Shown: positions 1 to 64,000 of the stretch, in pieces
Layout: each line of letters starts with the position of its first letter
How positions within the stretch are numbered: position 1 is the first letter of the stretch
NCBI RefSeq assembly: GCF_000964005.1
Contig: NZ_JXYP01000009.1
Coordinates: 1 to 64,000 of the forward strand
From: Williamsia herbipolensis
GTDB lineage: Bacteria; Actinomycetota; Actinomycetes; Mycobacteriales; Mycobacteriaceae
Length of the DNA: 64,000 nt
Reading direction: 5' to 3'
The notes under the pieces: generated by a model
Told to the model about the DNA's origin: nothing
The model's input: only the letters and a program-made list of their open reading frames with translations
Databases searched by the model: none
Translations under genes and position numbers: made by a program

Positions 1-130
1 CTCCGAAGCCGAACGGCGCGCCGCTCTGAGCGGATGGATCCACGAATACAATCACCACCGACCCCACACCGCCTGCAGCAACAAGCCACCCATCACCCGT
101 TTGACCAACCTGTCGGGTCAGTACAACTAG
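1..130 (+). mobile_element. IS481-type transposase, C-terminal fragment
   Basis: The reading frame that opens at base 2 and stops at TAG 128-130 encodes 42 residues. They include YNHHRPHTACSNKPP followed by ITRLTNLSGQYN, the typical end of an IS481-family DDE transposase integrase core. The start and catalytic part lie outside the window, so it cannot be said whether the element is intact. No clear terminal inverted repeat was found directly after the stop. Its stop codon shares the tetranucleotide CTAG with the stop of the opposing HxlR remnant. A mobile element here may explain the rearrangement just to its right. Confidence 0.75.
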
Positions 131-552
131 GGACGCAGGACCGGGGGGTGTGTCCCCCCGACGACCTCGAAGTCGCCCGGTGCCACGGTCTGGCGGCACG
201 CGGCGCACACGGTCTCCGGGTGCAGTTCCGCACCGCAGCTGTGGCGGAAGACGGCCTTCGGCGCGTCGTCGCCGACATGCCGTTCGCCCCATTCCTTGAG
301 CATCAACATGACCGGCACGAGATCCTCGCCCGCGGGGGTCAGGTGGTAGTCGAAACGTGGCGGGTGATCGGAGTACCGGGTCCGCACGACGACGCCGCTC
401 TCCTCGAGCTTCCGTAATCGGCCGGCGAGCAGGGTGCGTGGTGCACCGGTCAGGGCGACGAGCTCGGAGAACCGGTGATAGCCGTAGGCGAGCTCGCGCA
501 GCAGCGGGAGCGAAGGACGTTCCCCGATGACCGCCAGGGCGTTGATGCCCGC
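127..552 (-). pseudogene. HxlR-family regulator, 5'-truncated
   Basis: The minus-strand frame ending at 127 reads NALAVIGERPSLPLLREL, then HRFSEL, LAGRLRKLEESGVV, FDYHLTPAGEDLVPVM and LKEWGERH. This is the HxlR winged-helix pattern, followed by a Cys-containing tail (CGAEL, CAAC). HxlR proteins sense redox or electrophiles and regulate neighbouring genes. The usual dozen N-terminal residues and a start codon are missing: no ATG, GTG or TTG lies in frame near the first conserved residues. The frame runs straight into the opposite-strand carbonic anhydrase. I infer a gene that lost its 5' end and promoter in a deletion. The exact upstream limit of homology is uncertain. Confidence 0.65.
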
Positions 553-985
553 GCTCAGGACGATCGTGATCGGTTGTGTCGATCCCCGTGTCGATCCGGA
601 GTTGCTGCTCGGCGCGCAGGTGGGCGAGGTGGCCGTGATCCGGAACGTGGGTGGTCGGGTGACACCCGGTGTGCTCGACGAGCTCGCGATGCTCCGGTCG
701 GTGACGCAGGCGGCGGGTGGCGATCTCGGCGCAGGGTGGGAGGTGATCGTGCTGCAGCACACCGATTGCGGCATCACCCGACTCGCGGGCGACGACGCGA
801 CGCTGGCGGGCTTCCTCGGGGTGCGCGCCGACGAGGTCGGGTCGAAGTCGGTCGGCGATCCGCGGGCCGCGGTCGCGCACGACGTCGGCATCCTGGACGG
901 CGAGACCCGTCTCGGCGCAGGCCTGCGGGTTTCCGGGATGGTCTACGACGTGACGACGGGACTCGTCGACGCGGTCAGGCCGTGA
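527..985 (+). CDS. Beta-class carbonic anhydrase, N-terminally shortened
   Basis: The product (152 aa) would interconvert CO2 and bicarbonate in the cytoplasm. Zinc ligands and the catalytic dyad of beta-carbonic anhydrases are visible: Cys17, Asp19 and Arg21 in IGCVDPR, and His78 and Cys81 in QHTDCG. Homologues normally carry about 20-25 extra residues before the MPALRT segment. Here that part is replaced by MTARAL, read from the antisense of the HxlR gene. A GAAGGA-like stretch about 10 bases upstream of ATG 527 might allow translation. The N-terminal helix helps dimerise the family, so activity is doubtful. Its end overlaps the convergent XRE gene by 11 bases. Confidence 0.75.
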   Translation: MTARALMPALRTIVIGCVDPRVDPELLLGAQVGEVAVIRNVGGRVTPGVLDELAMLRSVTQAAGGDLGAGWEVIVLQHTDCGITRLAGDDATLAGFLGVRADEVGSKSVGDPRAAVAHDVGILDGETRLGAGLRVSGMVYDVTTGLVDAVRP

Positions 986-1808
986 CCGCGGCGAGCATCG
1001 ACAGCTTCTGGTGGCTCTCGCTGCCGGGCGTGGCGGTGTAGACCAGCAGCAGCAGTCCCTGGTCGGGCTCGGTGAGCGTCTGGCAGTTCACCTCGATCGT
1101 CCCCAGCTCCGGGTGCAGGATCCGCTTCGTCGACACGTCGAGCGCCACATCGACATCGTGCTGCGACCACAGTGCGACGAACTCCGGTGACACCTCGGCG
1201 AGTGTCCGACTCACCTCTGCGGCGCGGGATGTCGGCCCCTCGACGGTGACCGCACGTCGCAGACGCGCGGTGTGCGCCCGCGCGTGGTGGTCGTGATCGG
1301 CCTCGGGGACGCGTGCCCGCTGGCGGGGGTCGGTGAACCAGCGGTACACGACGCTGCGGTGCACCCCGGTGTACTCGGTCTCGTCGCCGAGGAGGGCGAT
1401 GGCCGGACGGGTCTGGATGAGGGTCTCGCCGGCGCCGTTGACGACCATCGCGGGGGTGTCGCCGAGTCGATCGACGATGCGCAACAGTCCCGGCGGCACG
1501 TGGTCGCTCCGTGTGATCCGCTGCGGCGCATGGTGGCCCGCGAGAACGAAGAGGTGGTCGCGTTCGGCCAGCGACAGGTGCAGCGCCCGGGCGAGCGCGG
1601 AGAGCATCTGGTCCGACGGCTGCGGGCCGCGCTTCTGTTCCAGTCGCGACAGGTAGTCGGTCGACATGCCGGCGAGCATCGCGACCTCCTCGCGCCGCAG
1701 GCCCGGGGTGCGGCGTCGTTGCCCGCGCGGCAACCCCACGTCCTCGGGCGCCAACGCCTCCCGGCGACGCGTGAGGAATTCGGCGAGCCCGGCGCGATCG
1801 GTGTCCAC
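975..1808 (-). CDS. XRE-family regulator with MmyB-like domain
   Basis: This 277-residue protein has an N-terminal helix-turn-helix (LRREEVAMLAGMSTDYLSRL, about residues 35-60). A ligand-binding domain of the MmyB type follows, with the family phrases RWFTDP and HPELG. Such regulators in actinobacteria often control a neighbouring short-chain dehydrogenase. One is encoded divergently here, 141 bases away, so local control is likely. I chose GTG 1808 because it immediately precedes the conserved TDRAGLAEFLTRRR start of the family. An upstream ATG near it is out of frame. Confidence 0.88.
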   Translation of the reverse strand: MDTDRAGLAEFLTRRREALAPEDVGLPRGQRRRTPGLRREEVAMLAGMSTDYLSRLEQKRGPQPSDQMLSALARALHLSLAERDHLFVLAGHHAPQRITRSDHVPPGLLRIVDRLGDTPAMVVNGAGETLIQTRPAIALLGDETEYTGVHRSVVYRWFTDPRQRARVPEADHDHHARAHTARLRRAVTVEGPTSRAAEVSRTLAEVSPEFVALWSQHDVDVALDVSTKRILHPELGTIEVNCQTLTEPDQGLLLLVYTATPGSESHQKLSMLAAVTA

Positions 1809-1949
1809 CCGACCATCATGGGCGACGCCGCGCGCCGCATCCAGGGAGCGCCGATCCCCCGATGAACGGTGCCTTCCTGCCCGTGTCGGTCCGGTGTCGA
1901 CTGGTGTCACCGGGCCACACGGCCACCGCACACGAGAAACGAGATCCTC

Positions 1950-2696
1950 ATGCAGATCAGCGGCAACACCATCTTCCTTCCCGGCGCCACCTCGGGAATC
2001 GGCGAGGCCCTCGCGGTCGCCCTGCACGACGCCGGCAACACCGTGGTGATCGCCGGGCGCCGCCAGGAACGCCTCGACGACATCGCCGCCCGCCACCCGG
2101 GCATCGAGACCGCGCGCCTCGACGTCGCCGACCCGGCGTCGATCGACGCCGTCGCCGCCGCCGTGCTCGCCCGCTTCCCGGCGCTCAACGTCCTCATCAC
2201 GATGGCCGGTGTCGCCGGCTCCGAGGACCTCACCTCGGCCGACTTCGTCGACACCGCCGAACGCATCGTCACCACCAACGTCCTCGGGACGATCCGTCTC
2301 GTCGGCGCGTTCACCGAACACCTCGCGACGGTGCCCGATGCGACCGTGGTGACCGTCTCGTCCGGTCTGGCGTTCACGCCGATGCCGGTGACGCCCACCT
2401 ACTCGGCCACGAAGTCGTTCGTCCACGCCTTCACCGATTCGCTCCGGATCCAGCTGCGCGACAGCGGTGTCCGGGTACGCGAGCTCGTCCCGCCGGCGGT
2501 CCAGACCGACATCTTCGACGGGCAGGCCGACGCCGAGTGGGCGATGCCGCTCGCCGATTTCGTCGCCGAGGTGATGGATCTGCTCGCCGGCGACGACGAC
2601 GAGATCGTGGTCCGCAACGCCCGCGCTCTGCGGAACTCGGAGGTCGACGGGACGCGCGGGGAGCTCATGGAGCAGCTGGCGCATCTCATCGGCTGA
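1950..2696 (+). CDS. DltE-like short-chain dehydrogenase
   Basis: The 248-residue product is a cytoplasmic NAD(P)-dependent SDR oxidoreductase. It has the TSGIGEAL cofactor-binding glycine motif near residue 14, VSSG in the middle and the catalytic YSATK pair near residue 150. The VPPAVQTDIFDG segment is typical of the DltE (COG3967) subgroup. The substrate is unknown. ATG 1950 begins the canonical first strand (MQISGNTIFLPGATSG). It lies divergent to the XRE/MmyB regulator, which probably represses it. Confidence 0.88.
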   Translation: MQISGNTIFLPGATSGIGEALAVALHDAGNTVVIAGRRQERLDDIAARHPGIETARLDVADPASIDAVAAAVLARFPALNVLITMAGVAGSEDLTSADFVDTAERIVTTNVLGTIRLVGAFTEHLATVPDATVVTVSSGLAFTPMPVTPTYSATKSFVHAFTDSLRIQLRDSGVRVRELVPPAVQTDIFDGQADAEWAMPLADFVAEVMDLLAGDDDEIVVRNARALRNSEVDGTRGELMEQLAHLIG

Positions 2697-2737
2697 CGAC
2701 TCTGGTGGGGGCATGGGGTGAGGCCTACCGTGGAGGC

Positions 2738-3727
2738 ATGAGCATCCGCCTCGGTTACCAGATCCCCAACTTCACCTACCCCGGGACGCCGGCCGACATC
2801 GTGCCGACCGTGCTCGCCCAGGCCCGCGAGGCCGAGGCCAGTGGCTTCGACGCCGTACTGGTGATGGACCACTTCTACCAACTCCCCGGGCTGGGTGAGC
2901 CGTCGGAACCGATGCTCGAGGCGTACACGCTTCTCGCGGCGATCGCCGGGGCGACCGAGTCGATCCAGTTGTCGACGCTGGTCACCGGCAACACCTACCG
3001 CAACCCGGCGATGCTCGCGAAGACGGTCACCACCCTCGACCTGGTGAGTGCGGGTCGCGCGGTCCTGGCGATCGGCGCGGGGTGGTTCGAGCTCGAGCAC
3101 CAGCAGATGGGCTACGAGTTCGGCACCTTCACCGACCGATTCGAGCGTCTCGACGAGGCCCTGCAGATCATCGAACCGATGTTGCGCGGCGGTCATCCCG
3201 AACTCGACGGCAGGTGGTATCAGGCACATTCGACCCTCAACGAGCCGCGGGTGCGCGACACGCTGCCGATCATGCTGGGTGGTGGCGGCGAGAAGAAGAC
3301 GTTCGGTCTGGCCGCGCGGTACGCCGATCACCTCAACATCATCTGCAACGCGAGCGAGCTGCCCCGCAAGCTCGACGCCCTCGCCGCGCGGTGCGAGGAG
3401 GCCGGTCGCGACCGCGGCAGCATCGAGACGAGCTTCCTCGCCTTCGTGATGGTCGACGCCGACGGCGACAAGGCCCGACAGATGCAGCGGGACTATCTGA
3501 TCAAGACCGGTGTGAACGTCGACGCACTCGACGCCGACGGGTGGGCGCAGGCCACCGACCGGATGTTCGTCGGCACCCCCGACGACGTCGCCGAGCAGAT
3601 CCAGCGTCGCGTGCTCGATCCCGGTGTCGACGGCGTGATCATCAATCTCGTTCCCAACGGCCACATCCCGGGAACCGTCGAGATGGCGGCGTCAGCGCTC
3701 AAGCCCCTCGTGAGCGGACGGGGCTGA
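2738..3727 (+). CDS. F420-dependent LLM-class oxidoreductase
   Basis: The 329-residue protein matches the luciferase-like TIM-barrel family that in actinobacteria uses coenzyme F420. Visible family blocks are EASGFDAVLVMDHFYQLP, LSTLVTGNTYRNPAMLAKTV, GWFELEHQQMGYEFG, ERLDEAL and PIMLGGGGEKKT. The substrate cannot be predicted. The start at ATG 2738 has a TGGAGG ribosome site six bases away. It follows the SDR by 41 bases in the same direction and could be co-transcribed. Its last 36 bases overlap the convergent tetR gene. Confidence 0.9.
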   Translation: MSIRLGYQIPNFTYPGTPADIVPTVLAQAREAEASGFDAVLVMDHFYQLPGLGEPSEPMLEAYTLLAAIAGATESIQLSTLVTGNTYRNPAMLAKTVTTLDLVSAGRAVLAIGAGWFELEHQQMGYEFGTFTDRFERLDEALQIIEPMLRGGHPELDGRWYQAHSTLNEPRVRDTLPIMLGGGGEKKTFGLAARYADHLNIICNASELPRKLDALAARCEEAGRDRGSIETSFLAFVMVDADGDKARQMQRDYLIKTGVNVDALDADGWAQATDRMFVGTPDDVAEQIQRRVLDPGVDGVIINLVPNGHIPGTVEMAASALKPLVSGRG

Positions 3728-4372
3728 TGGGGCCGACGGGCTGACGGCCGGGTTCGGCGCCGACTCCATCAGCGCGCGGAGACCGCCGGCGATGAACCGT
3801 GCGGCGATCGCGATCGCCTCTCCGGGGTCGACCCCGGAGACGAGCAGGGACTCCCGCGCGGCGTACACCGACGCGCCGACGACCATCGCCGCGAGCTGAC
3901 GGATCGCCGGCGCCTCGGGGTCGACGCCGACGACGGCGCCCATCCGGTCGGCCACGCGGGACACGATCGCCTCGTTGAAGCGGTCACGTAGATCGCTCGG
4001 CGGGCCGGCGTCGCGCATCTCCACGATGAGCCGGAAGCCGTGCGGCCGGGCGGCGGCGTAGTCGAAGAACGCCGCGACGTCGGCGGCGACCTCGTCGTCG
4101 ATCGTCAGGTCCTCGGCACGGCCGTAGGCGGCGAAGAGATGCTGCCGAGCGTGCTCGAACTCGCGCTCGAGGCACCGTTCGTACAGCGTCGCCTTGTCGG
4201 AGAAGTGCTTGTACAGAGTCGGTTTGGTGGTGTTGCCCCGGGTCGCGATGGCGGCGACGGTGGCGTCGGCGAAACCCTGCTCGGCGAAGACCTCGGCGGC
4301 CGCGGACAGCAACGGGTCCAACGGCACCGCCTCCGGCCCGGGCTTTCGCCTGCGTGCATCGCGCTCGATCAC
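3692..4372 (-). CDS. TetR-family regulator
   Basis: This 226-residue repressor carries the N-terminal TetR helix-turn-helix (AAEVFAEQGFADATVAAIA, then TTKPTLYKHFSDKATLYERC, roughly residues 25-70). The C-terminal ligand domain has FRLIVEMRDAG. Translation probably starts at GTG 4372. The gene is divergent to a secreted serine hydrolase with only 43 bases between the starts. A perfect CAGAT-N3-ATCTG palindrome sits in that gap. Repression of the hydrolase and of itself is the simplest reading. The effector is unknown. Confidence 0.88.
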   Translation of the reverse strand: MIERDARRRKPGPEAVPLDPLLSAAAEVFAEQGFADATVAAIATRGNTTKPTLYKHFSDKATLYERCLEREFEHARQHLFAAYGRAEDLTIDDEVAADVAAFFDYAAARPHGFRLIVEMRDAGPPSDLRDRFNEAIVSRVADRMGAVVGVDPEAPAIRQLAAMVVGASVYAARESLLVSGVDPGEAIAIAARFIAGGLRALMESAPNPAVSPSAPSAPSAHEGLER

Positions 4373-4396
4373 CGCATCACTTTACTCACGGGTCAG

Positions 4397-4409
4397 CAGA
4401 TGCTATCTG
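4397..4409. promoter_or_regulatory. Candidate operator, CAGAT-N3-ATCTG
   Basis: A perfect 13-base palindrome lies between the divergent tetR (start 4372) and serine hydrolase (start 4416), ending six bases before the hydrolase ATG. The hydrolase has no visible Shine-Dalgarno sequence, so its transcript may be leaderless and the operator may overlap the core promoter. The link to the adjacent TetR protein is inferred from position only. Confidence 0.45.
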
Positions 4410-4415
4410 TTTACC

Positions 4416-5840
4416 ATGAGGTCAAGTGTTCTGGATCACGTTCGTCTCGCCGTCGGCGTGGTGATCGCCCTCGCAACGGTGACGGCCGTGACCCCCGCGA
4501 TCGGCTCGACGCCGTCGGCGACCGCGGCCCCGGCATCGGCGGTGAGCCGCTGCGCGCTGCCCGGTTCCGGTGCCCCGTCGACGGCATCTCCGGCATCGGT
4601 CGGCATCGATCCGGGCAGGCTCGACGCCGCCATCGCGTTCGCGAGCTCCCGGCTGCGCACCAACATCACGGTCTTCCGCAACGACTGCCTCGTCGGTCGC
4701 GGGCCGTTCAACGCCGTGACCGACAACCTCCCGTGGAATCTGTGGAGCGGCACGAAGTCGGTCGTGTCGATGGTGGCCGGCGTCGCCCACAGCGAGGGGC
4801 GACTCGCGCTCGACGCACCGATCGGGCGGTACCTGCCGGCCGGTGAGGGCGACGCCGCCCATCGCGCGATCACCGTGCGCGATCTCCTCACGCAGACATC
4901 GGGTCTCAAGCAGTCGATCGTCAGCGAGGGCATCCCGGCCGCTCTCGATCTCGACACCGACATCGTCGGGCAGGCGCTGGCCCTGCCGATCGTGCACCGC
5001 CCGGGCACCTTCTTCGAATACGGGCAACACAACGCCGATCTCCTCGCCCACGTGGTGCAGTCGGCGGTGGGGGAGGACTTCCAGACCTACGCGCAGAGAA
5101 CGCTGTTCGCGCCGCTGGGCATCGGCCGGGGTGACTGGTTCTGGAACCGCGACCGACGCGGCAACACCTACGGGTACGCGTTCCTCTACATGCCGCCGAG
5201 TGATTTCGCGCGCCTCGGACTCCTCATGCTCGACGACGGGTCGTGGAACGGTCGTCGCGTGATCGCGTCGGACTACGTCGCGGCGCTGCGCACACCGACC
5301 GCGACGAACCCGTGCTACGGATTCCTGGTCTGGCTCAACCGGTCCCCGTGCACCGGTCCGTCCATCCCCTCGCGCCAGACGCAGGACGTGGCACCGCTGG
5401 CCGGCATGCCCGCCGATGCCTACGCGATGGTCGGGTTGATGCAGCAGAACAACTTCATCATCCCCAGCCTCGACCTGCTGGTCAGCTGGACCGGCGCGTT
5501 CGGGGACGTGTCACGGGATCCGATCACGCTGCTCAGCGGGAGCCTCAACAGCGAGCTCTACCACGACTTCCTGCGATTGCTGGCCGCGGCGATCGTCCGG
5601 CCGCGACTGCCCGACCCCGGGCCCTACCGCCCGACGTTCAACCTCACGGTCGATCCGGATCAGTTCGCCGATCCCTCGATCGCGGTGGGCGCGTTCGGGC
5701 TCGGGCCCTACGCGCCGAAGGGGTGCACCCTGGTGCGGTGCGGCGACACCCCGCTGCGCGCACCCCTGCAGGGCAACCCGGGATGTTTCGCCATCACCTG
5801 CCTGCCGACCCCGACGGGCCCCGGCCGACGACCGAACTGA
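4416..5840 (+). CDS. Secreted beta-lactamase-fold serine hydrolase
   Basis: The 474-residue protein starts with a basic then hydrophobic signal segment (residues 1-30, ending in Ala-rich sequence), so it should be exported. The class C beta-lactamase/esterase fold is shown by SGTK at 111-114 (the catalytic Ser-x-x-Lys), VRDLLTQTSGL and FEYGQHNADLLAH, which holds the conserved Tyr and Asn. Members include esterases, amide hydrolases and D-aminopeptidases, so the substrate is open. A Pro/Cys-rich C-terminal extension of about 40 residues is unusual. Divergent tetR probably controls it. Confidence 0.85.
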   Translation: MRSSVLDHVRLAVGVVIALATVTAVTPAIGSTPSATAAPASAVSRCALPGSGAPSTASPASVGIDPGRLDAAIAFASSRLRTNITVFRNDCLVGRGPFNAVTDNLPWNLWSGTKSVVSMVAGVAHSEGRLALDAPIGRYLPAGEGDAAHRAITVRDLLTQTSGLKQSIVSEGIPAALDLDTDIVGQALALPIVHRPGTFFEYGQHNADLLAHVVQSAVGEDFQTYAQRTLFAPLGIGRGDWFWNRDRRGNTYGYAFLYMPPSDFARLGLLMLDDGSWNGRRVIASDYVAALRTPTATNPCYGFLVWLNRSPCTGPSIPSRQTQDVAPLAGMPADAYAMVGLMQQNNFIIPSLDLLVSWTGAFGDVSRDPITLLSGSLNSELYHDFLRLLAAAIVRPRLPDPGPYRPTFNLTVDPDQFADPSIAVGAFGLGPYAPKGCTLVRCGDTPLRAPLQGNPGCFAITCLPTPTGPGRRPN

Positions 5841-5869
5841 CCGGTCGCCCGACCTGATCGGTCGTCAGG

Positions 5870-7312
5870 TCAGGTCCGCTTCCAGGGGTCGTCGTCGCGA
5901 CGGGTCTCCGCCGATCCGGGGCCGTTCTCGTCGGGCTCGGACCATCCGTGCGGCTCGTCGCCGGTGACGCGCGGGATGTTCTGTGTCGCATCGTCGTCGG
6001 TCGGACCGGCGCCGGATGCCCCACCGCCGCGCTTACTCAGGTCGGGGAACGTCGAGGTGGCGTCATCCGAGCCGCCGAAGGCGCCGGAGTCGTCGCGTGT
6101 GGCGGCGGAGTCGGTGTCCTGGGTGGCCACCGGGTAGTACGGGTCCTCGCCGCCGGCGGTGGCGGGGGTGCGACGCGGTCCGCGCAGCAACAGCACGATG
6201 CCCGCGGCGAGCGCCAGCACACCGAGGATGCCGAACACGATGGGCATCCACCGTCCCCACAGCTTGATCGGTGACGCGAGGTCCTTCGCGTCGGCCGCGC
6301 GCTGCTCCTGGGTCTTCTGGTCGTAGGCGAAGGTGGCGTCGAGGTTGGTCAGCGAGAAGTTCTTCAGCGCATCGGGTGCGTCGTCGCTGATGCCCGAGAT
6401 CTTGAAGTACTCCTGCACTCGCTCACGATCGTTCACGATGGTCCCGGTCGTGGGGTCCACGTAGAGGTCGCGGGTGGTCTTGCGGTAGAGGTCGGCGGGC
6501 AGCACCTGCTTGCCGTCGATGCCGGGGAAACCGCCGTACCAGGACGCGGTCTGGGTGAGCTGCGTGCCCTGCGGGACGCCGCCGTTGGCGTCCTTCAGGG
6601 ACGCGAGGTTCGCCTCCGGCACCTCCTGCGAGAAATGGTCGACCGACACGCCGTTGATCTCGGTCGAGTCGACGTACTTCAGCGGGCTGGTGGTGCGGCT
6701 CGCGAGATCGAAGTAGATGTAGTTCTTGCCCTTGTCGGTGTCGAAGGGGAAGCGGTACTGCAGTCCGCGGCGATCGGGGATGGTGACCGTCTTGTCCGAC
6801 GAGTCGAGCTGCACCTCGGAGCTGCCGCCCCCGCTCAGGGCCGGTGCGCCGGTGGTGCGGTTGGTGGTCACACGGTCCTTGGTCGCGCTCAGCAGCGCAC
6901 CGAGGCAGCCGCCGCCGCTCGTCGAATCCGAACTGGGCGTCACGGTCTCACCCGAGATCTGCACCTGGTTGATGCGCACCGAGGTGCCGGCCTGGAAGGT
7001 GACGCGGTCACTGTTCGCCGGCTTGACGACCACCACGCGCTGCTGGCGGGTCAGGTTCGCCGGCGACACCTCCGGCTTCGACGACGTGAGCGAGCACCGG
7101 TTGAGGATCTGCGCGGGCAACGCCTGGCTCCCCGAGGAGCCGTCCGTGCGCTGCGAGGTCGACACGGTCGTGTAATCGGTGTCCATCGGGGTCTTCTGGA
7201 ACTGACCCACCAGGTACAGCGGCATCGCGATGGCGGCGACCACGAACAGCGCCCCGATGAAGATGAGGACGGGCCCCACCAGCTCTCGGACCGACATACG
7301 GCTTGACGCCAT
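5870..7312 (-). CDS. DUF3068 membrane-anchored protein (Rv0227c-like)
   Basis: The 480-residue protein has one N-terminal transmembrane helix (about 12-35). A large extracytoplasmic domain follows (KTPMDTDYTTVS, GLQYRFPFDTDKGKNYIYFD, TTRDLYVDPTTG). A second helix lies near 365-385 (MPIVFGILGVLALAAGIVLL), then an acidic, Gly/Asp-rich cytoplasmic tail. This is the DUF3068 family, conserved in mycolic-acid bacteria and sometimes annotated as porin PorA-like. Its biochemical role is not established. The neighbouring acyltransferase and aftD match the M. tuberculosis Rv0227c-Rv0236c envelope region, supporting a cell-envelope role. Confidence 0.9.
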   Translation of the reverse strand: MASSRMSVRELVGPVLIFIGALFVVAAIAMPLYLVGQFQKTPMDTDYTTVSTSQRTDGSSGSQALPAQILNRCSLTSSKPEVSPANLTRQQRVVVVKPANSDRVTFQAGTSVRINQVQISGETVTPSSDSTSGGGCLGALLSATKDRVTTNRTTGAPALSGGGSSEVQLDSSDKTVTIPDRRGLQYRFPFDTDKGKNYIYFDLASRTTSPLKYVDSTEINGVSVDHFSQEVPEANLASLKDANGGVPQGTQLTQTASWYGGFPGIDGKQVLPADLYRKTTRDLYVDPTTGTIVNDRERVQEYFKISGISDDAPDALKNFSLTNLDATFAYDQKTQEQRAADAKDLASPIKLWGRWMPIVFGILGVLALAAGIVLLLRGPRRTPATAGGEDPYYPVATQDTDSAATRDDSGAFGGSDDATSTFPDLSKRGGGASGAGPTDDDATQNIPRVTGDEPHGWSEPDENGPGSAETRRDDDPWKRT

Positions 7313-7473
7313 GGCGAAGACTCCTTCGGAGAACGATGTGTCCGGCCGGTGGTCGCCACGTCGTCCCGCAGAGCCGACGTGAGCGGTCCCACCCTGCGAG
7401 CGAGACTAACAGTCGGCCCCGCAGCCTCACGGGATCGAAGGCCGGGCGCGGACAGCGCGGTACTTTCGGATCC

Positions 7474-8685
7474 ATGCGCGCCACGTCCGGACACGTCCCC
7501 GCGCTCGACGGGATGCGTGCGCTGGCGGCGCTCGGTGTCCTCACCACGCACGTGGCGTTCCAGACCCGCTGGTTCGACTCCTCGGTCGTCGGATCGGTGC
7601 TCGGCCGTCTCGACCTGGCCGTGGCGGTGTTCTTCGCGCTCTCGGGTTTCCTGCTGTGGCGCCCGCATGCCGCCGCGGCCCGGGGTCTGCGGGAGGCGCC
7701 CTCGGCGATCCGCTATCTCCGGCACCGGGTGGTGCGGATCTGGCCGGCGTATCTCGTGGTCGTCGTGGTGGTGCTGTCGCTGCTCCCGGCGGCCCGGGGT
7801 GCCGGTGTCACCACGTGGCTGGCCAACCTGTTCGTCGCCCAGATCTACGTCCCCTACTCACTCACCTCGGGGCTCACCCAGATGTGGACGCTCGCGGTGG
7901 AGGTCAGTTTCTACCTCCTGCTCCCGGTGATCGCCGTGTCCGTCGCGCGGCTGCGCGGTGATCGTGCGCGATGGCGGTCGCCGGTGCTCGTCGCGGCGGC
8001 CGTGGTGTGCCTGGCGTGGCCGTGGGTCGCGTCGACTCTGCCGCTCGCCCCGGGCGTCGCGGTCGACAACTGGCTACCCGGCCACCTGGCCTGGTTCGTC
8101 GCGGGCATGGTCCTCGCCGAGAGCGTGAGCGACGTGCACGAGACGGGGTCATGGCCGCGTCGCATCGCGGCCGACCGCCGCATCATGGCCGTCCTCGCCG
8201 TGGTGGCGTACGCGCTGGCGTGCACCCCGATCGCCGGCCCGATCGGCCTCGCAGCGGTGTCGAGCGCCGAGTTCGCGACCAAGACGGTGCTCGGCGCCGC
8301 GGTCGCGTTCGGTCTGCTGGCACCGATCGTCCTGGGCGACCACCGCCACCGCGTGCTCACCTCGACGGTGATGCAGACGCTCGGGCGCTGGTCGTACGGC
8401 ATCTTCATCTGGCATCTCGCGGTGCTGGCCGCGGTGTTGGGACTCTTCGGCTTCGCGGCGTACGGCAGCTCGCCGTGGTGGGTGTGGTCGCTGACGGTGA
8501 TCGTCTCGATCGGGGTGGCCGCGGCGAGCTACGGGCTCGTGGAGGAGCCCGCGCGGCGTCGCCTGCGTGCCTGGGAGAAGGCGCGCACACGCACCGATGC
8601 CGACTCCGGCACCGCGACGACGGTCACGAGTGCCACCACCGCGGCGAGCGCGGGAGCGGTCACCCACCAGTCGAATCCCGTGTAG
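7474..8685 (+). CDS. Acyltransferase 3 family membrane protein (Rv0228-like)
   Basis: The 403-residue integral membrane protein has about ten hydrophobic segments. It carries the acyltransferase-3 signatures LDGMRALAALGVLTTHV near the N-terminus, with the proposed catalytic His, and AVFFALSGFLLWRP, RYLRHRVVRIWPAYL and MWTLAVEVSFYLLLP. Such enzymes O-acylate envelope glycans or lipids from the membrane. The start at ATG 7474 opens the conserved block; the frame is open further upstream but lacks family sequence. Its final 157 bases overlap the 3' end of aftD on the other strand, encoding a variable tail after EEPARRRLRAW. Confidence 0.9.
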   Translation: MRATSGHVPALDGMRALAALGVLTTHVAFQTRWFDSSVVGSVLGRLDLAVAVFFALSGFLLWRPHAAAARGLREAPSAIRYLRHRVVRIWPAYLVVVVVVLSLLPAARGAGVTTWLANLFVAQIYVPYSLTSGLTQMWTLAVEVSFYLLLPVIAVSVARLRGDRARWRSPVLVAAAVVCLAWPWVASTLPLAPGVAVDNWLPGHLAWFVAGMVLAESVSDVHETGSWPRRIAADRRIMAVLAVVAYALACTPIAGPIGLAAVSSAEFATKTVLGAAVAFGLLAPIVLGDHRHRVLTSTVMQTLGRWSYGIFIWHLAVLAAVLGLFGFAAYGSSPWWVWSLTVIVSIGVAAASYGLVEEPARRRLRAWEKARTRTDADSGTATTVTSATTAASAGAVTHQSNPV

Positions 8686-11600
8686 GGACCACCCGAACCC
8701 CACGGACCGAGTGACAGACCGGCGCACGCGAGGGCGAAGGCCGAGGCGACGGCGACCGGGACCGCACGCGGTCGTCTCCGGCGCAGGGCGAGGACGCCGG
8801 AGGCGACCGCCGCACCGATGAGCAGCCCGCCCCAGCCCGAGAGCACCCCGACCGCCGCCACCGCGGCCACGCAGGCGACACCCGGCGCGCGCGGCGGCGG
8901 GCCGACCGACAGCGGATCGTGTCGGGCGCCGGGACGTCGTGCGCCGATCGCGGTCAGCACGAACAGCAGCGCGACCGCGAGGAGCCCGAGCAGCAACGCG
9001 AGTCGGTAGGGCGCGTCGAGCGGGTAGTCGAGGGTGACGGTGCCGGCGAGTCCCGCGGGCACGATCCAGCCCTGCTGCCAGCCGTTCACGACGATCGGGG
9101 TGAGCCTGCGTCCGGCGAGGCTCGCGTGCCACCCGGAGTTCTCCGACTCGGGGACCACCAGCACCCGGTCCCGGTCCGAGGCACCCACCGTCGCGGTCCG
9201 GTGATCGGCCGACCACGTCCCGGTCGCCACCGGCTCGAGGCGGTCGGACGCCGGGGCGGCGGCGGTGCCCGCCTGTGTTGCCGTGGTGGTGGCGGTGAGG
9301 GTCACCGAGTCGACGGTGAACGCGCCCGACGGATTCACCGACAGCGGTTGTGCGCCGGCGCGCAGCGACAACGGTGCGTCGGATCCGCACACCGTCGCCG
9401 CGACGGGTGAGCCCGCGACCAGCTGGCGCGCCGTGGTCGTCACCGACAGCGGCACGGTCGTCGCCCCCAGCGACATCGTCAGGCCGGCGTCGCACCCGAT
9501 GCGCACCAATCGGTCCGGTGACGCGACCGGCATCGGCCCGCTGTCGGGACCGAGACCGATCTCGGCGATGCCGACCGGCGCGGTCGCGGCGAAGCCCAGG
9601 CTGTTGACGTCGACGAGGTCGGTGGCCTCGAGCACGGTCACGGTGATCGTCGAGGTGCGCGCAGCCGACAGGCGGATCCGCCCGTCGGCGGGCACCGTCC
9701 GCACCTGCCGGCCGGTGCCGAGGTCGATCGCGACGCGGCGTGGCGCCGCGGGGTAGAGGCCGCGGGGGCGGGTGATGGTCACCGAGTCGACCAGTCGCGG
9801 TGCGGGCAGCGTGATCCGCACCGACGCCGGGGGTGCACCGGGGCGGGTGGAGGCATCGGGCGCGATCCAGGTGGTCCCGGGGTCCCCGTCGATCACGGCC
9901 GCGGCCGAGGCGCGTTGATCGGGCACCGACGACGTGCCCGTCGCGGTCGCCGCGTCGGTCGGCGCGAGGAAGGTGTTCAACGGCGTCCCGGGCCGGCCGC
10001 GCACCCAGATCCGCGGTGTGACGCGGGTGTCGGCCGGCACCGACAACACCCGCGAGAACAGTCCCGGTTCCTCGGGGGAGAGCGCGAGCGCCGACGAGCA
10101 GCGGGTGATGTCGGGGCCGGGTGCGCAGGCGGTGCGCCCGGGCAGGTCCTGGCCCAGGTCCCACTGCGCGACGGAGCGCCCCGCGGGTTGCACGGGGAGC
10201 ACGGTGCGGTGGGTGATGGTCAGCGGCGCGCCGGTCCGGGTGTCGGTGAGCGCCAGTTCGGCGATGGCGAACTGGCTTCCCGCGGTGCCGTTCTCGGTGC
10301 TGATGGCGCGGACCTGCAACGACCGTGTGGGGCCGCTCGGGGCCACGACGGTCACCGGCTGCCCGGGGGAGATGCCCTGGGCCACCGAGGTGCCGCTGTC
10401 GGTGGTGATCAGGAGACCGGTCACGGCCGGACCGAGCGCCTGACCGGGGGTGACCGTCACCGACAGGTTCGAGCGCGGCGCGGTGAAGTCGACCTGCAAC
10501 CACTGTCCGACGGCGCTGTCGAGACCGCGACTCACCCATGAGGTGTTGGCGTCGGTGTCGAAGGCGGCGGCGGGTGAGTTCGCCGGCGAGGTCTGTCCGA
10601 GTTGCGTTGCGTCGGAGGCAGATCCCGACGCCGTCACCGACACCGCGTTCGGCCGGCCGTCGAGCAGCCACTGTCCGCGGACGAGGCCCGCCCCGTCGAC
10701 GGGGTAGTCGGGTGCGGCGTTCTGCGTACGTCGGGGATCGCCGGGCGCGCGGATGGCCGAGCTGTGGTCGTCGACCCGACCGAAGTCGACCTCGCGGTCG
10801 GCGGGGGTGTCGGTGACGACCGCACCCGAAGTGCCGGTGTCGTCCACCCCCGCGCGGCGCGCGTCGGCGTCGAGGAGCGTGGGACCCAGGGCGGGGCCGC
10901 CGGTGCGTGCGGCGTGTTCCTGTAGGCGAGCGAGTGATTCCGGGCCACCGACCACCCGCGGCATCGCGGCCAGGTCGACCAGTCCCGGTGCGGTGCCGTC
11001 GAATCCGACGGTCGAGGAGACCCGGTAGATCTCGATGGCCCGCATCGGGGGGATCAGCCCGTCGTCGCCGACGACGCCCTTCACCCGGCCGGGCCCGATG
11101 AGCGGCCCGAATTCGGCGACCTTCGACAACCCGGGGGAGGCGGTGAGCGCCGCACGCGCCACGATCGGTCGGGCCGACCGCGACCGGATGGGGGCGAGGT
11201 CCGCGCGCAACACCATGTATCCGATTCCCTGCTGCGCCAACGTCGCCGCGAGCCCCGGCGACCCACGGCCCGAGGCGATCTGTCGTTGCACGGAGTCCAT
11301 CGCGCGGATCGCACCGGGTGGCACCAGCGGGATGGCGTCCCGCACCGCCCATGGTGTGGTCGCGAGCGGCTGCAGCGGTTCGTCGCGCGTGAGACCCCAC
11401 GTCTGCACGGCGAACGGTGCCCCGGGCACCACCAGTGCCCGGGTGGGGTGGGCGGAGTCCGCGGGATGGGCGGCGTCGCCGGAGTGCTCCCGCAGCCACG
11501 CCGCGGTCTGCGGCCAGTAGTCCGGCGTCGACCGCACCGTGCCCGAGGGCGCCAACTGCCCGGTGACCACCAACGACCCGGCGCCGAACAGCACGACCGT

Positions 11601-12860
11601 CAGCACCATCGTCGCCGCGACAGGTCGCGATCGTTCGGGGTGGGCGAACGCCGTCGCAGCCGTGCGCCATCGCACCGCGCCGGGCAGCGGCACCCGTGCC
11701 AGCAGGTGGGCGATGCCCAGCACGATCGGGATGCGGATCAGCGGGTCGAACTTGTGGATGTTGCGCAGTGGCGCACCGGCGCCGTCGAGGAACGCGCGGA
11801 CCTGGTCGGCGACAGGCGAACCCAGGCCCCAACCGCTCGTGCCGGCCGACCAGCCGCAGCCCATGATGACCAGACCCACGACCGCGAGGGTGACGAGTCG
11901 TCCGCGGGCGGGCATCGACCGCATCGCCAACCCGGCCAGCCCGGCGGCCGCGACCGATCCGGTGGCGAGCACGGCAACCGGCGACGACACCAGCAGCGAC
12001 CCGGCCACCCTGTCGGGCGAGACGAACGGTGTCCACGAACTGGTGCCGCGCAGCACCTCGGTCAGCGACGTCCATCGTGTGGTCACCCGCGACGACTCGA
12101 TGAAGTCCAGGAACGGGGGGCTGACCCGCGACAGGATGAGCAGCGGCACCACCCACCACGCGCACGCCAGCGCGACACCGAGTGCCCACCACCCAGTGAA
12201 CAGGGTCCACCGGGCGGCGCCCTCGCGTCCGGTGGGGACGTGCAGCGCCCACCACAGCACCGCTGCGGCACAGGCGGCGGCGGTGGCCACGGCGTTCACC
12301 GCGCCCATCAGCGCGACCGCGCAGGCCGAGCGGAACGCGAGCTGCCGCACCGACGAGCGGTGATCGGAGCGGTCGAGGGCGATCACGACCGGGATCAGCA
12401 CCCACGGCGCGAGCATCATCGGCAGCGTCTCCGACGAGATCGACCCGATGGTGGTGAGCACGCGTGGGCTCACGACGAACGCGGTCGCGGCGAACAGGCG
12501 CGAGCCGCGGCTGCCGACGCCGAGCGCCTCGGCGAGCCGGACGATGCCGATGAAGCCCACCGTCAGCAGCAGCGCCCACCACAGTCGCTGCGTGACCCAG
12601 CCGGGCAGGCCGATGACATCACCGAGGACGAAGAACGCGCCGTGCGGGAAGAAGTAACCGTAGGCCTGGTTCTGCACCTGGCCCATCGGCGCCACCGACG
12701 ACCACAGGTGGGTGGCGCGGGAGAGGAAGCCGAGCGGATCGGCGGTGAGGTCGAGTTTGGTGTCGGCCGACACCGCGCCGGGCGACTGGACGAACGAGGC
12801 GATCAGCGCCACCAGCGCGACGACCGCGACCCCTCGGCGTGAGAGCCGATCGGCCACCAT
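8529..12860 (-). CDS. aftD: Arabinofuranosyltransferase AftD
   Basis: At 1443 residues this matches the size of mycobacterial AftD (Rv0236c), the GT-C enzyme adding alpha-1,3-arabinofuranose branches in arabinogalactan and lipoarabinomannan from decaprenyl-phosphoarabinose. The N-terminal third has many transmembrane helices with family phrases LTADPLGFLSRATHLW, YGYFFPHGAFF and NIHKFDPLIRIPIVLG. Large extracytoplasmic domains resembling carbohydrate-binding modules follow (for example FDTDANTSWVSRG and GDPGTTWIAP). C-terminal helices end in a basic tail. It lies 13 bases after a DUF2613 gene, as in mycobacteria, and is probably co-transcribed with it. Confidence 0.93.
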   Translation of the reverse strand: MVADRLSRRGVAVVALVALIASFVQSPGAVSADTKLDLTADPLGFLSRATHLWSSVAPMGQVQNQAYGYFFPHGAFFVLGDVIGLPGWVTQRLWWALLLTVGFIGIVRLAEALGVGSRGSRLFAATAFVVSPRVLTTIGSISSETLPMMLAPWVLIPVVIALDRSDHRSSVRQLAFRSACAVALMGAVNAVATAAACAAAVLWWALHVPTGREGAARWTLFTGWWALGVALACAWWVVPLLILSRVSPPFLDFIESSRVTTRWTSLTEVLRGTSSWTPFVSPDRVAGSLLVSSPVAVLATGSVAAAGLAGLAMRSMPARGRLVTLAVVGLVIMGCGWSAGTSGWGLGSPVADQVRAFLDGAGAPLRNIHKFDPLIRIPIVLGIAHLLARVPLPGAVRWRTAATAFAHPERSRPVAATMVLTVVLFGAGSLVVTGQLAPSGTVRSTPDYWPQTAAWLREHSGDAAHPADSAHPTRALVVPGAPFAVQTWGLTRDEPLQPLATTPWAVRDAIPLVPPGAIRAMDSVQRQIASGRGSPGLAATLAQQGIGYMVLRADLAPIRSRSARPIVARAALTASPGLSKVAEFGPLIGPGRVKGVVGDDGLIPPMRAIEIYRVSSTVGFDGTAPGLVDLAAMPRVVGGPESLARLQEHAARTGGPALGPTLLDADARRAGVDDTGTSGAVVTDTPADREVDFGRVDDHSSAIRAPGDPRRTQNAAPDYPVDGAGLVRGQWLLDGRPNAVSVTASGSASDATQLGQTSPANSPAAAFDTDANTSWVSRGLDSAVGQWLQVDFTAPRSNLSVTVTPGQALGPAVTGLLITTDSGTSVAQGISPGQPVTVVAPSGPTRSLQVRAISTENGTAGSQFAIAELALTDTRTGAPLTITHRTVLPVQPAGRSVAQWDLGQDLPGRTACAPGPDITRCSSALALSPEEPGLFSRVLSVPADTRVTPRIWVRGRPGTPLNTFLAPTDAATATGTSSVPDQRASAAAVIDGDPGTTWIAPDASTRPGAPPASVRITLPAPRLVDSVTITRPRGLYPAAPRRVAIDLGTGRQVRTVPADGRIRLSAARTSTITVTVLEATDLVDVNSLGFAATAPVGIAEIGLGPDSGPMPVASPDRLVRIGCDAGLTMSLGATTVPLSVTTTARQLVAGSPVAATVCGSDAPLSLRAGAQPLSVNPSGAFTVDSVTLTATTTATQAGTAAAPASDRLEPVATGTWSADHRTATVGASDRDRVLVVPESENSGWHASLAGRRLTPIVVNGWQQGWIVPAGLAGTVTLDYPLDAPYRLALLLGLLAVALLFVLTAIGARRPGARHDPLSVGPPPRAPGVACVAAVAAVGVLSGWGGLLIGAAVASGVLALRRRRPRAVPVAVASAFALACAGLSLGPWGSGGPYTGFDWWVTAPALAAVVALVTVVAVPESASVRVRAFSQARRRRRAGSSTSP

Positions 12861-12873
12861 GAGTGGCCTCAGG

Positions 12874-13074
12874 TCAGTTGGAGACGCCGGCGTTGTCGCG
12901 CGTTCCGTAGTCGACCGAGCCCTTCACGAAACCGTTGTCGGCGTTGAAGCTGTTCACCGACGTCGACGGGGTGTCGTCGGAGGCGAGGTACCCCCCGAGG
13001 AAGACCACCGCGATGGCGACGATCACGCCCATGATCCCGGCCACGGCTCCGGCGATGAGACGGTTGTCGGTCAT
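12874..13074 (-). CDS. DUF2613 small membrane protein (Rv0236A-like)
   Basis: The 66-residue protein has one N-terminal hydrophobic helix (LIAGAVAGIMGVIVAIAVVF) followed by a polar tail ending in VKGSVDYGTRDN, the conserved end of DUF2613. In M. tuberculosis the counterpart Rv0236A sits directly upstream of aftD, as here, so a role alongside AftD is plausible but unproven. ATG 13074 was preferred to an in-frame TTG three codons upstream. Confidence 0.85.
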   Translation of the reverse strand: MTDNRLIAGAVAGIMGVIVAIAVVFLGGYLASDDTPSTSVNSFNADNGFVKGSVDYGTRDNAGVSN

Positions 13075-13098
13075 GCCGGTCAAGCTACCATTCGTGGC

Positions 13099-13599
13099 TC
13101 ATGTCACCGGTGTGCCCGGCCCGGTGCACCGGGCCGGCACCACGAGGACGGGCCGGCTGCAGTGTTTGAGCACCTGTTCGGCCACGCTGCTGCGCATGAG
13201 GGCGCGCAGGCCGGTCGCGCCGCGGGTGCCGGTCACCAGGACGTCGGCGTCGATCTCGTCGGCGACGTCGATCAGCGCGCCCCACACCGTCCCGGTCACC
13301 TCCACGAGGTGCCCGCGGGATCGCAGCCCGCACGAGGCCGCGCGCTCGACGCCGCGATCGTTGAGGGTGCCTGCCTCGATCCGGAGGAGTTGGTCGGTCT
13401 CGCTGTCGAGCGCGGTGCCGAACACTGGCTGCATCCCCGACATGCTCGACATCCGCGCGGTCTGGTGCAGCGCGGTCTCCCAGGCGGTGACGACGACCGC
13501 GCCGCGGCCCGCCCAGATCCGCCCCGCCCAGTCGATCGCGCGATCGGCGTTGTCGCTGCCGTCGTAGGCGATCATGATCAGGTCGTCGGTTGCGGTCAT
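13099..13599 (-). CDS. Universal stress protein (UspA domain)
   Basis: The 166-residue single-domain protein begins with DLIMIAYDGSDNADRAIDWA and ends with DADVLVTGTRGATGLRALM and SVAEQVLKHCSRPVLVVPA. These are the two halves of the UspA nucleotide-binding fold, including the G-x2-G-x9-G(S/T)-like loop. Such proteins bind ATP or cAMP and respond to stress; no specific role can be read here. A GAAGGGA ribosome site precedes ATG 13599. It lies 25 bases upstream of the DUF2613-aftD pair on the same strand and may be in the same transcript. Confidence 0.9.
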   Translation of the reverse strand: MTATDDLIMIAYDGSDNADRAIDWAGRIWAGRGAVVVTAWETALHQTARMSSMSGMQPVFGTALDSETDQLLRIEAGTLNDRGVERAASCGLRSRGHLVEVTGTVWGALIDVADEIDADVLVTGTRGATGLRALMRSSVAEQVLKHCSRPVLVVPARCTGPGTPVT

Positions 13600-13690
13600 C
13601 GGATGTCCCTTCGTCTGACCCCGCTGACGTCCGATTTTAGTCCTCTTCGCCCGTGTCGGTCCGCAGATCGGCGCATGTCAGACTCGTCGG

Positions 13691-14923
13691 ATGCGTACCC
13701 GAGCGGTCTCCCGCGCCAGGACGACACCACGGGTCGTCGGCACCTGTCTGCTGGTCGCCACACTGGCCGCCTGCGCCACCGACGGCCCACCCGCAGCCGC
13801 TCCCGGCACCTCGACCGCGGCGACGGCGAGCAGCCCGGTGACCTCGTCATCGGCTTCCGCGGCAGCGGCATCCCCGTCGGCGACGGCGTCGTCGATGTCG
13901 GCGGCATGCACCTCGGCGGTGTCGTCGATGTCGTTGCGCGACAAGCTCGCGACGTTGCTGGTGGTCGGCGTCAGTGGCCAGGCCGACGCGCGCGACGTGG
14001 TGTCGCGGTTCCACGTGGGCGGCATCTTCATCGGCAGCTTCACCGACAAGTCGATCCTCGCCGACGGTGGTCTCGCGGCGGTGAAGAAGGCCTCGCCGCG
14101 TCCGTTGATGGTGACCGTCGACCAGGAGGGCGGTCGCGTCTCGCGACTGACGAGCCTCGGCATCGACAGCTCCTCCGCGCGCGAGCTGGCGCGCACGAAG
14201 ACCCCCGCGCAGGTCCGGGCCATCGCGAGGACGACCGGTCAGGGACTGCGGAACCTGGGCATCACGGTCGATTTCGCGCCCGACGCCGACGTGAGCGACG
14301 AGTCCGACGACGAGGTGATCGGCGATCGCTCGTTCTCCGACGATCCCGCGATCGTGGCGCGGTACGCCGGGGCGTTCGCCGACGGTCTGCGCGACGCCGG
14401 GATCATGCCGGTGTTCAAACACTTCCCGGGCCACGGCCACGGTTCGGGTGACTCGCACACCGGGACGGTGCGGACGCCGTCGCTGTCGCAGCTGCGCACC
14501 GACGATCTGGTGCCGTATCGCACGCTGCTGCCGGGCCGGTCGACGCCGCAGGTGCCGTCGACGGGAGTGATGGTGGGCCACCTCATCGTGCCCGGTCTGA
14601 CCGGTGACGAACTGCCGGCGAGCATCTCGCCCGCCGCGATGCGGCTGCTGCGTTCGGGTGCGGGCTACGGCGGTCGGCCGTTCGACGGACCGATCTTCAC
14701 CGACGACCTGAGCGGGATGGCCGCGATCAGCGCGAAGTACCCGATCACCGAGGCGGTGGTGCGGGCGGTGAGCGCCGGTGCCGACATGGCGTTGTGGCTG
14801 AGCACCGATGACGTGCCCGAGGTGCTGGCCGCGCTCACAACCGCCGTGCGATCGGGGCGACTCGCCGAGGATCGAATCGACAGATCCGCGGCTCGAGTGC
14901 TCCACTCGACGGCATACTGCTGA
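13691..14923 (+). CDS. lpqI: GH3 beta-N-acetylglucosaminidase lipoprotein LpqI
   Basis: The 410-residue protein has a lipoprotein signal peptide (LLVATLAAC, Cys about residue 28), then an Ala/Ser/Thr linker and a glycoside hydrolase family 3 barrel. The His-Asp acid/base signature KHFPGHGHGSGDSHTG and the nucleophile segment FTDDLSGMAA are intact. LpqI releases N-acetylglucosamine from muropeptides during cell-wall recycling. Its position next to aftD matches Rv0237. A long inverted repeat 7 bases after the stop probably terminates the transcript. Confidence 0.92.
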   Translation: MRTRAVSRARTTPRVVGTCLLVATLAACATDGPPAAAPGTSTAATASSPVTSSSASAAAASPSATASSMSAACTSAVSSMSLRDKLATLLVVGVSGQADARDVVSRFHVGGIFIGSFTDKSILADGGLAAVKKASPRPLMVTVDQEGGRVSRLTSLGIDSSSARELARTKTPAQVRAIARTTGQGLRNLGITVDFAPDADVSDESDDEVIGDRSFSDDPAIVARYAGAFADGLRDAGIMPVFKHFPGHGHGSGDSHTGTVRTPSLSQLRTDDLVPYRTLLPGRSTPQVPSTGVMVGHLIVPGLTGDELPASISPAAMRLLRSGAGYGGRPFDGPIFTDDLSGMAAISAKYPITEAVVRAVSAGADMALWLSTDDVPEVLAALTTAVRSGRLAEDRIDRSAARVLHSTAYC

Positions 14924-14929
14924 CCGTCG

Positions 14930-14998
14930 GCGGGCACTACGCGATCAACGAACGAAGTACCCCACGTAGAATTCGTTCGTCATTCGCGTAGTGCCCGC
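14930..14998. terminator. Long imperfect inverted repeat, bidirectional terminator
   Basis: The outer arms GCGGGCACTACGCGA (14930-14944) and TCGCGTAGTGCCCGC (14984-14998) are perfect complements. After a 3-base internal mismatch the inner arms ACGAACGAA and TTCGTTCGT also pair, around a loop of about 15 bases. It lies between the lpqI stop and the convergent small membrane ORF, whose last codons are inside the right arm. There is no strong T-run. A terminator for both strands is the likeliest role. Confidence 0.6.
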
Positions 14999-15171
14999 AG
15001 CTCGGCGGTCACGGGGAGATCTGGCACAGGCCAGAGCTCCCGACCATCGGCGGCTCCGGGATCTCCCCCCAGATCCCGAAGCCGCGCAATGACGAGGAGG
15101 GTGACAGTCGAGATGACCAGCGAGACCGTGATGATCACGGCGCTCATCAGCCATACCCAGGCGTCACCCAT
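14980..15171 (-). CDS. Possible small single-span membrane protein
   Basis: The 63-residue frame starts MGDAWVWLMSAVIITVSLVI and continues as one hydrophobic helix (about residues 6-28). A basic turn (ARLRDLGG) and a polar tail rich in Pro and Glu follow. A G-rich stretch precedes the ATG. I recognise no family. Support comes from the clean topology and from the inverted repeat that would terminate it just where it ends. It could still be a chance frame in a 350-base gap between lpqI and tetR. Confidence 0.4.
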   Translation of the reverse strand: MGDAWVWLMSAVIITVSLVISTVTLLVIARLRDLGGDPGAADGRELWPVPDLPVTAELRALRE

Positions 15172-15258
15172 CGGACCCCCCGATCCGATCGAGACAGCAG
15201 CTCCCCCCGGGACGAACGTCCCCTCGCGCTGCTACTCTCGCCCTCATGCATCGTTACG

Positions 15259-15271
15259 TTACAGTCTGTAA
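15259..15271. promoter_or_regulatory. Candidate operator, TTACAG-N-CTGTAA
   Basis: A perfect 13-base palindrome ends three bases before ATG 15275 of the tetR gene. No Shine-Dalgarno sequence is visible, so the transcript may be leaderless with the operator over the start region. Autoregulation by the adjacent TetR is inferred from position. Its half-site spacing (TTAC-N5-GTAA) differs from the N6 sites found elsewhere in the window. Confidence 0.5.
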
Positions 15272-15274
15272 TGA

Positions 15275-15886
15275 ATGATGGTCAACACCGGACGACCAAG
15301 AGATTCGACGATCGACGATGCAATCCTCGACGAGGCAGCGAAGATGGTCGTCGAGAACGGCTATGGCGCGACGACCATCGACGCGGTCGCCCGCGCCGCC
15401 GGGACCACCAGGCCGGCGGTCTACCGCCGGTACGCCTCGCTCGCGCAGGTCGTCTCCGCGGCGATGAGTTCGAGGATCGTCTTCGATCCCACGATGGACT
15501 CCGGCGATCTCCCCACCGACCTGCAGGTCCTGCAGACGCAGCAGGTCGCGTTCTTCACCGATCCGCTGGTGGTCAAGGCGATGCCGGGACTGATCGAAGA
15601 GAGTTCCCGGAACGAGACCCTGCGCATCCGGCTGCTCGACGACTTCATGGGTCCGCGCCGCTCGGCCGTGCGCCGAGCGCTCGAGCAGGCCACCGCACGC
15701 GGTGACATCACCGGCGACACCGACGCCGATCTCGTCTGCGACCTGCTCACCGGGCCACTCCTGCTGCGCACGCTGATGCCGTCGCTGGGCCCGGTCGACG
15801 ACGCCATGGTCGCGGTCACCGTCGCCTCGGCGCTCGACGCCGTCCGTTTCCGCGCCGCCGGGGCCACTCGTCTGGAGAACCCCTAA
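15275..15886 (+). CDS. TetR-family regulator
   Basis: The 203-residue protein has an N-terminal helix-turn-helix (ILDEAAKMVVENGYGATTID, then AGTTRPAVYRRYASLAQVV). The C-terminal domain has DLVCDLLTGPLLLRTLMP, typical of a large actinobacterial TetR/AcrR subgroup. The ligand is unknown. Two adjacent ATG codons (15275 and 15278) could start it. Its TAA stop is the first codon of the inverted-repeat operator that precedes the next tetR gene, so two regulators lie in tandem. Confidence 0.9.
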   Translation: MMVNTGRPRDSTIDDAILDEAAKMVVENGYGATTIDAVARAAGTTRPAVYRRYASLAQVVSAAMSSRIVFDPTMDSGDLPTDLQVLQTQQVAFFTDPLVVKAMPGLIEESSRNETLRIRLLDDFMGPRRSAVRRALEQATARGDITGDTDADLVCDLLTGPLLLRTLMPSLGPVDDAMVAVTVASALDAVRFRAAGATRLENP

Positions 15887-15905
15887 CTTACTGCCTGGTA
15901 AGTTA
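15884..15905. promoter_or_regulatory. Operator TAACTTAC-N6-GTAAGTTA
   Basis: Two perfect 8-base arms flank a 6-base spacer, 30 bases before ATG 15936 of the Rv0238-like tetR gene. The TTAC-N6-GTAA core recurs at 31339-31352 between fabG4 and fadA2 and at 56218-56231 before fadE5. The left arm TAACTTAC is also present whole at 31335-31342. This looks like an autoregulatory TetR site that also defines a small regulon. Confidence 0.65.
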
Positions 15906-15935
15906 AGCTGAGGGATCAGCGAGAGGCGGTGAGCG

Positions 15936-16568
15936 ATGGCGGGTGGAACCAAGCGACTCCCGCGCGCCGTGCGCGAGCAGCAGATGCTCGACGCTGCGGT
16001 CACCGTGTTCGCCGAGAAGGGCTTCCGCGAGACCTCGATGGACGCCATCGCCGCGGCCGCCGACATCAGCAAGCCCATGCTCTACCTGTACTACGGGTCG
16101 AAGGACGAGCTGTTCGCCGCGTGCCTGAGCCGTGAGGGCGGCCGGTTCATCGAGGCGATGACCACCGGGTTCGACCCACGACTCCGTCAGCGCGACCAGG
16201 CCCGCACGGTCATCTACGAGTTCCTGCGTTTCGTCGACGCCAATCGTGCGTCGTGGCGCGTGCTCTACCGTGTCGCGACCGGTCAGGCCGCGTTCATCGC
16301 ATTGGTCGACGCGAGTCGTTCACGCCTGATCGAGATGATCGCCGACCTCCTGCGTCGCGGCACCACGGTCGACGGCGCCACCGACATCGACTTCGAACTC
16401 ATGGCCGTCGCGCTCGTCGGCGCGGGCGAGGCCGTCGCCGACCGGATCTCCGAGGGCGACATCGACCTCGACACCGCCGCCGACCTCATGGTCAGCATGG
16501 GCTGGCGCGGCCTCGCCGGCGGCGCGCGGATGATGAGCGATCACGCCTCCGGCGTTGCGAAGAGCTGA
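15936..16568 (+). CDS. TetR-family regulator (Rv0238-like)
   Basis: The 210-residue protein has a standard TetR DNA-binding domain (MLDAAVTVFAEKGFRETSMD and ISKPMLYLYYGSKDELFAAC, about residues 15-60). The ligand domain has FLRFVDANRASWRVLYRVA. Its place after lpqI matches Rv0238 of M. tuberculosis, which lies close to the htdX-fabG4-fadA2-fadE5 genes there. The operator just upstream shares its core with sites at the fabG4/fadA2 and fadE5 promoters. I infer that it represses these fatty-acid genes, probably released by an acyl-CoA or fatty acid. Confidence 0.88.
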   Translation: MAGGTKRLPRAVREQQMLDAAVTVFAEKGFRETSMDAIAAAADISKPMLYLYYGSKDELFAACLSREGGRFIEAMTTGFDPRLRQRDQARTVIYEFLRFVDANRASWRVLYRVATGQAAFIALVDASRSRLIEMIADLLRRGTTVDGATDIDFELMAVALVGAGEAVADRISEGDIDLDTAADLMVSMGWRGLAGGARMMSDHASGVAKS

Positions 16569-16575
16569 ACCGGCC

Positions 16576-17406
16576 TCAGAGGTCGGGGAGCGGCAGTTCC
16601 ATGTTCGGCTTGATGATGCCGCCGTCCACCTCGAGGATCTTGCCCGTGGTGTACGCCCCCGCCGACGACGCCAGATAGACCGCGGCCGCGGCGATCTCGG
16701 CCGGATCACCGATCCGTCGCAGCGGTGTCGCCTTCTCGAGTCCGGTGCGCATCCCCTCGTCGCCGGTGACGATCTCCAGCGCCGAGGTGGCGATCGCGCC
16801 GGGGGCGATCGCGTTGACCCGGATGCGCGGCGAGAGGTCTTCGGCGGCGAGTCGGGTGTAGTGCGCGAGTGCGGCTTTCGCGGTGCCGTACGCCGCGAAC
16901 GCACGGCCCGGGAGGCGTCCCATCGCGGAGGTGATGTTGATGATCGAGCCGTGGCTGTTGTGCTCGGTGGTGTCGTTCTCGAGCATCAGCGGCACCGCGG
17001 CGCAGGTGAGTGCGTGGGCGGTCGAGACGTTGAACCGGAACGCGCCCTCGAGGGCGGCCACGGAGGTGTCGAGCAGGCCCGCGGGCATGGTGCCGCCCAC
17101 GTTGTTGACCACGATGTCGAGGCGCCCCAACTCCTCCTTCGCGGTGCGCGCGAGGTCGGCGGTGACCTCCGGATCGCTGAGGTCGGCGGCCACCACCACG
17201 GCGCGCCGGCCGAGTCCGCGGATCGTCTCGGCGACCTCGTCGAGCTGCTCGCGGGTCCGCGACGCGATCACCACGTCGGCGCCGCACTCGGCGAAGGCCA
17301 CGGCGATCGCCGCCCCCAGGCCGCGCCCGGCGCCGGTGACGATCGCGACCCGCCCGTCGAGGCGGAAGCGGTCGGTGAAAGTAGAACGTGTGTCAGTTTC
17401 GGCCAT
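16576..17406 (-). CDS. SDR-family oxidoreductase
   Basis: The 276-residue classical SDR carries the TGAGRGLG cofactor loop (about residues 25-32), NNVGG, the serine in NITSAMG, the catalytic YGTAK pair and the C-terminal ILEVDGGI. It should be a soluble NAD(P)-dependent dehydrogenase or reductase of a hydroxy/keto or acyl substrate. The substrate cannot be told. It converges with tetR, with 7 bases between stops. Confidence 0.9.
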
Positions 17407-17457
17407 GGGGTCAGACTAGACACCGCGCGCCGCCCCGGGGCCCGATCCGGGGTCGGA

Positions 17458-18396
17458 TCACCCGGGCTCGTGCGCGCCCGACGCCGCGTACGGGTAGTTC
17501 TTGCGCAGCAGCAGGCGCACCCCGTGCGCGGTGACGGCGAGCGACAACCGCTGCGCGAGGGGGAAACGTGATGCCTGCGCGGCGACGTCGTCGATGAGAC
17601 GTTCGGCGGCGGCGACCTGCTCCGGTCGCGCGCCGGGTCCGGCGAGGGCGGCGTAGGCGCTGGGGCCCGGGTCGTACCCGCGGCCGAGGACGGCGCGACA
17701 CAGATCGCGATGGACCCCGGCGCTGGTGGTGTCCGACGCCAGGGCGGCCTTCCAGGCCGGCTGCGCCGACGTCTGCCCGCTGTGGCGCCGGTAGGCGAGT
17801 CCGGGGCACGATGTCCGTCCGAGCCGAGCGCCGTTGAGGGACAGCCGCATCCACAGGTCCCAGTCCTCCGACGGCGCCGATCGGTAGCCGCCGGCGTCGA
17901 GGATCGCGGCTCGGCGGCCGGTCATCGTGGGGTGCGCGACCGCGCAGTTGAGCACCAGCTCCAGACCCACCGACTCGGGGCCCGCCGACAGCAACGGCTG
18001 GGGCTCGACGGCGAACCGTCCGGGGCCCATGAACACCAGCGGAGAGAAGGCGAGGTCCAGATCGTGGCGTCGCAGCAGTGCGAGCTGGGTACGAAAACGC
18101 CACGGCAGACTGATGTCATCGGCGTCCATGCGTGCCACGAGGGGCGTGTCGGCCGCGTCGAGTAGTGCGGTGGCGGCGGCCACGACCCCCACTCGGGTGG
18201 AGAGGGACTCGAGTAGTCCGACGCGTCGGTCGCGACGGGCGAGATCGCGGACCACGGCGGCGGTGGAGTCCTCGCTGGCGTCGTCGAGGACGAGGACGCG
18301 GCCGTCGCGAGGCAGTGCCCGGGTGATCGATCGGATCGCGGTCGCGACGGTGGACTCGGCATTGCGTGCCGGCATCATCACCGTCAGGGGCGCCAC
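17458..18396 (-). CDS. Glycosyltransferase family 2
   Basis: The 312-residue protein has a GT-A fold. MAPLTVMMPARNAESTVATA opens the nucleotide-binding half, VLDDASEDST and ARMDADDISLPWR supply the DxD metal motif, and SEDWDLWMRLSLNG is the acceptor-side ED motif. It should transfer a sugar from a nucleotide donor to an envelope glycan or lipid. Translation starts at GTG 18396, 10 bases after the MMPL exporter on the same strand. The two are probably one operon, so a role in making or modifying the exported lipid is possible. Confidence 0.87.
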   Translation of the reverse strand: MAPLTVMMPARNAESTVATAIRSITRALPRDGRVLVLDDASEDSTAAVVRDLARRDRRVGLLESLSTRVGVVAAATALLDAADTPLVARMDADDISLPWRFRTQLALLRRHDLDLAFSPLVFMGPGRFAVEPQPLLSAGPESVGLELVLNCAVAHPTMTGRRAAILDAGGYRSAPSEDWDLWMRLSLNGARLGRTSCPGLAYRRHSGQTSAQPAWKAALASDTTSAGVHRDLCRAVLGRGYDPGPSAYAALAGPGARPEQVAAAERLIDDVAAQASRFPLAQRLSLAVTAHGVRLLLRKNYPYAASGAHEPG

Positions 18397-18406
18397 CCCG
18401 GGGATG

Positions 18407-20512
18407 CTATCGGTGGCCGGGGTGGGTCGGCCACCAGATGCGTTCGCCCACCAGGGTGAACAGTGCGGGAACCACCACGGTGCGCACGACGAACGTGTCG
18501 AGCAGGATGCCCAGGCCCACGATGATGCCCAGCTGGGTGAGCGTGATCAACGGCAGCACGCCGAGGACCGCGAACACCGCGGCGAGCACGATGCCCGCGC
18601 TGGTGATGACGCCGCCCGTGGCCGACACGGCGCGGATCATCGCGGTGGGGACCCGGTGTCGTGCACTCTCCTCGCGGGCCCGGGTGACCAGGAAGATCGT
18701 GTAGTCGACACCGAGGGCGACGAGGAACAGGAACGCGAACAGCACCGTGTTGTTGTCGAGCGCGGGGAAGCCGAACAGGTGGATGCCGACGAACGTGCCG
18801 AGCCCGATCGCGGCGACCGTCGACAGGACGGTGGCGAGCACCAACAGGATCGGTGCGATGGCCGCGCGCAGCAGTGCGAACAGCACGAGCAGCACCACCG
18901 CCAGGATCAAGGGGATGACGAGCAGTCGGTCGTCGGCCGCGGCGTTGCGGGTGTCGTACGCGCGGGCGTCGCTGCCGCCGACGAGTGCGTCGGCCCCGTC
19001 GATACGCGCGGTCGACGAGCGGAGCGCCGCGATGGTGTCGAACGCGCCGTCGGACGCGGGAGGTGAGGTGAGCACCACGCTCCACCGGCTGTAGCCCCCC
19101 GAAGGGCTGTCGCCCGGTGAGGTTCCGGTGGGGGTCACCGTGTCGACGCCCGCGGCGGCGCGCAATGCCTGCTCGACCGCCTGCGCGGCGGAGGTGCGGG
19201 CGACCACGGTGGTCGGGTCGGACTGGCCGGCCGGGAAGTGCTCGTCGAGGACGTCGAAGCCGGTCACCGAGTCGGCCGTGACCCGGAACTGCTCGGTCTG
19301 GCTCAGGCCGATCGAGGTACCGAGGAAACCGAGCGCGCAAACCGCGAGGACCACGACGGCGGTGACGAGCGAGCGCGTCGGGTGGGCGACCACGGTCGAC
19401 GCGATCCGATGCCATGCGCCGGTCGCGTGCAGGTCGGCGGTCCCGTCCTCGACGAGGTCGTCCTCGACACGGGGAATGAACGGCCAGAACAGCTTTCGTC
19501 CGAACAGGCTCAAGGCCGGCGGCAGTACGAGCAGGGCGAACGCCATGGCGAGCAGCAGTCCGGCGGCGGCGCTCGCGCCGAGGCTGCGGGTGCTGGGCAG
19601 TGCTGCGAACAGCAGGGTCAGCAGCGCGAGGACGACGGTGACGTTGCTGGCCAGCACGGCCGGGCCGGCGCGGCGGACCGCGGCGCGCAGGGCGTCGCGG
19701 TGGTCGCGGTGGCGGCGCAGCTCCTCCCGATAGCGCGAGATGATCAGCAGCGCGTAGTTGGTGCCCGCGCCGAACACGAGGACGCTCGTGATGCCCGAGG
19801 TAGAGCCGTCGAAGGCGAGACCTGTTGCCTCCGACAGTGCTCCACCGGCCACTGCGGCGAGTCGATCGGCGACACCGATGACGATGAGCGGGACCAACCA
19901 CAGCACCGGCGACCGGTAGGTGGCGATGAGCAGCAGGGCGACGACCAAGGCGGTGACCGCCAGGAGCGTGACGTTCGCGCCGGAGAACGAGTTCGCGATG
20001 TCGGCGGCGAAGGCCGGGCCGCCGGTGACGTGGGCCTGCAGGCCGTCGGGCAGACCGTTGTCGGCGGCGGTGCGCAGGGAATCGACGGTGTCGCGCAGCG
20101 TGAATCCGCTGATTACCGACGAGAGCGGCACCGAGGTGATGGCCGCCTTGCCATCGGGGGAGACGATCGCCGCCGGGCCGGTCGGGGCGGAGTCGGTGGA
20201 CCGGTCGACGCCCACCATGCGCTCGCGGGCGGCGACCACCGCGGCGCGATCGGACTCGGTCAGTGCGGCGCCGTCGGCCCGGTCGATCACCAGGATCACG
20301 CTCGCGACCTTCGCGTCGGGGAACGTCGCGAGGTAGTCGTCGATGCGGGCCGACTGTGCCGAGTCGGGGAGCGAGTTCGGTGAATCGTCGCTCGAGCTGC
20401 TCTCGCCGCCGACACCCATGGCGGCCAGTCCGAGGATCAGGACGACGAGTCCGACGATCCACGAGCGCCGTCCGGTCACGACGGAGGCGAAGCGATCCCA
20501 TGCGGTGGTCAT
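18407..20512 (-). CDS. MMPL-family RND transporter
   Basis: The 701-residue protein has the MMPL layout: helix 1 near residues 17-35, a periplasmic loop, helices 2-6 around 175-340, then the same pattern repeated after residue 370. The second MMPL domain has NNTVLFAFLFLVALGVDYTIF, holding the conserved Asp-Tyr pair of proton transfer; in the first half the matching position reads GAGTNYALL. Such proteins export lipids, siderophores or drugs. A divergent MarR regulator 73 bases away suggests inducible control, more typical of drug or lipid efflux than of core mycolate export. Confidence 0.92.
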   Translation of the reverse strand: MTTAWDRFASVVTGRRSWIVGLVVLILGLAAMGVGGESSSSDDSPNSLPDSAQSARIDDYLATFPDAKVASVILVIDRADGAALTESDRAAVVAARERMVGVDRSTDSAPTGPAAIVSPDGKAAITSVPLSSVISGFTLRDTVDSLRTAADNGLPDGLQAHVTGGPAFAADIANSFSGANVTLLAVTALVVALLLIATYRSPVLWLVPLIVIGVADRLAAVAGGALSEATGLAFDGSTSGITSVLVFGAGTNYALLIISRYREELRRHRDHRDALRAAVRRAGPAVLASNVTVVLALLTLLFAALPSTRSLGASAAAGLLLAMAFALLVLPPALSLFGRKLFWPFIPRVEDDLVEDGTADLHATGAWHRIASTVVAHPTRSLVTAVVVLAVCALGFLGTSIGLSQTEQFRVTADSVTGFDVLDEHFPAGQSDPTTVVARTSAAQAVEQALRAAAGVDTVTPTGTSPGDSPSGGYSRWSVVLTSPPASDGAFDTIAALRSSTARIDGADALVGGSDARAYDTRNAAADDRLLVIPLILAVVLLVLFALLRAAIAPILLVLATVLSTVAAIGLGTFVGIHLFGFPALDNNTVLFAFLFLVALGVDYTIFLVTRAREESARHRVPTAMIRAVSATGGVITSAGIVLAAVFAVLGVLPLITLTQLGIIVGLGILLDTFVVRTVVVPALFTLVGERIWWPTHPGHR

Positions 20513-20585
20513 GAATCAGACACTCTCAGATTTTTAACTGTTCAGCAAGTGAGATTTTAGGGCGGGTTCGTCGTAACCTGACGGG

Positions 20586-21095
20586 ATGCATGACAAAGCG
20601 ACGGACGACGGCGGTGGGGCGCTCGACCGCACGGGTCTCGAATCGGCGATGGCGTCGGACCTGCGTGCGTTGTCCGCTGCGTCGGAGCAGATCGGCCGCG
20701 TGTTCGCCGGGCGGCATGGTCTCAGTGCCAACGATTTCCAGGCGTTGCTGCGGATCATGGTCGCCGACGTGGACGGGGAGCCACTCACCGTCGGGAAGTT
20801 GGGTTCGTCGCTGGGGATGTCGTCGGCGGCGATGACCTACCTGGTCGAGCGGATGATCAACTCCGAACACATTCGGCGCGAGCCGGATCCGAGCGATCGG
20901 CGCCGCGTCATCCTCCGCTACGACGACCACGGCATGGAGGTGGCGCGTGAGTTCTTCGGTCCGCTCGGAGCGGTCACCCGCGCCGCGCTCGCCGACCTCG
21001 ACGATTCCGACCTCGCGACCGCGCACCGCGTGTTCGGTGTGTTGATCGACGCGCTGCGGGGCTACGCGCGCGACCTCGGCGAGTCGCCGAGCTAG
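20586..21095 (+). CDS. MarR-family regulator
   Basis: The 169-residue winged-helix protein shows GLSANDFQALLRIM, LTVGKLGSSLGMSSAAMTYL and the wing RREPDPSDRRRVILRYDDHG, the standard MarR DNA-binding domain. It lies divergent to the MMPL exporter. The 73-base gap is AT-rich by local standards, with two similar TCAGATTTTTA and TGAGATTTTAG stretches that could bear the operator. Repression of the exporter is inferred. Its last four bases overlap the convergent hydrolase stop. Confidence 0.9.
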   Translation: MHDKATDDGGGALDRTGLESAMASDLRALSAASEQIGRVFAGRHGLSANDFQALLRIMVADVDGEPLTVGKLGSSLGMSSAAMTYLVERMINSEHIRREPDPSDRRRVILRYDDHGMEVAREFFGPLGAVTRAALADLDDSDLATAHRVFGVLIDALRGYARDLGESPS

Positions 21096-22036
21096 CGGTT
21101 GGTCCTGTTCACGGCCGACTCGCCCCGGTGAACGGTCCGCTCGATGCCGTCGATGATCTCGGGCCAGAAGCGACGGGCCAGATCGTGACCCATCTCGTTG
21201 ACGATCATCAGTTCGGCGTCGGGGAGGGCGCGGGCCGTCGCCTCGCCGCCGGAGTGCGCGATCACCGGGTCACGGTCGCCGTGGATGACGAGCGCGGGCA
21301 TTGTCGATGCCTGCAGGCCCGGGGTGCGGTCGGTCTCGGCGAAGATCGCCGCGATCTGACGGCCCGAGCCGGATTCGTCGGTGGACCGCGCGAGTGACCG
21401 CGGCATGATGTCGCGGACGTCGGCGGTGTCGGCCTCGGTTCGACCGAGCGAGCCGATGCGTTCGAAGGCCGCGATCATGTCCTCGACCGGGTCGGGCTTC
21501 GGGATGCGCAGGGCGGCCAGCAGGTATCGCTTCGACGACTTCCCGTGTCTGCGGTCGCCGGTGCGACCCATGATCGACACCAGTGATCGGACGCTGTCGG
21601 GGTGCCGGATCGCGGTCTGTTGCGCGATCATCGATCCGAGCGAGACGCCGACGATGTGCGCGCCGGCAGGTGCGACGGCCCGGATGAGGCCGGCGGTGTC
21701 GTCGGCCATGTCCTCGAGGGTGTAGGTCACCGGCGCTGTGCGCCGAAGGTACTGCAGCGCAGTGGGTACCGGACCGCGGAAGCGGGTCGACCGGCCGACG
21801 TCGCGGTTGTCGAAGCGCACCACACGAAGACCTCGTGCCACCAGCTCGTGGCAGAAGTCGTCGCGCCACCACAGCATGTCGAGGCCGAGCCCCATGATGA
21901 GCACGACGGTCGGGGTTTCGGTCGGCACCGCGGTGTCGGGGTGGGGCTCGAACACCTGGAAACACAGCGTCACCGCGCCCACGCGGAGGAACTGCTCGGG
22001 AGGCGTGGTCTCGGCTGCGGACGTGTCGGGGGCCAT
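21092..22036 (-). CDS. Alpha/beta hydrolase
   Basis: The 314-residue protein has the fold markers VVLIMGLGLDMLWW (oxyanion-hole region), RVVRFDNRDVGRSTRF, the nucleophile elbow GVSLGSM, PALVIHGDRDPVI with the acid residue, and NEMGHDL with the catalytic His. It resembles the YfhM/aclacinomycin methylesterase-like group of esterases. ATG 22036 is the natural start. The frame is open upstream only because the preceding HNH gene carries a frameshift and runs into it. Confidence 0.88.
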   Translation of the reverse strand: MAPDTSAAETTPPEQFLRVGAVTLCFQVFEPHPDTAVPTETPTVVLIMGLGLDMLWWRDDFCHELVARGLRVVRFDNRDVGRSTRFRGPVPTALQYLRRTAPVTYTLEDMADDTAGLIRAVAPAGAHIVGVSLGSMIAQQTAIRHPDSVRSLVSIMGRTGDRRHGKSSKRYLLAALRIPKPDPVEDMIAAFERIGSLGRTEADTADVRDIMPRSLARSTDESGSGRQIAAIFAETDRTPGLQASTMPALVIHGDRDPVIAHSGGEATARALPDAELMIVNEMGHDLARRFWPEIIDGIERTVHRGESAVNRTNR

Positions 22037-22064
22037 CGGACGCGAGTCTAGGCCGCCGGTCTGC

Positions 22065-23614
22065 TCAGAAGGGCGGCAGTTCGTCGTTGGCGGGGTCAGT
22101 GGCCCGGGCCTGTTCCTCGGTTTCGCGGTGCGGCGGTTGTGTTCGCGTTCTGTCTGTCTGCGGGCGTGTTTGTCTGCCAGGCGTGGTCGGCGTCTGGTGG
22201 GTGCAGGTTCTGTGGCGTTGTCCGCGGCGGGTGGTGCGTTCTGTGGTGCGGTGAAACGAATGTCTTTCAACGCGGGGAACAGGTCGGTGCCGTCGAATGC
22301 GGGCCCGGCCACCGTCAGGCCTTCGGGGGTGATGATCACTGACTCGATGCGGCCGTCGCGGCCGATGGTCTGATCATCGAGGAACGCGGTGTGGGTTTTC
22401 AGGTTGTGGTGCAGCCGGCACTTGGATCCGGTGTTCCCCGGGCACGTCTGCCCACCATGGGCCGGATGATCGTGGTCGTACTCGCGGACGTGGTCGATGT
22501 CGCAGACCCAGGCGGGACGTTCACATCCGGCGACGTCGCAATACAACGACCGGGCCCGCACAAGGGTGTCCAACGCGGTGGACGGCCGATACGGATCACC
22601 GGGTGTGTGCGGTGCGAGCGGGTCATCGGAATGCCCGATCGGGGCGACCGTCACACCAGGCTCGTCGATCAGTTCCTCGAGATGGGCTGGGGAGATCACG
22701 CCGTAGCCGTCCAGGAAACACGGTGTCTCGCCGTCCCCGGCAACCGTCTCCAAGTCACAGATCACGTGCAGCGTCATGCTGCTGCCGGTTCCTGGCACCG
22801 TGCGGGCAGAGGGCTCGTCATCATCTGCGACCGTCGGAGCGTCGCAGTCGTCACTGCCGCACTGGCATTCCCACACCACACCCATGATCAGACAAAAATG
22901 CGCATCGGATTTCCGGGCCGCCAACGACCGACCGTCCTTGTCACACACCGCGCGGGCCAGGGCGTCGACCCGCCGGGAGATCGCGATAGCTTTCTCCGCG
23001 GTGGACGTCGCTTCCACCCGTGCCATGCCGTCGTCGAGGCGTTCGGTCCAGAATCCGCGGGCGTCGACTACTGCTTTGCGGCGCGCACGCACGGCGTCGG
23101 GGTCGACCCGGTACACGCTGCGGTCGACCATGTCCCGGATCCGCGACGGCGACCATGACCCCCGACGCCGTAATGCGGCTGCGATCTCGCCGTCGACGAT
23201 CTGCTGGGCGTCACGATCGGTGACGAGGTCGGTGCGTTCGACGATCACCCGCACATACCGCGGCGCGAGCTTCCCGTCGCGCAGACACTCGGCGACCTTC
23301 GGTAACCGGTCGCGTAACGCGACGGCGGTGTCGACGATCCGTTCGGCCGCGCCTTGGGAGATGGAGTGGGTGATCGCGATCCGTGCCGCGCATTGCATGG
23401 TCGCGTCGAACGTCCGCCGGTCCGACGCCTCATCGGGAACCACCAACTGCCGGTGCAGTTCACCGGCATCGCGGTAGCGCATCCACTCCAGGAACGCCTG
23501 ACCGGCGGCGGCGTGAACCATGTTGCCCAACAGCGCGTTCACCGGCGCAGCAACGTGATCGGAGAGCAACCCCACCGACCCCGCATCCACCCCAGCCCAA
23601 CCCCCATCGTGCAT
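22065..23614 (-). pseudogene. DUF222/HNH endonuclease with C-terminal frameshift
   Basis: The first 480 or so residues are a normal DUF222 plus HNH protein. A helical DUF222 region is followed by the HNH core YCDVAGCERPAWVCDIDHV, GGQTCPGNTGSKCRLHHN and LKTHTAF. These nucleases (the 13E12-repeat type) are multi-copy in Gordonia and mycobacteria. After EREHNRR the frame departs from the family. In the -1 relative frame the sequence reads ETEEQARATDPANDELPPF and stops at 22065-22067, the classic family ending. A one-base deletion near 22125-22136, or a sequencing error, would explain this. Only the non-catalytic tail is affected, so the enzyme might still work. Confidence 0.78.
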
Positions 23615-23727
23615 GAACCAACCCTAGAAAAGGGGTACGACAAAGCCCGCCGATGCGACTTCCGGGCTGTGGACAGACCGCATCTGTGGATGCGTCATTG
23701 CGGGACATCAGCCTGTGGATGAGCGAC

Positions 23728-23756
23728 TGACCGTTAGAACTGCAAATGTGTACGAT
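23728..23756 (+). promoter_or_regulatory. Possible sigma-A type promoter for the EspG operon
   Basis: TGACCG (23728-23733) and TACGAT (23751-23756) are separated by 17 bases and lie about 118 bases before the proposed espG start. The stretch 23615-23873 holds no other recognisable gene. The frame that is open there upstream of espG encodes only Arg/Cys-rich sequence without family resemblance. Match quality is modest. Confidence 0.3.
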
Positions 23757-23873
23757 CATGGCGGCGCTGACGGGCAGCGCCCCTGCTGTCGGAGGGGGTC
23801 GGACGCGTGGCGTGTGTCGCGGTGTACTCGTCGGCCTGCTGGTTTGTGGTCGTCCACGAGGGCGTGTCTGCCG

Positions 23874-24692
23874 GTGGCTGAATCGACGTCGGAAGCGTCG
23901 GCGTGGACGCTGTCTCCGTTGCAGTTTCGGCTGCTGTGGGGTGATGCGGCGGGGGCGCAGTTCCCGACGGAGCTCTGTGCTTTCGGTGATGAGAAGTACG
24001 ACACCGCCGATCACCAGGTCGCAGCGGAGAATGCTGAGCTCACCCGTCTGCGGGCCGCGATGACCCCGGCGAAATCCGAAGCGATTGCTGCGCTCACTCG
24101 TCCCCGCTACACGATCGGGCTGCTCGGTCTCGACGCGCGGAAGCCTCTGTCCGACACGTCGAGTCATGTGCGGGTGGTGAGCGCGTGGGGCGGCGAAGGT
24201 GACCATGTGATCGTGGTGCGCCAGAAGCCCGGCCCGTCGCCCTCGCATGGCGGCGAGGTGTCGGTGACGCGATCCCGCCTCGACACGTGGACCGATGATC
24301 TGGTTCGTCTGCTGCCGGCATCGACGGCCGCTGGTCGCTTACCGGCCGATGCCAATGTGCCGTTCTACGACCTCCCGATCGATGTGGAGGTGCTCCGTCA
24401 GGTCTCGGCAGACGCGCCGAAAACCACTGCTGCCGGTGTCTTCGTGCACGAGAAGCCCACCACCTGCGGGTCGATTCGAGTGCAGGTCGGTTCTGAGGTC
24501 GACGGTCGGCGACCGGAGCGGCTCACGATCCAATACCGCGACATCGACAAGGACGGACGATATCTGCTGGTGATCGACACTCCCGGGACTGCTGTGGGGG
24601 TCGATGATGCCAAGATGGCCTCGAGCATGAGACGTGCAGTGAACGCCGTGAAGAAGCGATACGACGCGCGCGCGAGCGCGGAATGGGGATGA
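23874..24692 (+). CDS. EspG-family type VII secretion chaperone
   Basis: The 272-residue product starts near WTLSPLQFRLLWGDAAG, the N-terminal signature of ESX secretion-associated EspG. It continues with AIAALTRPRYTIGLLGLDAR, HVIVVRQKPG and LVRLLPASTAAGRLPADANV, all EspG-like. EspG proteins are cytoplasmic chaperones that bind the tip of specific PPE-type substrates and deliver them to an ESX system. GTG 23874 was chosen because family similarity begins there and CGAGGG lies about 11 bases upstream; an in-frame ATG at 23715 adds only non-family sequence. It overlaps the next gene by ATGA, so the pair is translationally coupled. Confidence 0.75.
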   Translation: MAESTSEASAWTLSPLQFRLLWGDAAGAQFPTELCAFGDEKYDTADHQVAAENAELTRLRAAMTPAKSEAIAALTRPRYTIGLLGLDARKPLSDTSSHVRVVSAWGGEGDHVIVVRQKPGPSPSHGGEVSVTRSRLDTWTDDLVRLLPASTAAGRLPADANVPFYDLPIDVEVLRQVSADAPKTTAAGVFVHEKPTTCGSIRVQVGSEVDGRRPERLTIQYRDIDKDGRYLLVIDTPGTAVGVDDAKMASSMRRAVNAVKKRYDARASAEWG

Positions 24693-25396
24693 TGGTGCGC
24701 AAGCAAATCGGAGTCGGCGGAGCTTTCGTCAGTGTCTTGGCAGCGACCATGCTGACGGTGTCGGCGTGCAGTTCCGGAGGTGGTTCGGCGGAGCCTGCGG
24801 CCTCATCTTCGGCCAGCATCCAGTCGGCATCTGTCGCGCCGGGCGTCGAAAAGGACTCGGTCCTCGACCTGAACTCCACCAAGGACATGACCGGCGTCGT
24901 CACCACCGTCCCCATCGGCAAGAGTCCCTATGACAAAAATATGCCCGACATCTGCAACTTCATCACGCCCGCTGCAATGACTGAACTCGGGGTAGAGACC
25001 AAAAAGAAGGGATTTTACGGCTCCCCACTTGTCTACCAGGCCTGCCTACTTCGTCCTGCAGCGTCGTTCACGACAGATTTCACGCTGGGTGCGGGGATAT
25101 TTGTCAACAATATTCAGGAGCACCTCGGCGCCCCGTCTCTTAGAGATGCGCTAATCAGATCAGGGGTGAGCATAGCGCCGAAGGTCGAGGCCTACGAATT
25201 GCGGGATCGCGCAACCAATAAGACCGGTGGACCGTACTCGTGCGAAGTTGCGTGGGGAACATTTTATGGCACGGCAAGCATTAATATAATTGACGATAAC
25301 AGTGAGGAAGGAATCTGTGACCGGACGGTCGCTGCTGCCAAGATTCTTCAGCCCTTGCTTCCTAAATCGCCTTCGCAGATGAGGCCGACGTCATGA
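24689..25396 (+). CDS. DUF3558-type lipoprotein
   Basis: The 235-residue protein has a lipoprotein signal (hydrophobic stretch then TVSAC, Cys about residue 23) and a Ser/Ala linker. The mature domain has paired cysteines in DICNFITPAAM, QACLLRP, YSCEVAWG and EGICDRTV, matching DUF3558. Its function is unknown, but such lipoproteins often accompany ESX-type genes in actinobacteria. Three ATG codons (24683, 24689, 24692) are possible; 24689 overlaps the espG stop. From about 24,930 onward the DNA is strikingly AT-richer, with AGA, ATA and CTA codons, unlike the signal-peptide part. Its stop overlaps the next ATG. Confidence 0.72.
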   Translation: MMVRKQIGVGGAFVSVLAATMLTVSACSSGGGSAEPAASSSASIQSASVAPGVEKDSVLDLNSTKDMTGVVTTVPIGKSPYDKNMPDICNFITPAAMTELGVETKKKGFYGSPLVYQACLLRPAASFTTDFTLGAGIFVNNIQEHLGAPSLRDALIRSGVSIAPKVEAYELRDRATNKTGGPYSCEVAWGTFYGTASINIIDDNSEEGICDRTVAAAKILQPLLPKSPSQMRPTS

Positions 25397-27132
25397 CGGG
25401 GGAAGAACTTCGATTAGATCCAGCTGGAGCGGCCAAGATTGTCAACGCCTGCGCGGTTCTTGGCGTTGCGTTCGACGATATGAGACTGCTTGCGCGGAAC
25501 CTAACCAGCGTCCGCGCAAGCGGTCTCTACGGCTCGGGATCCGGCGTAGACGGCAAGCTATCTCAGCTCGGCGAAGTGGCTGTCAATGCTCTGAATATGC
25601 TGCTTGAAGCCATCGAAAGCGCGGAAAAGGCTGCGCGCGGAGCGGGGCAAGCATTGATTAACCAGGATGACGCGAGCCAACGATCAATAGCCCGAGCGCT
25701 GGATGCGCCCGATGGCATTGATCCTATGGCCAAGGTGCAAACACCGGATGGGCCGCTGACGTCTGATTCAAAGCCAACAATTGCGAATCAGCCCACCACT
25801 CCTTCAAAACCTGCCACCGGGCCTGCGTCTGGCAACTTTCCGATGGGGTTGACGCCCGAGCCGATTACGAACTTCTCACTCGATCCGGCAATCGCCGCGT
25901 TAGGCCCCGCGGTACCTTCAGCCTTGACCACTTTGGCTCAGCAGTGGCTCCAACTTGCCAATGCGCTAAATGCCGCATTTTTCGATTTTGACCACCAGAT
26001 CTCGATTCTTGGTACCGATGTATTCTCGGGTGAGGCAGCGTCGAAAATGAAGGGTTCTCTCGACTTGTTCTCGAGCCGAGGCAAGCAGATTGCAACCGAA
26101 GCTCAAGCAAATTCGGCGTCAATCAATACATGGGCCGAGTCGGTGGGGCAGTCGCAGTCGCAGGTGCATATGCTTGAACAGAACCGCGCCACCGCGTTGG
26201 CGGCCGCGACTCCTGAGAACGGTCTCAATGTGCACGCGCTGTATGACGGGCTTTCGCAGTCACAGTTGAGTGCGACGTGGAATCCGCCGATCGGCAGCAT
26301 GAACGGGTCGATGGTGAATTTGTCCGACCCGACGAGTCCGGTGGTGGGGACGCCGTTGTATCTGCCGGGTATGGGACCCAAGGCTGCTTCGGGTGACGGC
26401 AGCGCTCTGGGTGGGTCGCAGTTTGTCGGAGGCGGTTCGAGTGGAGGCGGATCCGGCGGCGGAGGTGGAGGTGGTGGTGCCGCTGCGGCGGCAAGCCGTG
26501 GTGGCGCTTCGCAACTGCAGAGGGCGGGTAGCGGGACTGCTCCGTCTGCGGCGTCGGCCGCTGAGGGTGCGAAACCGGGTTCCGCGCCGTCGTCGGGTGC
26601 GGGGAATCCGGCGTCCGCCGCATCGCAGATGGGTAAGTCTGCTGAAGGCCTCACGCGTGGAGGGCTGGGCTCGCCGTCGACGCGGTCGTCGAGTGCTGAG
26701 GCGCTGAAGAGTGCGGCGGCCGCCGAGAAGGCAGCTGCAGAGAAGGCTGCGATGAAGGCCGCCAAAGCCGGTGGAGGCGGTGGCGGTGGTGGAGCCGGCG
26801 CGGGCGGGCTCGGCAAGGCCGGCGCCGGCGAGAGCGCGCTGAGTGCACGCGGTGCCAGTGCGATGTCCGCGGCCGAGAAGGCGATGGCTGCCGAACAGGC
26901 TGCGACGTCGAAGGCCGGGCCGGCCGGAACGTCGGCCGCCCCGATGGGTGGTCGTGGCGCGCAGGCCGGTGGCGAGGGCGACGGAAAGCACAAGACTGCG
27001 CGCTACCTGCGGTCTACGGAGAACGGCGAGGAGATCGTCGGCGAACTCGACGACGTCGCACCCACGGTCCTCGGGGGCCTCAACCTCGACACCTCCGACG
27101 ACAAGCCCGCCCCACCACGATCGTCGCGCTAG
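25393..27132 (+). CDS. WXG100/PPE-like putative type VII secretion substrate
   Basis: The 579-residue protein has an N-terminal helical region (about 1-110) and a Pro/Thr linker. A second helical bundle (about 150-290) has FSGEAA near residue 212 in the place of a WXG turn. Then come a conserved-looking segment (YDGLSQSQLSATWNPPIGS), a long Gly/Ala/Ser/Lys-rich region (about 340-530) and the tail ARYLRSTENGEEIVGELDDV followed by APTVLGG. Tails of this type occur on other actinobacterial ESX-linked proteins. No export motif YxxxD/E is obvious. Coupling to EspG and a lipoprotein supports secretion. DNA up to about 26,200 is AT-richer than the rest. Confidence 0.65.
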   Translation: MTGEELRLDPAGAAKIVNACAVLGVAFDDMRLLARNLTSVRASGLYGSGSGVDGKLSQLGEVAVNALNMLLEAIESAEKAARGAGQALINQDDASQRSIARALDAPDGIDPMAKVQTPDGPLTSDSKPTIANQPTTPSKPATGPASGNFPMGLTPEPITNFSLDPAIAALGPAVPSALTTLAQQWLQLANALNAAFFDFDHQISILGTDVFSGEAASKMKGSLDLFSSRGKQIATEAQANSASINTWAESVGQSQSQVHMLEQNRATALAAATPENGLNVHALYDGLSQSQLSATWNPPIGSMNGSMVNLSDPTSPVVGTPLYLPGMGPKAASGDGSALGGSQFVGGGSSGGGSGGGGGGGGAAAAASRGGASQLQRAGSGTAPSAASAAEGAKPGSAPSSGAGNPASAASQMGKSAEGLTRGGLGSPSTRSSSAEALKSAAAAEKAAAEKAAMKAAKAGGGGGGGGAGAGGLGKAGAGESALSARGASAMSAAEKAMAAEQAATSKAGPAGTSAAPMGGRGAQAGGEGDGKHKTARYLRSTENGEEIVGELDDVAPTVLGGLNLDTSDDKPAPPRSSR

Positions 27133-27143
27133 CGCATCAGCTT

Positions 27144-28115
<972 letters not shown>

Positions 28116-28151
28116 GTCCCCGTTGTACTCCGCTGCGCCCGAACGCGAAAC

Positions 28152-28181
28152 GGCGCCGCTCCCGGCTTCGGGGGCGGCGCC
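28152..28181 (-). terminator. GC-rich hairpin terminator
   Basis: GGCGCCGCTCCCG and CGGGGGCGGCGCC form a 13-base stem with one wobble pair and a 4-base GCTT loop. It lies 20 bases after the stop of the CsbD-like gene on the minus strand and 36 bases before the aldo/keto reductase start. A short T-run follows on the minus strand. Confidence 0.65.
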
Positions 28182-28201
28182 ATTCGTGGCGAACGACAGT
28201 G

Positions 28202-28834
28202 TCAGCGGCGCTTGAAGATGATCGCGGCGACGATGCCGGCGATCACGGCGAAGACACCGGCGAGCAGTGCCGGGTTCGTGGCGGCCTTCTCGACGTCGTT
28301 GCTGTCGATGCTGCGGATGTTCGACGCCACCTTGTCGGCGACCTCGTTGACCTTCTTCTCCGCGTTCTCGGCGACGTCCTTGGCCTGGGCCTTCGCGTCG
28401 GCCGCGGCGTCCTTGGCCTTGTCGGCGACCTCGGAGGCCTTCTCCTTGGCGTCGTCGGCGGCGCTCTCGGCCTTGGCCTTGGCGTCGGCCGCGATGTCCT
28501 TGGCCTCTTCCTTGGTGCCCTGGGCGGCATCCTTCACCTGACCGGCGACGTCCTTGGCCTGCGCCTTGGCGTCGGTAGCGGCGTCCTTGGTCTTGTCGGC
28601 GACCTCGGAGGCCTTGTCCTTCGCCTCATCGGCGACATCACCGGCGGCGTCGGCAGCCTTGTCCGCGGCCTCGGAGACCTTGCCGCCGGCCTGCTTGGCC
28701 TTCGCGCCCGCCTTGTCCGTGGTGCCCTCGGCCTTGAGGTCGTCGTTGTCGGTGGCGTCGCCGACGGCCTTCTTGGCCTCGCCGGCCACTTCCTGTGCCT
28801 TGTTCTGGGCCTTGTCGATGAAATCTGCAGCCAT
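28202..28834 (-). CDS. CsbD/LEA-like repeat protein with C-terminal membrane anchor
   Basis: The 210-residue protein starts with a CsbD-like segment ([20 protein letters not shown]). About ten 11-residue-like repeats of the kind A-K-D-A-A-x-D-A-K-x-x follow (about 45-165), typical of LEA and apolipoprotein-like amphipathic helices. It ends with one transmembrane helix ([18 protein letters not shown]) and KRR. Such proteins are linked to envelope or desiccation stress; a structural role at the membrane is inferred. AAAGGAG nine bases before ATG 28834 fixes the start. Confidence 0.8.
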
Positions 28835-28928
28835 GGGAATCCACTCCTTTGTGATCACCGGGCCCGCTGGGTTTCGAGCCGCTCTCGTAGTACTTGTCTG
28901 TTGAGTCGTAACGGACAGCCGATGTGCA

Positions 28929-28968
28929 CGAACTCCTCACCGTGATACGTATCACGGTGAGGAGTTCG
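28929..28968. repeat. 40-base perfect palindrome
   Basis: CGAACTCCTCACCGTGATAC is followed directly by its exact reverse complement, giving a 40-base palindrome with no loop. It lies between htdX (stop at 29022, minus strand) and the CsbD-like gene (start 28834). As RNA it would form a strong hairpin and could end the fabG4-htdX transcript. As DNA it could bind a dimeric regulator of the CsbD-like gene. A further GGGGAGTTCGGCC stretch nearby repeats part of its right end. Confidence 0.75.
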
Positions 28969-29021
28969 GCCCGCTCACTGCGTTCCCGGCGCCGGGTGGG
29001 GAGTTCGGCCAGAGAAGAGGC

Positions 29022-29900
29022 TCAGCCTCGCAGGGTGCCCGTGAGGTGCGGGTAGCCCTTGCTGCGGTTGAGGACGGACACGTCCCAGCCGCCCTCGGTC
29101 GTGTCGACGTAGCCGTTGACCTTCGCCGGGAGCAGGATCGGCTTGCCGAACTTCGCCTCGTAGGTCACCTCGTCGGGGAGGTAGGCCTCCACGTTGGCGA
29201 GCACGGCGGCCGCGGTCCACATGCCGTGGGCGATGGCCCGCGGGAACCCGAACGCCTTCGCGGTCAGGTTCGCCATGTGGATCGGGTTGCGGTCACCGCT
29301 CGCCGCGGCGTACGAGCGGATGCGCCCGAGATCCACGGCCAGCGTCACGTCGGGCGCCGGGGGACGGTGGTCCTTCGGCGGCGTCGACTTCGGTCCGCCC
29401 GACAGCGACGTGCGCTGCTGCTTGAGCAAGGTCGAGGTCTGCTCAGTGACCAGCTCGCTGCCGACGCTGATGCGGCTCACGATGTCGACGAGCATGCCCT
29501 TGCGGTGCTCACGGAGATTCTCGGCGTGCGTGGCGATGCTCAACGGCTCACCCAGCGCGATCCGGCGAACGCGTCGGATGCGGTTCTCGAGGTGCACCGA
29601 TCCGACGGCGCCGAACGGGAACGCCGGGGCGACCATCGTCTGCATCATCAGCGGGAACTGTGCGACGAACGGGTAGGTGAGCGGGAGGTGCTCACCGAAC
29701 TGCTGCCCGGTCGCGGCGCAATACTGACGCACCTTCTCGGCATCGGTCTTGAGCGCCGACACCGTGTAGACGGTGTCGGGCAGGGTGGCGTCGGGACGAA
29801 TCGAACCGCCCTTGCCGATACCGGGCAGCATGCCCAGCACCGCGCTGCGGTAGACGTCGGCGGTCGCCGGGAGCGACTTCAGTGCAACGGTGTTGGCCAT
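29022..29900 (-). CDS. htdX: MaoC-like (R)-3-hydroxyacyl dehydratase HtdX
   Basis: The 292-residue double-hotdog protein matches M. tuberculosis Rv0241c. The hydratase-2 motif is clear in the C-terminal half: SYAAASGDRNPIHMANLTAK followed by FGFPRAIAHGM, with the catalytic Asp and His. It hydrates or dehydrates (R)-3-hydroxyacyl chains, linking beta-oxidation-type and fatty-acid-synthesis chemistry. It begins one base after the fabG4 stop, so the two are co-translated and probably work in sequence on the same acyl thioesters. Confidence 0.92.
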   Translation of the reverse strand: MANTVALKSLPATADVYRSAVLGMLPGIGKGGSIRPDATLPDTVYTVSALKTDAEKVRQYCAATGQQFGEHLPLTYPFVAQFPLMMQTMVAPAFPFGAVGSVHLENRIRRVRRIALGEPLSIATHAENLREHRKGMLVDIVSRISVGSELVTEQTSTLLKQQRTSLSGGPKSTPPKDHRPPAPDVTLAVDLGRIRSYAAASGDRNPIHMANLTAKAFGFPRAIAHGMWTAAAVLANVEAYLPDEVTYEAKFGKPILLPAKVNGYVDTTEGGWDVSVLNRSKGYPHLTGTLRG

Positions 29901-29901
29901 G

Positions 29902-31257
29902 TCAGGCGCCCAGCAGAGCCTGGCCGCACACGCGGACCACGTTGCCGGTGACAGCGGACGACGCCGGGTTGGCGAAGTAGGCGACGGTCTCGGCGACGTC
30001 GACGGTCTGACCGCCCTGCTGTAGCGAGCTCATGAGACGACCGGCCTCACGGGTGGCCAGCGGGATCGCGGCGGTCATGGCGGTCTCGATGAATCCGGGC
30101 GCCACCGCGTTGATGGTGATGCCCTTCTCGGCGAGGACCGGCGCGTAGGCGTCGACGAGGCCGACGACACCGGCCTTCGAGGTGCCGTAGTTGGTCTGGC
30201 CGCGGTTGCCCGCGATACCGGCGATCGACGAGACGTCGATGACGGCACCGCCGGACTTCAGCGCGTCGGCGGCGACGAGGTCGTCGACAAGCTTCTGCGG
30301 TGCGATGAGGTTGACGGCGATGACCGAATCCCAGCGTCCCGCATCCATGTTCGCGAGCAGCTTGTCGCGGGTGATGCCGGCGTTGTTGACGATGATGTCG
30401 AGGCCGCCGTGGCGCTCCTTGACGTGCTCGGCCAGCTTGGTGCCGGCGTCATCGGCGGTGACGTCGATGGGGAACGCGGTGCCGTTGACCTTGTTGGCGG
30501 TCTTCGACAGCGCCTCACCGGCGGCCGGGATGTCGGCCACGATGACGTGCGCGCCATCACGGGCGAGGACCTCGGCGATGGTGGCGCCGATGCCGCGCGC
30601 GGCGCCGGTCACGACCGCGACCTTGCCCTCGAGCGGCTTGTCCCAGTTCGCGGGGGCGGTGGCCTCGTCGGTGCCGACGCGGATCACCTGGGCGTCGACG
30701 AAGGTGGACTTCGCCGACAGGATGAAGCGCAGCGTCGACTCGAGACCCGACAGGCCGGTCGAGGCGCCGGGCGCGACGTAGACGAGCTGCGCGGTCGACC
30801 CCTTGAGGAGCTCCTTGCCGAGCGAACGCGTGAAGCCCTCGAGCGCGCGCTGGGCGACCCGCTCGTTGGGATCGGTGATCAGCTCCGGGGTGGTGCCGAT
30901 GACGATGAACCGCGCGCAGGGCGTCACCGAGCGCATCACGGGGTTGAAGAACTCGTAGATCTCCTTGAGGTCCTTCGGCGAGGTGATGCCTGTCGCGTCG
31001 AGGACCACGCCACCGAACTTGTCGGCCGACTTGCCGGTGGTGTTGTTGCTGATGACCTCGTAGTCGGGCGTCGAGAGCATCTCGCGCAGGGGCTCGATCA
31101 GACGTCCCGAACCACCGAGCAGCACCGGACCGGTGAGCGCCGGGTCCGACGGCTTGTAGCGACGCAGCGGCGGCGGGACCGGCAGACCGGCCTGCTTGGC
31201 GAGGAACGCGCCGGGAAGAGAGTGAACGAACTGCGAGTACAGGCCGGTGTTTGCCAC
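29902..31257 (-). CDS. fabG4: High-molecular-weight ketoacyl reductase FabG4
   Basis: The 451-residue protein has the length and two-domain plan of FabG4 (Rv0242c). A flavodoxin-like N-terminal domain is followed by a C-terminal ketoacyl reductase with TGAARGIGA (about residue 220), [11 protein letters not shown] and the catalytic YGTSKAG. It reduces 3-oxoacyl-CoA/ACP using NADH in that family. GTG 31257, preceded by AAGGAG, starts the conserved [14 protein letters not shown] block. It is divergent to fadA2, sharing the TTAC-N6-GTAA operator region, and coupled to htdX. Confidence 0.93.
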
Positions 31258-31337
31258 GTCATGACTCCTTGTTGGTTTGGTTTTCCCCACCCCACCCTGC
31301 GTGTGCGCATTGGCACCCGGCGGGGTTCGACAAGTAA

Positions 31338-31353
31338 CTTACTCGCGAGTAAG
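31338..31353. promoter_or_regulatory. Operator CTTACTCGCGAGTAAG in fabG4/fadA2 intergenic region
   Basis: A perfect 16-base palindrome containing the TTAC-N6-GTAA core lies between the divergent starts of fabG4 (31257) and fadA2 (31395). With the three bases to its left it also contains TAACTTAC, the full half-site of the tetR operator at 15884. A TATAGC -10-like box (31361-31366) lies 17 bases right of CTTACT (31338-31343), so the site would cover the -35 region of fadA2. Confidence 0.7.
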
Positions 31354-31394
31354 AATACGCTATAGCTTCCAACCGACACCCGGGGAGATCCGCA

Positions 31395-32711
31395 GTGGCA
31401 ACAGCAGCAAAATCCAAGACCAGCGCCGCCAAGGCGAAGACCGTGCGGCCCGTCGCGATCGTCGGCGGCAACCGCATCCCGTTCGCGCGGCAGAACAAGG
31501 CCTACGCCAAGGCCAGCAACCAGGACATGTTCACCGCGGCCCTCGACGGCCTGGTCAGCCGGTTCAGCCTGCAGGGTGAGCGCCTCGGTCTCGTCGCCGG
31601 CGGTGCCGTTCTCAAGCACTCGCGCGACTTCAACCTGATCCGCGAGTCGGTGCTCGGCTCCTCGCTGTCGCCCTACACCCCGGCCATCGACGTCCAGCAC
31701 GCCTGCGGCACCGGTCTCTCCGCGGTGTCCCTGGTCGCCGACGGCATCGCGACCGGCAAGTTCGACGCCGGCATCGGCGGCGGCGTCGACACCACCTCCG
31801 ACGCCCCCATCGCCGTGTCCGAGCCGCTGCGCCAGGCCCTGCTGGAGGTGAACCGCGCCAAGAGCACTGCCGACCGCGTGAAGGGTGTGCTCGCGCTGCT
31901 GCCCAAGCTCGGCATCACGATCCCCCAGAACGGTGAGCCGCGTACCGGCATGTCGATGGGCGAGCACGCCGCCATCACCGCCAAGGAGTTCGGCATCAAG
32001 CGCGCCGATCAGGATGCGCTGGCCGCCGCGAGCCACCAGAACATGGCCAAGGCCTACGACGAGGGCTTCTTCGACGACCTCATCACGCCCTTCCTCGGTC
32101 TGACCCGCGACGAGAACCTCCGCGCCGACAGCACCGTGGAGAAGCTCGCGAAGCTCAAGCCGGTCTTCGGTGTCGGCCTCGGCGACGCGACCATGACCGC
32201 GGGCAACTCGACCCCGCTCACCGACGGCGCCTCGGCCGTCCTGCTCGCCTCCGACGACTGGGCCGCGGACAAGAAGCTCCCCGTCCTCGCGCACCTCGTC
32301 GACGTCGAGACCGCCGCGGTCGACTACGTCAACGGCCCCGACGGCTTGCTGATGGCCCCGACCTACGCCATCCCGCGTCTGCTCGAGCGCAACGGCCTCA
32401 CCCTGCAGGACTTCGACTTCTACGAGATCCACGAGGCGTTCGCCTCGGTCGTGCTCTGCACCCTCGCGGCGCTCGAGTCCGACGAGTACTGCAAGGGCCG
32501 GCTCGGACTCGACGCCGCCCTGGGCTCGATCGACCGCAGCAAGCTCAACGTGAAGGGTTCCTCGCTCGCCGCGGGCCACCCCTTCGCCGCGACCGGCGGC
32601 CGCATCGTCGCCCACACCGCGAAGATGCTCCACGCCAACGGCGGCGGCCGCGCACTCATCTCGATCTGCGCCGCCGGCGGTCAGGGCGTCACCGCGATCG
32701 TCGAGGCCTGA
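31395..32711 (+). CDS. fadA2: Acetyl-CoA acyltransferase FadA2 (thiolase)
   Basis: The 438-residue thiolase matches Rv0243 in length and context. The nucleophile Cys104 lies in QHACGTGLSA, the active-site His in GHPFAATGGR and the second Cys in ISICAAGGQG. It cleaves 3-oxoacyl-CoA in beta-oxidation, or condenses in reverse. Translation starts at GTG 31395 with GGGGAGA upstream. The divergent fabG4-htdX pair and the shared operator suggest one fatty-acid regulon. A strong hairpin with T8 follows the stop. Confidence 0.94.
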   Translation: MATAAKSKTSAAKAKTVRPVAIVGGNRIPFARQNKAYAKASNQDMFTAALDGLVSRFSLQGERLGLVAGGAVLKHSRDFNLIRESVLGSSLSPYTPAIDVQHACGTGLSAVSLVADGIATGKFDAGIGGGVDTTSDAPIAVSEPLRQALLEVNRAKSTADRVKGVLALLPKLGITIPQNGEPRTGMSMGEHAAITAKEFGIKRADQDALAAASHQNMAKAYDEGFFDDLITPFLGLTRDENLRADSTVEKLAKLKPVFGVGLGDATMTAGNSTPLTDGASAVLLASDDWAADKKLPVLAHLVDVETAAVDYVNGPDGLLMAPTYAIPRLLERNGLTLQDFDFYEIHEAFASVVLCTLAALESDEYCKGRLGLDAALGSIDRSKLNVKGSSLAAGHPFAATGGRIVAHTAKMLHANGGGRALISICAAGGQGVTAIVEA

Positions 32712-32805
32712 TCGTCCCGCACGAATAATCGCAGGTCACCGGGCCGGGAAAAATTCTTTTCGGTTTGTGTAACGCCCGGCCCGGTGCCCTCGATATCCCA
32801 CATAG

Positions 32806-32858
32806 CTTCGGCTGAGCTGCCAGACCCCCGACCCGGCAGCTCGGCCGAAGTTTTTTTT
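32806..32858 (+). terminator. Rho-independent terminator of fadA2
   Basis: CTTCGGCTGAGCTGCC and GGCAGCTCGGCCGAAG form a 16-base stem with one wobble pair and a 13-base loop, followed directly by eight T residues (32851-32858). This is the clearest intrinsic terminator in the window. It separates fadA2 from the iron-uptake operon. Confidence 0.9.
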
Positions 32859-32882
32859 GTGCCCCGTGGCGCCGAAACGGAC

Positions 32883-32901
32883 TTAGGTTAGCCTTACAGT
32901 C
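32883..32901 (+). promoter_or_regulatory. IdeR/DtxR iron box before siderophore operon
   Basis: TTAGGTTAGCCTTACAGTC agrees with the 19-base IdeR consensus TTAGGTTAGSCTAACCTAA at 14 positions, with a perfect left half. It abuts the ATG of the siderophore-interacting protein at 32902, so the transcript is probably leaderless. Iron-loaded IdeR would shut off the operon. Confidence 0.82.
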
Positions 32902-33780
32902 ATGGGAACAGTGTTCGGCGCGGTCGTCGCCATCTCCGACCCCGCCCCGCGTATCCGTCGCCTCGTGTTCGACGTGCCGTTGCTCGCCGATCTCGGACTG
33001 CCCGGCGACGGCGACGACGCGGTCGGGATCTACTTCCCCGAACCCGGGAAGGCCGCACCGCCGGCGATGGAGTGCCGCGACGGCGTCTGGGCCTACTTCG
33101 ATCCCGACACCGCCCCGCACGGCCGCAACTACTCGATCCGCACCGCCGGTCCCGGGCCACGCCAGATCACCGTCGACGTCGTGCTCCACGAGCGGGGGAT
33201 CGCCAGCGACTTCGCCCGGTCGGCGTCGATCGGCGACCAGGTCGTCCTTGCCCACGCCCGCAGCTGGTACCACCCCGACCCCGCCGCGCAGTGGCAGCTT
33301 CTCGTCGCCGACCTGTCCGGTCTGCCCGCCCTCGCGCGGATCATCGAGGAGTGGCCCGGTGACACTCCGGGGATCGCGATCGTCGAGGTCGCCGACGAGG
33401 CCGACCTGGCCTACCTGCCGTCGCATCCCGACGTCACCCTCATCACCTCGGTCGGCACCGGCAACGGCTACGCCGCCGGCGCGCTGGCCGACCGCATCCG
33501 CTCCCTCGAGCACCCTGCGGGACGCGGCTACTGCTGGTTCGCCGCCGAGGCATCGGAATCGCGCGCGGTACGCAAACACCTGCGCCGCGACCACCACTGG
33601 GCGCGCGAGCAGTACGACATCATCGGCTACTGGCGGTTCGACTCCGAGACCTGGGACAAGAAGTTCGAGTCGATGAGCGACGAACTGGTCGCGGTGTACT
33701 CGCAGGCACTCGCCGACGGCAAGGGCGACAAGATCGCCTCCGAGGAGTTCGATCTCGCGCTCGAACGCGTCGGCCTCTAG
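32902..33780 (+). CDS. Siderophore-interacting FAD/NAD(P)H ferric reductase (SIP)
   Basis: The 292-residue flavoprotein has an N-terminal FAD-binding barrel with RNYSIRT, the FAD-contacting R-x-Y-S motif, at about residues 75-81. The C-terminal nicotinamide-binding SIP domain has CWFAAEASESRAVRKHLR and YDIIGYWRFD, typical of the family. It reduces Fe3+ in imported siderophores in the cytoplasm to release iron. It is first in an apparent six-gene operon under an IdeR box. In mycobacteria an equivalent domain is fused to IrtA; here it is a separate protein. Confidence 0.92.
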   Translation: MGTVFGAVVAISDPAPRIRRLVFDVPLLADLGLPGDGDDAVGIYFPEPGKAAPPAMECRDGVWAYFDPDTAPHGRNYSIRTAGPGPRQITVDVVLHERGIASDFARSASIGDQVVLAHARSWYHPDPAAQWQLLVADLSGLPALARIIEEWPGDTPGIAIVEVADEADLAYLPSHPDVTLITSVGTGNGYAAGALADRIRSLEHPAGRGYCWFAAEASESRAVRKHLRRDHHWAREQYDIIGYWRFDSETWDKKFESMSDELVAVYSQALADGKGDKIASEEFDLALERVGL

Positions 33781-33786
33781 CCCCGC

Positions 33787-34845
33787 GTGGTCGCCACGTT
33801 CGACCCTCCCGATCTGACCGCCGAGGGGGTCGCGCCGCCGGACGCCGCCCTGACCCGCAGGCGCTGGATCGGTCTCCTCGTCGTCGTCGCGAGCCTGGTC
33901 GTGATGGTCATCGCCAGCCTCGCGATCGGCACCCAGTGGGTCGGTTTGGGGACCGTCTGGCGGTCGGTGGTCGACTACACCGACACCGGCGACGAATGGA
34001 TCGTGCACGACCTGCGCATCCCCCGAACGGTGCTGGGCATCGTGGTGGGTCTCTGCCTCGGACTGTGCGGCGCGCTCATCCAGGGGATCACCCGCAACCC
34101 GCTGGCCGACACCCAGATCCTCGGGATCAATTCCGGCGCAGGTCTGTTCGTCGTCTCGGCCATCGCATTCGGCGGTCTCACCTCGCTGATGTCCTACATC
34201 TGGTTCGCGTTTCTCGGAGCCCTGGTGGCCATGGTGTTCGTGTTCCTCGTCGGTATGACCGGCCGCACCGACGCCACGCCGGTGCGCGTCCTGCTCGCCG
34301 GTGTCGCGATCGGTGCGGTGATGGACGGGATCGGCTACACCATCCGCCTCCGCAACCCGCGCGCGTTCGACAAGCTCCGCTTCTGGGACGCCGGCGCGTT
34401 CGACGGCCGACCGCTGTCCGTGGTGTGGGCGATCCTGCCGTTCGTCGTCGTCGGGGTGCTGCTGGCGATCCATGTCAGTCGTTCGCTGAACGCGGTCGCC
34501 CTCGGTGACGACCTTGCGGCGGCCATGGGCGGCAACGTGATCCGCACCCGCGTGCTCGGGCTCGTCGCGGTGACCCTGCTCGCCGGGTCGGCCACCGCCG
34601 CCGCCGGCCCGATCGGCTTCGTGGGACTGATGGTCCCGCACGCGGTGCGCTGGTTCACCGGTCCCGACTGGCGGTGGATCTGCGCGTACTGCATCGTCGC
34701 GGCCCCGTCGTTGATGCTGGCCGCCGACATCGTCGGCCGCGTCGTCGTCGCGCCGGGTGAACTCCCGGTCGGGATCGTCACCGCGTTTCTCGGCGCGCCG
34801 GTGCTGATCTGGCTCATCCGTCGATCGAACGCGACCGGCCTGTGA
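33787..34845 (+). CDS. FecCD-family siderophore ABC permease
   Basis: The 352-residue permease has about nine to ten membrane helices and the family phrases RIPRTVLGIVVGLCLGLCGA, IQGITRNPLADTQILGINSG, AAAGPIGFVGLMVPHAVRW and APGELPVGIVTAFLGAPVLI. It forms half of the BtuCD-like channel for ferric siderophore import. Translation starts at GTG 33787, six bases after the SIP stop. Its stop overlaps the next gene by GTGA. Confidence 0.93.
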   Translation: MVATFDPPDLTAEGVAPPDAALTRRRWIGLLVVVASLVVMVIASLAIGTQWVGLGTVWRSVVDYTDTGDEWIVHDLRIPRTVLGIVVGLCLGLCGALIQGITRNPLADTQILGINSGAGLFVVSAIAFGGLTSLMSYIWFAFLGALVAMVFVFLVGMTGRTDATPVRVLLAGVAIGAVMDGIGYTIRLRNPRAFDKLRFWDAGAFDGRPLSVVWAILPFVVVGVLLAIHVSRSLNAVALGDDLAAAMGGNVIRTRVLGLVAVTLLAGSATAAAGPIGFVGLMVPHAVRWFTGPDWRWICAYCIVAAPSLMLAADIVGRVVVAPGELPVGIVTAFLGAPVLIWLIRRSNATGL

Positions 34846-35948
34846 CGTCGCCGATCGTGTCTCGGCAGGGGCGTTCGACGCCGCGTCCCGAGTCGGGCGA
34901 CGACATCGACTTCGGGCACCGCCAGCTCGTCCTGCGACGCGGCCGGCACGTGTCGATACGTGCGTCGGTCCGGACCGTCGTCGCGCTGTCGGTGCTGGCG
35001 GTCGGCAGTGTCGTGCTCGCCGTGTTCGCTCTCGGCATCGGCGAATACCCCGTCTCGCCGATGGACGTCGTACGCGTCGTCACCGGCCAGGACTCGTCCT
35101 TCACCCGTGTCGTCGTGCTCGAGTTCCGGATGCCGCGCATCCTGCTGGCCCTGGTGATCGGTGCGGCGCTGGGGGTCTCGGGCGCGATCTTCCAGGCCCT
35201 GACCCGCAACCCCCTGGGCAGCCCCGACGTCATCGGGTTCACCACCGGCGCCTACACCGGCGCGCTGGTCGCGATCGCGGCGTTCGGCGGCGGCTACTAC
35301 CTGACCGCACTCGGGGCCACGATCGGCGGACTCCTCACCGCACTCGTCGTGTACCTGCTGGCCTACCGCAACGGCATCGCCGGGTTCCGATTGATCATCG
35401 TGGGCATCGCGATCGGTGCGGCCCTCAGCTCGGTGAACCAGTGGATCGTCATCCGCATCAAGCTGGCGCAGGCGGTGACCGCGTCGATCTGGAACCAGGG
35501 CACGCTCAACGGACTCGACTGGGATCAGCTGTATCCGGTGCTGGTGTGCGTGGTGGTAGCCGTCGCCGCGTTGCTCGCGATGGGGCCACAGCTGCCGATC
35601 ATGCAGATGGGCGACGACGCCGCGGGCGCGTTGGGCGTGCGGCCCGAACGGGCACGCGTCGGGTTCTTCGTGATCGGTGTCGTGCTCGTGGCGGTGGCCG
35701 CCGCGGCCGCCGGACCCATCTCCTTCGTGGCCCTCGCCGCCCCGCAGCTCGCGCGCCGGCTGACCGGGGCGCCGGGGGTCAGCCTCGTCTCGGCCGGGGT
35801 CATGGGCGCGTTCCTCCTCCTGCTCAGCGATCTCGTCGCCCAGAAGATCGTCGCCCCGGCGCAACTGCCGGTCGGCGCGGTGACGGTGTCGGTGGGCGGT
35901 CTCTACCTCGTGTATCTGCTCGTCGTCCAGGCCAGGAGGGCCCGTTGA
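34842..35948 (+). CDS. FecCD-family siderophore ABC permease, second subunit
   Basis: The 368-residue partner permease shows FRMPRILLALVIGAALGVSG, FQALTRNPLGSPDVIGFTTG and AAAAGPISFVALAAPQLARR, with multiple transmembrane helices. Its first 45 or so residues are a basic cytoplasmic extension. It starts at GTG 34842 inside the preceding stop and ends in TTGA overlapping the ATPase start. The strict coupling implies fixed stoichiometry of the heteromeric importer. Confidence 0.93.
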   Translation: MTSPIVSRQGRSTPRPESGDDIDFGHRQLVLRRGRHVSIRASVRTVVALSVLAVGSVVLAVFALGIGEYPVSPMDVVRVVTGQDSSFTRVVVLEFRMPRILLALVIGAALGVSGAIFQALTRNPLGSPDVIGFTTGAYTGALVAIAAFGGGYYLTALGATIGGLLTALVVYLLAYRNGIAGFRLIIVGIAIGAALSSVNQWIVIRIKLAQAVTASIWNQGTLNGLDWDQLYPVLVCVVVAVAALLAMGPQLPIMQMGDDAAGALGVRPERARVGFFVIGVVLVAVAAAAAGPISFVALAAPQLARRLTGAPGVSLVSAGVMGAFLLLLSDLVAQKIVAPAQLPVGAVTVSVGGLYLVYLLVVQARRAR

Positions 35949-36742
35949 CCGACATCACCCTGGGAGCCCGGGACCTGTCCCTCGGCTACGGCACCGATCT
36001 GATCGTCGACGGGCTCTCCGTCGACATCGTCCCCGGCGCGATCACCGCGATCGTCGGACCCAACGCCTGCGGGAAGTCGACGCTGCTGCGCGGGTTGGCC
36101 CGCCTGCTGCGCCCCGCGGGTGGACAGGTCGTCCTCGACGGCGCCGACATCGCCTCGCTCAACACGAAGGACGTCGCCCGCAAGCTGGGTCTGTTGCCGC
36201 AGTCGTCGATCGCGCCAGAGGGCATCACCGTTGCCGATCTCGTCGCCCGCGGACGTTTCCCTCATCAGAAGCTCTTCCGGCAGTACTCCCGCGACGACCA
36301 GGCCGCAGTGCGGGACGCGCTCGCCGCCACCGGCATCACGTCCATCGCCGGGCGGCCGGTCGATGCGCTGTCGGGCGGCCAGCGCCAACGGGTCTGGGTC
36401 GCGATGGTGCTCGCGCAGCAGACCCCGCTGATCCTGCTCGACGAGCCGACGACCTTCCTCGACATCGCCCACCAGATCGAACTGCTCGATCTGTTCGGTG
36501 ACCTCAACGCCGAGGCCGACCGCACCGTCGTCGCCGTCCTGCACGACCTCAACCACGCCTGCCGCTTCGCCCACCACGTCATCGCGATGAAGGCGGGATC
36601 GATCGTGGCGCAGGGTGATCCGTCCGAGGTGATCACCGCCGAGCTGGTCGAGGAGGTCTACGGACTGCGGTGTCGCATCATCGACGATCCCGAGACCGGG
36701 ACGCCGCTGGTGATCCCCCGTGCCTCGCGCCGGACGACGTGA
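35945..36742 (+). CDS. Siderophore ABC importer ATPase (FecE/FepC type)
   Basis: The 265-residue ATPase has an intact Walker A (GPNACGKST, about residues 38-46), signature LSGGQRQRVW, Walker B LILLDEPTTFLD and the H-loop VLHDLNHACR. It powers the two FecCD permeases. Translation begins at TTG 35945, overlapping the permease stop. Its own stop overlaps GTG 36739 of the next gene, continuing the coupled series. Confidence 0.94.
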   Translation: MTDITLGARDLSLGYGTDLIVDGLSVDIVPGAITAIVGPNACGKSTLLRGLARLLRPAGGQVVLDGADIASLNTKDVARKLGLLPQSSIAPEGITVADLVARGRFPHQKLFRQYSRDDQAAVRDALAATGITSIAGRPVDALSGGQRQRVWVAMVLAQQTPLILLDEPTTFLDIAHQIELLDLFGDLNAEADRTVVAVLHDLNHACRFAHHVIAMKAGSIVAQGDPSEVITAELVEEVYGLRCRIIDDPETGTPLVIPRASRRTT

Positions 36743-38601
36743 GCAGCCGGGATGACGCGCGCACGCCTGCCGTCTGGTTGGCTCACCTGGTACGAGCGAG
36801 GCGCGCGACGCATCACGCGGGCCGGGAGAGGCGGGTGGCGAAGGGTGGTCGGGTGCGTGTGAGCGGCGGTGCGGTCCTCCGGCGCACCGTCACACGCAAC
36901 GCACGGTGGCTGGTGGGCGGATCGACGCTCATCGCGGGGTGGCAGCTGTGTGAGGTGTCGGTGCCGATCCTCATCGGCGTCATCGTCGACCGCGCGGTGT
37001 CGACGGGATCGTTTGCCGCGATCGGCTTCTGGATCGCGGTGCTGGCGGCGCTGTTCGTCGTGCTGACCACGCTCTATCGCCTCGGGGCCCGGCAACTGAT
37101 GTTCGGTATCGCCCGCGAATCGCACCTGCTGCGCGACGAGCTCAGCGCCCGTGCGCTCGACCGCGACGGCATCGCCGCACCGGCGGGCCGGGCCGAGGCG
37201 TTCTCGGCGGGGGAGTTGCTGTCCATCTCGACCACCGACGCCGACAACACCTCCTACGTCATCGATTACGTCCCCAGGGTCGTCAGCGCGGTGGTCGGCA
37301 CCCTCGCGTGCGGCATCGTCCTGCTGTCCATCGATCTGATCCTCGGAGCGCTCGTCCTCATCGGGATCCCGCTGGTGGTGCTCGGCCTCCAGGTCACCGC
37401 CCCGATGATCGCCCGACGCGTCGAGGCGCAGCAGGACGAGGTGGGACGCACCTCCGGCATGGCCACCGACCTCGTCAGCGGATTGCGACCGCTGCAGGGC
37501 ATCGGTGCGACCGGTGCCGCCGCCGACCGCTACCGGCGATCGAGTCGCGCATCGCTCTCGGCGTCGTTGCGCGCAGCCCGTATCCAGAGCGCACACGCGG
37601 GTGCCGCGGCCGCCGCGGGCGCGCTGGCGGCCATGGGTGTCGCGGTGGTCGCGGTGTACTTCGCGCTCTCGGGCGACATCGGCGTCGGCGCACTCATCAC
37701 CGTCATCGGTCTGGCGCAGTACCTCATCGACCCTTTCGCGGTGCTGGCGATCGTCCCCAGCTGGGTGGCCGAGGCCCGGGCGAGCGCCAACCGGGTCGCG
37801 CAGGTCCTCTCGGCTCCGTCACTGCGTGCCGACCCGCCGACGGGCCCGCCGCAACCGGAGGTCTCACAGGACGCACGCCGTGCCGCGGTGACCGTGCGGT
37901 GTGGTGCGCATGACGTGCTCCCGGGGTTCCGACTCGACGTCGCCGCAGGCGAATTCGTCGCCGTGGTCGCGCCGGCGGCGCGCGATGCGGTGGCGCTGAT
38001 CGATCTGCTGGCCGGCGCCCCGGGTGTCCCGGCCGGCACGGTCGCCGTCGGCGGCAGATTGCTCGAGGACATCCCGCGTGGCACCCGCAGCGCCGCCATC
38101 GTGGTCGAACACCACGACACCCACCTGTTCACCGGGACACTGGGCAGCAACATCCTGTGGGGCGCGGCGACGGGCCAAGACCGGGCCGAGGGCCGATCGG
38201 CCGATACGGTCTCGGCGCTGGCCGCGTCGGCGGCCGACGAGGTGATCGCGTTGTATCCGAACGGATTCGATCATCCGGTCACCGAACGCGGGGCCAGCCT
38301 CTCGGGTGGGCAGCGACAGCGGCTCGCCCTGGCCCGGGCGCTCATCGCCTCGCCGGAGGTGCTGGTCCTGCACGATCCGACGACCGCGGTGGACGCGGTC
38401 ACCGAGCAGGAGATCGCCGACGGTCTGCGGACCGTGCGCGGTGAGAAAGGCCGGACCACCATCGTCGTCACCAGCAGTCCCGCGCTGCTCGCGACGGCCG
38501 ACCGGGTGGTCCTGGTCGTCGACGGCGCCGTCATGGCCGAGGGATCCCACGCCGATCTCGTCCGCGCGCGGACCGACTATAGAGAGTGGGTGTCGCGATG
38601 A
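36739..38601 (+). CDS. ABC exporter-fold subunit with degenerate nucleotide site (IrtA-like partner)
   Basis: The type IV ABC half-transporter (620 aa from GTG 36739) has six membrane helices (about 55-330) and a C-terminal nucleotide-binding domain. The P-loop has lost GKS (it reads APAARDAVAL, near 37,970-38,000), Walker B reads LHDPTTAVD instead of LDE, and the H-loop His is replaced (VTSSPALL). Yet the signature LSGGQRQRLALARAL is perfect. It can therefore lend a signature to its partner but cannot itself hydrolyse ATP normally. Mycobacterial IrtAB imports carboxymycobactins with this fold, so siderophore import is likely. GTG 36835, 36853 or 36859 are alternative starts; family similarity begins after the last. 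Confidence 0.85.
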   Translation: MSSRDDARTPAVWLAHLVRARRATHHAGRERRVAKGGRVRVSGGAVLRRTVTRNARWLVGGSTLIAGWQLCEVSVPILIGVIVDRAVSTGSFAAIGFWIAVLAALFVVLTTLYRLGARQLMFGIARESHLLRDELSARALDRDGIAAPAGRAEAFSAGELLSISTTDADNTSYVIDYVPRVVSAVVGTLACGIVLLSIDLILGALVLIGIPLVVLGLQVTAPMIARRVEAQQDEVGRTSGMATDLVSGLRPLQGIGATGAAADRYRRSSRASLSASLRAARIQSAHAGAAAAAGALAAMGVAVVAVYFALSGDIGVGALITVIGLAQYLIDPFAVLAIVPSWVAEARASANRVAQVLSAPSLRADPPTGPPQPEVSQDARRAAVTVRCGAHDVLPGFRLDVAAGEFVAVVAPAARDAVALIDLLAGAPGVPAGTVAVGGRLLEDIPRGTRSAAIVVEHHDTHLFTGTLGSNILWGAATGQDRAEGRSADTVSALAASAADEVIALYPNGFDHPVTERGASLSGGQRQRLALARALIASPEVLVLHDPTTAVDAVTEQEIADGLRTVRGEKGRTTIVVTSSPALLATADRVVLVVDGAVMAEGSHADLVRARTDYREWVSR

Positions 38602-40394
38602 CCATCCCGGACGTCGCACCGATCCTCCCGGTGTCACGCTCGCGTCGGACGGCGGCGTGGATGCGTGCCGACCTGGCACGCCGACCCGGCACCGTCGTCG
38701 TCACGCTGCTGGTCGGGGTGATCGCGGCCGCGGCAGCGGTGGTCCCCATCTATCTTCTCGGTGTCCTCGTCGACCGCGTCCGCGACGATGCCGACGCAGG
38801 CGCGATCTGGCCGCTCGCCACGGCGATCGGCGTCACCGCGCTGGTCGCCGGCGTGGGCACCGGTTTCTCGACCTATCTGGTGACCAAGCTCGGCGAGGTG
38901 CTGTTGGCCGATCTCCGCGAGTCGGTCCTGCGGCGGGCCCTGACCCTCCCGGCCACCACCATCGACGAGTCCGGTCGCGGCGACCTGCTGTCGCGGGTGG
39001 GCGCCGATGTCGGTGCGATCGGCAAGGCGGTCTCGCAGGTGCTGCCCACCGTGATCAACGGTGCCTTCCTCGGCGTCCTCAGCCTCGTCGGGATGCTCGG
39101 CCTCGACTGGAGGTTGGGTCTCGCCGGTGCGCTGGCCCTTCCGGCCTACGTGGTCGCGGTGCGCTGGTACCTCCCCCGCTCGGCACCGATGTACCGCGAC
39201 GAGCGGGTGGCGATCGCCGCACGCGGCCAGGTCATGGTCGAGTCACTGCAGGGCCTCCCGACCATCGACGCCTACGAACGCCACGACCATCACGTCGAGG
39301 CGATCAGCACCGCATCGGCTCGCGCCCGGGACATCTCGATCGCGGTGTTCGCCCAGTTCACGCGATTCAGCGGACGGATCAACCGCGCGGAGTTCATCGG
39401 ACTGGCGGCGATCCTGGTCGTCGGGTTCGCACTCGTGCGCGAGGGGGAGGTGACCGTCGGCGCGGTGACGGCCGCGGCGCTGCTGTTCCAACGACTGTTC
39501 AACCCGGTCGGCATGGTGATGTTCAGCTTCGACGAGGTGCAGGCGGCCGGAGCCAGCCTGTCGCGACTCGTCGGCATCCTCGACATCACCGCCGGCCCCG
39601 AAACCACGCCCGGCCCCGACAAACCAGAGGCGACATCATCGACGCCCGTCGGTGCCGAGGTCGAGGTCCGCGACGTGCACCACGCGTACCACCCCGACCG
39701 TCCGGTGCTGCGCGGGGTGTCGTTGCGCATCCCCGAGGGCACACGTACCGCGCTTGTCGGGTCCACCGGTGCCGGCAAGACCACCCTGGCCGCCGTCATC
39801 TCCGGGATGCTCACGCCCGGTGCGGGTTCGGCGCTCATCGGTGGGGTCGCGGTGACCGGCATCGATCCCGACCGCCTCCGCGACCACGTGGCGACGGTGA
39901 CGCAGGAGGTCCACGTCTTCGCCGGACCGCTCATCGACGACCTGCGACTGGCGGCGCCCGAGGCGACGCGGGAGCGGGTCCTCGCGGCACTCGGTGCCGT
40001 GGGTGCCCGGGACTGGGTGGATGCGCTGCCCGACGGCGTCGACACCCGGGTCGGGGAGGGTGGGATCGCGCTGACCGCGGCGCAGGCACAACACATCGCG
40101 CTGGCGCGCCTGGTGCTGCGCGATCCCCGGGTGGTGGTGCTCGACGAGGCGACGGCCGAGGCGGGTAGCGCCAGCGCCCGCAGCCTCGAGGACGCCGCCC
40201 TCGCGGCCACCGACGGCCGGACCACACTCGTCGTGGCGCACCGACTCACCCAGGCCGCGACGGCCGACGCGATCGCGGTGATGGAGCACGGCCAGATCGT
40301 CCAGTTCGGCTCTCACACCCAGTTGTTGGCCGATGACGCCGGTCGGTACGCGCAGTTGTGGCGGGCATGGGAGACCGACGGCACCGGTCGGTGA
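38598..40394 (+). CDS. ABC exporter-fold subunit with canonical Walker motifs (IrtB-like partner)
   Basis: The 598-residue half-transporter has six helices followed by an ATPase domain with intact Walker A (VGSTGAGKTT), Walker B (VVVLDEATAEAG) and H-loop (VVAHRLTQ). Its signature is degenerate: ALTAAQAQHIALARL in place of LSGGQ. It overlaps the preceding gene by ATGA. Paired with that protein it gives one complete ATP site (its Walker motifs plus the partner's LSGGQ) and one dead site. It ends seven bases from the convergent binding-protein gene. Siderophore import with the IrtAB fold is inferred from context. Confidence 0.87.
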   Translation: MTIPDVAPILPVSRSRRTAAWMRADLARRPGTVVVTLLVGVIAAAAAVVPIYLLGVLVDRVRDDADAGAIWPLATAIGVTALVAGVGTGFSTYLVTKLGEVLLADLRESVLRRALTLPATTIDESGRGDLLSRVGADVGAIGKAVSQVLPTVINGAFLGVLSLVGMLGLDWRLGLAGALALPAYVVAVRWYLPRSAPMYRDERVAIAARGQVMVESLQGLPTIDAYERHDHHVEAISTASARARDISIAVFAQFTRFSGRINRAEFIGLAAILVVGFALVREGEVTVGAVTAAALLFQRLFNPVGMVMFSFDEVQAAGASLSRLVGILDITAGPETTPGPDKPEATSSTPVGAEVEVRDVHHAYHPDRPVLRGVSLRIPEGTRTALVGSTGAGKTTLAAVISGMLTPGAGSALIGGVAVTGIDPDRLRDHVATVTQEVHVFAGPLIDDLRLAAPEATRERVLAALGAVGARDWVDALPDGVDTRVGEGGIALTAAQAQHIALARLVLRDPRVVVLDEATAEAGSASARSLEDAALAATDGRTTLVVAHRLTQAATADAIAVMEHGQIVQFGSHTQLLADDAGRYAQLWRAWETDGTGR

Positions 40395-40401
40395 TCGTCG
40401 G

Positions 40402-41382
40402 TCAGGCGCCGGCGAGGTCGGCGACCGGCTTGCCCGTGAGCGCGTTCGACAGCTGAGGGACGACGACGTCGATCGCGTACAGCAGTGCGTCGGGACCGCT
40501 GTAGGACAGCGCTCCGGCCAACGGTGAATCGAACTGCGTGTAGAGCGTGCGGTCCTCGCGCACCACGTTCAGGCGCGTGAACGCCGGCGACGACGCGAGC
40601 TGCGATCTGGTGGCTCCCTCGACGAACAGCACGTCGCGGTCGAGCAACCCGAGCTTCTCCTCCGACACGTCGCCCACGGTGTCCTGGGCACCGAACCCGA
40701 GTGCGTCGAACAGGGCGCGTCGGGGGTCGTTGGCGCCGAGAAGGTAGTGGCCGCCGTTCTCGGGGCCGTAGTCGACGACGAGGGTCTTGCCCGCGAACTC
40801 GGGATGGGCGGCTTTCGCCGCGTCGATCTCGCCGGTCACCTTCGTCACCAGGGCGTGCGCCTGGGCCTCGCGGCCGAGAGCCTTTCCGGTGGTCAGCAAC
40901 TGGACGTTCCAGGGCGTCTCCTCGTCCTTGTACTCGGCGGACTGGATGACGGTCGGCGCGATCTGGGAGAGCCGGTCGTAGGTCTTGCGGTCGATGGTCT
41001 CGTAGATGGCGAGGATCAGGTCGGGCTTCGCCGTGGCGATCTCCTCGTAGTTGATGCTGTCGCCCTGCATCGCCGGGACGCCCCTGCCGCCGGTCTGCGC
41101 CTGCACCCACGGGAGTGTGTCGTAGCTGTCGAAGAAGGCGCGGGTCGTCACCGGCACCACACCGAGCGCCAGGGTGAAGTCCTGGTCGTTGTATCCGACG
41201 GTCACAACACGTTTCGGGTCGGCGGGCACCTTCGTCTCGCCGAACTTGTGCGCGATCGTGACGGTCGGTCCGGATGCCGTGGTGTCGGAGCCGCTGCCGC
41301 AGGCCGACAGTGTGGCGACACCGACGAGACCGGCGACGATCAGGGCGAGTACGCGACGACCACGTGGGGAGTTCAGGTTCAT
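40402..41382 (-). CDS. Ferric-siderophore substrate-binding lipoprotein
   Basis: The 326-residue protein has a lipoprotein signal (VGVATLSAC, Cys about residue 28). A two-lobed FepB/FecB-type domain follows: KRVVTVGYNDQDFTLALGVV, YEEIATAKPDLILAIY, LSQIAPTV and NVVREDRTLY. It should capture a ferric siderophore outside the membrane and hand it to the FecCD permeases of the convergent operon. ATG 41382 is preferred; GTG 41391 is also in frame but abuts the IdeR box. Its own iron box allows independent expression of the binding protein. Confidence 0.92.
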   Translation of the reverse strand: MNLNSPRGRRVLALIVAGLVGVATLSACGSGSDTTASGPTVTIAHKFGETKVPADPKRVVTVGYNDQDFTLALGVVPVTTRAFFDSYDTLPWVQAQTGGRGVPAMQGDSINYEEIATAKPDLILAIYETIDRKTYDRLSQIAPTVIQSAEYKDEETPWNVQLLTTGKALGREAQAHALVTKVTGEIDAAKAAHPEFAGKTLVVDYGPENGGHYLLGANDPRRALFDALGFGAQDTVGDVSEEKLGLLDRDVLFVEGATRSQLASSPAFTRLNVVREDRTLYTQFDSPLAGALSYSGPDALLYAIDVVVPQLSNALTGKPVADLAGA

Positions 41383-41392
41383 GGGCGTCACT

Positions 41393-41411
41393 TTAGGTTA
41401 TGGTTACCTAA
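41393..41411 (-). promoter_or_regulatory. IdeR/DtxR iron box before siderophore-binding protein
   Basis: TTAGGTTATGGTTACCTAA is nearly palindromic and agrees with the IdeR consensus at about 15 of 19 positions. It lies 10 bases upstream of ATG 41382. It is a better palindrome than the box at 32883, so it may be the tighter repressor site. Confidence 0.88.
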
Positions 41412-41469
41412 CTCCGACCAATCGGGCACCCTGAGCGGTCCTGCGACTGCGTCGGCGCATGATGGAGTG

Positions 41470-42354
41470 ATGGCCCTGCCCTCCCACGGTCGCTTCGACC
41501 ACTCCGCCATCGGCGACCGACCGCAGTTCGACTGGCCGGGCGGTGCGCGCCTGGCCGTCTACGTCGCCGTCAACTGCGAACACTTCGCCTACGACTCCGG
41601 CTCGCCGGGGCTCGGCTACACGCCGGACATGGATCAGCCGAACACCTACAACTGGGCGTGGCGCGAATACGGCAACCGCGTCGGCGCATTCCGTCTCGCG
41701 GACACCCTGCGCCGCACCGGTATCCGACCCACACTGCTGGTCAACACCGAGGTGTACGAGCACGCGCCCGAGGTGATCGCCGCCTTTCGCGCCCTCGACG
41801 CCGACGTCGTCGCCCACGGTCGCACCAACTCGACCCAACCCAACGCGCTGACCCGCGATGCCGAACGCGCCGAGATCGACGCGGTGTACCGGGCCATCGA
41901 GTCCCACGAGGGTCGTCCGCCGCGGGGCTGGATGAGTCCGGGCGCGAACCCGAGCCGCGTCACCGAGGACCTGTTGGCGGAGAGGGGTTTCACCTACACC
42001 CTCGACTGGCCGGTCGACGACCAACCCGTGTGGTTGAAGACCGACGCGGGGCCGCTGCTGAGCGTGCCCTATCCGCAGGAGGTGAACGACCTACCGGTGT
42101 TCGTCCACCACCACGCCACGGCCGAGACCTTCGAGCGCATGATCGTCGACTCGTTCGACGAACTGCTCGAGAACGCACGAGCGCAGCCGGTGGTGCTGTC
42201 GATCTCGACGCACACGTTCCTCACCGGACAGCCCTACCGGCTGCGGCGCTTTCGGGCGGCGCTCGAGCACATGACGTCGCACGCCGACGGCGTGTGGTTC
42301 ACGACCGCCGGCGACATCGCCGACCACTATCGCGGACTGTTCCCGCCGGACTGA
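41470..42354 (+). CDS. Polysaccharide deacetylase-family protein (PuuE/chitin deacetylase-like)
   Basis: The 294-residue NodB-fold protein has LAVYVAVNCEHFAYDSGSPG, RPTLLVNTEVYEHAPEVIAA, VVAHGRTNS with the metal-binding His region, GWMSPGANPSRVTEDLLAER and VLSISTHTFLTGQPYRL. The subgroup contains cytosolic allantoinase-like enzymes as well as deacetylases. There is no signal peptide, so an intracellular amidohydrolase role is likelier than a cell-wall one. No purine genes lie nearby to support allantoinase. Confidence 0.8.
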   Translation: MALPSHGRFDHSAIGDRPQFDWPGGARLAVYVAVNCEHFAYDSGSPGLGYTPDMDQPNTYNWAWREYGNRVGAFRLADTLRRTGIRPTLLVNTEVYEHAPEVIAAFRALDADVVAHGRTNSTQPNALTRDAERAEIDAVYRAIESHEGRPPRGWMSPGANPSRVTEDLLAERGFTYTLDWPVDDQPVWLKTDAGPLLSVPYPQEVNDLPVFVHHHATAETFERMIVDSFDELLENARAQPVVLSISTHTFLTGQPYRLRRFRAALEHMTSHADGVWFTTAGDIADHYRGLFPPD

Positions 42355-42364
42355 ACGCTCGCGG

Positions 42365-42580
42365 TCAGGGGATCGGGAGATCGTGGACTCTCTCGGCGGC
42401 CGTGCGTTCGGCCTCGGTCAAGGCCGACAGGTCGACAGGCATGGTGCGCTGAAAGCGGTGGTGTACCGGACACCACTGGATCCGGGCGCCGTTCGCCCTG
42501 ATGGCCTTGAACGACACCAGCGGGATCCAGATCGACGAGTAGAGCCCACCCTTGTCGCACCGTACGATTGTTCGTTCCAT
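42365..42580 (-). CDS. Small conserved Cys-containing protein
   Basis: The 71-residue product reads MERTIVRCDKGGLYSSIW, then IPLVSFKAIR and IQWCPVHHRF, ending VDLSALTEAERTAAERVHD. The Cys-x-x-G and Cys-Pro-Val-His-His blocks resemble a small family of actinobacterial proteins of unknown function, possibly metal-binding. ATG 42580 matches the remembered family start; ATG 42592 is also in frame. It converges with the deacetylase gene. Function is unknown. Confidence 0.6.
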   Translation of the reverse strand: MERTIVRCDKGGLYSSIWIPLVSFKAIRANGARIQWCPVHHRFQRTMPVDLSALTEAERTAAERVHDLPIP

Positions 42581-42621
42581 GCAGACGATCATTCGCCTGC
42601 CGAACGATCAGCGCAAGGCAG

Positions 42622-44499
42622 TCAGATCCCGTACAGCCGTTCCCAATTGGTCGTACTGGTCAATTCGGGCATCGCCGATCGGTACTGCTCGGCCACGGCC
42701 GGCGCCTCGCGCCGGAACCGCAGCGACAACCGCACGAGGCGATCGGTCATCTCCCGGGCGAGGTCGCGACGGTAGCGCCGCTCGCGACACCCGTGCTGCG
42801 AGGCGTCGGTGACGAAGACGTGATCGAACTGCCCGACATGCCACCAGGCGGCGTCCTCGAACGACACCGCCACCGGGCCGCCGATCAACCGGCCGCGCGC
42901 GTGGGCCGCCGCGCGCTTGGCGAGCACGGCGTTCTCCCACCCCGGCTTCGGCGGCGGAGCGGCCCGACGGATCGGGACCGACGCAGGCACCGCGGTCATC
43001 GGCGTGATCACGGTCTCGGCGAACCGCTTGCGTTCGGCATTGATCTCGGCGAGTGCCGCCGCGCCGCCGTCGTCGAGAACCGAAGGGCCGTCGAGGAAGT
43101 CGTTCAGCGCGCGCAGCTGGGTGTACGCCAGGCCGTACTGCAGGCTCACGATCGACTTCACGATGTCGCGGCCGAGTTCTTTGATGACCGCCTCCGCGGC
43201 GAACCCGGGTTCGAGCGCGGCGGTGATGAGGCCGTTGCGGGTCGCGAAGTAGTGCGCGAAGCCGTCGACGTCCTTCCAGTAGAAGTCGGCGTGCCAGACC
43301 CCGGCGCCGGGCAGGGTCACCGTCGGGATACCCGACCGCGCCGCGCGCAGACCGTATTCGACGTCGTCCCACTGGAAGAACACCGGCAGTGGCATCCCGA
43401 TCCGTGCCACGACCTCGGCGGGGATGAGGCACGTCCACCAGCCGTTGTACTGCGCGTCGATGCGGCGGTCGGTGATCTTCTTGAGCATGTCCTTGTTCTG
43501 CTGCGCGTACTTGTCACCCGCGACGCCGCGGCGCAGGGTGACGAGATCGACGCGTTCGGCCGACGCCAGCAGATAGGTCGGGTTGTGCAGGAACAACATC
43601 TGCGCCCCGACGATCGCCGGTGACTCGGTCATCGACGCGAACGCGCCGAGGCGCAGCACGGTCTCCGGCTCGCACAGGATGTCGTCGTCCATGAGGATCA
43701 CGTCGCCCTGCGGGTTGCGCCGCACCGCCTCGAGCAGTCCGCGGCTGAAACCGCCTGCGCCTCCGAGGTTCCCCTGCTGGATGTAGTGCAGCTTGTCGCC
43801 GAACCGGGGGCGTACCTCCGCGAACAGCGGGTGTTCGTCGACGGTGTCGCTGCCCTGGTCGACCACCCAGACGCCGTCGACCGCCGCCATGGCCTGATCG
43901 TCGGACGCCAGCGCCGCAACCGTCTCCGCGCACTGCGGGACGCGGTTGTGAGTGCAGATGGCGACCGACACGGGACGCTGTGGGCCGACCGCGATCACCG
44001 ACCACTCGACCGCGTCGACGCGGGCCGCGCCGTCGATCGCCTCGAAGCTCAGCCACATCGCGCCGCCGTCGGCGAAGACGTTGAGCGGCGCGTCCATCGT
44101 GATGACCTGGGGGCCGTCGACGGCCGGGTCGGTCAGCTCGACGGCGTCGACGATGCGGTGGTGGCTGCCGATGTCCGACGCCATCAGCACGGCCCGGAAA
44201 TGTGCCGACGCGTGGACCCGCAGGCTCACGGTGACCGTCGAGGCGGTCGTCCAGCGCTGCCAGTAGCTGGCGGGAAAGCGGCCGAAGAACGTGTTCATGT
44301 CGGCGCGGGCGCCGCGCTGCAGGTGCAGGGTCGAGCGCGTCTGATCGCCGCTGCCGTGGCGGACCACCGCATAGAGGGCGGCGTTGGCGACGGGGGTGGT
44401 GCCCGCGAACAGCCCGCGGGCGACGACCCGCCGCCCGTCGGGCGTCTCGGTGCCGGGCTCGTCGTGGACCGGTCGGGGCGCCGTGTCAGGGGAGGTCAC
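42622..44499 (-). CDS. GlfT2-like galactofuranosyltransferase family protein
   Basis: The 625-residue protein is close in length to GlfT2 (Rv3808c). An N-terminal beta domain (FFGRFPASYWQRWTTAS) is followed by a GT-A domain with VSVAICTHNR, the DxD-type VILMDDDILCEPETVLRLGA and the acceptor motif FFQWDDVEYGLRAARSG plus WHADF. A helical C-terminal part ends ELTSTTNWERLYGI. GlfT2 polymerises the galactan of arabinogalactan. This gene is not beside glf or other galactan genes in the window, so it could be a paralogue acting on another galactofuranose glycan. Confidence 0.85.
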   Translation of the reverse strand: MTSPDTAPRPVHDEPGTETPDGRRVVARGLFAGTTPVANAALYAVVRHGSGDQTRSTLHLQRGARADMNTFFGRFPASYWQRWTTASTVTVSLRVHASAHFRAVLMASDIGSHHRIVDAVELTDPAVDGPQVITMDAPLNVFADGGAMWLSFEAIDGAARVDAVEWSVIAVGPQRPVSVAICTHNRVPQCAETVAALASDDQAMAAVDGVWVVDQGSDTVDEHPLFAEVRPRFGDKLHYIQQGNLGGAGGFSRGLLEAVRRNPQGDVILMDDDILCEPETVLRLGAFASMTESPAIVGAQMLFLHNPTYLLASAERVDLVTLRRGVAGDKYAQQNKDMLKKITDRRIDAQYNGWWTCLIPAEVVARIGMPLPVFFQWDDVEYGLRAARSGIPTVTLPGAGVWHADFYWKDVDGFAHYFATRNGLITAALEPGFAAEAVIKELGRDIVKSIVSLQYGLAYTQLRALNDFLDGPSVLDDGGAAALAEINAERKRFAETVITPMTAVPASVPIRRAAPPPKPGWENAVLAKRAAAHARGRLIGGPVAVSFEDAAWWHVGQFDHVFVTDASQHGCRERRYRRDLAREMTDRLVRLSLRFRREAPAVAEQYRSAMPELTSTTNWERLYGI

Positions 44500-44563
44500 C
44501 GTGGCAGACTATCGCGAACCCCCGAGCGGGCAGTGGCGTCGCCGGTGGGGCAGTGTTGTCGCC

Positions 44564-45388
44564 ATGAGCGACCAGCACAACCGCGCCCGGATCGGTGTCA
44601 TCGGGGGAACGGGCTTCTACTCCTTCTTCGATTCCGACGCCGAGCAGATCGAGATCGACACCCCCTTCGGCGCGCCCAGCGCGCCGGTGTCGGTGGGCAC
44701 CGTCGACGGTGTCGACGTCGCGTTCGTCCCCCGACACGGTCTGCGCCACGAGTACCCGCCCCACCGCGTGCCCTACCGCGCGACGATGTGGGCGCTGCGA
44801 TCGCTCGGCGTGCGCCAGGTGCTCGCGCCGTGCGCCGTGGGAAGCCTCGTCGCCGAGATCGGACCCGGGGCGGTGGTCGTCCCCGACCAACTCGTCGACC
44901 GCACCTCGGGACGTGAGCAGACGTTCTTCGACACCGACGCCGTGCACGTCAGCTTCGCCGACCCGTACTGCCCGCAGCTGCGGGCCGCGGCGCACGAGGC
45001 CGCGGTCGCCGTGCCCGCGAAGCCGCCGGTGGTCGACGGTGGAACGATGGCGATCGTGGAGGGGCCGCGCTTCTCGACCCGCGCGGAGAGCCAGTGGTTC
45101 GCGCGGCAGGGCTGGACCCTGGTCAACATGACCGGCCACCCCGAGGCCGTCCTCGCCCGGGAACTCCAGATGTGTTACGCCCCAATCGCTCTCGTCACCG
45201 ACTACGACGCCGGTGTCAACGCAGGGGAGGGCGTGTCGGAGGCCGACGTGTACGCCGTCTTCGAACGCAGCCTCGCCATGCTGAAGGGGTTGCTGACCCA
45301 CGCCGTCGCCCTCGTCGACGCCGAGGGTGAGTGTGACTGCGCCGCAGGCGGACACGACCTCGCAGCACTGCTGCCGGGCCTGTCATGA
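44564..45388 (+). CDS. S-methyl-5'-thioadenosine phosphorylase (Rv0535-like)
   Basis: The 274-residue nucleoside phosphorylase has IGVIGGTGFYSFF, VAFVPRHGLRHEYPPHRVPY, the phosphate-binding APCAVGSLVAEIGPGAVVVP, TMAIVEGPRFSTRAES and the purine-site NMTGHPEAVLARELQMCYA followed by TDYDAG. These match the MTAP branch. It cleaves methylthioadenosine in the methionine salvage pathway. ATGA overlap with galE and the genes after it reproduce the order of M. tuberculosis Rv0535-Rv0536. Confidence 0.91.
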   Translation: MSDQHNRARIGVIGGTGFYSFFDSDAEQIEIDTPFGAPSAPVSVGTVDGVDVAFVPRHGLRHEYPPHRVPYRATMWALRSLGVRQVLAPCAVGSLVAEIGPGAVVVPDQLVDRTSGREQTFFDTDAVHVSFADPYCPQLRAAAHEAAVAVPAKPPVVDGGTMAIVEGPRFSTRAESQWFARQGWTLVNMTGHPEAVLARELQMCYAPIALVTDYDAGVNAGEGVSEADVYAVFERSLAMLKGLLTHAVALVDAEGECDCAAGGHDLAALLPGLS

Positions 45389-46413
45389 GTCGGGTCCTGC
45401 TCACCGGCGCCGCCGGGTTCATCGGTTCGCACATCCGTCGCCAGCTGCTCGAGCGCGGCCACGACGTGGTCGCCGTCGACGGCATGATCCCGGCCGCGCA
45501 CGGCCCCGACGCACAGGCGCCCGACGGCGTGCAGGTCTCCAATCTCCGCACGGCCGACATCGATTCGATGCTCGACGGCGTCGACGTGGTGTGCCACCAG
45601 GCCGCGATGGTGGGCGCCGGGGTCGACGCCCGCGACGCCCCGGACTACGCCGCCGACAACGATCTCGTGACGGCCCGACTGCTCGCCGCGATGTACCGCG
45701 GGGGCTGTGCGCGCCTGGTGCTGGCGTCGTCGATGGTGGTCTACGGCGACGGCACCTACACCGACGCGGTGGGCGCCGCCGTCGACCCGCCGGCCCGCAC
45801 GACCGAGGCGCTGGAGGCCGGACACTTCGAGCGTTACCTCGCCGACGGCACCCCGGCGCAGTGGGCGTTGACCCCGGAGAGTGCGCCGATCGCGCCGCGC
45901 AGCTACTACGCCGCGAGCAAGGCCGCGCAGGAGGCATTCGCCAAGGCCTGGACGCTGGAGACCGGCGGCTCGGTCACCGCTCTGCGCTACCACAACGTCT
46001 ACGGCCCGCACATGCCGCGCGACACCCCGTACGCCGGTGTCGCCGCGATCTTCCGGTCGCAGCTGGAGAACGGTCAGGCGCCGACGGTGTTCGAGGACGG
46101 CGGTCAGATGCGCGACTTCATCCACGTCGACGACATCGCCCGCGCCAACGTCGCCGCGATCGAGAACACGCCGCCCGGGTTCGATGCGTTCAACGTCTGC
46201 TCGGGACACCCCATCACCATCGGTGAGGTCGCCCACGAGCTGTGCCGCTCGATCGACGGCCCCGAGCCGGTCACCACCGGACGGTTCCGACCCGGCGACG
46301 TCCGGCACATCGTCGCCGACCCGGCGCACGCCCGCGAGACCCTCGGGTTCACCGCCCAGATCACCCCGGCCGACGGGATCCGCGAGTTCGCGACCGCACC
46401 CCTGCGGGACTGA
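45385..46413 (+). CDS. NAD-dependent sugar epimerase/dehydratase (GalE-like, Rv0536)
   Basis: The 342-residue extended SDR has TGAAGFIGSHIRRQLLERG at its start, VLASSMVVYGDG, the catalytic YYAASKAAQE, RYHNVYGPHMPRDTPYAG and MRDFIHVDDIARANVAAI. These are UDP-sugar epimerase features. The sugar substrate is not determined by the sequence. It overlaps the MTA phosphorylase stop, although no pathway link between them is known. Confidence 0.88.
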   Translation: MSRVLLTGAAGFIGSHIRRQLLERGHDVVAVDGMIPAAHGPDAQAPDGVQVSNLRTADIDSMLDGVDVVCHQAAMVGAGVDARDAPDYAADNDLVTARLLAAMYRGGCARLVLASSMVVYGDGTYTDAVGAAVDPPARTTEALEAGHFERYLADGTPAQWALTPESAPIAPRSYYAASKAAQEAFAKAWTLETGGSVTALRYHNVYGPHMPRDTPYAGVAAIFRSQLENGQAPTVFEDGGQMRDFIHVDDIARANVAAIENTPPGFDAFNVCSGHPITIGEVAHELCRSIDGPEPVTTGRFRPGDVRHIVADPAHARETLGFTAQITPADGIREFATAPLRD

Positions 46414-46425
46414 GCCGGCCCCTCC

Positions 46426-47814
46426 TCACCAGTGGGTGCGGACGATGCTGTTGATGAGCAGTGCCGTGAGGATCTGGGCGGCGAGCCAGAACCGCTGTTG
46501 GCGCGGTGGGAGCAGCGCGGTGGTGGTGAGGATCCAGGCGCCGAACGGGAGCCAGATGCGTTCGGTCTCGGCCTTGCTCAGCCCGCTGAGGTCGGCGAGC
46601 GCCATCGCGAGCAGCCCGGCGAGGCCGAGGATCACGACGGCTTCGCGGCGGGCGATGGGTCGCCGTCGTAGGGCGCGGCCGAGGCCGACCACGGCCGCGG
46701 GGCCGACCGCACACATCGACGCCGCGAAGTTCGCCCACACCCAGTAGGAGTACGGACGCTTGCTCGCGATGCCCTGGTAGTAGCGCTCGTAGACGAGGTG
46801 GTAGCCGTCGAGCCACCAGAATCCCGCGACGGCGAAGACCGCCACGACGATCAGGGCGGCGGGGATCGCCCACAGGAGCGGCCGCCACGCGCGCGCCACG
46901 ATCAGCGTCGCGACGGCGATGACCCCCATCAGCGTGAGTCCGTAGTTGCAGAAGATGCCGAAGGCCAGCAGCAGACCGGCCCCGATGCCCGCGAACGCGC
47001 GGATCCGCGCGCGGTCGGTGGTCGCCGACACCGCCAGCAACGCGATCCCCCACGCGACGACGCCCATGAAGTAGCCGTCGGCCGACACCCCGATCCATAC
47101 CGCGCCCGGGGTGACCGCGGCGAACGGTGCGAGGCGTCGGGCGGTGGTCTCGTCGGCGAGGCAGCGCACCGCGATGCAGAGCGCCATCACCGCGCTGGTG
47201 CCGACCACGATGCAGAAGACCCCCGCCCGGGTGCCGGTGCCCAGGCCCACCCGGTCGAGCAGCACGAAGCTCAACAGAGCCCCCACGGGATGTCCGGAGA
47301 CATGGGTGGGCCACGAGTTCGGTTGGAAGTCGAGGATCCGCGAGTCGAACGAGGAGATCAGGCGGCCGATGTCGGTCACGCCGCGTGCGGTGGGGAGGTA
47401 CTCGTCGGGTCGGTCGAGCTGGGTGGAGATGCCGCGGGTCCACCCGTCGATGAGGGCCAGGCTCAGGGTCCACGCGATGCCCACGATCCACGTGACCGCC
47501 AGCAGGGCCCGCCAGCGCAGCGTGCGCGCGATCCAGGGGCCGAACGCGATCACCAGCAGCCCGATCGCCACCGCGACGGCGGTGCTGTAGTTGCCGTGCG
47601 GCTCCACCCCACCGAACAGCGGCGGCGCGAGCACGAAGATGTTGAGTTTGAGTTCCGGCGAACCGTAGAACGGGACGAGTATCGACGTGAGCAGCAGCGC
47701 GGCCGCGGCGAGGATGGCGGCGGTGTCGCGGAACCACCTCGGCCGTCCGGCGGGTGATGCACCCCGCGGCAACTCCTCGCGAATGTCCGTTTCGTCGCTC
47801 TGTGTGGCCGTCAC
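46426..47814 (-). CDS. Polytopic membrane protein (Rv0537c-like)
   Basis: The 462-residue protein has around eleven hydrophobic helices and a GT-C-like layout. A first extracytoplasmic loop holds YGSPELKLNIF and PNSWPTHVSGHPVGALLSF, with later loops YLPTARGVTDIG and LDGYHLVYERYYQGIASKR. Content and neighbours match Rv0537c of M. tuberculosis. A polyprenyl-phosphate sugar transferase is possible but no catalytic residue can be assigned with confidence. It is divergent to the GT2 gene. Confidence 0.75.
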   Translation of the reverse strand: MTATQSDETDIREELPRGASPAGRPRWFRDTAAILAAAALLLTSILVPFYGSPELKLNIFVLAPPLFGGVEPHGNYSTAVAVAIGLLVIAFGPWIARTLRWRALLAVTWIVGIAWTLSLALIDGWTRGISTQLDRPDEYLPTARGVTDIGRLISSFDSRILDFQPNSWPTHVSGHPVGALLSFVLLDRVGLGTGTRAGVFCIVVGTSAVMALCIAVRCLADETTARRLAPFAAVTPGAVWIGVSADGYFMGVVAWGIALLAVSATTDRARIRAFAGIGAGLLLAFGIFCNYGLTLMGVIAVATLIVARAWRPLLWAIPAALIVVAVFAVAGFWWLDGYHLVYERYYQGIASKRPYSYWVWANFAASMCAVGPAAVVGLGRALRRRPIARREAVVILGLAGLLAMALADLSGLSKAETERIWLPFGAWILTTTALLPPRQQRFWLAAQILTALLINSIVRTHW

Positions 47815-47948
47815 GGTTCCAATCTAGGCATCGAGCGCCTCGATTCGGCCACGACGGCACCGCAGCGAGGTGTGCGGTGGTCACGTTATGGTTCGACCAT
47901 GGTCTTTTCGCGGCGCGACACCGGTCCGAGCCAATAGCCTCGGACACG

Positions 47949-48647
47949 ATGGACACCCCTGCCTGTACGACCCCTGCCGTCGCGACCACGGTCACGGTCG
48001 TCATCCCGTGTCGCGACGAAGCGCGTTCCCTGCCCGATGTGTTGGCCCGGATGCCGGAGGGCTACCACCCGCTGGTCGTCGACAACGGCAGCACCGACGG
48101 CACCGCCGAGGTCGCCACCGCACACGGCGCTGTCGTTGTGTATCAACCGGTTCCGGGTTACGGGAGCGCGGTGCACGCCGGCGTGCTCGCCGCCGGCACC
48201 GACATCGTCTGCACCATCGACGGTGACGGGTCGATGGATCCGGCCGACCTGAGAGCCCTCGTCGCGCTCCTCGAGGGAGGCGCCGACCTCGCCGTCGGAT
48301 GCCGCAAACCGGTCGAACGCGGCGTGTGGCCGCTGCACTCACGTCTCGGAACGCTCTGGGCGGCGCGGCGTTTGCGACGCACGCTCGGCATCGACGTCCA
48401 CGACATCGGACCGATGCGCGCCGCGCGCCGGAACCGACTGTTGGAGTTGACCATCGAGGACATGCGCTTCGGTTACCCGGTGGAGTTGCTGGCCCGTGCC
48501 GCCGACGCCGGCTGGACGATCGCCGAGACCGACGTGTCCTACCGTCCGCGCACCGCGGGGACGTCGAAGGTGTCGGGGTCGTTCGTCGGATCGGCCCGTG
48601 CCGCTCGCGATTTCCTCGGAGCACTGAGTTCGGGGACACGGTCGTGA
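47949..48647 (+). CDS. Glycosyltransferase family 2, dolichol-phosphate-mannose-synthase-like (Rv0539-like)
   Basis: The 232-residue GT2 protein shows VTVVIPCRDEARSLPDVLAR, HPLVVDNGSTDGTAEVA, CTIDGDGSMDPADLRALV with the DGDGS metal motif, and RFGYPVELLARAADAGW plus VSYRPRTAGTSKVSG. This is the polyprenyl-phosphate sugar synthase pattern but without a C-terminal membrane domain. The stop overlaps the next start (GTGA). With the adjacent Rv0537c-like membrane protein it could form a lipid-linked sugar donor and transferase pair. Confidence 0.86.
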   Translation: MDTPACTTPAVATTVTVVIPCRDEARSLPDVLARMPEGYHPLVVDNGSTDGTAEVATAHGAVVVYQPVPGYGSAVHAGVLAAGTDIVCTIDGDGSMDPADLRALVALLEGGADLAVGCRKPVERGVWPLHSRLGTLWAARRLRRTLGIDVHDIGPMRAARRNRLLELTIEDMRFGYPVELLARAADAGWTIAETDVSYRPRTAGTSKVSGSFVGSARAARDFLGALSSGTRS

Positions 48648-49333
48648 GCGCCTCGCGCGCGATCCTGGTGGTCGCGAAGGCGCCCGTGCCCGGGCTGGTG
48701 AAGACGCGTCTCATGGCGGGGTATTCCGCGACCGAGGCCGCGACGCTGGCCTCGGCGGCCCTGCTCGACACCCTCGACACGGCGCTGTCGGTGCCCGAGG
48801 CGATCGTCGTGGTGTCGCTGGCCGGTGTGATCGACGACGCCGTCGGATCCGACGATCTGCGCACGCGTCTGTCTCGAACCACCGTGGTGGAACAGCACGG
48901 GGACACCCTGGGGGATCGCCTCGACCGCGCTCATCGCGACGCGGCCGCGCAGGTGGGCGGCGGACGGGTGATGCAGATCGGGATGGACACCCCCCAGGTG
49001 ACGGTGGAACTGCTGGTCAGTGGACTCGATGCGCTCGACGACCACGACGCCGCGCTCGGCCTCGCCACCGACGGCGGCTGGTGGGGACTCGCCGTCTCGG
49101 GTGCCCGCGGGGCGCACGTGCTGCCCGGTGTGGCGATGTCGCAGTCGGACACCGGTGAGCGGACTGCCGACGCGCTGCGGCGTGGAGGATGTAGCGTGGC
49201 GTTCCTGAAGTCCTTGACCGATGTGGACCATCCGGCGGACGTGACCGAGGTGGCCGAGACCTGTGCCCCGACGAGCGCGTTCGCGCGGATATCCGCCGAA
49301 CTGAGATCGGCGGTGGCCCATGAGCGTTCCTGA
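48644..49333 (+). CDS. DUF2064 protein (Rv0540-like)
   Basis: The 229-residue protein begins with AILVVAKAPVPGLVKTRLM, the DUF2064/TIGR04282 signature of a small nucleotidyl- or glycosyltransferase-like fold. It continues with GDTLGDRLDRAHRDAA, QIGMDTPQVT and LGLATDGGWWGLAVSG. The function is unknown. GTG 48644 overlaps the GT2 stop and the last 14 bases overlap the methyltransferase gene, so the three form one coupled unit, suggesting a shared glycolipid-type pathway. Confidence 0.85.
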   Translation: MSASRAILVVAKAPVPGLVKTRLMAGYSATEAATLASAALLDTLDTALSVPEAIVVVSLAGVIDDAVGSDDLRTRLSRTTVVEQHGDTLGDRLDRAHRDAAAQVGGGRVMQIGMDTPQVTVELLVSGLDALDDHDAALGLATDGGWWGLAVSGARGAHVLPGVAMSQSDTGERTADALRRGGCSVAFLKSLTDVDHPADVTEVAETCAPTSAFARISAELRSAVAHERS

Positions 49334-50051
49334 CGAGTTCTCCCCGGAAGCGAATGTCGGCCGTGGCGCAGTCGACCTGTCCGACGAGATCCCGCATTTC
49401 GACGACGCCTTCCTCGACGCCGTACGCGGGCAGAACAGTTGGCTGCGTCTGGCGGACGGCACGCGGACCTGCCTACCGGTGACCCGGTGGTTGGGCACGA
49501 GCGGCGATCATGAGGACGCCGCCTTCGACCGCCACATCGCCCGGATGTGTTCGGGCCCCACCATCGATCTCGGGTGCGGCCCGGGACGACTGGTGAGCGA
49601 GCTGATCGAGCACGGCGTGTGCGCCCTCGGTGTCGACCGCAGCGCCCGCGCCATCGCGATGACCCGCAAGCGCGGCGGTGTCGCTTTGCGCCGCAGCATC
49701 TTCGAGCGCATGCCCGGTGAGGGCGGCTGGCATCACGCGCTGCTGATCGACGGCAACGTCGGCATCGGCGGCGACCCCCATGAGGTGGTGCGTCGGGCGG
49801 CTGACCTCGTCGCGCCCGGTGGCACCGTGATCGTCGAACTCGAGTCCGGTGTCGGCTCGGCGCCGGGGTGGAACGGGTCGGTCTGGTCGGGTGCGGTCCG
49901 CGTCGAGTCGCGCAACGTCGCCGGGCCCTGGTTCCCCTGGGCACGAGTCGGGGTGGGCGCCGCACGCGAGATCGCCGAGCGCGCCGGTTTGCAGATGGGC
50001 ACCGCCCACGTGATCTCCGGACGACACCTCGTCGAGCTCGTCCGCCCCTGA
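49320..50051 (+). CDS. SAM-dependent methyltransferase
   Basis: The 243-residue class I methyltransferase has the SAM motif TIDLGCGPGRLVSELIEHG (about residues 80-98), ALGVDRSARAIAMTRKRG and LVAPGGTVIVELESG. The substrate is unknown; a small lipid or sugar product of the coupled upstream genes is a guess from context. It starts within the end of the DUF2064 gene. Confidence 0.85.
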   Translation: MSVPDEFSPEANVGRGAVDLSDEIPHFDDAFLDAVRGQNSWLRLADGTRTCLPVTRWLGTSGDHEDAAFDRHIARMCSGPTIDLGCGPGRLVSELIEHGVCALGVDRSARAIAMTRKRGGVALRRSIFERMPGEGGWHHALLIDGNVGIGGDPHEVVRRAADLVAPGGTVIVELESGVGSAPGWNGSVWSGAVRVESRNVAGPWFPWARVGVGAAREIAERAGLQMGTAHVISGRHLVELVRP

Positions 50052-50060
50052 TCTCCAGCC

Positions 50061-50078
50061 CCTGAGCGAGCGCTCGGG
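50061..50078 (+). terminator. Short hairpin after methyltransferase gene
   Basis: CCTGAGCG and CGCTCGGG pair with one wobble around a two-base AG turn, nine bases after the methyltransferase stop and before the next gene on the same strand. No T-run follows, so its efficiency is doubtful. Confidence 0.35.
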
Positions 50079-50123
50079 CGGGGTGTCCGGGTTCGGCCGG
50101 CACGGTGCTCGTAGGCTGCGTTC

Positions 50124-50900
50124 ATGGATATCTCTGGAGCAAGTGCAATCGTCACCGGTGGTGCCTCGGGCATCGGAGCGGCCGCCGCGCGGCAGCTCGC
50201 CGCGAAGGGCGCCCACGTCGTCGTCGCCGACCTACAGGCGGAGAAGGGCGAGGCCCTCGCCAAGGAGATCGGCGGCGTCTTCGTGAGCGTCGACGTCACC
50301 GACACCGAGCAGATCAAGGCCGCGGTCGACAAGTCGCTCGAGCTGGGACCCCTGCGTGCGCTGGTCAACTCGGCGGGCATCGGTTCGGCGCAGCGCACCA
50401 TCGGGCGCGACGGTGAGTACGACTCGGCGTTCAACCTCGACAACTACAAGAAAGTCATCGCGATCAACCTGATCGGCACCTTCGACTGCATCCGTCTGGC
50501 CGCCACCGCGATGAGCCGCGGCGAGGAGACCGCCACCGGTGAGAAGGGCGCCATCGTCTCGATGGCCAGCGTCGCGGCGTTCGACGGCCAGATCGGGCAG
50601 GTCGCGTACTCGTCGTCGAAGGGCGGTGTCGTGGGCATGACCCTGCCCGTCGCCCGCGACCTCGCGGCCGCCAAGATCCGCGTCAACACCGTGGCCCCGG
50701 GTCTCATCGACACCCCGATCTACGGCGAGGGCGAGGACTCCGAGAAGTTCAAGGCCCATCTCGGGCAGAGCGTCCTGTTCCCGAACCGTCTCGGACAGCC
50801 CGACGAGCTGGCGTCGATGGTCATCGAGCTGATCACCAACTCGTACATGAACGCCGAGGTCGTCCGCGTCGACGGCGGCATCCGGATGCCCCCGAAGTAG
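50124..50900 (+). CDS. SDR dehydrogenase, 3-hydroxyacyl-CoA dehydrogenase type 2-like
   Basis: The 258-residue classical SDR has TGGASGIGAAAARQLAAKG, VADLQAEKGEAL, NSAGIGSA, VSMASVAAFDG and the catalytic YSSSKGG. The ending (MNAEVVRVDGGIRMPPK) is typical of the HSD17B10-like branch that oxidises 3-hydroxyacyl-CoA. A fatty-acid or sterol-acyl role fits the family but the substrate is not fixed. No Shine-Dalgarno sequence is seen before ATG 50124. Confidence 0.9.
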   Translation: MDISGASAIVTGGASGIGAAAARQLAAKGAHVVVADLQAEKGEALAKEIGGVFVSVDVTDTEQIKAAVDKSLELGPLRALVNSAGIGSAQRTIGRDGEYDSAFNLDNYKKVIAINLIGTFDCIRLAATAMSRGEETATGEKGAIVSMASVAAFDGQIGQVAYSSSKGGVVGMTLPVARDLAAAKIRVNTVAPGLIDTPIYGEGEDSEKFKAHLGQSVLFPNRLGQPDELASMVIELITNSYMNAEVVRVDGGIRMPPK

Positions 50901-50913
50901 ATCTCGCGATGGA

Positions 50914-51705
50914 TCAGCCGGTGCGGCCGAGGATGAGTTCCACGGTCTGCGCCGGCTGATCCCACATCGGGAAGTGGCCGCACTTGTCGAACCAGTGCAG
51001 CTCCGACCCGGGGAACGCGGCGTGCGCCCGTGCGGCCTGCTTGGGCAGCGTCACGCGGTCCTGTCGGCCCCAACCGATGGTGACCCGGCCCGGCGTCGTC
51101 CCCTCCGGTGCGCCCTCCTGCAGCGGACCGTCGACCAGAGCGTCGAGCGCCTCGCGCAGCGACGTCGCCTTCTTGAAGCTGCGCATCTCGTGCAGCGCCA
51201 CCGACGCGGGCAGTTTCCACGGCGCCGCCGAGAACTGCGTCAGCAACGCCGTGCGTCCGACGGGGTTGCCGGTGAGCGCCGGCATCACCGGCTGCAACCC
51301 GAGGACCAGCGGCAACGACGCCTTGAGGGCTGTGCTGAAGAAGCGGAGTTCGCCGGGGCTCCAGAAGCCGCCGGGACCCAACGCGACGGTGTCGCCGCCG
51401 ACGCCACGTCGCGCGAGCTCGAGAACCATACGTGCGCCCATCGAGCTGCCGACCGTGTCGATGCCCGCCAGATCGTGGGTGTCGATGAAATCCGAGACCG
51501 CATCGGTGAGCGACGCGATCGTCACCTCACCCGGGAGTGGCGGGGTCTCGCCGAATCCCGGGAGGTCGACGCTGATGACGTCGCGGTGCTGCGCGAGTTG
51601 ATCGAGGATCGGTGACCACGACTCCCAGCTCGCGCCCAGGCCATGGACCAGGAGCAGTGGGGTGCCGCTACCGCGGCGATCGAAATGGAGTGCCACGCCT
51701 GACAT
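50914..51705 (-). CDS. Alpha/beta hydrolase
   Basis: The 263-residue protein has TPLLLVHGLGASWESWSPIL, ISVDLPGFGETP, the nucleophile elbow GSSMGARMVLELAR, IGWGRQDRVTLPKQ with the acid and KCGHFPMWDQP with the catalytic His. It resembles C-C bond hydrolases and esterases of the MhpC group. ATG 51705 is preceded by AAGGG. It converges with the SDR gene, with 13 bases between stops. Confidence 0.88.
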   Translation of the reverse strand: MSGVALHFDRRGSGTPLLLVHGLGASWESWSPILDQLAQHRDVISVDLPGFGETPPLPGEVTIASLTDAVSDFIDTHDLAGIDTVGSSMGARMVLELARRGVGGDTVALGPGGFWSPGELRFFSTALKASLPLVLGLQPVMPALTGNPVGRTALLTQFSAAPWKLPASVALHEMRSFKKATSLREALDALVDGPLQEGAPEGTTPGRVTIGWGRQDRVTLPKQAARAHAAFPGSELHWFDKCGHFPMWDQPAQTVELILGRTG

Positions 51706-51913
51706 GGCGCACGACCCTTCTGATGGGAGATCCCGGTGCGACGACTGGTGCGTCACCAAAGGGCTGTGTCCTCGACGCTACCGGCTGCGCACGGATACTT
51801 CTCGGCCCATCATGCGTCCATCTCATGGCGGGTATGCAGCGCTGTCGCTTTTCGCATGCCACCGGTGTCGTTAGCGTGTGGGAGAGGAAGGGTTTCACGA
51901 GAGGAGGACTGCC

Positions 51914-53002
51914 ATGTTGGCCGCAGTACTGGATGAATTCGGCACACCGCTGGATGTCCGTGAGGTACCCGATCCGGGTGTGCGTGCCGGCGAGGTGGTC
52001 GTCGACGTCCTGGCCACGTGCGTCCTGCCGTACGCGTCCGAGGTGTTCGGGGGAGAGCGACGCTACCCGTTGGAGACCCCGGTCATCCCGGGCCTTGGCG
52101 GGATCGCGCGGGTGGTGACGACGGGACCCGACGCGACACGTCTGACCCCGGGAGACCTCGTGTGGTGTGACGCGACGGTCCGTTCGCGGGACGACGCGAA
52201 CACGCCGGACATCACGCTGCAGGGATGGAGTTCGCGGGGCGACGGTGGTCTGCGGTTGTCGCGCCATTTCCACGACGGGTCGTTCGCCGAGCGGATGTCG
52301 GTGCCCACCGAGTGCGTGTACCCCCTGGGGGACGTCGACGAGGCGGACGCGGCGCGGTGGTCGGCGCTGGGGGTCTACCTCGTGCCGTACGGCGGCCTGC
52401 TCGCCGCCGACGTCCGGGCGGGCGAGTCGTTGCTGGTCAGTGGTGCGACGGGGAACTTCGGCAGCGCAGCGGTCGCGGTCGGGCTCGCGATGGGGGCGAG
52501 TCGGGTGGTGGCCGTGGGGCGCGATCGGCGGGTCCTCGACGACCTTCGTGTGCGTCTCGGCGACCGCGTTCGCACCGTGGCCCTGACCGGTGAGGCCGAG
52601 CGTGACCGGTCCGCGATGATCACCGCCGGGGGCGGTCCCCTCGACGTGGTGCTCGACATCCTTCCGCCTGCCGTCGATGCGGGCGTGGTCCGCACCGCGG
52701 CGATGACGGTCCGCGAGTACGGCCGCGTCGTCCTGATGGGCGGGGTGGGAATGCTCGGCGGTGCCGATCTCGCGCTGCCCTACCCCTGGCTCATGCGGAA
52801 CTCGGTGACCGTCCGCGGGCAGTGGATGTATCCGCGTGAGGCGAACGGTCGCCTGATCGAACTGGCCAGGGCCGGTCTACTCGACCTGGATCAAGACGCT
52901 GTCCACACTTTCCCGTTGGGCCGCACGAACGACGCCATCGCGCACGCCGCCAGCCACGGTGGCCCGTTCACGAGAACCGTTCTCACGCCGCATGATCGGT
53001 GA
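51914..53002 (+). CDS. Zinc-type alcohol dehydrogenase / quinone oxidoreductase-like (MDR) protein
   Basis: The 362-residue medium-chain dehydrogenase has MLAAVLDEFGTPLDVREVPD, VIPGLGGIARVVTTG, the cofactor-binding LLVSGATGNFGSAAVAVGLA and FPLGRTNDAIAHA. The classical catalytic zinc ligands of the GHE motif are replaced (VIPGLGG), so it is probably zinc-independent, as in quinone oxidoreductases. The start at ATG 51914 follows GAGGAGGA. A LysR gene is convergent, and the promoter region 51706-51913 is shared with the hydrolase. Confidence 0.85.
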   Translation: MLAAVLDEFGTPLDVREVPDPGVRAGEVVVDVLATCVLPYASEVFGGERRYPLETPVIPGLGGIARVVTTGPDATRLTPGDLVWCDATVRSRDDANTPDITLQGWSSRGDGGLRLSRHFHDGSFAERMSVPTECVYPLGDVDEADAARWSALGVYLVPYGGLLAADVRAGESLLVSGATGNFGSAAVAVGLAMGASRVVAVGRDRRVLDDLRVRLGDRVRTVALTGEAERDRSAMITAGGGPLDVVLDILPPAVDAGVVRTAAMTVREYGRVVLMGGVGMLGGADLALPYPWLMRNSVTVRGQWMYPREANGRLIELARAGLLDLDQDAVHTFPLGRTNDAIAHAASHGGPFTRTVLTPHDR

Positions 53003-53020
53003 TGCACCGCGTTGCCCGCA

Positions 53021-53917
53021 TCAGCCTGCGGTGCCCCGGAGCGCATCGATAATCGCAGCGATCGCAGGATCGACCCGGCTGCCCCGGCGTGCGAGGACGA
53101 CACGACGAGATTCGGTGGGTCCGTCGTCCACCCGGAGCAGTCGGACGCCTGCGGGCAGGACGTCGGCCATGTTCGATGCCACGGTCGTCACCCCGAGCCC
53201 CGCCGCGACGAGGCTCGACTTGGTCATCCAGTCGCGGGCCACGTGCGCCACGTGTGGCTTCCCCGGTAGCGCCGGCCACGCCCCGAGCAGGGGTTCCTCG
53301 GTGCGCGACGGCGCGACGATCCACCGCTGATCCATCAGCTCGGCGCGGGTGACGGATTCACGGTCGCCCAGCGGCCCCGAGGCCGCGACCGCGACCATGA
53401 GGGTGACCTCGGCGATGGTCGTGACGGCCAGATCGGGTGACTCGGAGTCGAGCGGACGGTGCGGTGGACGCGATGTCACGATCACGGCGTCGAGGGAACC
53501 GGCCCGGATCGCGCGCACGAGCGCGGGCGACGACCCCTCACGCGTCGTGACCACGAGATCGGGACGAAGGCGGCCCAGTGCGGCGAGGGCTCGCGGTACG
53601 AGAACCGCTCCCGCACTGAGGAACATGCCGAGACGAATCGCGGGGCCGGTCGTCGACGGCCCACTCAGAGTGCGCTCGGCCGCGTCGATCTCGTCGAGAA
53701 CCCGCGCCGCGTGGGGCAGCAGACGCGAGCCGGCCGGCGTCAGGACCACTCCGCCGGGCACGCGGTCGAACAACCGGGTGCGCGCCGCCTTCTCCACTGC
53801 GGCGACCTGACGGGAGATCCCGGACTGGGTGTAACCGAGGGCCTGCGCCGCGGCGGTGAAGGTGCCCCGCTCGGCGACCTCGCGGAGTACCCGCAGGCCC
53901 GAGATCGAGATGTCCAT
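53021..53917 (-). CDS. LysR-family regulator
   Basis: The 298-residue regulator has the N-terminal winged helix ISGLRVLREVAERGTFTAAA, LGYTQSGISRQVAAVEKA and RLFDRVPGGVVLTPAG. A two-lobed effector domain follows (LGMFLSAGAVLVPRALAAL and VAAGLGVTTV). The target is unknown. The nearest candidate is the convergent oxidoreductase, although LysR proteins more often control divergent genes, and upstream of this one lies only a TetR remnant. Confidence 0.9.
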   Translation of the reverse strand: MDISISGLRVLREVAERGTFTAAAQALGYTQSGISRQVAAVEKAARTRLFDRVPGGVVLTPAGSRLLPHAARVLDEIDAAERTLSGPSTTGPAIRLGMFLSAGAVLVPRALAALGRLRPDLVVTTREGSSPALVRAIRAGSLDAVIVTSRPPHRPLDSESPDLAVTTIAEVTLMVAVAASGPLGDRESVTRAELMDQRWIVAPSRTEEPLLGAWPALPGKPHVAHVARDWMTKSSLVAAGLGVTTVASNMADVLPAGVRLLRVDDGPTESRRVVLARRGSRVDPAIAAIIDALRGTAG

Positions 53918-53932
53918 GACGATCGATGATAG

Positions 53933-54187
53933 TCAGCGAGCGCGCGCGTCGATTTCGTCATCTCTGTGGCTGCCGGAGGTCACGATCGCGACGATCGCAT
54001 CGCTGACCGAGTCCAGGTAGGCGGCATCCACCGGCTGCGCGCGCACCGCGGACCGCCAGTAGACGGGCCCGGCCAGCAGGTCCATGGCGAGTTCGATGTC
54101 GGCCCACTGAACGCGCGTGGCCCGTGCGAACGCGCGGCGTGCGGGGCGCGCGTGCGAACGGTGGGCGCGCGTCGACGCCCGATACAA
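53933..54187 (-). pseudogene. TetR regulator remnant (C-terminal domain only)
   Basis: The 84-residue frame has FARATRVQWADIELAMDLL, then AGPVYWRSAVRAQPVDAAYL and VSDAIVAIVTSG, matching the end of TetR C-terminal ligand domains. The helix-turn-helix half is absent: upstream lie only an Arg/Ala-rich stretch and the fadE5 terminator. I read it as the leftover of a deleted tetR gene. Its position downstream of the fadE5 3' duplication suggests that both came from the same rearrangement. Confidence 0.65.
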
Positions 54188-54189
54188 CG

Positions 54190-54225
54190 ACAGCGGGCCC
54201 GGTCCATGAGGACCGGGCCCGCTGT
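54190..54225 (-). terminator. Strong hairpin terminator of fadE5
   Basis: ACAGCGGGCCCGGTCC and GGACCGGGCCCGCTGT are perfect complements around an ATGA loop, giving a 16-base GC-rich stem. It lies downstream of fadE5 on the minus strand, after the duplicated 3' segment. Only a weak T-rich tract (CGTTGTATC) follows. Confidence 0.75.
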
Positions 54226-54229
54226 GCGT

Positions 54230-54270
54230 GGTGTGTCAGATCAGAACGCGGCTTCGTCGAGCTCCATCGG
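54230..54270. repeat. 41-base direct repeat of the fadE5 3' end (copy 1)
   Basis: This segment is identical to 54302-54342, which covers the last codons and stop of fadE5. In copy 1 the minus strand also reads [12 protein letters not shown] then TGA (stop at 54241-54243), while the gene itself ends [12 protein letters not shown]. The 31 bases between the copies do not match the corresponding part of fadE5. Copy 1 therefore looks like the tail of a second, mostly deleted fadE5 paralogue rather than a plain tandem duplication. Confidence 0.85.
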
Positions 54271-54301
54271 GTCCGAGCTCACGAAGCTGCGCCTGACGCG
54301 A

Positions 54302-54342
54302 GGTGTGTCAGATCAGAACGCGGCTTCGTCGAGCTCCATCGG
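54302..54342. repeat. 41-base direct repeat of the fadE5 3' end (copy 2, in gene)
   Basis: This copy contains the fadE5 stop codon at 54313 and the preceding codons, plus 11 bases of 3' flank. It is offset by 72 bases from the identical copy at 54230-54270. It may have served as a recombination site. Confidence 0.85.
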
Positions 54343-56145
54343 ATCGTTGTCGATGTTGTCGATGATGGCCTTGGTGGAGGTCAGCTGGGGGAGCATGTTC
54401 TTCGCGAAGAACGAGGCGACCGCGATCTTGCCCTCGTAGAACGACTTGTCGGCACCGGTGGCGCCGTTGTCGAGCGCGGTGAGCGCGACCTCGGCCTGGC
54501 GCAGGAGCAACCAGCCGATCATGAGGTCGCCGACCGACATGAGGAACCGCACCGAGCCGAGGCCCACCTTGTAGAGCTGGGTGGCGTCCTCCTGGGCTCC
54601 CATGAGGAAGCCGGTGAGGGTGGCGGCCATGCCCTGCACGTCGTCGAGGGCCGTCTTCAGCAGCGCGCGCTCGCCCTTGAGGCGACCGTTGCCGGCCTCG
54701 GAGTCGATGAACGAGCTGATCTGGCCGGCCACGTGCGCGAGCGCCTGACCCTTGTCGCGGATGATCTTCCGGAAGAAGAAGTCCTGCGCCTGGATCGCCG
54801 TGGTGCCCTCGTACAGGGTGTCGATCTTCGAGTCACGGATGTACTGCTCGATCGGGTAGTCCTGCAGGAAGCCGGATCCACCGAGGGTCTGCAGTGACTC
54901 GGTCAGCGTGCCGTAGGCGCGCTCGGAGCCGACACCCTTGACGATCGGGAGCAGCAGGTCGTTGACGCGGAACGCCATGTCCTTGTCGGCGCCGGAGACG
55001 ATCTGCGCCGACGACGGATCCTGGTGCGATGCGGTGTAGAGGTAGATCGCGCGCAGGCCCTCGGCGTACGCCTTCTGGGTGAGCAGTGCGCGACGCACGT
55101 CGGGGTGGTGGGTGATGGTGACGCGCGGTGCGGCCTTGTCGGTCATCTGCGTCATGTCGGCACCCTGGACGCGCTGCTTGGCGTAGTCGAGGGCGGTCAG
55201 ATAACCGGCCGACAGGGTCGCGATGGCCTTGGTGCCCACCATCATCCGAGCGTGCTCGATGACGTCGAACATCTGCGCGATGCCGTCGTGGACCTCGCCG
55301 ACGAGCCAGCCCTTGGCCGGGATGCCGTGCTGGCCGAAGGTGACCTCACAGGTGGCCGAGACCTTCAGGCCCATCTTGTGCTCGACGTTGGTGACGAAGA
55401 CACCGTTGCGTTCGCCCAGCTCACCGGTCTCGAAGTCGAAGTGGTACTTGGGGAGGAAGAACAGCGACAGTCCCTTGGTGCCGGGGCGTGCGCCCTCGGG
55501 GCGGGCCAGCACGAGGTGGAAGATGTTCTCGGTCATGTCCTGATCGGCCGAGGTGATGAAGCGCTTCACGCCGTCGATGTGCCACGAGCCGTCGTCCTGC
55601 TGTACGGCCTTGGTGCGGGCGGCGCCCACGTCGGAGCCGGCGTCGGGCTCGGTGAGGACCATGGTGGCGCCCCAGCCGCGCTCGGCGCAGATCTCGGCCC
55701 ACTTCTTCTGCTCGTCGGTGCCGTTGTTCCAGAGGATCTCCGAGAAACCGGTGCCGGCGCCGTACATGAACAGTGCGGGGTTGGCGCCGAGGATCATCTC
55801 GCTGATGGCCCAGAACAGGGTGCGCGGGGCGGGCATGCCGCCCAGCTCCTCGGTGATGCCGACCTTGTCCCACCCGGCGTCCATGAACGCCTTGTAGGAC
55901 TTCTTGAAGGCCTCGGGCAGCGTGACGGTGTGGTTCTCGGGGTCGAAGACCGGCGGGTTGCGGTCGGAATCGACGAACGACTCGGCGATCGGTCCCTCGG
56001 CGAGGGTCCGGACCTCTTTGAGCATGTCGATCGCGGTCTCGCGGTCCAGGTCACCGAAGTCGCCGCTGGCGAGGACCTCGTCGAGCTTGAACAGCTCGAA
56101 GAGGTTGAACTCCAGGTCTCGCAGGTTGCTCTTGTAATGGCCCAT
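54313..56145 (-). CDS. fadE5: Acyl-CoA dehydrogenase FadE5
   Basis: The 610-residue FAD enzyme matches Rv0244c in length and sequence style. Markers are [19 protein letters not shown] at the N-terminus, [20 protein letters not shown] and the SDR-like flavin region [18 protein letters not shown], with a C-terminal helical domain containing [20 protein letters not shown] and [14 protein letters not shown]. It oxidises a broad range of saturated acyl-CoA in that family. AAGGA precedes ATG 56145. In M. tuberculosis it sits beside fadA2; here about 21 kb separate them, yet the promoter keeps the TTAC-N6-GTAA operator. Confidence 0.94.
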
Positions 56146-56217
56146 CAGGGAATTCCTTCGTTCTACGGGGCTGGGTCGACGCGCGAACTAGGCGTCTACA
56201 AGCGAGCGATCGGTAGG

Positions 56218-56231
56218 TTACCCGCGAGTAA
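56218..56231. promoter_or_regulatory. TTAC-N6-GTAA operator before fadE5
   Basis: TTACCCGCGAGTAA lies 73 bases upstream of the fadE5 ATG in the 200-base gap to the endonuclease gene. It differs by one base from the palindromic core TTACTCGCGAGTAA between fabG4 and fadA2. It very likely binds the same TetR protein. Nothing else recognisable lies in this gap. Confidence 0.68.
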
Positions 56232-56345
56232 TAACGCCAAATATACAACCGGACCCGGCGCCTGCCAACTCCCTTGTGACCGATGTGTCCAACATCCCCC
56301 GGGCGCTCCCATGTGAGCTGCCGTCGCCCGTGGACAAGGTTGGGG

Positions 56346-57125
56346 TCAGGCCAACTGTTCGCGGAGAAAGGCCAGGTCATCGGCCACGCCCTCGGCGGGC
56401 GTCTCGAGGATGACCGGCGCCGCGGCCGCGCGGGCGACCTCCACGAGGACCTCCGAGCCGATGTGCCCGTCGGTGAGGTTGGCGTGCCGGTCGCGGCCGG
56501 AGTCGAACTCGTCGCGCGAGTTGTTCAGGTGCACCAGGTCGATGCGGCCGGTGATGTCGCGAATCCGCTCCACGAGGCCCACGAGATCCTCGCCGCCGGC
56601 CCATGCGTGGCAGGTGTCGAGGCAGAAGCCCGCCTGGTCGAAGTCGCCGACGGCGTCCCACAGCCGCTCGATCGAGCCCAGCGTGCGGGCCATGGCGTGG
56701 TCTCCACCGGCGGTGTTCTCGATGAAGATGGGCACCGCGAACCCGCCCTTGTCGGCCTGACGCTCGAACAGCTTGCGCCAGTTGGCGAATCCCTCAGCGT
56801 CGTCCTCGCCGTCACCGAGGTGGCCGCCGTGGACCACGAGGCCGATGGCGCCGAGGTCGGCGGCCGCGGCGGCCTGGAGCTCGACCGCCTTGCGCGACGG
56901 CATCCGTAGCCGGTTGTTCAGGCTGGCGACGTTGATGATGTACGAGGAGTGCACGACGACGTCGATCGGTGACGACCGGATGCGGTCGGTGTCGGGGTGC
57001 GGTTCCGGCTTCGGCATCTTCCGGTCCTGCGGATCGGTGACGAACATCTGCAGCAGATCGGCGCCCATGTCCTCGGCGGTCCCGATCGGGTCGGTGTCGG
57101 TGCGTACGTGTGCTCCCAATCGCAT
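56346..57125 (-). CDS. Endonuclease IV-like deoxyribonuclease
   Basis: The 259-residue TIM-barrel protein has the AP endonuclease IV plan: RLGAHV at the start, VVVHSSYIINVASLNNRLR, GLVVHGGHLGDGEDDAEG, PIFIENTAGG, the metal-binding FCLDTCHAWAGGEDL and VHLNNSRDEFDSGRDRHAN plus GHIGSEV. The three-zinc site His, Glu and Asp positions are recognisable. It would cut DNA at abasic sites for base-excision repair. ATG 57125 begins the family sequence; GTG three codons upstream is possible. Confidence 0.9.
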   Translation of the reverse strand: MRLGAHVRTDTDPIGTAEDMGADLLQMFVTDPQDRKMPKPEPHPDTDRIRSSPIDVVVHSSYIINVASLNNRLRMPSRKAVELQAAAAADLGAIGLVVHGGHLGDGEDDAEGFANWRKLFERQADKGGFAVPIFIENTAGGDHAMARTLGSIERLWDAVGDFDQAGFCLDTCHAWAGGEDLVGLVERIRDITGRIDLVHLNNSRDEFDSGRDRHANLTDGHIGSEVLVEVARAAAAPVILETPAEGVADDLAFLREQLA

Positions 57126-57210
57126 GACTCCCACGATAGGAGTAGTCCAGAGTGGAGACACCCGGCGGAGTGCACGTGGGCGCGGTGGCGGGCGAGAGGA
57201 TGGTCGGGCG

Positions 57211-58614
57211 ATGGAACGACTGAGTGGTTTGGATGCGTCGTTCCTCTATCTGGAGACGCGCTCGATGCTCATGCAGGTGGTGGGGCTGATCGAGATCGAC
57301 CCCTCGACCGTCCCCGGCGGGTGGTCGTTCGACCGCATGCTGCGGGAGATGGACCGTCGCATCACCGCGATGCCGACCTTCCGCCGCAAGCTGCACGACT
57401 CCCTGTTCAACCTCGACCACCCGGTGTGGATCGAGGACCGCGCGTTCGACATCGAGCGGCACGTGCACCGGGTCGCCCTGCCGGACTCCGGCGGCGACAC
57501 CGAACTCGCCGAGTTCTGTGCCCACATCGCCGGGGTCCCGCTCGATCGCAGCAAACCGCTGTGGGAGCTGTGGGTGATCGAGGGGCGTCCCCACGGCAAC
57601 ATCGCGATCATGCTGCGCATGCACCACGCGGGCGTCGACGGTGTCTCGGCCGCCGACCTCCTCGCGCAGCTGTGCTCGCTGACCCCCGAGGACCCCGACC
57701 TCGACGAGGCGAAGGTGGGCACCTCGGCCGGCGGCGCGTCACTGCCGGCACTGGTGGCCGACGGTCTGGTCAACTTCGCCGTCCGCCGCCCCATCTCGAT
57801 CGCGCGGATGCTGCCCCAGACCGTGCGGGTCCCGTTCCAGTGGGCGAGTCGGTCCCGGTCGCACGAGGCCATGCCGGCGCCGTTCAGCGCCCCGCGCGTC
57901 GCGTTCAACGGCACCATCACCCCGCACCGCTCGATCGGGTTCACCCAGATCTCGCTCGACGACATCAAGACGATCAAGAACCACTTCGACGTCACCATCA
58001 ACGACGTGGTGATGGCCGTGGTCGCCGGTGGCCTGCGGAAGTATCTGGCCGACACCGACGACCTGCCCGACCGGCCGCTCATCGCCGCGGTCCCGGTGTC
58101 GACCCACGGCGAGGAGGACGACCGGCTCGTGGTGGCGGGGACCAACCAGGTGACCGCGATGATGATGACGCTGCCGACCGACGTCGACGATCCCGTCGCG
58201 CGGATCGAGGCCATGCGGGAGCTGTCCACGACGGCGAAGTCGCACCACAATGCGCTCGACGCATCCTTGCTGCGGGGGTGGGCCCAGCTCATCCCGCCGA
58301 TGACGATGGGCGCGTTGACGCGGTTGTACTCGAACTACCGCCTCGCCGACCGTCATCCGGCGGTGGTGAACGTCATCATCTCGAACGTGCCGGGCCCGTC
58401 GTTCCCGCTCTACTTCCTGGGGTCCCGGATCCGGGCGCTGTTCCCGCTCGGTCCCGTCGCCCACGGGATGGGGCTCAACGTCACCGTCATGTCGTGCGAC
58501 GGTCAGATGAACTTCGGCGCCATCGCCTGCAAGGAGCAGATGCCCGACGCGTGGCCCCTCATGCGCGCGATGGAGAACGACGTGAAAGCACTTCTCGCCG
58601 AATGCACGTCGTGA
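57211..58614 (+). CDS. Wax ester synthase / diacylglycerol acyltransferase (WS/DGAT)
   Basis: The 467-residue enzyme starts MERLSGLDASFLYLETRSML and carries the catalytic HHAGVDG (His138-His139, Asp143-Gly144), the PLWELWVIEG block before it and the C-terminal VVNVIISNVPGPSFPLYFLG typical of the family. It esterifies fatty acyl-CoA to diacylglycerol or fatty alcohols, making storage lipid at the membrane. ATG 57211 has GAGAGGA about ten bases upstream. It converges with the GMC oxidoreductase, one base between stops. Confidence 0.94.
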   Translation: MERLSGLDASFLYLETRSMLMQVVGLIEIDPSTVPGGWSFDRMLREMDRRITAMPTFRRKLHDSLFNLDHPVWIEDRAFDIERHVHRVALPDSGGDTELAEFCAHIAGVPLDRSKPLWELWVIEGRPHGNIAIMLRMHHAGVDGVSAADLLAQLCSLTPEDPDLDEAKVGTSAGGASLPALVADGLVNFAVRRPISIARMLPQTVRVPFQWASRSRSHEAMPAPFSAPRVAFNGTITPHRSIGFTQISLDDIKTIKNHFDVTINDVVMAVVAGGLRKYLADTDDLPDRPLIAAVPVSTHGEEDDRLVVAGTNQVTAMMMTLPTDVDDPVARIEAMRELSTTAKSHHNALDASLLRGWAQLIPPMTMGALTRLYSNYRLADRHPAVVNVIISNVPGPSFPLYFLGSRIRALFPLGPVAHGMGLNVTVMSCDGQMNFGAIACKEQMPDAWPLMRAMENDVKALLAECTS

Positions 58615-58615
58615 C

Positions 58616-60214
58616 TCACGCCTGAGCGAGCAGCTCGGCGGCCTTCTCGCCGATCATGATCGCCGGAGCGTTCGTGTGCCCGCGGATGATCACCGGCATC
58701 ACAGACGCGTCGGCGACCCGCAGGCCCTGCACGCCGCGCACGCGCAGATCGGGATCGACGACGGAGTCGTCGTCGGTGCCCATCCGGCAGGTGCCCACCG
58801 GGTGGTACAGCGTCTGGGTGTCGAGGTTGATCGCCGCGTCGACGAGTTCGCCGAGCGAGGGGTTGCCGTCGAGAGCCGGTCGCAGGTAACGGTTCCCGAC
58901 GACGTTCGACAGCGGTGCGGTCTCGAAGAGCTTCGCGCAGATCTCGACGCCGGCGGCCAGCGTCGCGCGGTCGTGCCCATCGGGATCGGTGAGATAGCGC
59001 GGGTCGATGATCGGTGCGGCGAGCGGATCGGCCGAGGCCAGACGCACGGTGCCGGCGCTGCGCGGCTGCAGCAGCACCGCCGCGATCGTGATGCCGTCCT
59101 CCTCGGGCGCGACGAGTCCCTGACCGAGGAACGGTGCGGGCACGAAGAGGATCTCGATGTCGGCGAGGCCGGAATCGTCGAGACCGGTCTGCAGGAAGCC
59201 GTAGGTCTCGGCGACGTTCGAGGTGAGCATCCCCTTGCGGCGGGCGAGGTAGTTGATGAGCGACTTCGGTTTCGTCGCCCGGTACAGCGTCGGTTCGTCG
59301 GTGGTGCGGGTGATGCCCGCGGCCAGGTGATCGAGCATCTTCGATCCGACGTCGGGTCGGTCGACGAGGACGTCGATGCCGTGGCCACGCAGGTGTTCGG
59401 CGTCGCCGATCCCCGAATGCATCAGCAGGGCAGGGGAGTTGACCGCACCACCGGACAGGATGACCTCGCGCTTCGCGGTGACCATGCGGGTGGTGCGCTC
59501 CTCCACGAACTCCACCCCGACCGCGCGGGTTCCCTCGAACACCACGCGGGTGGCGTGGGCGCCGGTGAGCACCGTGAGGTTGGGGCGCTTCATCGCCTCG
59601 CGCAGGTAGGCGTCGGCGGTGCTCTCCCGCGCCCCGCGACGCTGGGTCACCACGGTCTCGGTGAACCCGTCGGGGGTGGCGACGTTCGGCGGCGCCTGTT
59701 GATAGCCGAGCCGCGCGGCCGCGGCCATGCACAGGTCGTTGAGCGGACTCGGGCTGCGCTGGCGGGAGATCTCCATCGGTCCGCCGCGCCCGTGGTCGGG
59801 GTCGGTCGACCACGGGGTGTTCTCGATGCGCCGGTACCACTTCACGGCCTCGGAGTACGACCACTGGTCGCCGGCGGCCGCGGCCCACGCCTCGTAGTCG
59901 GCGGCGAAGCCGCGGACCCACATCATCGCGTTGAGCGAACTCGACCCTCCCAGGGTCTTGCCGCGAGGCCAGAAGATCTGGCGCTGTTTGAGTTCGGGCT
60001 GGTCGGCGGTGAAGTAGTTCCAGTCCACCTCGGAGCCGAAGAGCTGCGCGAACGCGGCGGGGATGTGGATGAACTTGTCCTTGTCGGGGCCGCCGGCCTC
60101 GAGCAGGGTGACGTGGGTGTCGGGGTTCTCGGTGAGGCGGGCGGCGATCACCGCCCCGGAGGACCCGGCCCCCACGATGACGTAGTCGCTGCCGGGCACC
60201 GCGGAGTCGTCCAT
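58616..60214 (-). CDS. GMC-family flavin oxidoreductase (choline dehydrogenase-like)
   Basis: The 532-residue FAD enzyme has the dinucleotide fold YVIVGAGSSGAVIAARL and TLLEAGG, the GMC signature WPRGKTLGGSSSLNAMMWVR, GAVNSPALLMHSGIGD and the C-terminal catalytic LYHPVGTCRMGTDD and RGHTNAPAIMIGEKAAELL. It oxidises an alcohol; actinobacterial relatives act on long-chain or choline-like alcohols. ATG 60214 is chosen at the fold start. It follows the alpha/beta hydrolase by 10 bases, so the two are likely co-transcribed, and the WS/DGAT neighbour suggests alcohol or lipid metabolism. Confidence 0.92.
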   Translation of the reverse strand: MDDSAVPGSDYVIVGAGSSGAVIAARLTENPDTHVTLLEAGGPDKDKFIHIPAAFAQLFGSEVDWNYFTADQPELKQRQIFWPRGKTLGGSSSLNAMMWVRGFAADYEAWAAAAGDQWSYSEAVKWYRRIENTPWSTDPDHGRGGPMEISRQRSPSPLNDLCMAAAARLGYQQAPPNVATPDGFTETVVTQRRGARESTADAYLREAMKRPNLTVLTGAHATRVVFEGTRAVGVEFVEERTTRMVTAKREVILSGGAVNSPALLMHSGIGDAEHLRGHGIDVLVDRPDVGSKMLDHLAAGITRTTDEPTLYRATKPKSLINYLARRKGMLTSNVAETYGFLQTGLDDSGLADIEILFVPAPFLGQGLVAPEEDGITIAAVLLQPRSAGTVRLASADPLAAPIIDPRYLTDPDGHDRATLAAGVEICAKLFETAPLSNVVGNRYLRPALDGNPSLGELVDAAINLDTQTLYHPVGTCRMGTDDDSVVDPDLRVRGVQGLRVADASVMPVIIRGHTNAPAIMIGEKAAELLAQA

Positions 60215-60224
60215 GACGTCGATC

Positions 60225-61163
60225 CTATGGACGCGCGCTGCTGCGGGAGGTCGATTCCGGGGTCTGGGTGCAGACCCAGCCGCACGCCTCGACGAACACC
60301 GGGGTGAAGATCTCCGACTGCAGTACGCAACAGGCGTGTCCGGCAGCGACATCGAACCGCCGCGCGCCGGGGATCCCGTCGACGAGCAGCTGTTGGCGCG
60401 CGATCGGGATCACCCGATCGCGCGTGGTGACGCACACCGCGGTCGGCACGTCGATCTCGCCGAGCCACGGCCGCGAGTCGAACTGGCCGAGGGCGTAACC
60501 GATCTCGCCCATGTGCGACAACCGCGTCGACCGGACCTGGCGGAGTGCCCACGCGCCGTCGGACAGGCCGCGTTCGTCGAGGGCGTGCGGCCCCAGGCCG
60601 GGGACCGGTGTCGCGAAACGCTGGGCGGCGAACCGGGTGATCGCGTCGATACGGGGGCGCCCGGTGGTCGAGGAACCGAAATACGGTCCGGTCGAGGCGA
60701 GTACGAGCCCCGACACCCGGTCGTGGTGGCGCCGCCACGTCAGCTGGGCGGTGCCGCCGCCCATCGAGAACCCCGCCGCCAAGAACCGGTCGATCCCCAG
60801 GGCGTCGGCGAGGGCGACGACGTCGTCGGCGCAGTCGTCGAGCGTGAAGCGGGGCGACCGGATCCCCCGACCGTGCCAGCGCTGATCCATCGTGATGACG
60901 CGGAAGTCCGCGCGCAGGTCGTCGATCACCGAGTACCAGGACAACAGGCCGGTCGTGACGACCGCGTGCAACAGGATGATCGGCGGTTTCGCGGCCTCGG
61001 CCGCGTCGATTCCACCCGAGGCGATGCGCGCCGAGTCGGTGACGTAGGTGGCGCCGCGGTCGCCGAGCTGCACCATCGTGCCAGTCGGCACGTCGGCGGT
61101 GGGGTGGGTACGGAAGAAGCGGCTCACCCCGCCGGCGAGGCGGTCCACGATCGTCACCGCCAT
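60225..61163 (-). CDS. Alpha/beta hydrolase
   Basis: The 312-residue protein has PPIILLHAVVTTGLLSWYSV, VITMDQRWHGRGIRS, the nucleophile elbow GFSMGGGTAQLTWRRH, VCVTTRDRVIPIARQ and VAAGHACCVLQSE with the catalytic His. A 30-residue N-terminal extension before the fold may associate with the membrane. Coupling to the GMC oxidoreductase suggests ester cleavage followed by alcohol oxidation, an inference from order only. Confidence 0.87.
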   Translation of the reverse strand: MAVTIVDRLAGGVSRFFRTHPTADVPTGTMVQLGDRGATYVTDSARIASGGIDAAEAAKPPIILLHAVVTTGLLSWYSVIDDLRADFRVITMDQRWHGRGIRSPRFTLDDCADDVVALADALGIDRFLAAGFSMGGGTAQLTWRRHHDRVSGLVLASTGPYFGSSTTGRPRIDAITRFAAQRFATPVPGLGPHALDERGLSDGAWALRQVRSTRLSHMGEIGYALGQFDSRPWLGEIDVPTAVCVTTRDRVIPIARQQLLVDGIPGARRFDVAAGHACCVLQSEIFTPVFVEACGWVCTQTPESTSRSSARP

Positions 61164-61335
61164 CGGATGCCCGGTTCCCGTCGATGGCTCATCGATCCGA
61201 TGGTAGCGATCGACCCCCGGTGCGGTGACGCTGCGCGCGCCACCGCACGGGCCGGTGGCGGCAGGCCGAAGATGAATTTTCGTCGAGTCGAGGTGACGGG
61301 GCGACCAAACTCAGACAAACTGAGGTTTCCGGTCG

Positions 61336-62526
61336 ATGAACGCCCGGCGAACTGCGGCGGAGGGTGACCGGTTGACGATTTCCGAGGCGGGCCGCGCAGA
61401 ACAGTCCGAGCCGCCCCGGCCCCCGTCGGCCGACCTCACCACCCCGCCCGACACCTCTGGGCCGGACACCTCTGGGCTCGACGACACACGCACCCCGTCG
61501 CGATTCCGCGATCTGCGCTTCTACCGGTGGACGGCGGTCGCGGTGTGGTTCGCGGTCATGGTGTGGCAGTTCACCGAACAGGGCCTGGCGTTCGACCGCA
61601 CCCGGCTGATCCTGTGGATGTGCCTGGGTCTGGCCGCGGCGAGCATCGGCCGTCGTCGCGTCATCACCGTCATCATCGACTGGTTGCCGTTCGCCGGTGT
61701 GCTGCTGCTCTACGACCTCACGCGCAACGTCGCGCAGTGGATGGGGATGCCGACGCACTGGCACCTCGCGCCCGATGTGGACCACTTCCTCTTCGGCGTG
61801 AACCCCACCGTGTGGTTGCAGTCGCACATCAAGGACGCGTCGCCCCCGTGGTGGGAGGTGATCACCAGCATCGTCTACGTCTCGTACTTCGTGGTGCCCT
61901 ACGTGGTCGCCGGGGTGCTGTGGCTGCGTGATCGCACCGCATGGCGTCGGTATGCGGTCGCGTTCGTCGCCACCACGTTCCTCGCCCTGGTCGGCTACAC
62001 GCTCGTGCCCGGTGCCCCGCCGTGGGCCGCGGCGCGCTGCACGGCCGCGCAGGTCGTCGACAGTCCGCGGGATCCGCCGTGCATGTACTCCGAGATCCCG
62101 CCCGCCTCCGGGGGACTCCTGGGCCCGGTGTCGCCGTCGGACCCGGGTGCCGCGCCCTACGTGGAGCGCATCTCCGCGCGCGGTTGGGACGTCCTCAATG
62201 TGCGGGCCGCGTCGACGTTGCTCACCGTCGGGCAGTCGAAGGCCAACCTCGTCGCCGCGATCCCGTCGCTGCACGCCGGACTGACGATGCTGTTGGCCCT
62301 GTTCATGTGGCCGCGGGTGCGCGCGCTCGGCCGATCACTCTTCGTCGGATATGCGCTGGTGATGGCGTTCACCCTCGTCTACACCGGTGAGCACTACGTC
62401 TTCGACATCCTGCTCGGGTGGGCTCTCGCCGCCTGCGTCATCGGCGCGCAACGCCTCTGGATCCGTCGGCGGTCGGGTCGCGAGACGACCCCCGCATACG
62501 CCCCGGGGGTATCCTCGACACCGTGA
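61336..62526 (+). CDS. PAP2-family membrane phosphatase/transferase
   Basis: The 396-residue protein has a disordered Pro/Ser/Thr-rich N-terminus with a short tandem repeat (DTSGPDTSGLDD, bases about 61,450-61,480). Six or so membrane helices follow, with the PAP2 active-site motifs AAIPSLHAGLTMLLALFMWP and YTGEHYVFDILLGWALAA. The first motif (KxxxxxxRP) is not clear, as in the inositol-phosphoryl-ceramide-synthase-like (Aur1-like) branch. It may act as a lipid phosphatase or phosphoinositol transferase. It is coupled to the next gene by a GTGA overlap. Confidence 0.86.
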   Translation: MNARRTAAEGDRLTISEAGRAEQSEPPRPPSADLTTPPDTSGPDTSGLDDTRTPSRFRDLRFYRWTAVAVWFAVMVWQFTEQGLAFDRTRLILWMCLGLAAASIGRRRVITVIIDWLPFAGVLLLYDLTRNVAQWMGMPTHWHLAPDVDHFLFGVNPTVWLQSHIKDASPPWWEVITSIVYVSYFVVPYVVAGVLWLRDRTAWRRYAVAFVATTFLALVGYTLVPGAPPWAAARCTAAQVVDSPRDPPCMYSEIPPASGGLLGPVSPSDPGAAPYVERISARGWDVLNVRAASTLLTVGQSKANLVAAIPSLHAGLTMLLALFMWPRVRALGRSLFVGYALVMAFTLVYTGEHYVFDILLGWALAACVIGAQRLWIRRRSGRETTPAYAPGVSSTP

Positions 62527-62942
62527 GTCGCGCCCGAGGGATCCCGCGTCGCCGCATCGTCGCGGCCGCCCTCGGTCTCGCACTCGCCGTCGCGGTGATG
62601 CACATCCTCGTGCTCTGCGGTGGCACCGCACACGGCGACCGGCACACCGCAGCCGGATCGGTGGCGTCTCCGATGACCGGGCACCACGCCGTCATGACGC
62701 CGTCGACCGACCACATCGAACGTGTCGGCGCCTCCACGCTCGACTGCACCGGTCACGACCACGGATGTGTGTTCCTGCGCGGCGAGGTCATCGACCTCAT
62801 CGTGATCCTCGGGGCCGTCACCCTGATCGCGCCGCTCGCGCGTCTGTCGGGCGTGTGGATCCGACGCCGTCCGTCGGTATTGGGCCGCGCACCGCCCTGG
62901 GCCATCCCCGGCCATCTCGAACTCTCGGTGATCGTCCGCTGA
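62523..62942 (+). CDS. Small membrane protein, DUF6153-like, His-rich
   Basis: The 139-residue protein has a first hydrophobic helix (VAAALGLALAVAVMHILVLC). An extracytoplasmic loop rich in His, Cys and Met (GGTAHGDRHTAAG, MTGHHAVMTPSTDH, DCTGHDHGC) precedes a second helix (IDLIVILGAVTLIAPLA). The His/Cys/Met loop suggests metal binding, perhaps copper. It lies between a PAP2 gene and a DUF305 gene, a grouping often seen with copper handling. GTG 62523 overlaps the PAP2 stop. Confidence 0.65.
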   Translation: MSRARGIPRRRIVAAALGLALAVAVMHILVLCGGTAHGDRHTAAGSVASPMTGHHAVMTPSTDHIERVGASTLDCTGHDHGCVFLRGEVIDLIVILGAVTLIAPLARLSGVWIRRRPSVLGRAPPWAIPGHLELSVIVR

Positions 62943-62994
62943 CACGACCGCGCCCCGCCCGGTCCGATTCAGCACACACCAGGAGTACACACAC

Positions 62995-63561
62995 ATGTCC
63001 CACAACAGAATTCGTCGCGCCGTCGCCACGGTCGCGGCTCTGGCCGCCGTCGCCGTCACCGGCGTGGCCTGCGCCTCCGACGATCCGGTGTCGCACAACG
63101 CGGCCGACGTCACCTTCTCGACCGAGATGATCCCCCACCACCGACAGGCGGTCGAGATGGCCCAGATGGTGCCCGGTCGCAGCACCGATCCCGAGGTGGC
63201 CGGCCTCGCACGACAGATCGCCGCCGCCCAACAACCCGAGATCGATCAGCTCACCACCCGGCTGCGCTCGTGGGGCGAGCCGGTGCCCACCGGGACCGGC
63301 CACACCATGCCCAAGTCCGGGGACATGTCGATGAGCGGGATGATGAGCGACGCCGACATGTCGGAGCTGAGGTCGTTGTCGGGACGGGCGTTCGACCAGC
63401 GGTGGCTGACGATGATGATCGACCACCACTCCGGAGCGATCACGATGGCACGCACCGAGGTCGACACGGGGCTCGACGACGACTCGATCGCGTTGGCGCG
63501 CAGCATCATCAGCAGTCAACAGGCGGAACTGACCCGCATGCGCGCGATGCTCGCCGGCTGA
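62995..63561 (+). CDS. DUF305 exported protein
   Basis: The 188-residue protein has a signal segment ending TGVACAS (lipobox-like V-A-C, Cys about residue 27). Two DUF305 halves follow with FSTEMIPHHRQAVEMAQMV and WLTMMIDHHSGAITMARTEV, and a Met-rich link (MPKSGDMSMSGMMSDADM). DUF305 is a four-helix ferritin-like fold often found with copper and other metal resistance genes, role unproven. It follows the His-rich membrane protein by 52 bases on the same strand, supporting a shared metal function. Confidence 0.88.
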   Translation: MSHNRIRRAVATVAALAAVAVTGVACASDDPVSHNAADVTFSTEMIPHHRQAVEMAQMVPGRSTDPEVAGLARQIAAAQQPEIDQLTTRLRSWGEPVPTGTGHTMPKSGDMSMSGMMSDADMSELRSLSGRAFDQRWLTMMIDHHSGAITMARTEVDTGLDDDSIALARSIISSQQAELTRMRAMLAG

Positions 63562-63582
63562 GCGAGCCCTGCAGCGGTCCGA

Positions 63583-64000
63583 TCAGCTCTTCTCGAGCTG
63601 GTCGGATTCCTGTCGGCGACGGCGCCATCCACCCTCGGTGGGTGGCGCCTCGCCGAAGTGGTCGGCCTCGGCCGAGCCGTAGTACGCCACGGCGATGGCG
63701 CCGATCACCGCACCGATGAAGCCGACGATGGCGAGCCAGCCCAGACCGGGTTCGGCCTTGTCGCCGAGGAAGAGCACCCCGATGATGCCCGGGATCGCGG
63801 TCTCACCGACGACGAGTACCGCGGTGACGCCGTTGACCGCGCCGAGCTGCAACGCCACGGTCTGCACATAGAAGCCGACAGCGCCGGCGATCGCGATGGT
63901 CCACGCGGCCGGGTCGGTGATCAGCTCGACCGGATCGAACGAATCGATGCCGCGAAGGATGCGCACCGCGATGGCGATGACGCCGAACAACACTCCCGCG
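63583..64000 (-). CDS. DMT/EamA-type membrane transporter, N-terminus outside window
   Basis: The last 139 residues or so of a polytopic protein are present. Helices include WTIAIAGAVGFYVQTVALQL, TAVLVVGETAIPGIIGVLFL and LGWLAIVGFIGAVIGAIAVA, followed by a charged tail (WRRRRQESDQLEKS). The paired-helix pattern with LGAVNGVTAVLVVGETAIP resembles the drug/metabolite transporter superfamily, and a DMT protein of mycobacteria with this tail is plausible. The start lies beyond base 64,000. Confidence 0.7.
   Translation of the reverse strand, partial: AGVLFGVIAIAVRILRGIDSFDPVELITDPAAWTIAIAGAVGFYVQTVALQLGAVNGVTAVLVVGETAIPGIIGVLFLGDKAEPGLGWLAIVGFIGAVIGAIAVAYYGSAEADHFGEAPPTEGGWRRRRQESDQLEKS

Follow-up and report, generated by a model that had tools for sequence, protein, structure and literature searches.

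A divergent EspG, a DUF3558-type lipoprotein and an EspB-like PE-PPE fusion form a candidate type VII substrate cassette in Williamsia herbipolensis

In a 64,000-nucleotide stretch of Williamsia herbipolensis DNA (contig NZ_JXYP01000009.1, positions 1 to 64,000 of the forward strand; hereafter the window) we found three overlapping genes (Table 1) that probably make up a dispersed, paralogous type VII substrate cassette with a dedicated EspG, fed to the sole ESX machine of the genome, with a lipoprotein as partner. The genome holds one paralogous triple, which lies on another contig (C13) inside the ESX core locus, between mycP and eccB. The two triples share the same arrangement at 39-45% identity, and the three ORFs are still open; this, together with the recurrence of the same components in many genomes, argues that the triple in the window is more than a chance association.

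Table 1. Coordinates of the three genes and of the parts of gene 3 in the window
Feature	Coordinates	Strand	Evidence
Gene 1: divergent EspG-family chaperone, 272 aa, GTG start	23874..24692	+	fold match of predicted model; PF14011 in relatives
Gene 2: DUF3558-type lipoprotein	24683..25396 (start alternatively 24689 or 24692)	+	PF12079 in relatives; invariant cysteines
Gene 3: EspB-like PE-PPE fusion, predicted type VII substrate, 579 aa	25393..27132	+	fold match of model
PE-like first bundle of gene 3 (residues 1-112)	25393..25728	+	bundle profile finds separate PE-like genes
PPE-like second bundle of gene 3 (about residues 147-330)	25831..26382	+	alignment, motif scan, fold match
Gly/Ala-rich low-complexity linker of gene 3	26383..26985	+	direct reading of translation
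Conserved C-terminal tail of gene 3, KHKTARYLRSTENGEEIVGELDDVAPTVLGGLNLDTSDD	26986..27102	+	tail profile

EccB and EccE are each encoded once in the genome, both on C13, where the ESX locus comprises EccA, EccC, EccB, EccE, EccD, MycP, an Esx pair, PE, PPE and a canonical EspG (the EccD and MycP ORFs being identified by position and translation). When the C13 EccA, EccC, EccB, EccE, Esx, PE and PPE proteins were used as queries, no match was found in the window, nor was any found there with C13 EccD and MycP, and the WXG100 matches lie on contigs other than that of the window; the earlier observation that no ESX core gene is present there was thus borne out. A single EccB implies a single ESX machine, and because it is on C13, the window module, if exported by type VII secretion, depends on the C13 machine, in agreement with the proposal that the system is encoded elsewhere. 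The original prediction had also regarded the triple as a possible orphan unit. This reading holds in that the triple has no ESX core of its own, but the occurrence of the same triple within the only ESX core locus of the genome makes it a dispersed paralogue of a core-locus cassette rather than a free-standing system. On C13 the gene order is that of the window, with the EspG-like gene followed 13 bases later by the lipoprotein gene and then, with an ATGA overlap, by the substrate gene; the start of the paralogous EspG gene overlaps the stop of mycP (TGATG). ESX-4 was considered as a second export route and dropped, as the genome has only one EccB. That EccB sits in a locus of the eccA-E/PE/PPE/espG type (C13; L033), so there is apparently no separate ESX-4, unlike the situation in a published survey in which ESX-4 is reported throughout the mycolic-acid genera.

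Both gene junctions in the window had been described as ATGA overlaps. The overlap of genes 2 and 3 (25393-25396) is indeed exact, but that of genes 1 and 2, GGGGATGATGG, contains three in-frame ATGs, at 24683, 24689 and 24692, and measures 10, 4 or 1 bases to the EspG stop according to which of them is used. The surrounding genes (a DUF222/alpha-beta-hydrolase ORF, an MMPL transporter, a MarR regulator, an aldo-keto reductase and a CsbD-like protein) gave no pointer to type VII secretion, promoter and terminator scans stayed near shuffle level with no promoter-like site found, and plasmid searches returned no matches and hence no plasmid evidence. One of these neighbours, an 840-aa ORF at 21092-23614 on the reverse strand, carries both a DUF222 (13E12-type) region and an alpha/beta hydrolase domain and is either an unusual fusion or two genes with no stop between them. 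Third-position GC is 0.63-0.74 across the triple, compared with 0.82-0.87 in the neighbours; over the lipoprotein gene and both bundles (24683-26382) it is 0.63-0.66, against the same 0.82-0.87 in the flanking genes, and it is likewise low in the core-locus copy.

The first gene had been called EspG-like, and its predicted structure argues for this assignment. Its AlphaFold2 model (pLDDT 95) has 15 PDB matches at E≤1e-3, every one of them EspG1, EspG3 or EspG5 (best 2.2e-8, TM 0.5-0.6). A profile check gave a divided answer: the protein itself matches nothing in Pfam, PF14011 (EspG) included, or in NCBIfam, but PF14011 is matched by 14 of 25 aligned homologues (best 1.2e-39), and the core-locus paralogue scores 25.9 bits against a cut-off of 27. 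PDB sequence-profile searches were uninformative for both the EspG and the DUF3558 protein, and a search of the contigs of the genome with the gene 1 protein alone gave no match. The identification of gene 1 as an EspG-like chaperone is thus supported by model and relatives, and binding to a PPE tip is predicted from the fold.

Gene 2, as had been suggested, is of the DUF3558 type. Its own score against PF12079 is weak (E=4.9e-4, 20.5 bits, below the cut-off of 34.1), and 16 of 18 relatives match the family (E≤0.1). A hydrophobic N-terminal stretch precedes VSAC at residues 26-29, which predicts a lipoprotein with a signal peptide and a lipobox Cys; in the alignment of 18 sequences this cysteine (C29) is invariant, as are C91, C121, C187 and C212. 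A segment after a Ser-rich linker, KDSxxDLNSTKDMTGVVTT (24851-24907), is kept between species even as DNA and is possibly an interaction motif.

The third gene product combines two predicted helical bundles with a Gly/Ala-rich linker and, beyond it, a conserved tail. A structure model of residues 1-330, of medium confidence (pLDDT 77), has EspB at PDB ranks 1-8 (probability 0.99-1.00, E 2.8e-3 to 4.1e-2), followed by the PPE chains of PE/PPE/EspG complexes. No PDB match reached E≤1e-3, and with E-values this modest the fold assignment rests on the consistency of the matches, which by predicted fold place the protein as an EspB-like PE-PPE fusion, in line with the two-bundle, WXG/PPE-like architecture originally described. 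Sequence profiles for PPE, WXG100 and EspB_fam (Pfam, NCBIfam) did not match gene 3; relatives gave matches to PF06013 (0.0037) and TIGR03930 (3.2e-4). Most of the weak PDB sequence-profile matches of gene 3 were to antibody fragments and were discarded as artefacts of the Gly linker. At the YxxxD/E position after the PE helical hairpin gene 3 reads LINQD; the 13 fused copies from Williamsia and Gordonia all keep the acid but have Ile, Leu, Thr or Met in place of Tyr. Among the unfused PE-like partners encoded close to these genes, the position is Tyr in 12 cases, Phe in 4 and something else in 7. At the WxG position between the PPE/WXG helices gene 3 has FSG, the other 10 of the 11 aligned fused copies having WxG. 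As judged from these alignments, neither canonical type VII motif keeps its aromatic residue in gene 3 (Y has become L, and WxG has become FSG); the motif signal may have relaxed in this lineage, or else the copy in the window may be impaired.

That the substrate tail is conserved, as had been noticed, was confirmed with a profile, which found it in 29 of 37 genomes of the family and in none of 24 other genomes of the order, ending 0-42 residues ahead of the protein C-terminus. A search of the same genome for further loci carrying the tail returned, besides gene 3, its paralogue (75%) and a 431-residue protein (42%) that adjoins an EspC-like gene in the C13 ESX locus. Taken at the level of sequence, the tail is thus a real motif that is not specific to gene 3. 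EccE is present in all 29 tail-positive genomes and also in 11 of the 24 tail-negative ones outside the family, which indicates that the tail does not simply follow ESX; any link between tail and mycomembrane is confounded by the relatedness of the family.

A probable dedication of the EspGs to their substrates is suggested by the Williamsia genomes. Seven of eight genomes have a single EccB, and each carries from 1 to 5 full-length divergent EspGs, in addition to which a canonical EspG stands beside PE/PPE in the core loci examined. With one ESX system there is nothing for several EspGs to select among, and the divergent EspGs are most simply read as probably dedicated each to its own substrate. 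In one genome five dispersed cassettes each keep their own full-length EspG. Among 11 triples, correlations of identity matrices were 0.84 for EspG and PPE, 0.84 for lipoprotein and PPE and 0.82 for EspG and lipoprotein, as compared with 0.18 for PE and C-terminus, values that are inflated by shared descent because the genes are linked and duplicated together. Within Williamsia sp. CHRR-6 the dispersed copies b, c and d share 84-87% of the C-terminal half. For the EspG, lipoprotein, PE and PPE parts of these copies, identity is 23-35% in two of the pairs and 38-56% in the remaining one. A similar picture is given at the DNA level by three dispersed substrates of one genome (L053 4349-6133, L054 3827-5755 and L057 8081-10132), whose C-terminal halves are 81-83% identical and whose heads are mostly unalignable; such homogenised halves could possibly reflect gene conversion. 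Tandem arrays lie beside intact cassettes at L054 and L059, with extra DUF3558 lipoproteins, truncated EspG and substrate fragments. These arrays suggest turnover by duplication, deletion or recombination; a store of silent cassettes serving antigenic variation through gene conversion is hinted at there, as a suggestion only.

Linkage of the same parts extends to other genera. Among 35 tail-bearing loci that were selected solely for the tail and come from neither Williamsia nor Gordonia jinhuaensis, an EspG gene is directly adjacent in 19, with an exact 4-base overlap in 10 of these (ORF starts were assigned by rule, and artefacts of start choice account for a few large overlaps), and EspG, DUF3558 and the tail protein occur together within 600 bases in 12. 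PF12079 was above cut-off in all ten lipoproteins tested that adjoin tail loci in other genera. Of the ten tail proteins tested, eight matched a PPE or WXG100 profile, for the most part with scores short of the curated cut-off. A profile built on the PE-like first bundle finds separate small PE-like genes beside DUF3558 lipoproteins in other genera, and in 12 loci the two genes overlap by 4 bases. The usual order there is PE-like, DUF3558, tailed PPE, EspG; in Williamsia it is EspG, DUF3558, PE::PPE fusion, and in a few loci (L068, L142) PPE, EspG, PE, DUF3558. Recurrence of the same parts in permuted order is strong evidence of a functional unit. Elsewhere in other genera, proteins of 547-794 aa with a PE-like bundle and YxxxD/E adjoin EspG genes (L062, L063 and L064) and would, from their sequences, be further EspG-linked substrates of different size.

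In mycobacteria, EspG binds the tip of the PPE protein (PMC5311947, PMC9811218), and the domain it recognises decides which ESX system is used (PMC5311947). The window triple resembles the EspG1, EspG3 and EspG5 complexes with PE-PPE (ESX-1, ESX-3 and ESX-5) in its EspG fold and PPE-type partner, so that binding at the bundle tip would be expected from the models; it differs from them in that Williamsia has several EspGs to one machine, with a substrate and a lipoprotein of its own next to each EspG. EspB of ESX-1, which provides the best fold matches, is likewise a single-chain PE-PPE fusion with a dedicated chaperone, but mycobacterial EspB uses EspK and not EspG, the two chaperones lacking structural homology (PMC9811218). 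In the window an EspG and a lipoprotein take the place of EspK, and gene 3 has FSG and LINQD where mycobacterial EspB has WxG and YxxxD. The C13 locus is like the ESX-4EVOL and ESX-1AN clusters described in PMC4791881 in its eccA-eccE, mycP, esx pair, PE/PPE and espG; it adds a second, divergent espG, a DUF3558 gene and an EspB-like gene, an addition absent from the passages of that source consulted here. In the open literature searched, we found no paper on Williamsia and type VII secretion, no description of the cassette in work on orphan or multiple EspGs, and no paper linking DUF3558 to type VII secretion. Provisionally, then, the novelty of the cassette lies in the combination of an EspB-like fusion with an EspG chaperone and a DUF3558 lipoprotein.

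For the physical binding, the export and its route, and the parts played by lipoprotein and tail, we infer a scheme in which the gene 1 EspG would cap the tip of the PPE bundle of the gene 3 protein in the cytosol, keep that protein soluble and present it to the sole ESX machine (EccB/C/D/E, MycP and EccA; C13). The gene 2 lipoprotein, exported through Sec, would meet the gene 3 protein beyond the inner membrane and most likely receive, hold or assemble it in the envelope, and the tail would serve all members as a common sorting or anchoring element, with head, chaperone and lipoprotein diverging together. This cassette reading is weakened by LINQD and FSG in gene 3, by the medium-confidence model, by the lack of a promoter-like site, by the use of EspK as chaperone of mycobacterial EspB and by the shared descent that confounds the matrix correlations. 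Alternatively, one could envision the window triple as a drifting copy of the core cassette that exports nothing any more, an explanation that would account for the loss of both canonical aromatics from gene 3, for the low third-position GC and for the broken remnants of tandem cassettes in sister genomes. Since the three ORFs are intact at about 40% identity with the lipoprotein cysteines and the tail kept, however, and since the core-locus copy is equally low in third-position GC and Tyr is absent from all fused copies, we consider such decay unlikely.

Somewhat less improbable, although still well short of the dedicated cassette, is that the EspGs are interchangeable, acting as general chaperones for all PE/PPE-like substrates of one machine, with linkage setting dosage only. 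The presence of only one machine would fit, as would two genomes (L159, L160) in which no EspG adjoins the lipoprotein-substrate pair although one is carried elsewhere; against it, EspG and PPE head show parallel divergence, and each of the five dispersed cassettes of one genome has its own full-length EspG. Some type VIIb toxins are accompanied by small adjacent lipoproteins, and the gene 3 protein could by analogy be a secreted antagonistic effector, with the DUF3558 lipoprotein as the producer's immunity protein. It is true that lipoprotein and head have co-diverged and that they differ among the paralogues of a single genome. The region beyond the two bundles, however, holds only the Gly/Ala-rich linker and the conserved tail, with no catalytic or toxin domain, and the paralogues have a homogenised C-terminal half, the reverse of what a polymorphic toxin end would show; of the explanations considered here we therefore regard this one as very improbable.

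A broader generalisation of the dedicated-cassette reading is possible, although we put it forward tentatively and with rather more doubt than belief: a four-part cassette of PE-like protein, DUF3558 lipoprotein, tailed PPE or EspB-like protein and EspG may be general in this mycolic-acid family, with dedicated EspGs feeding one machine, the lipoprotein as periplasmic taker, the tail as an envelope-sorting signal and a relaxed hydrophobic-xxx-acid motif replacing YxxxD/E. In the current understanding, EspG directs PE/PPE substrates to one among several ESX systems. Because Williamsia has a single system and as many as five dispersed divergent EspGs, chaperoning is uncoupled there from the choice of system, and the distinction can be tested directly in one organism. 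The linkage described here offers a first functional context for DUF3558 lipoproteins, and the tail provides a candidate motif with which to ask how substrates of type VII secretion pass through the mycomembrane or are retained in it.
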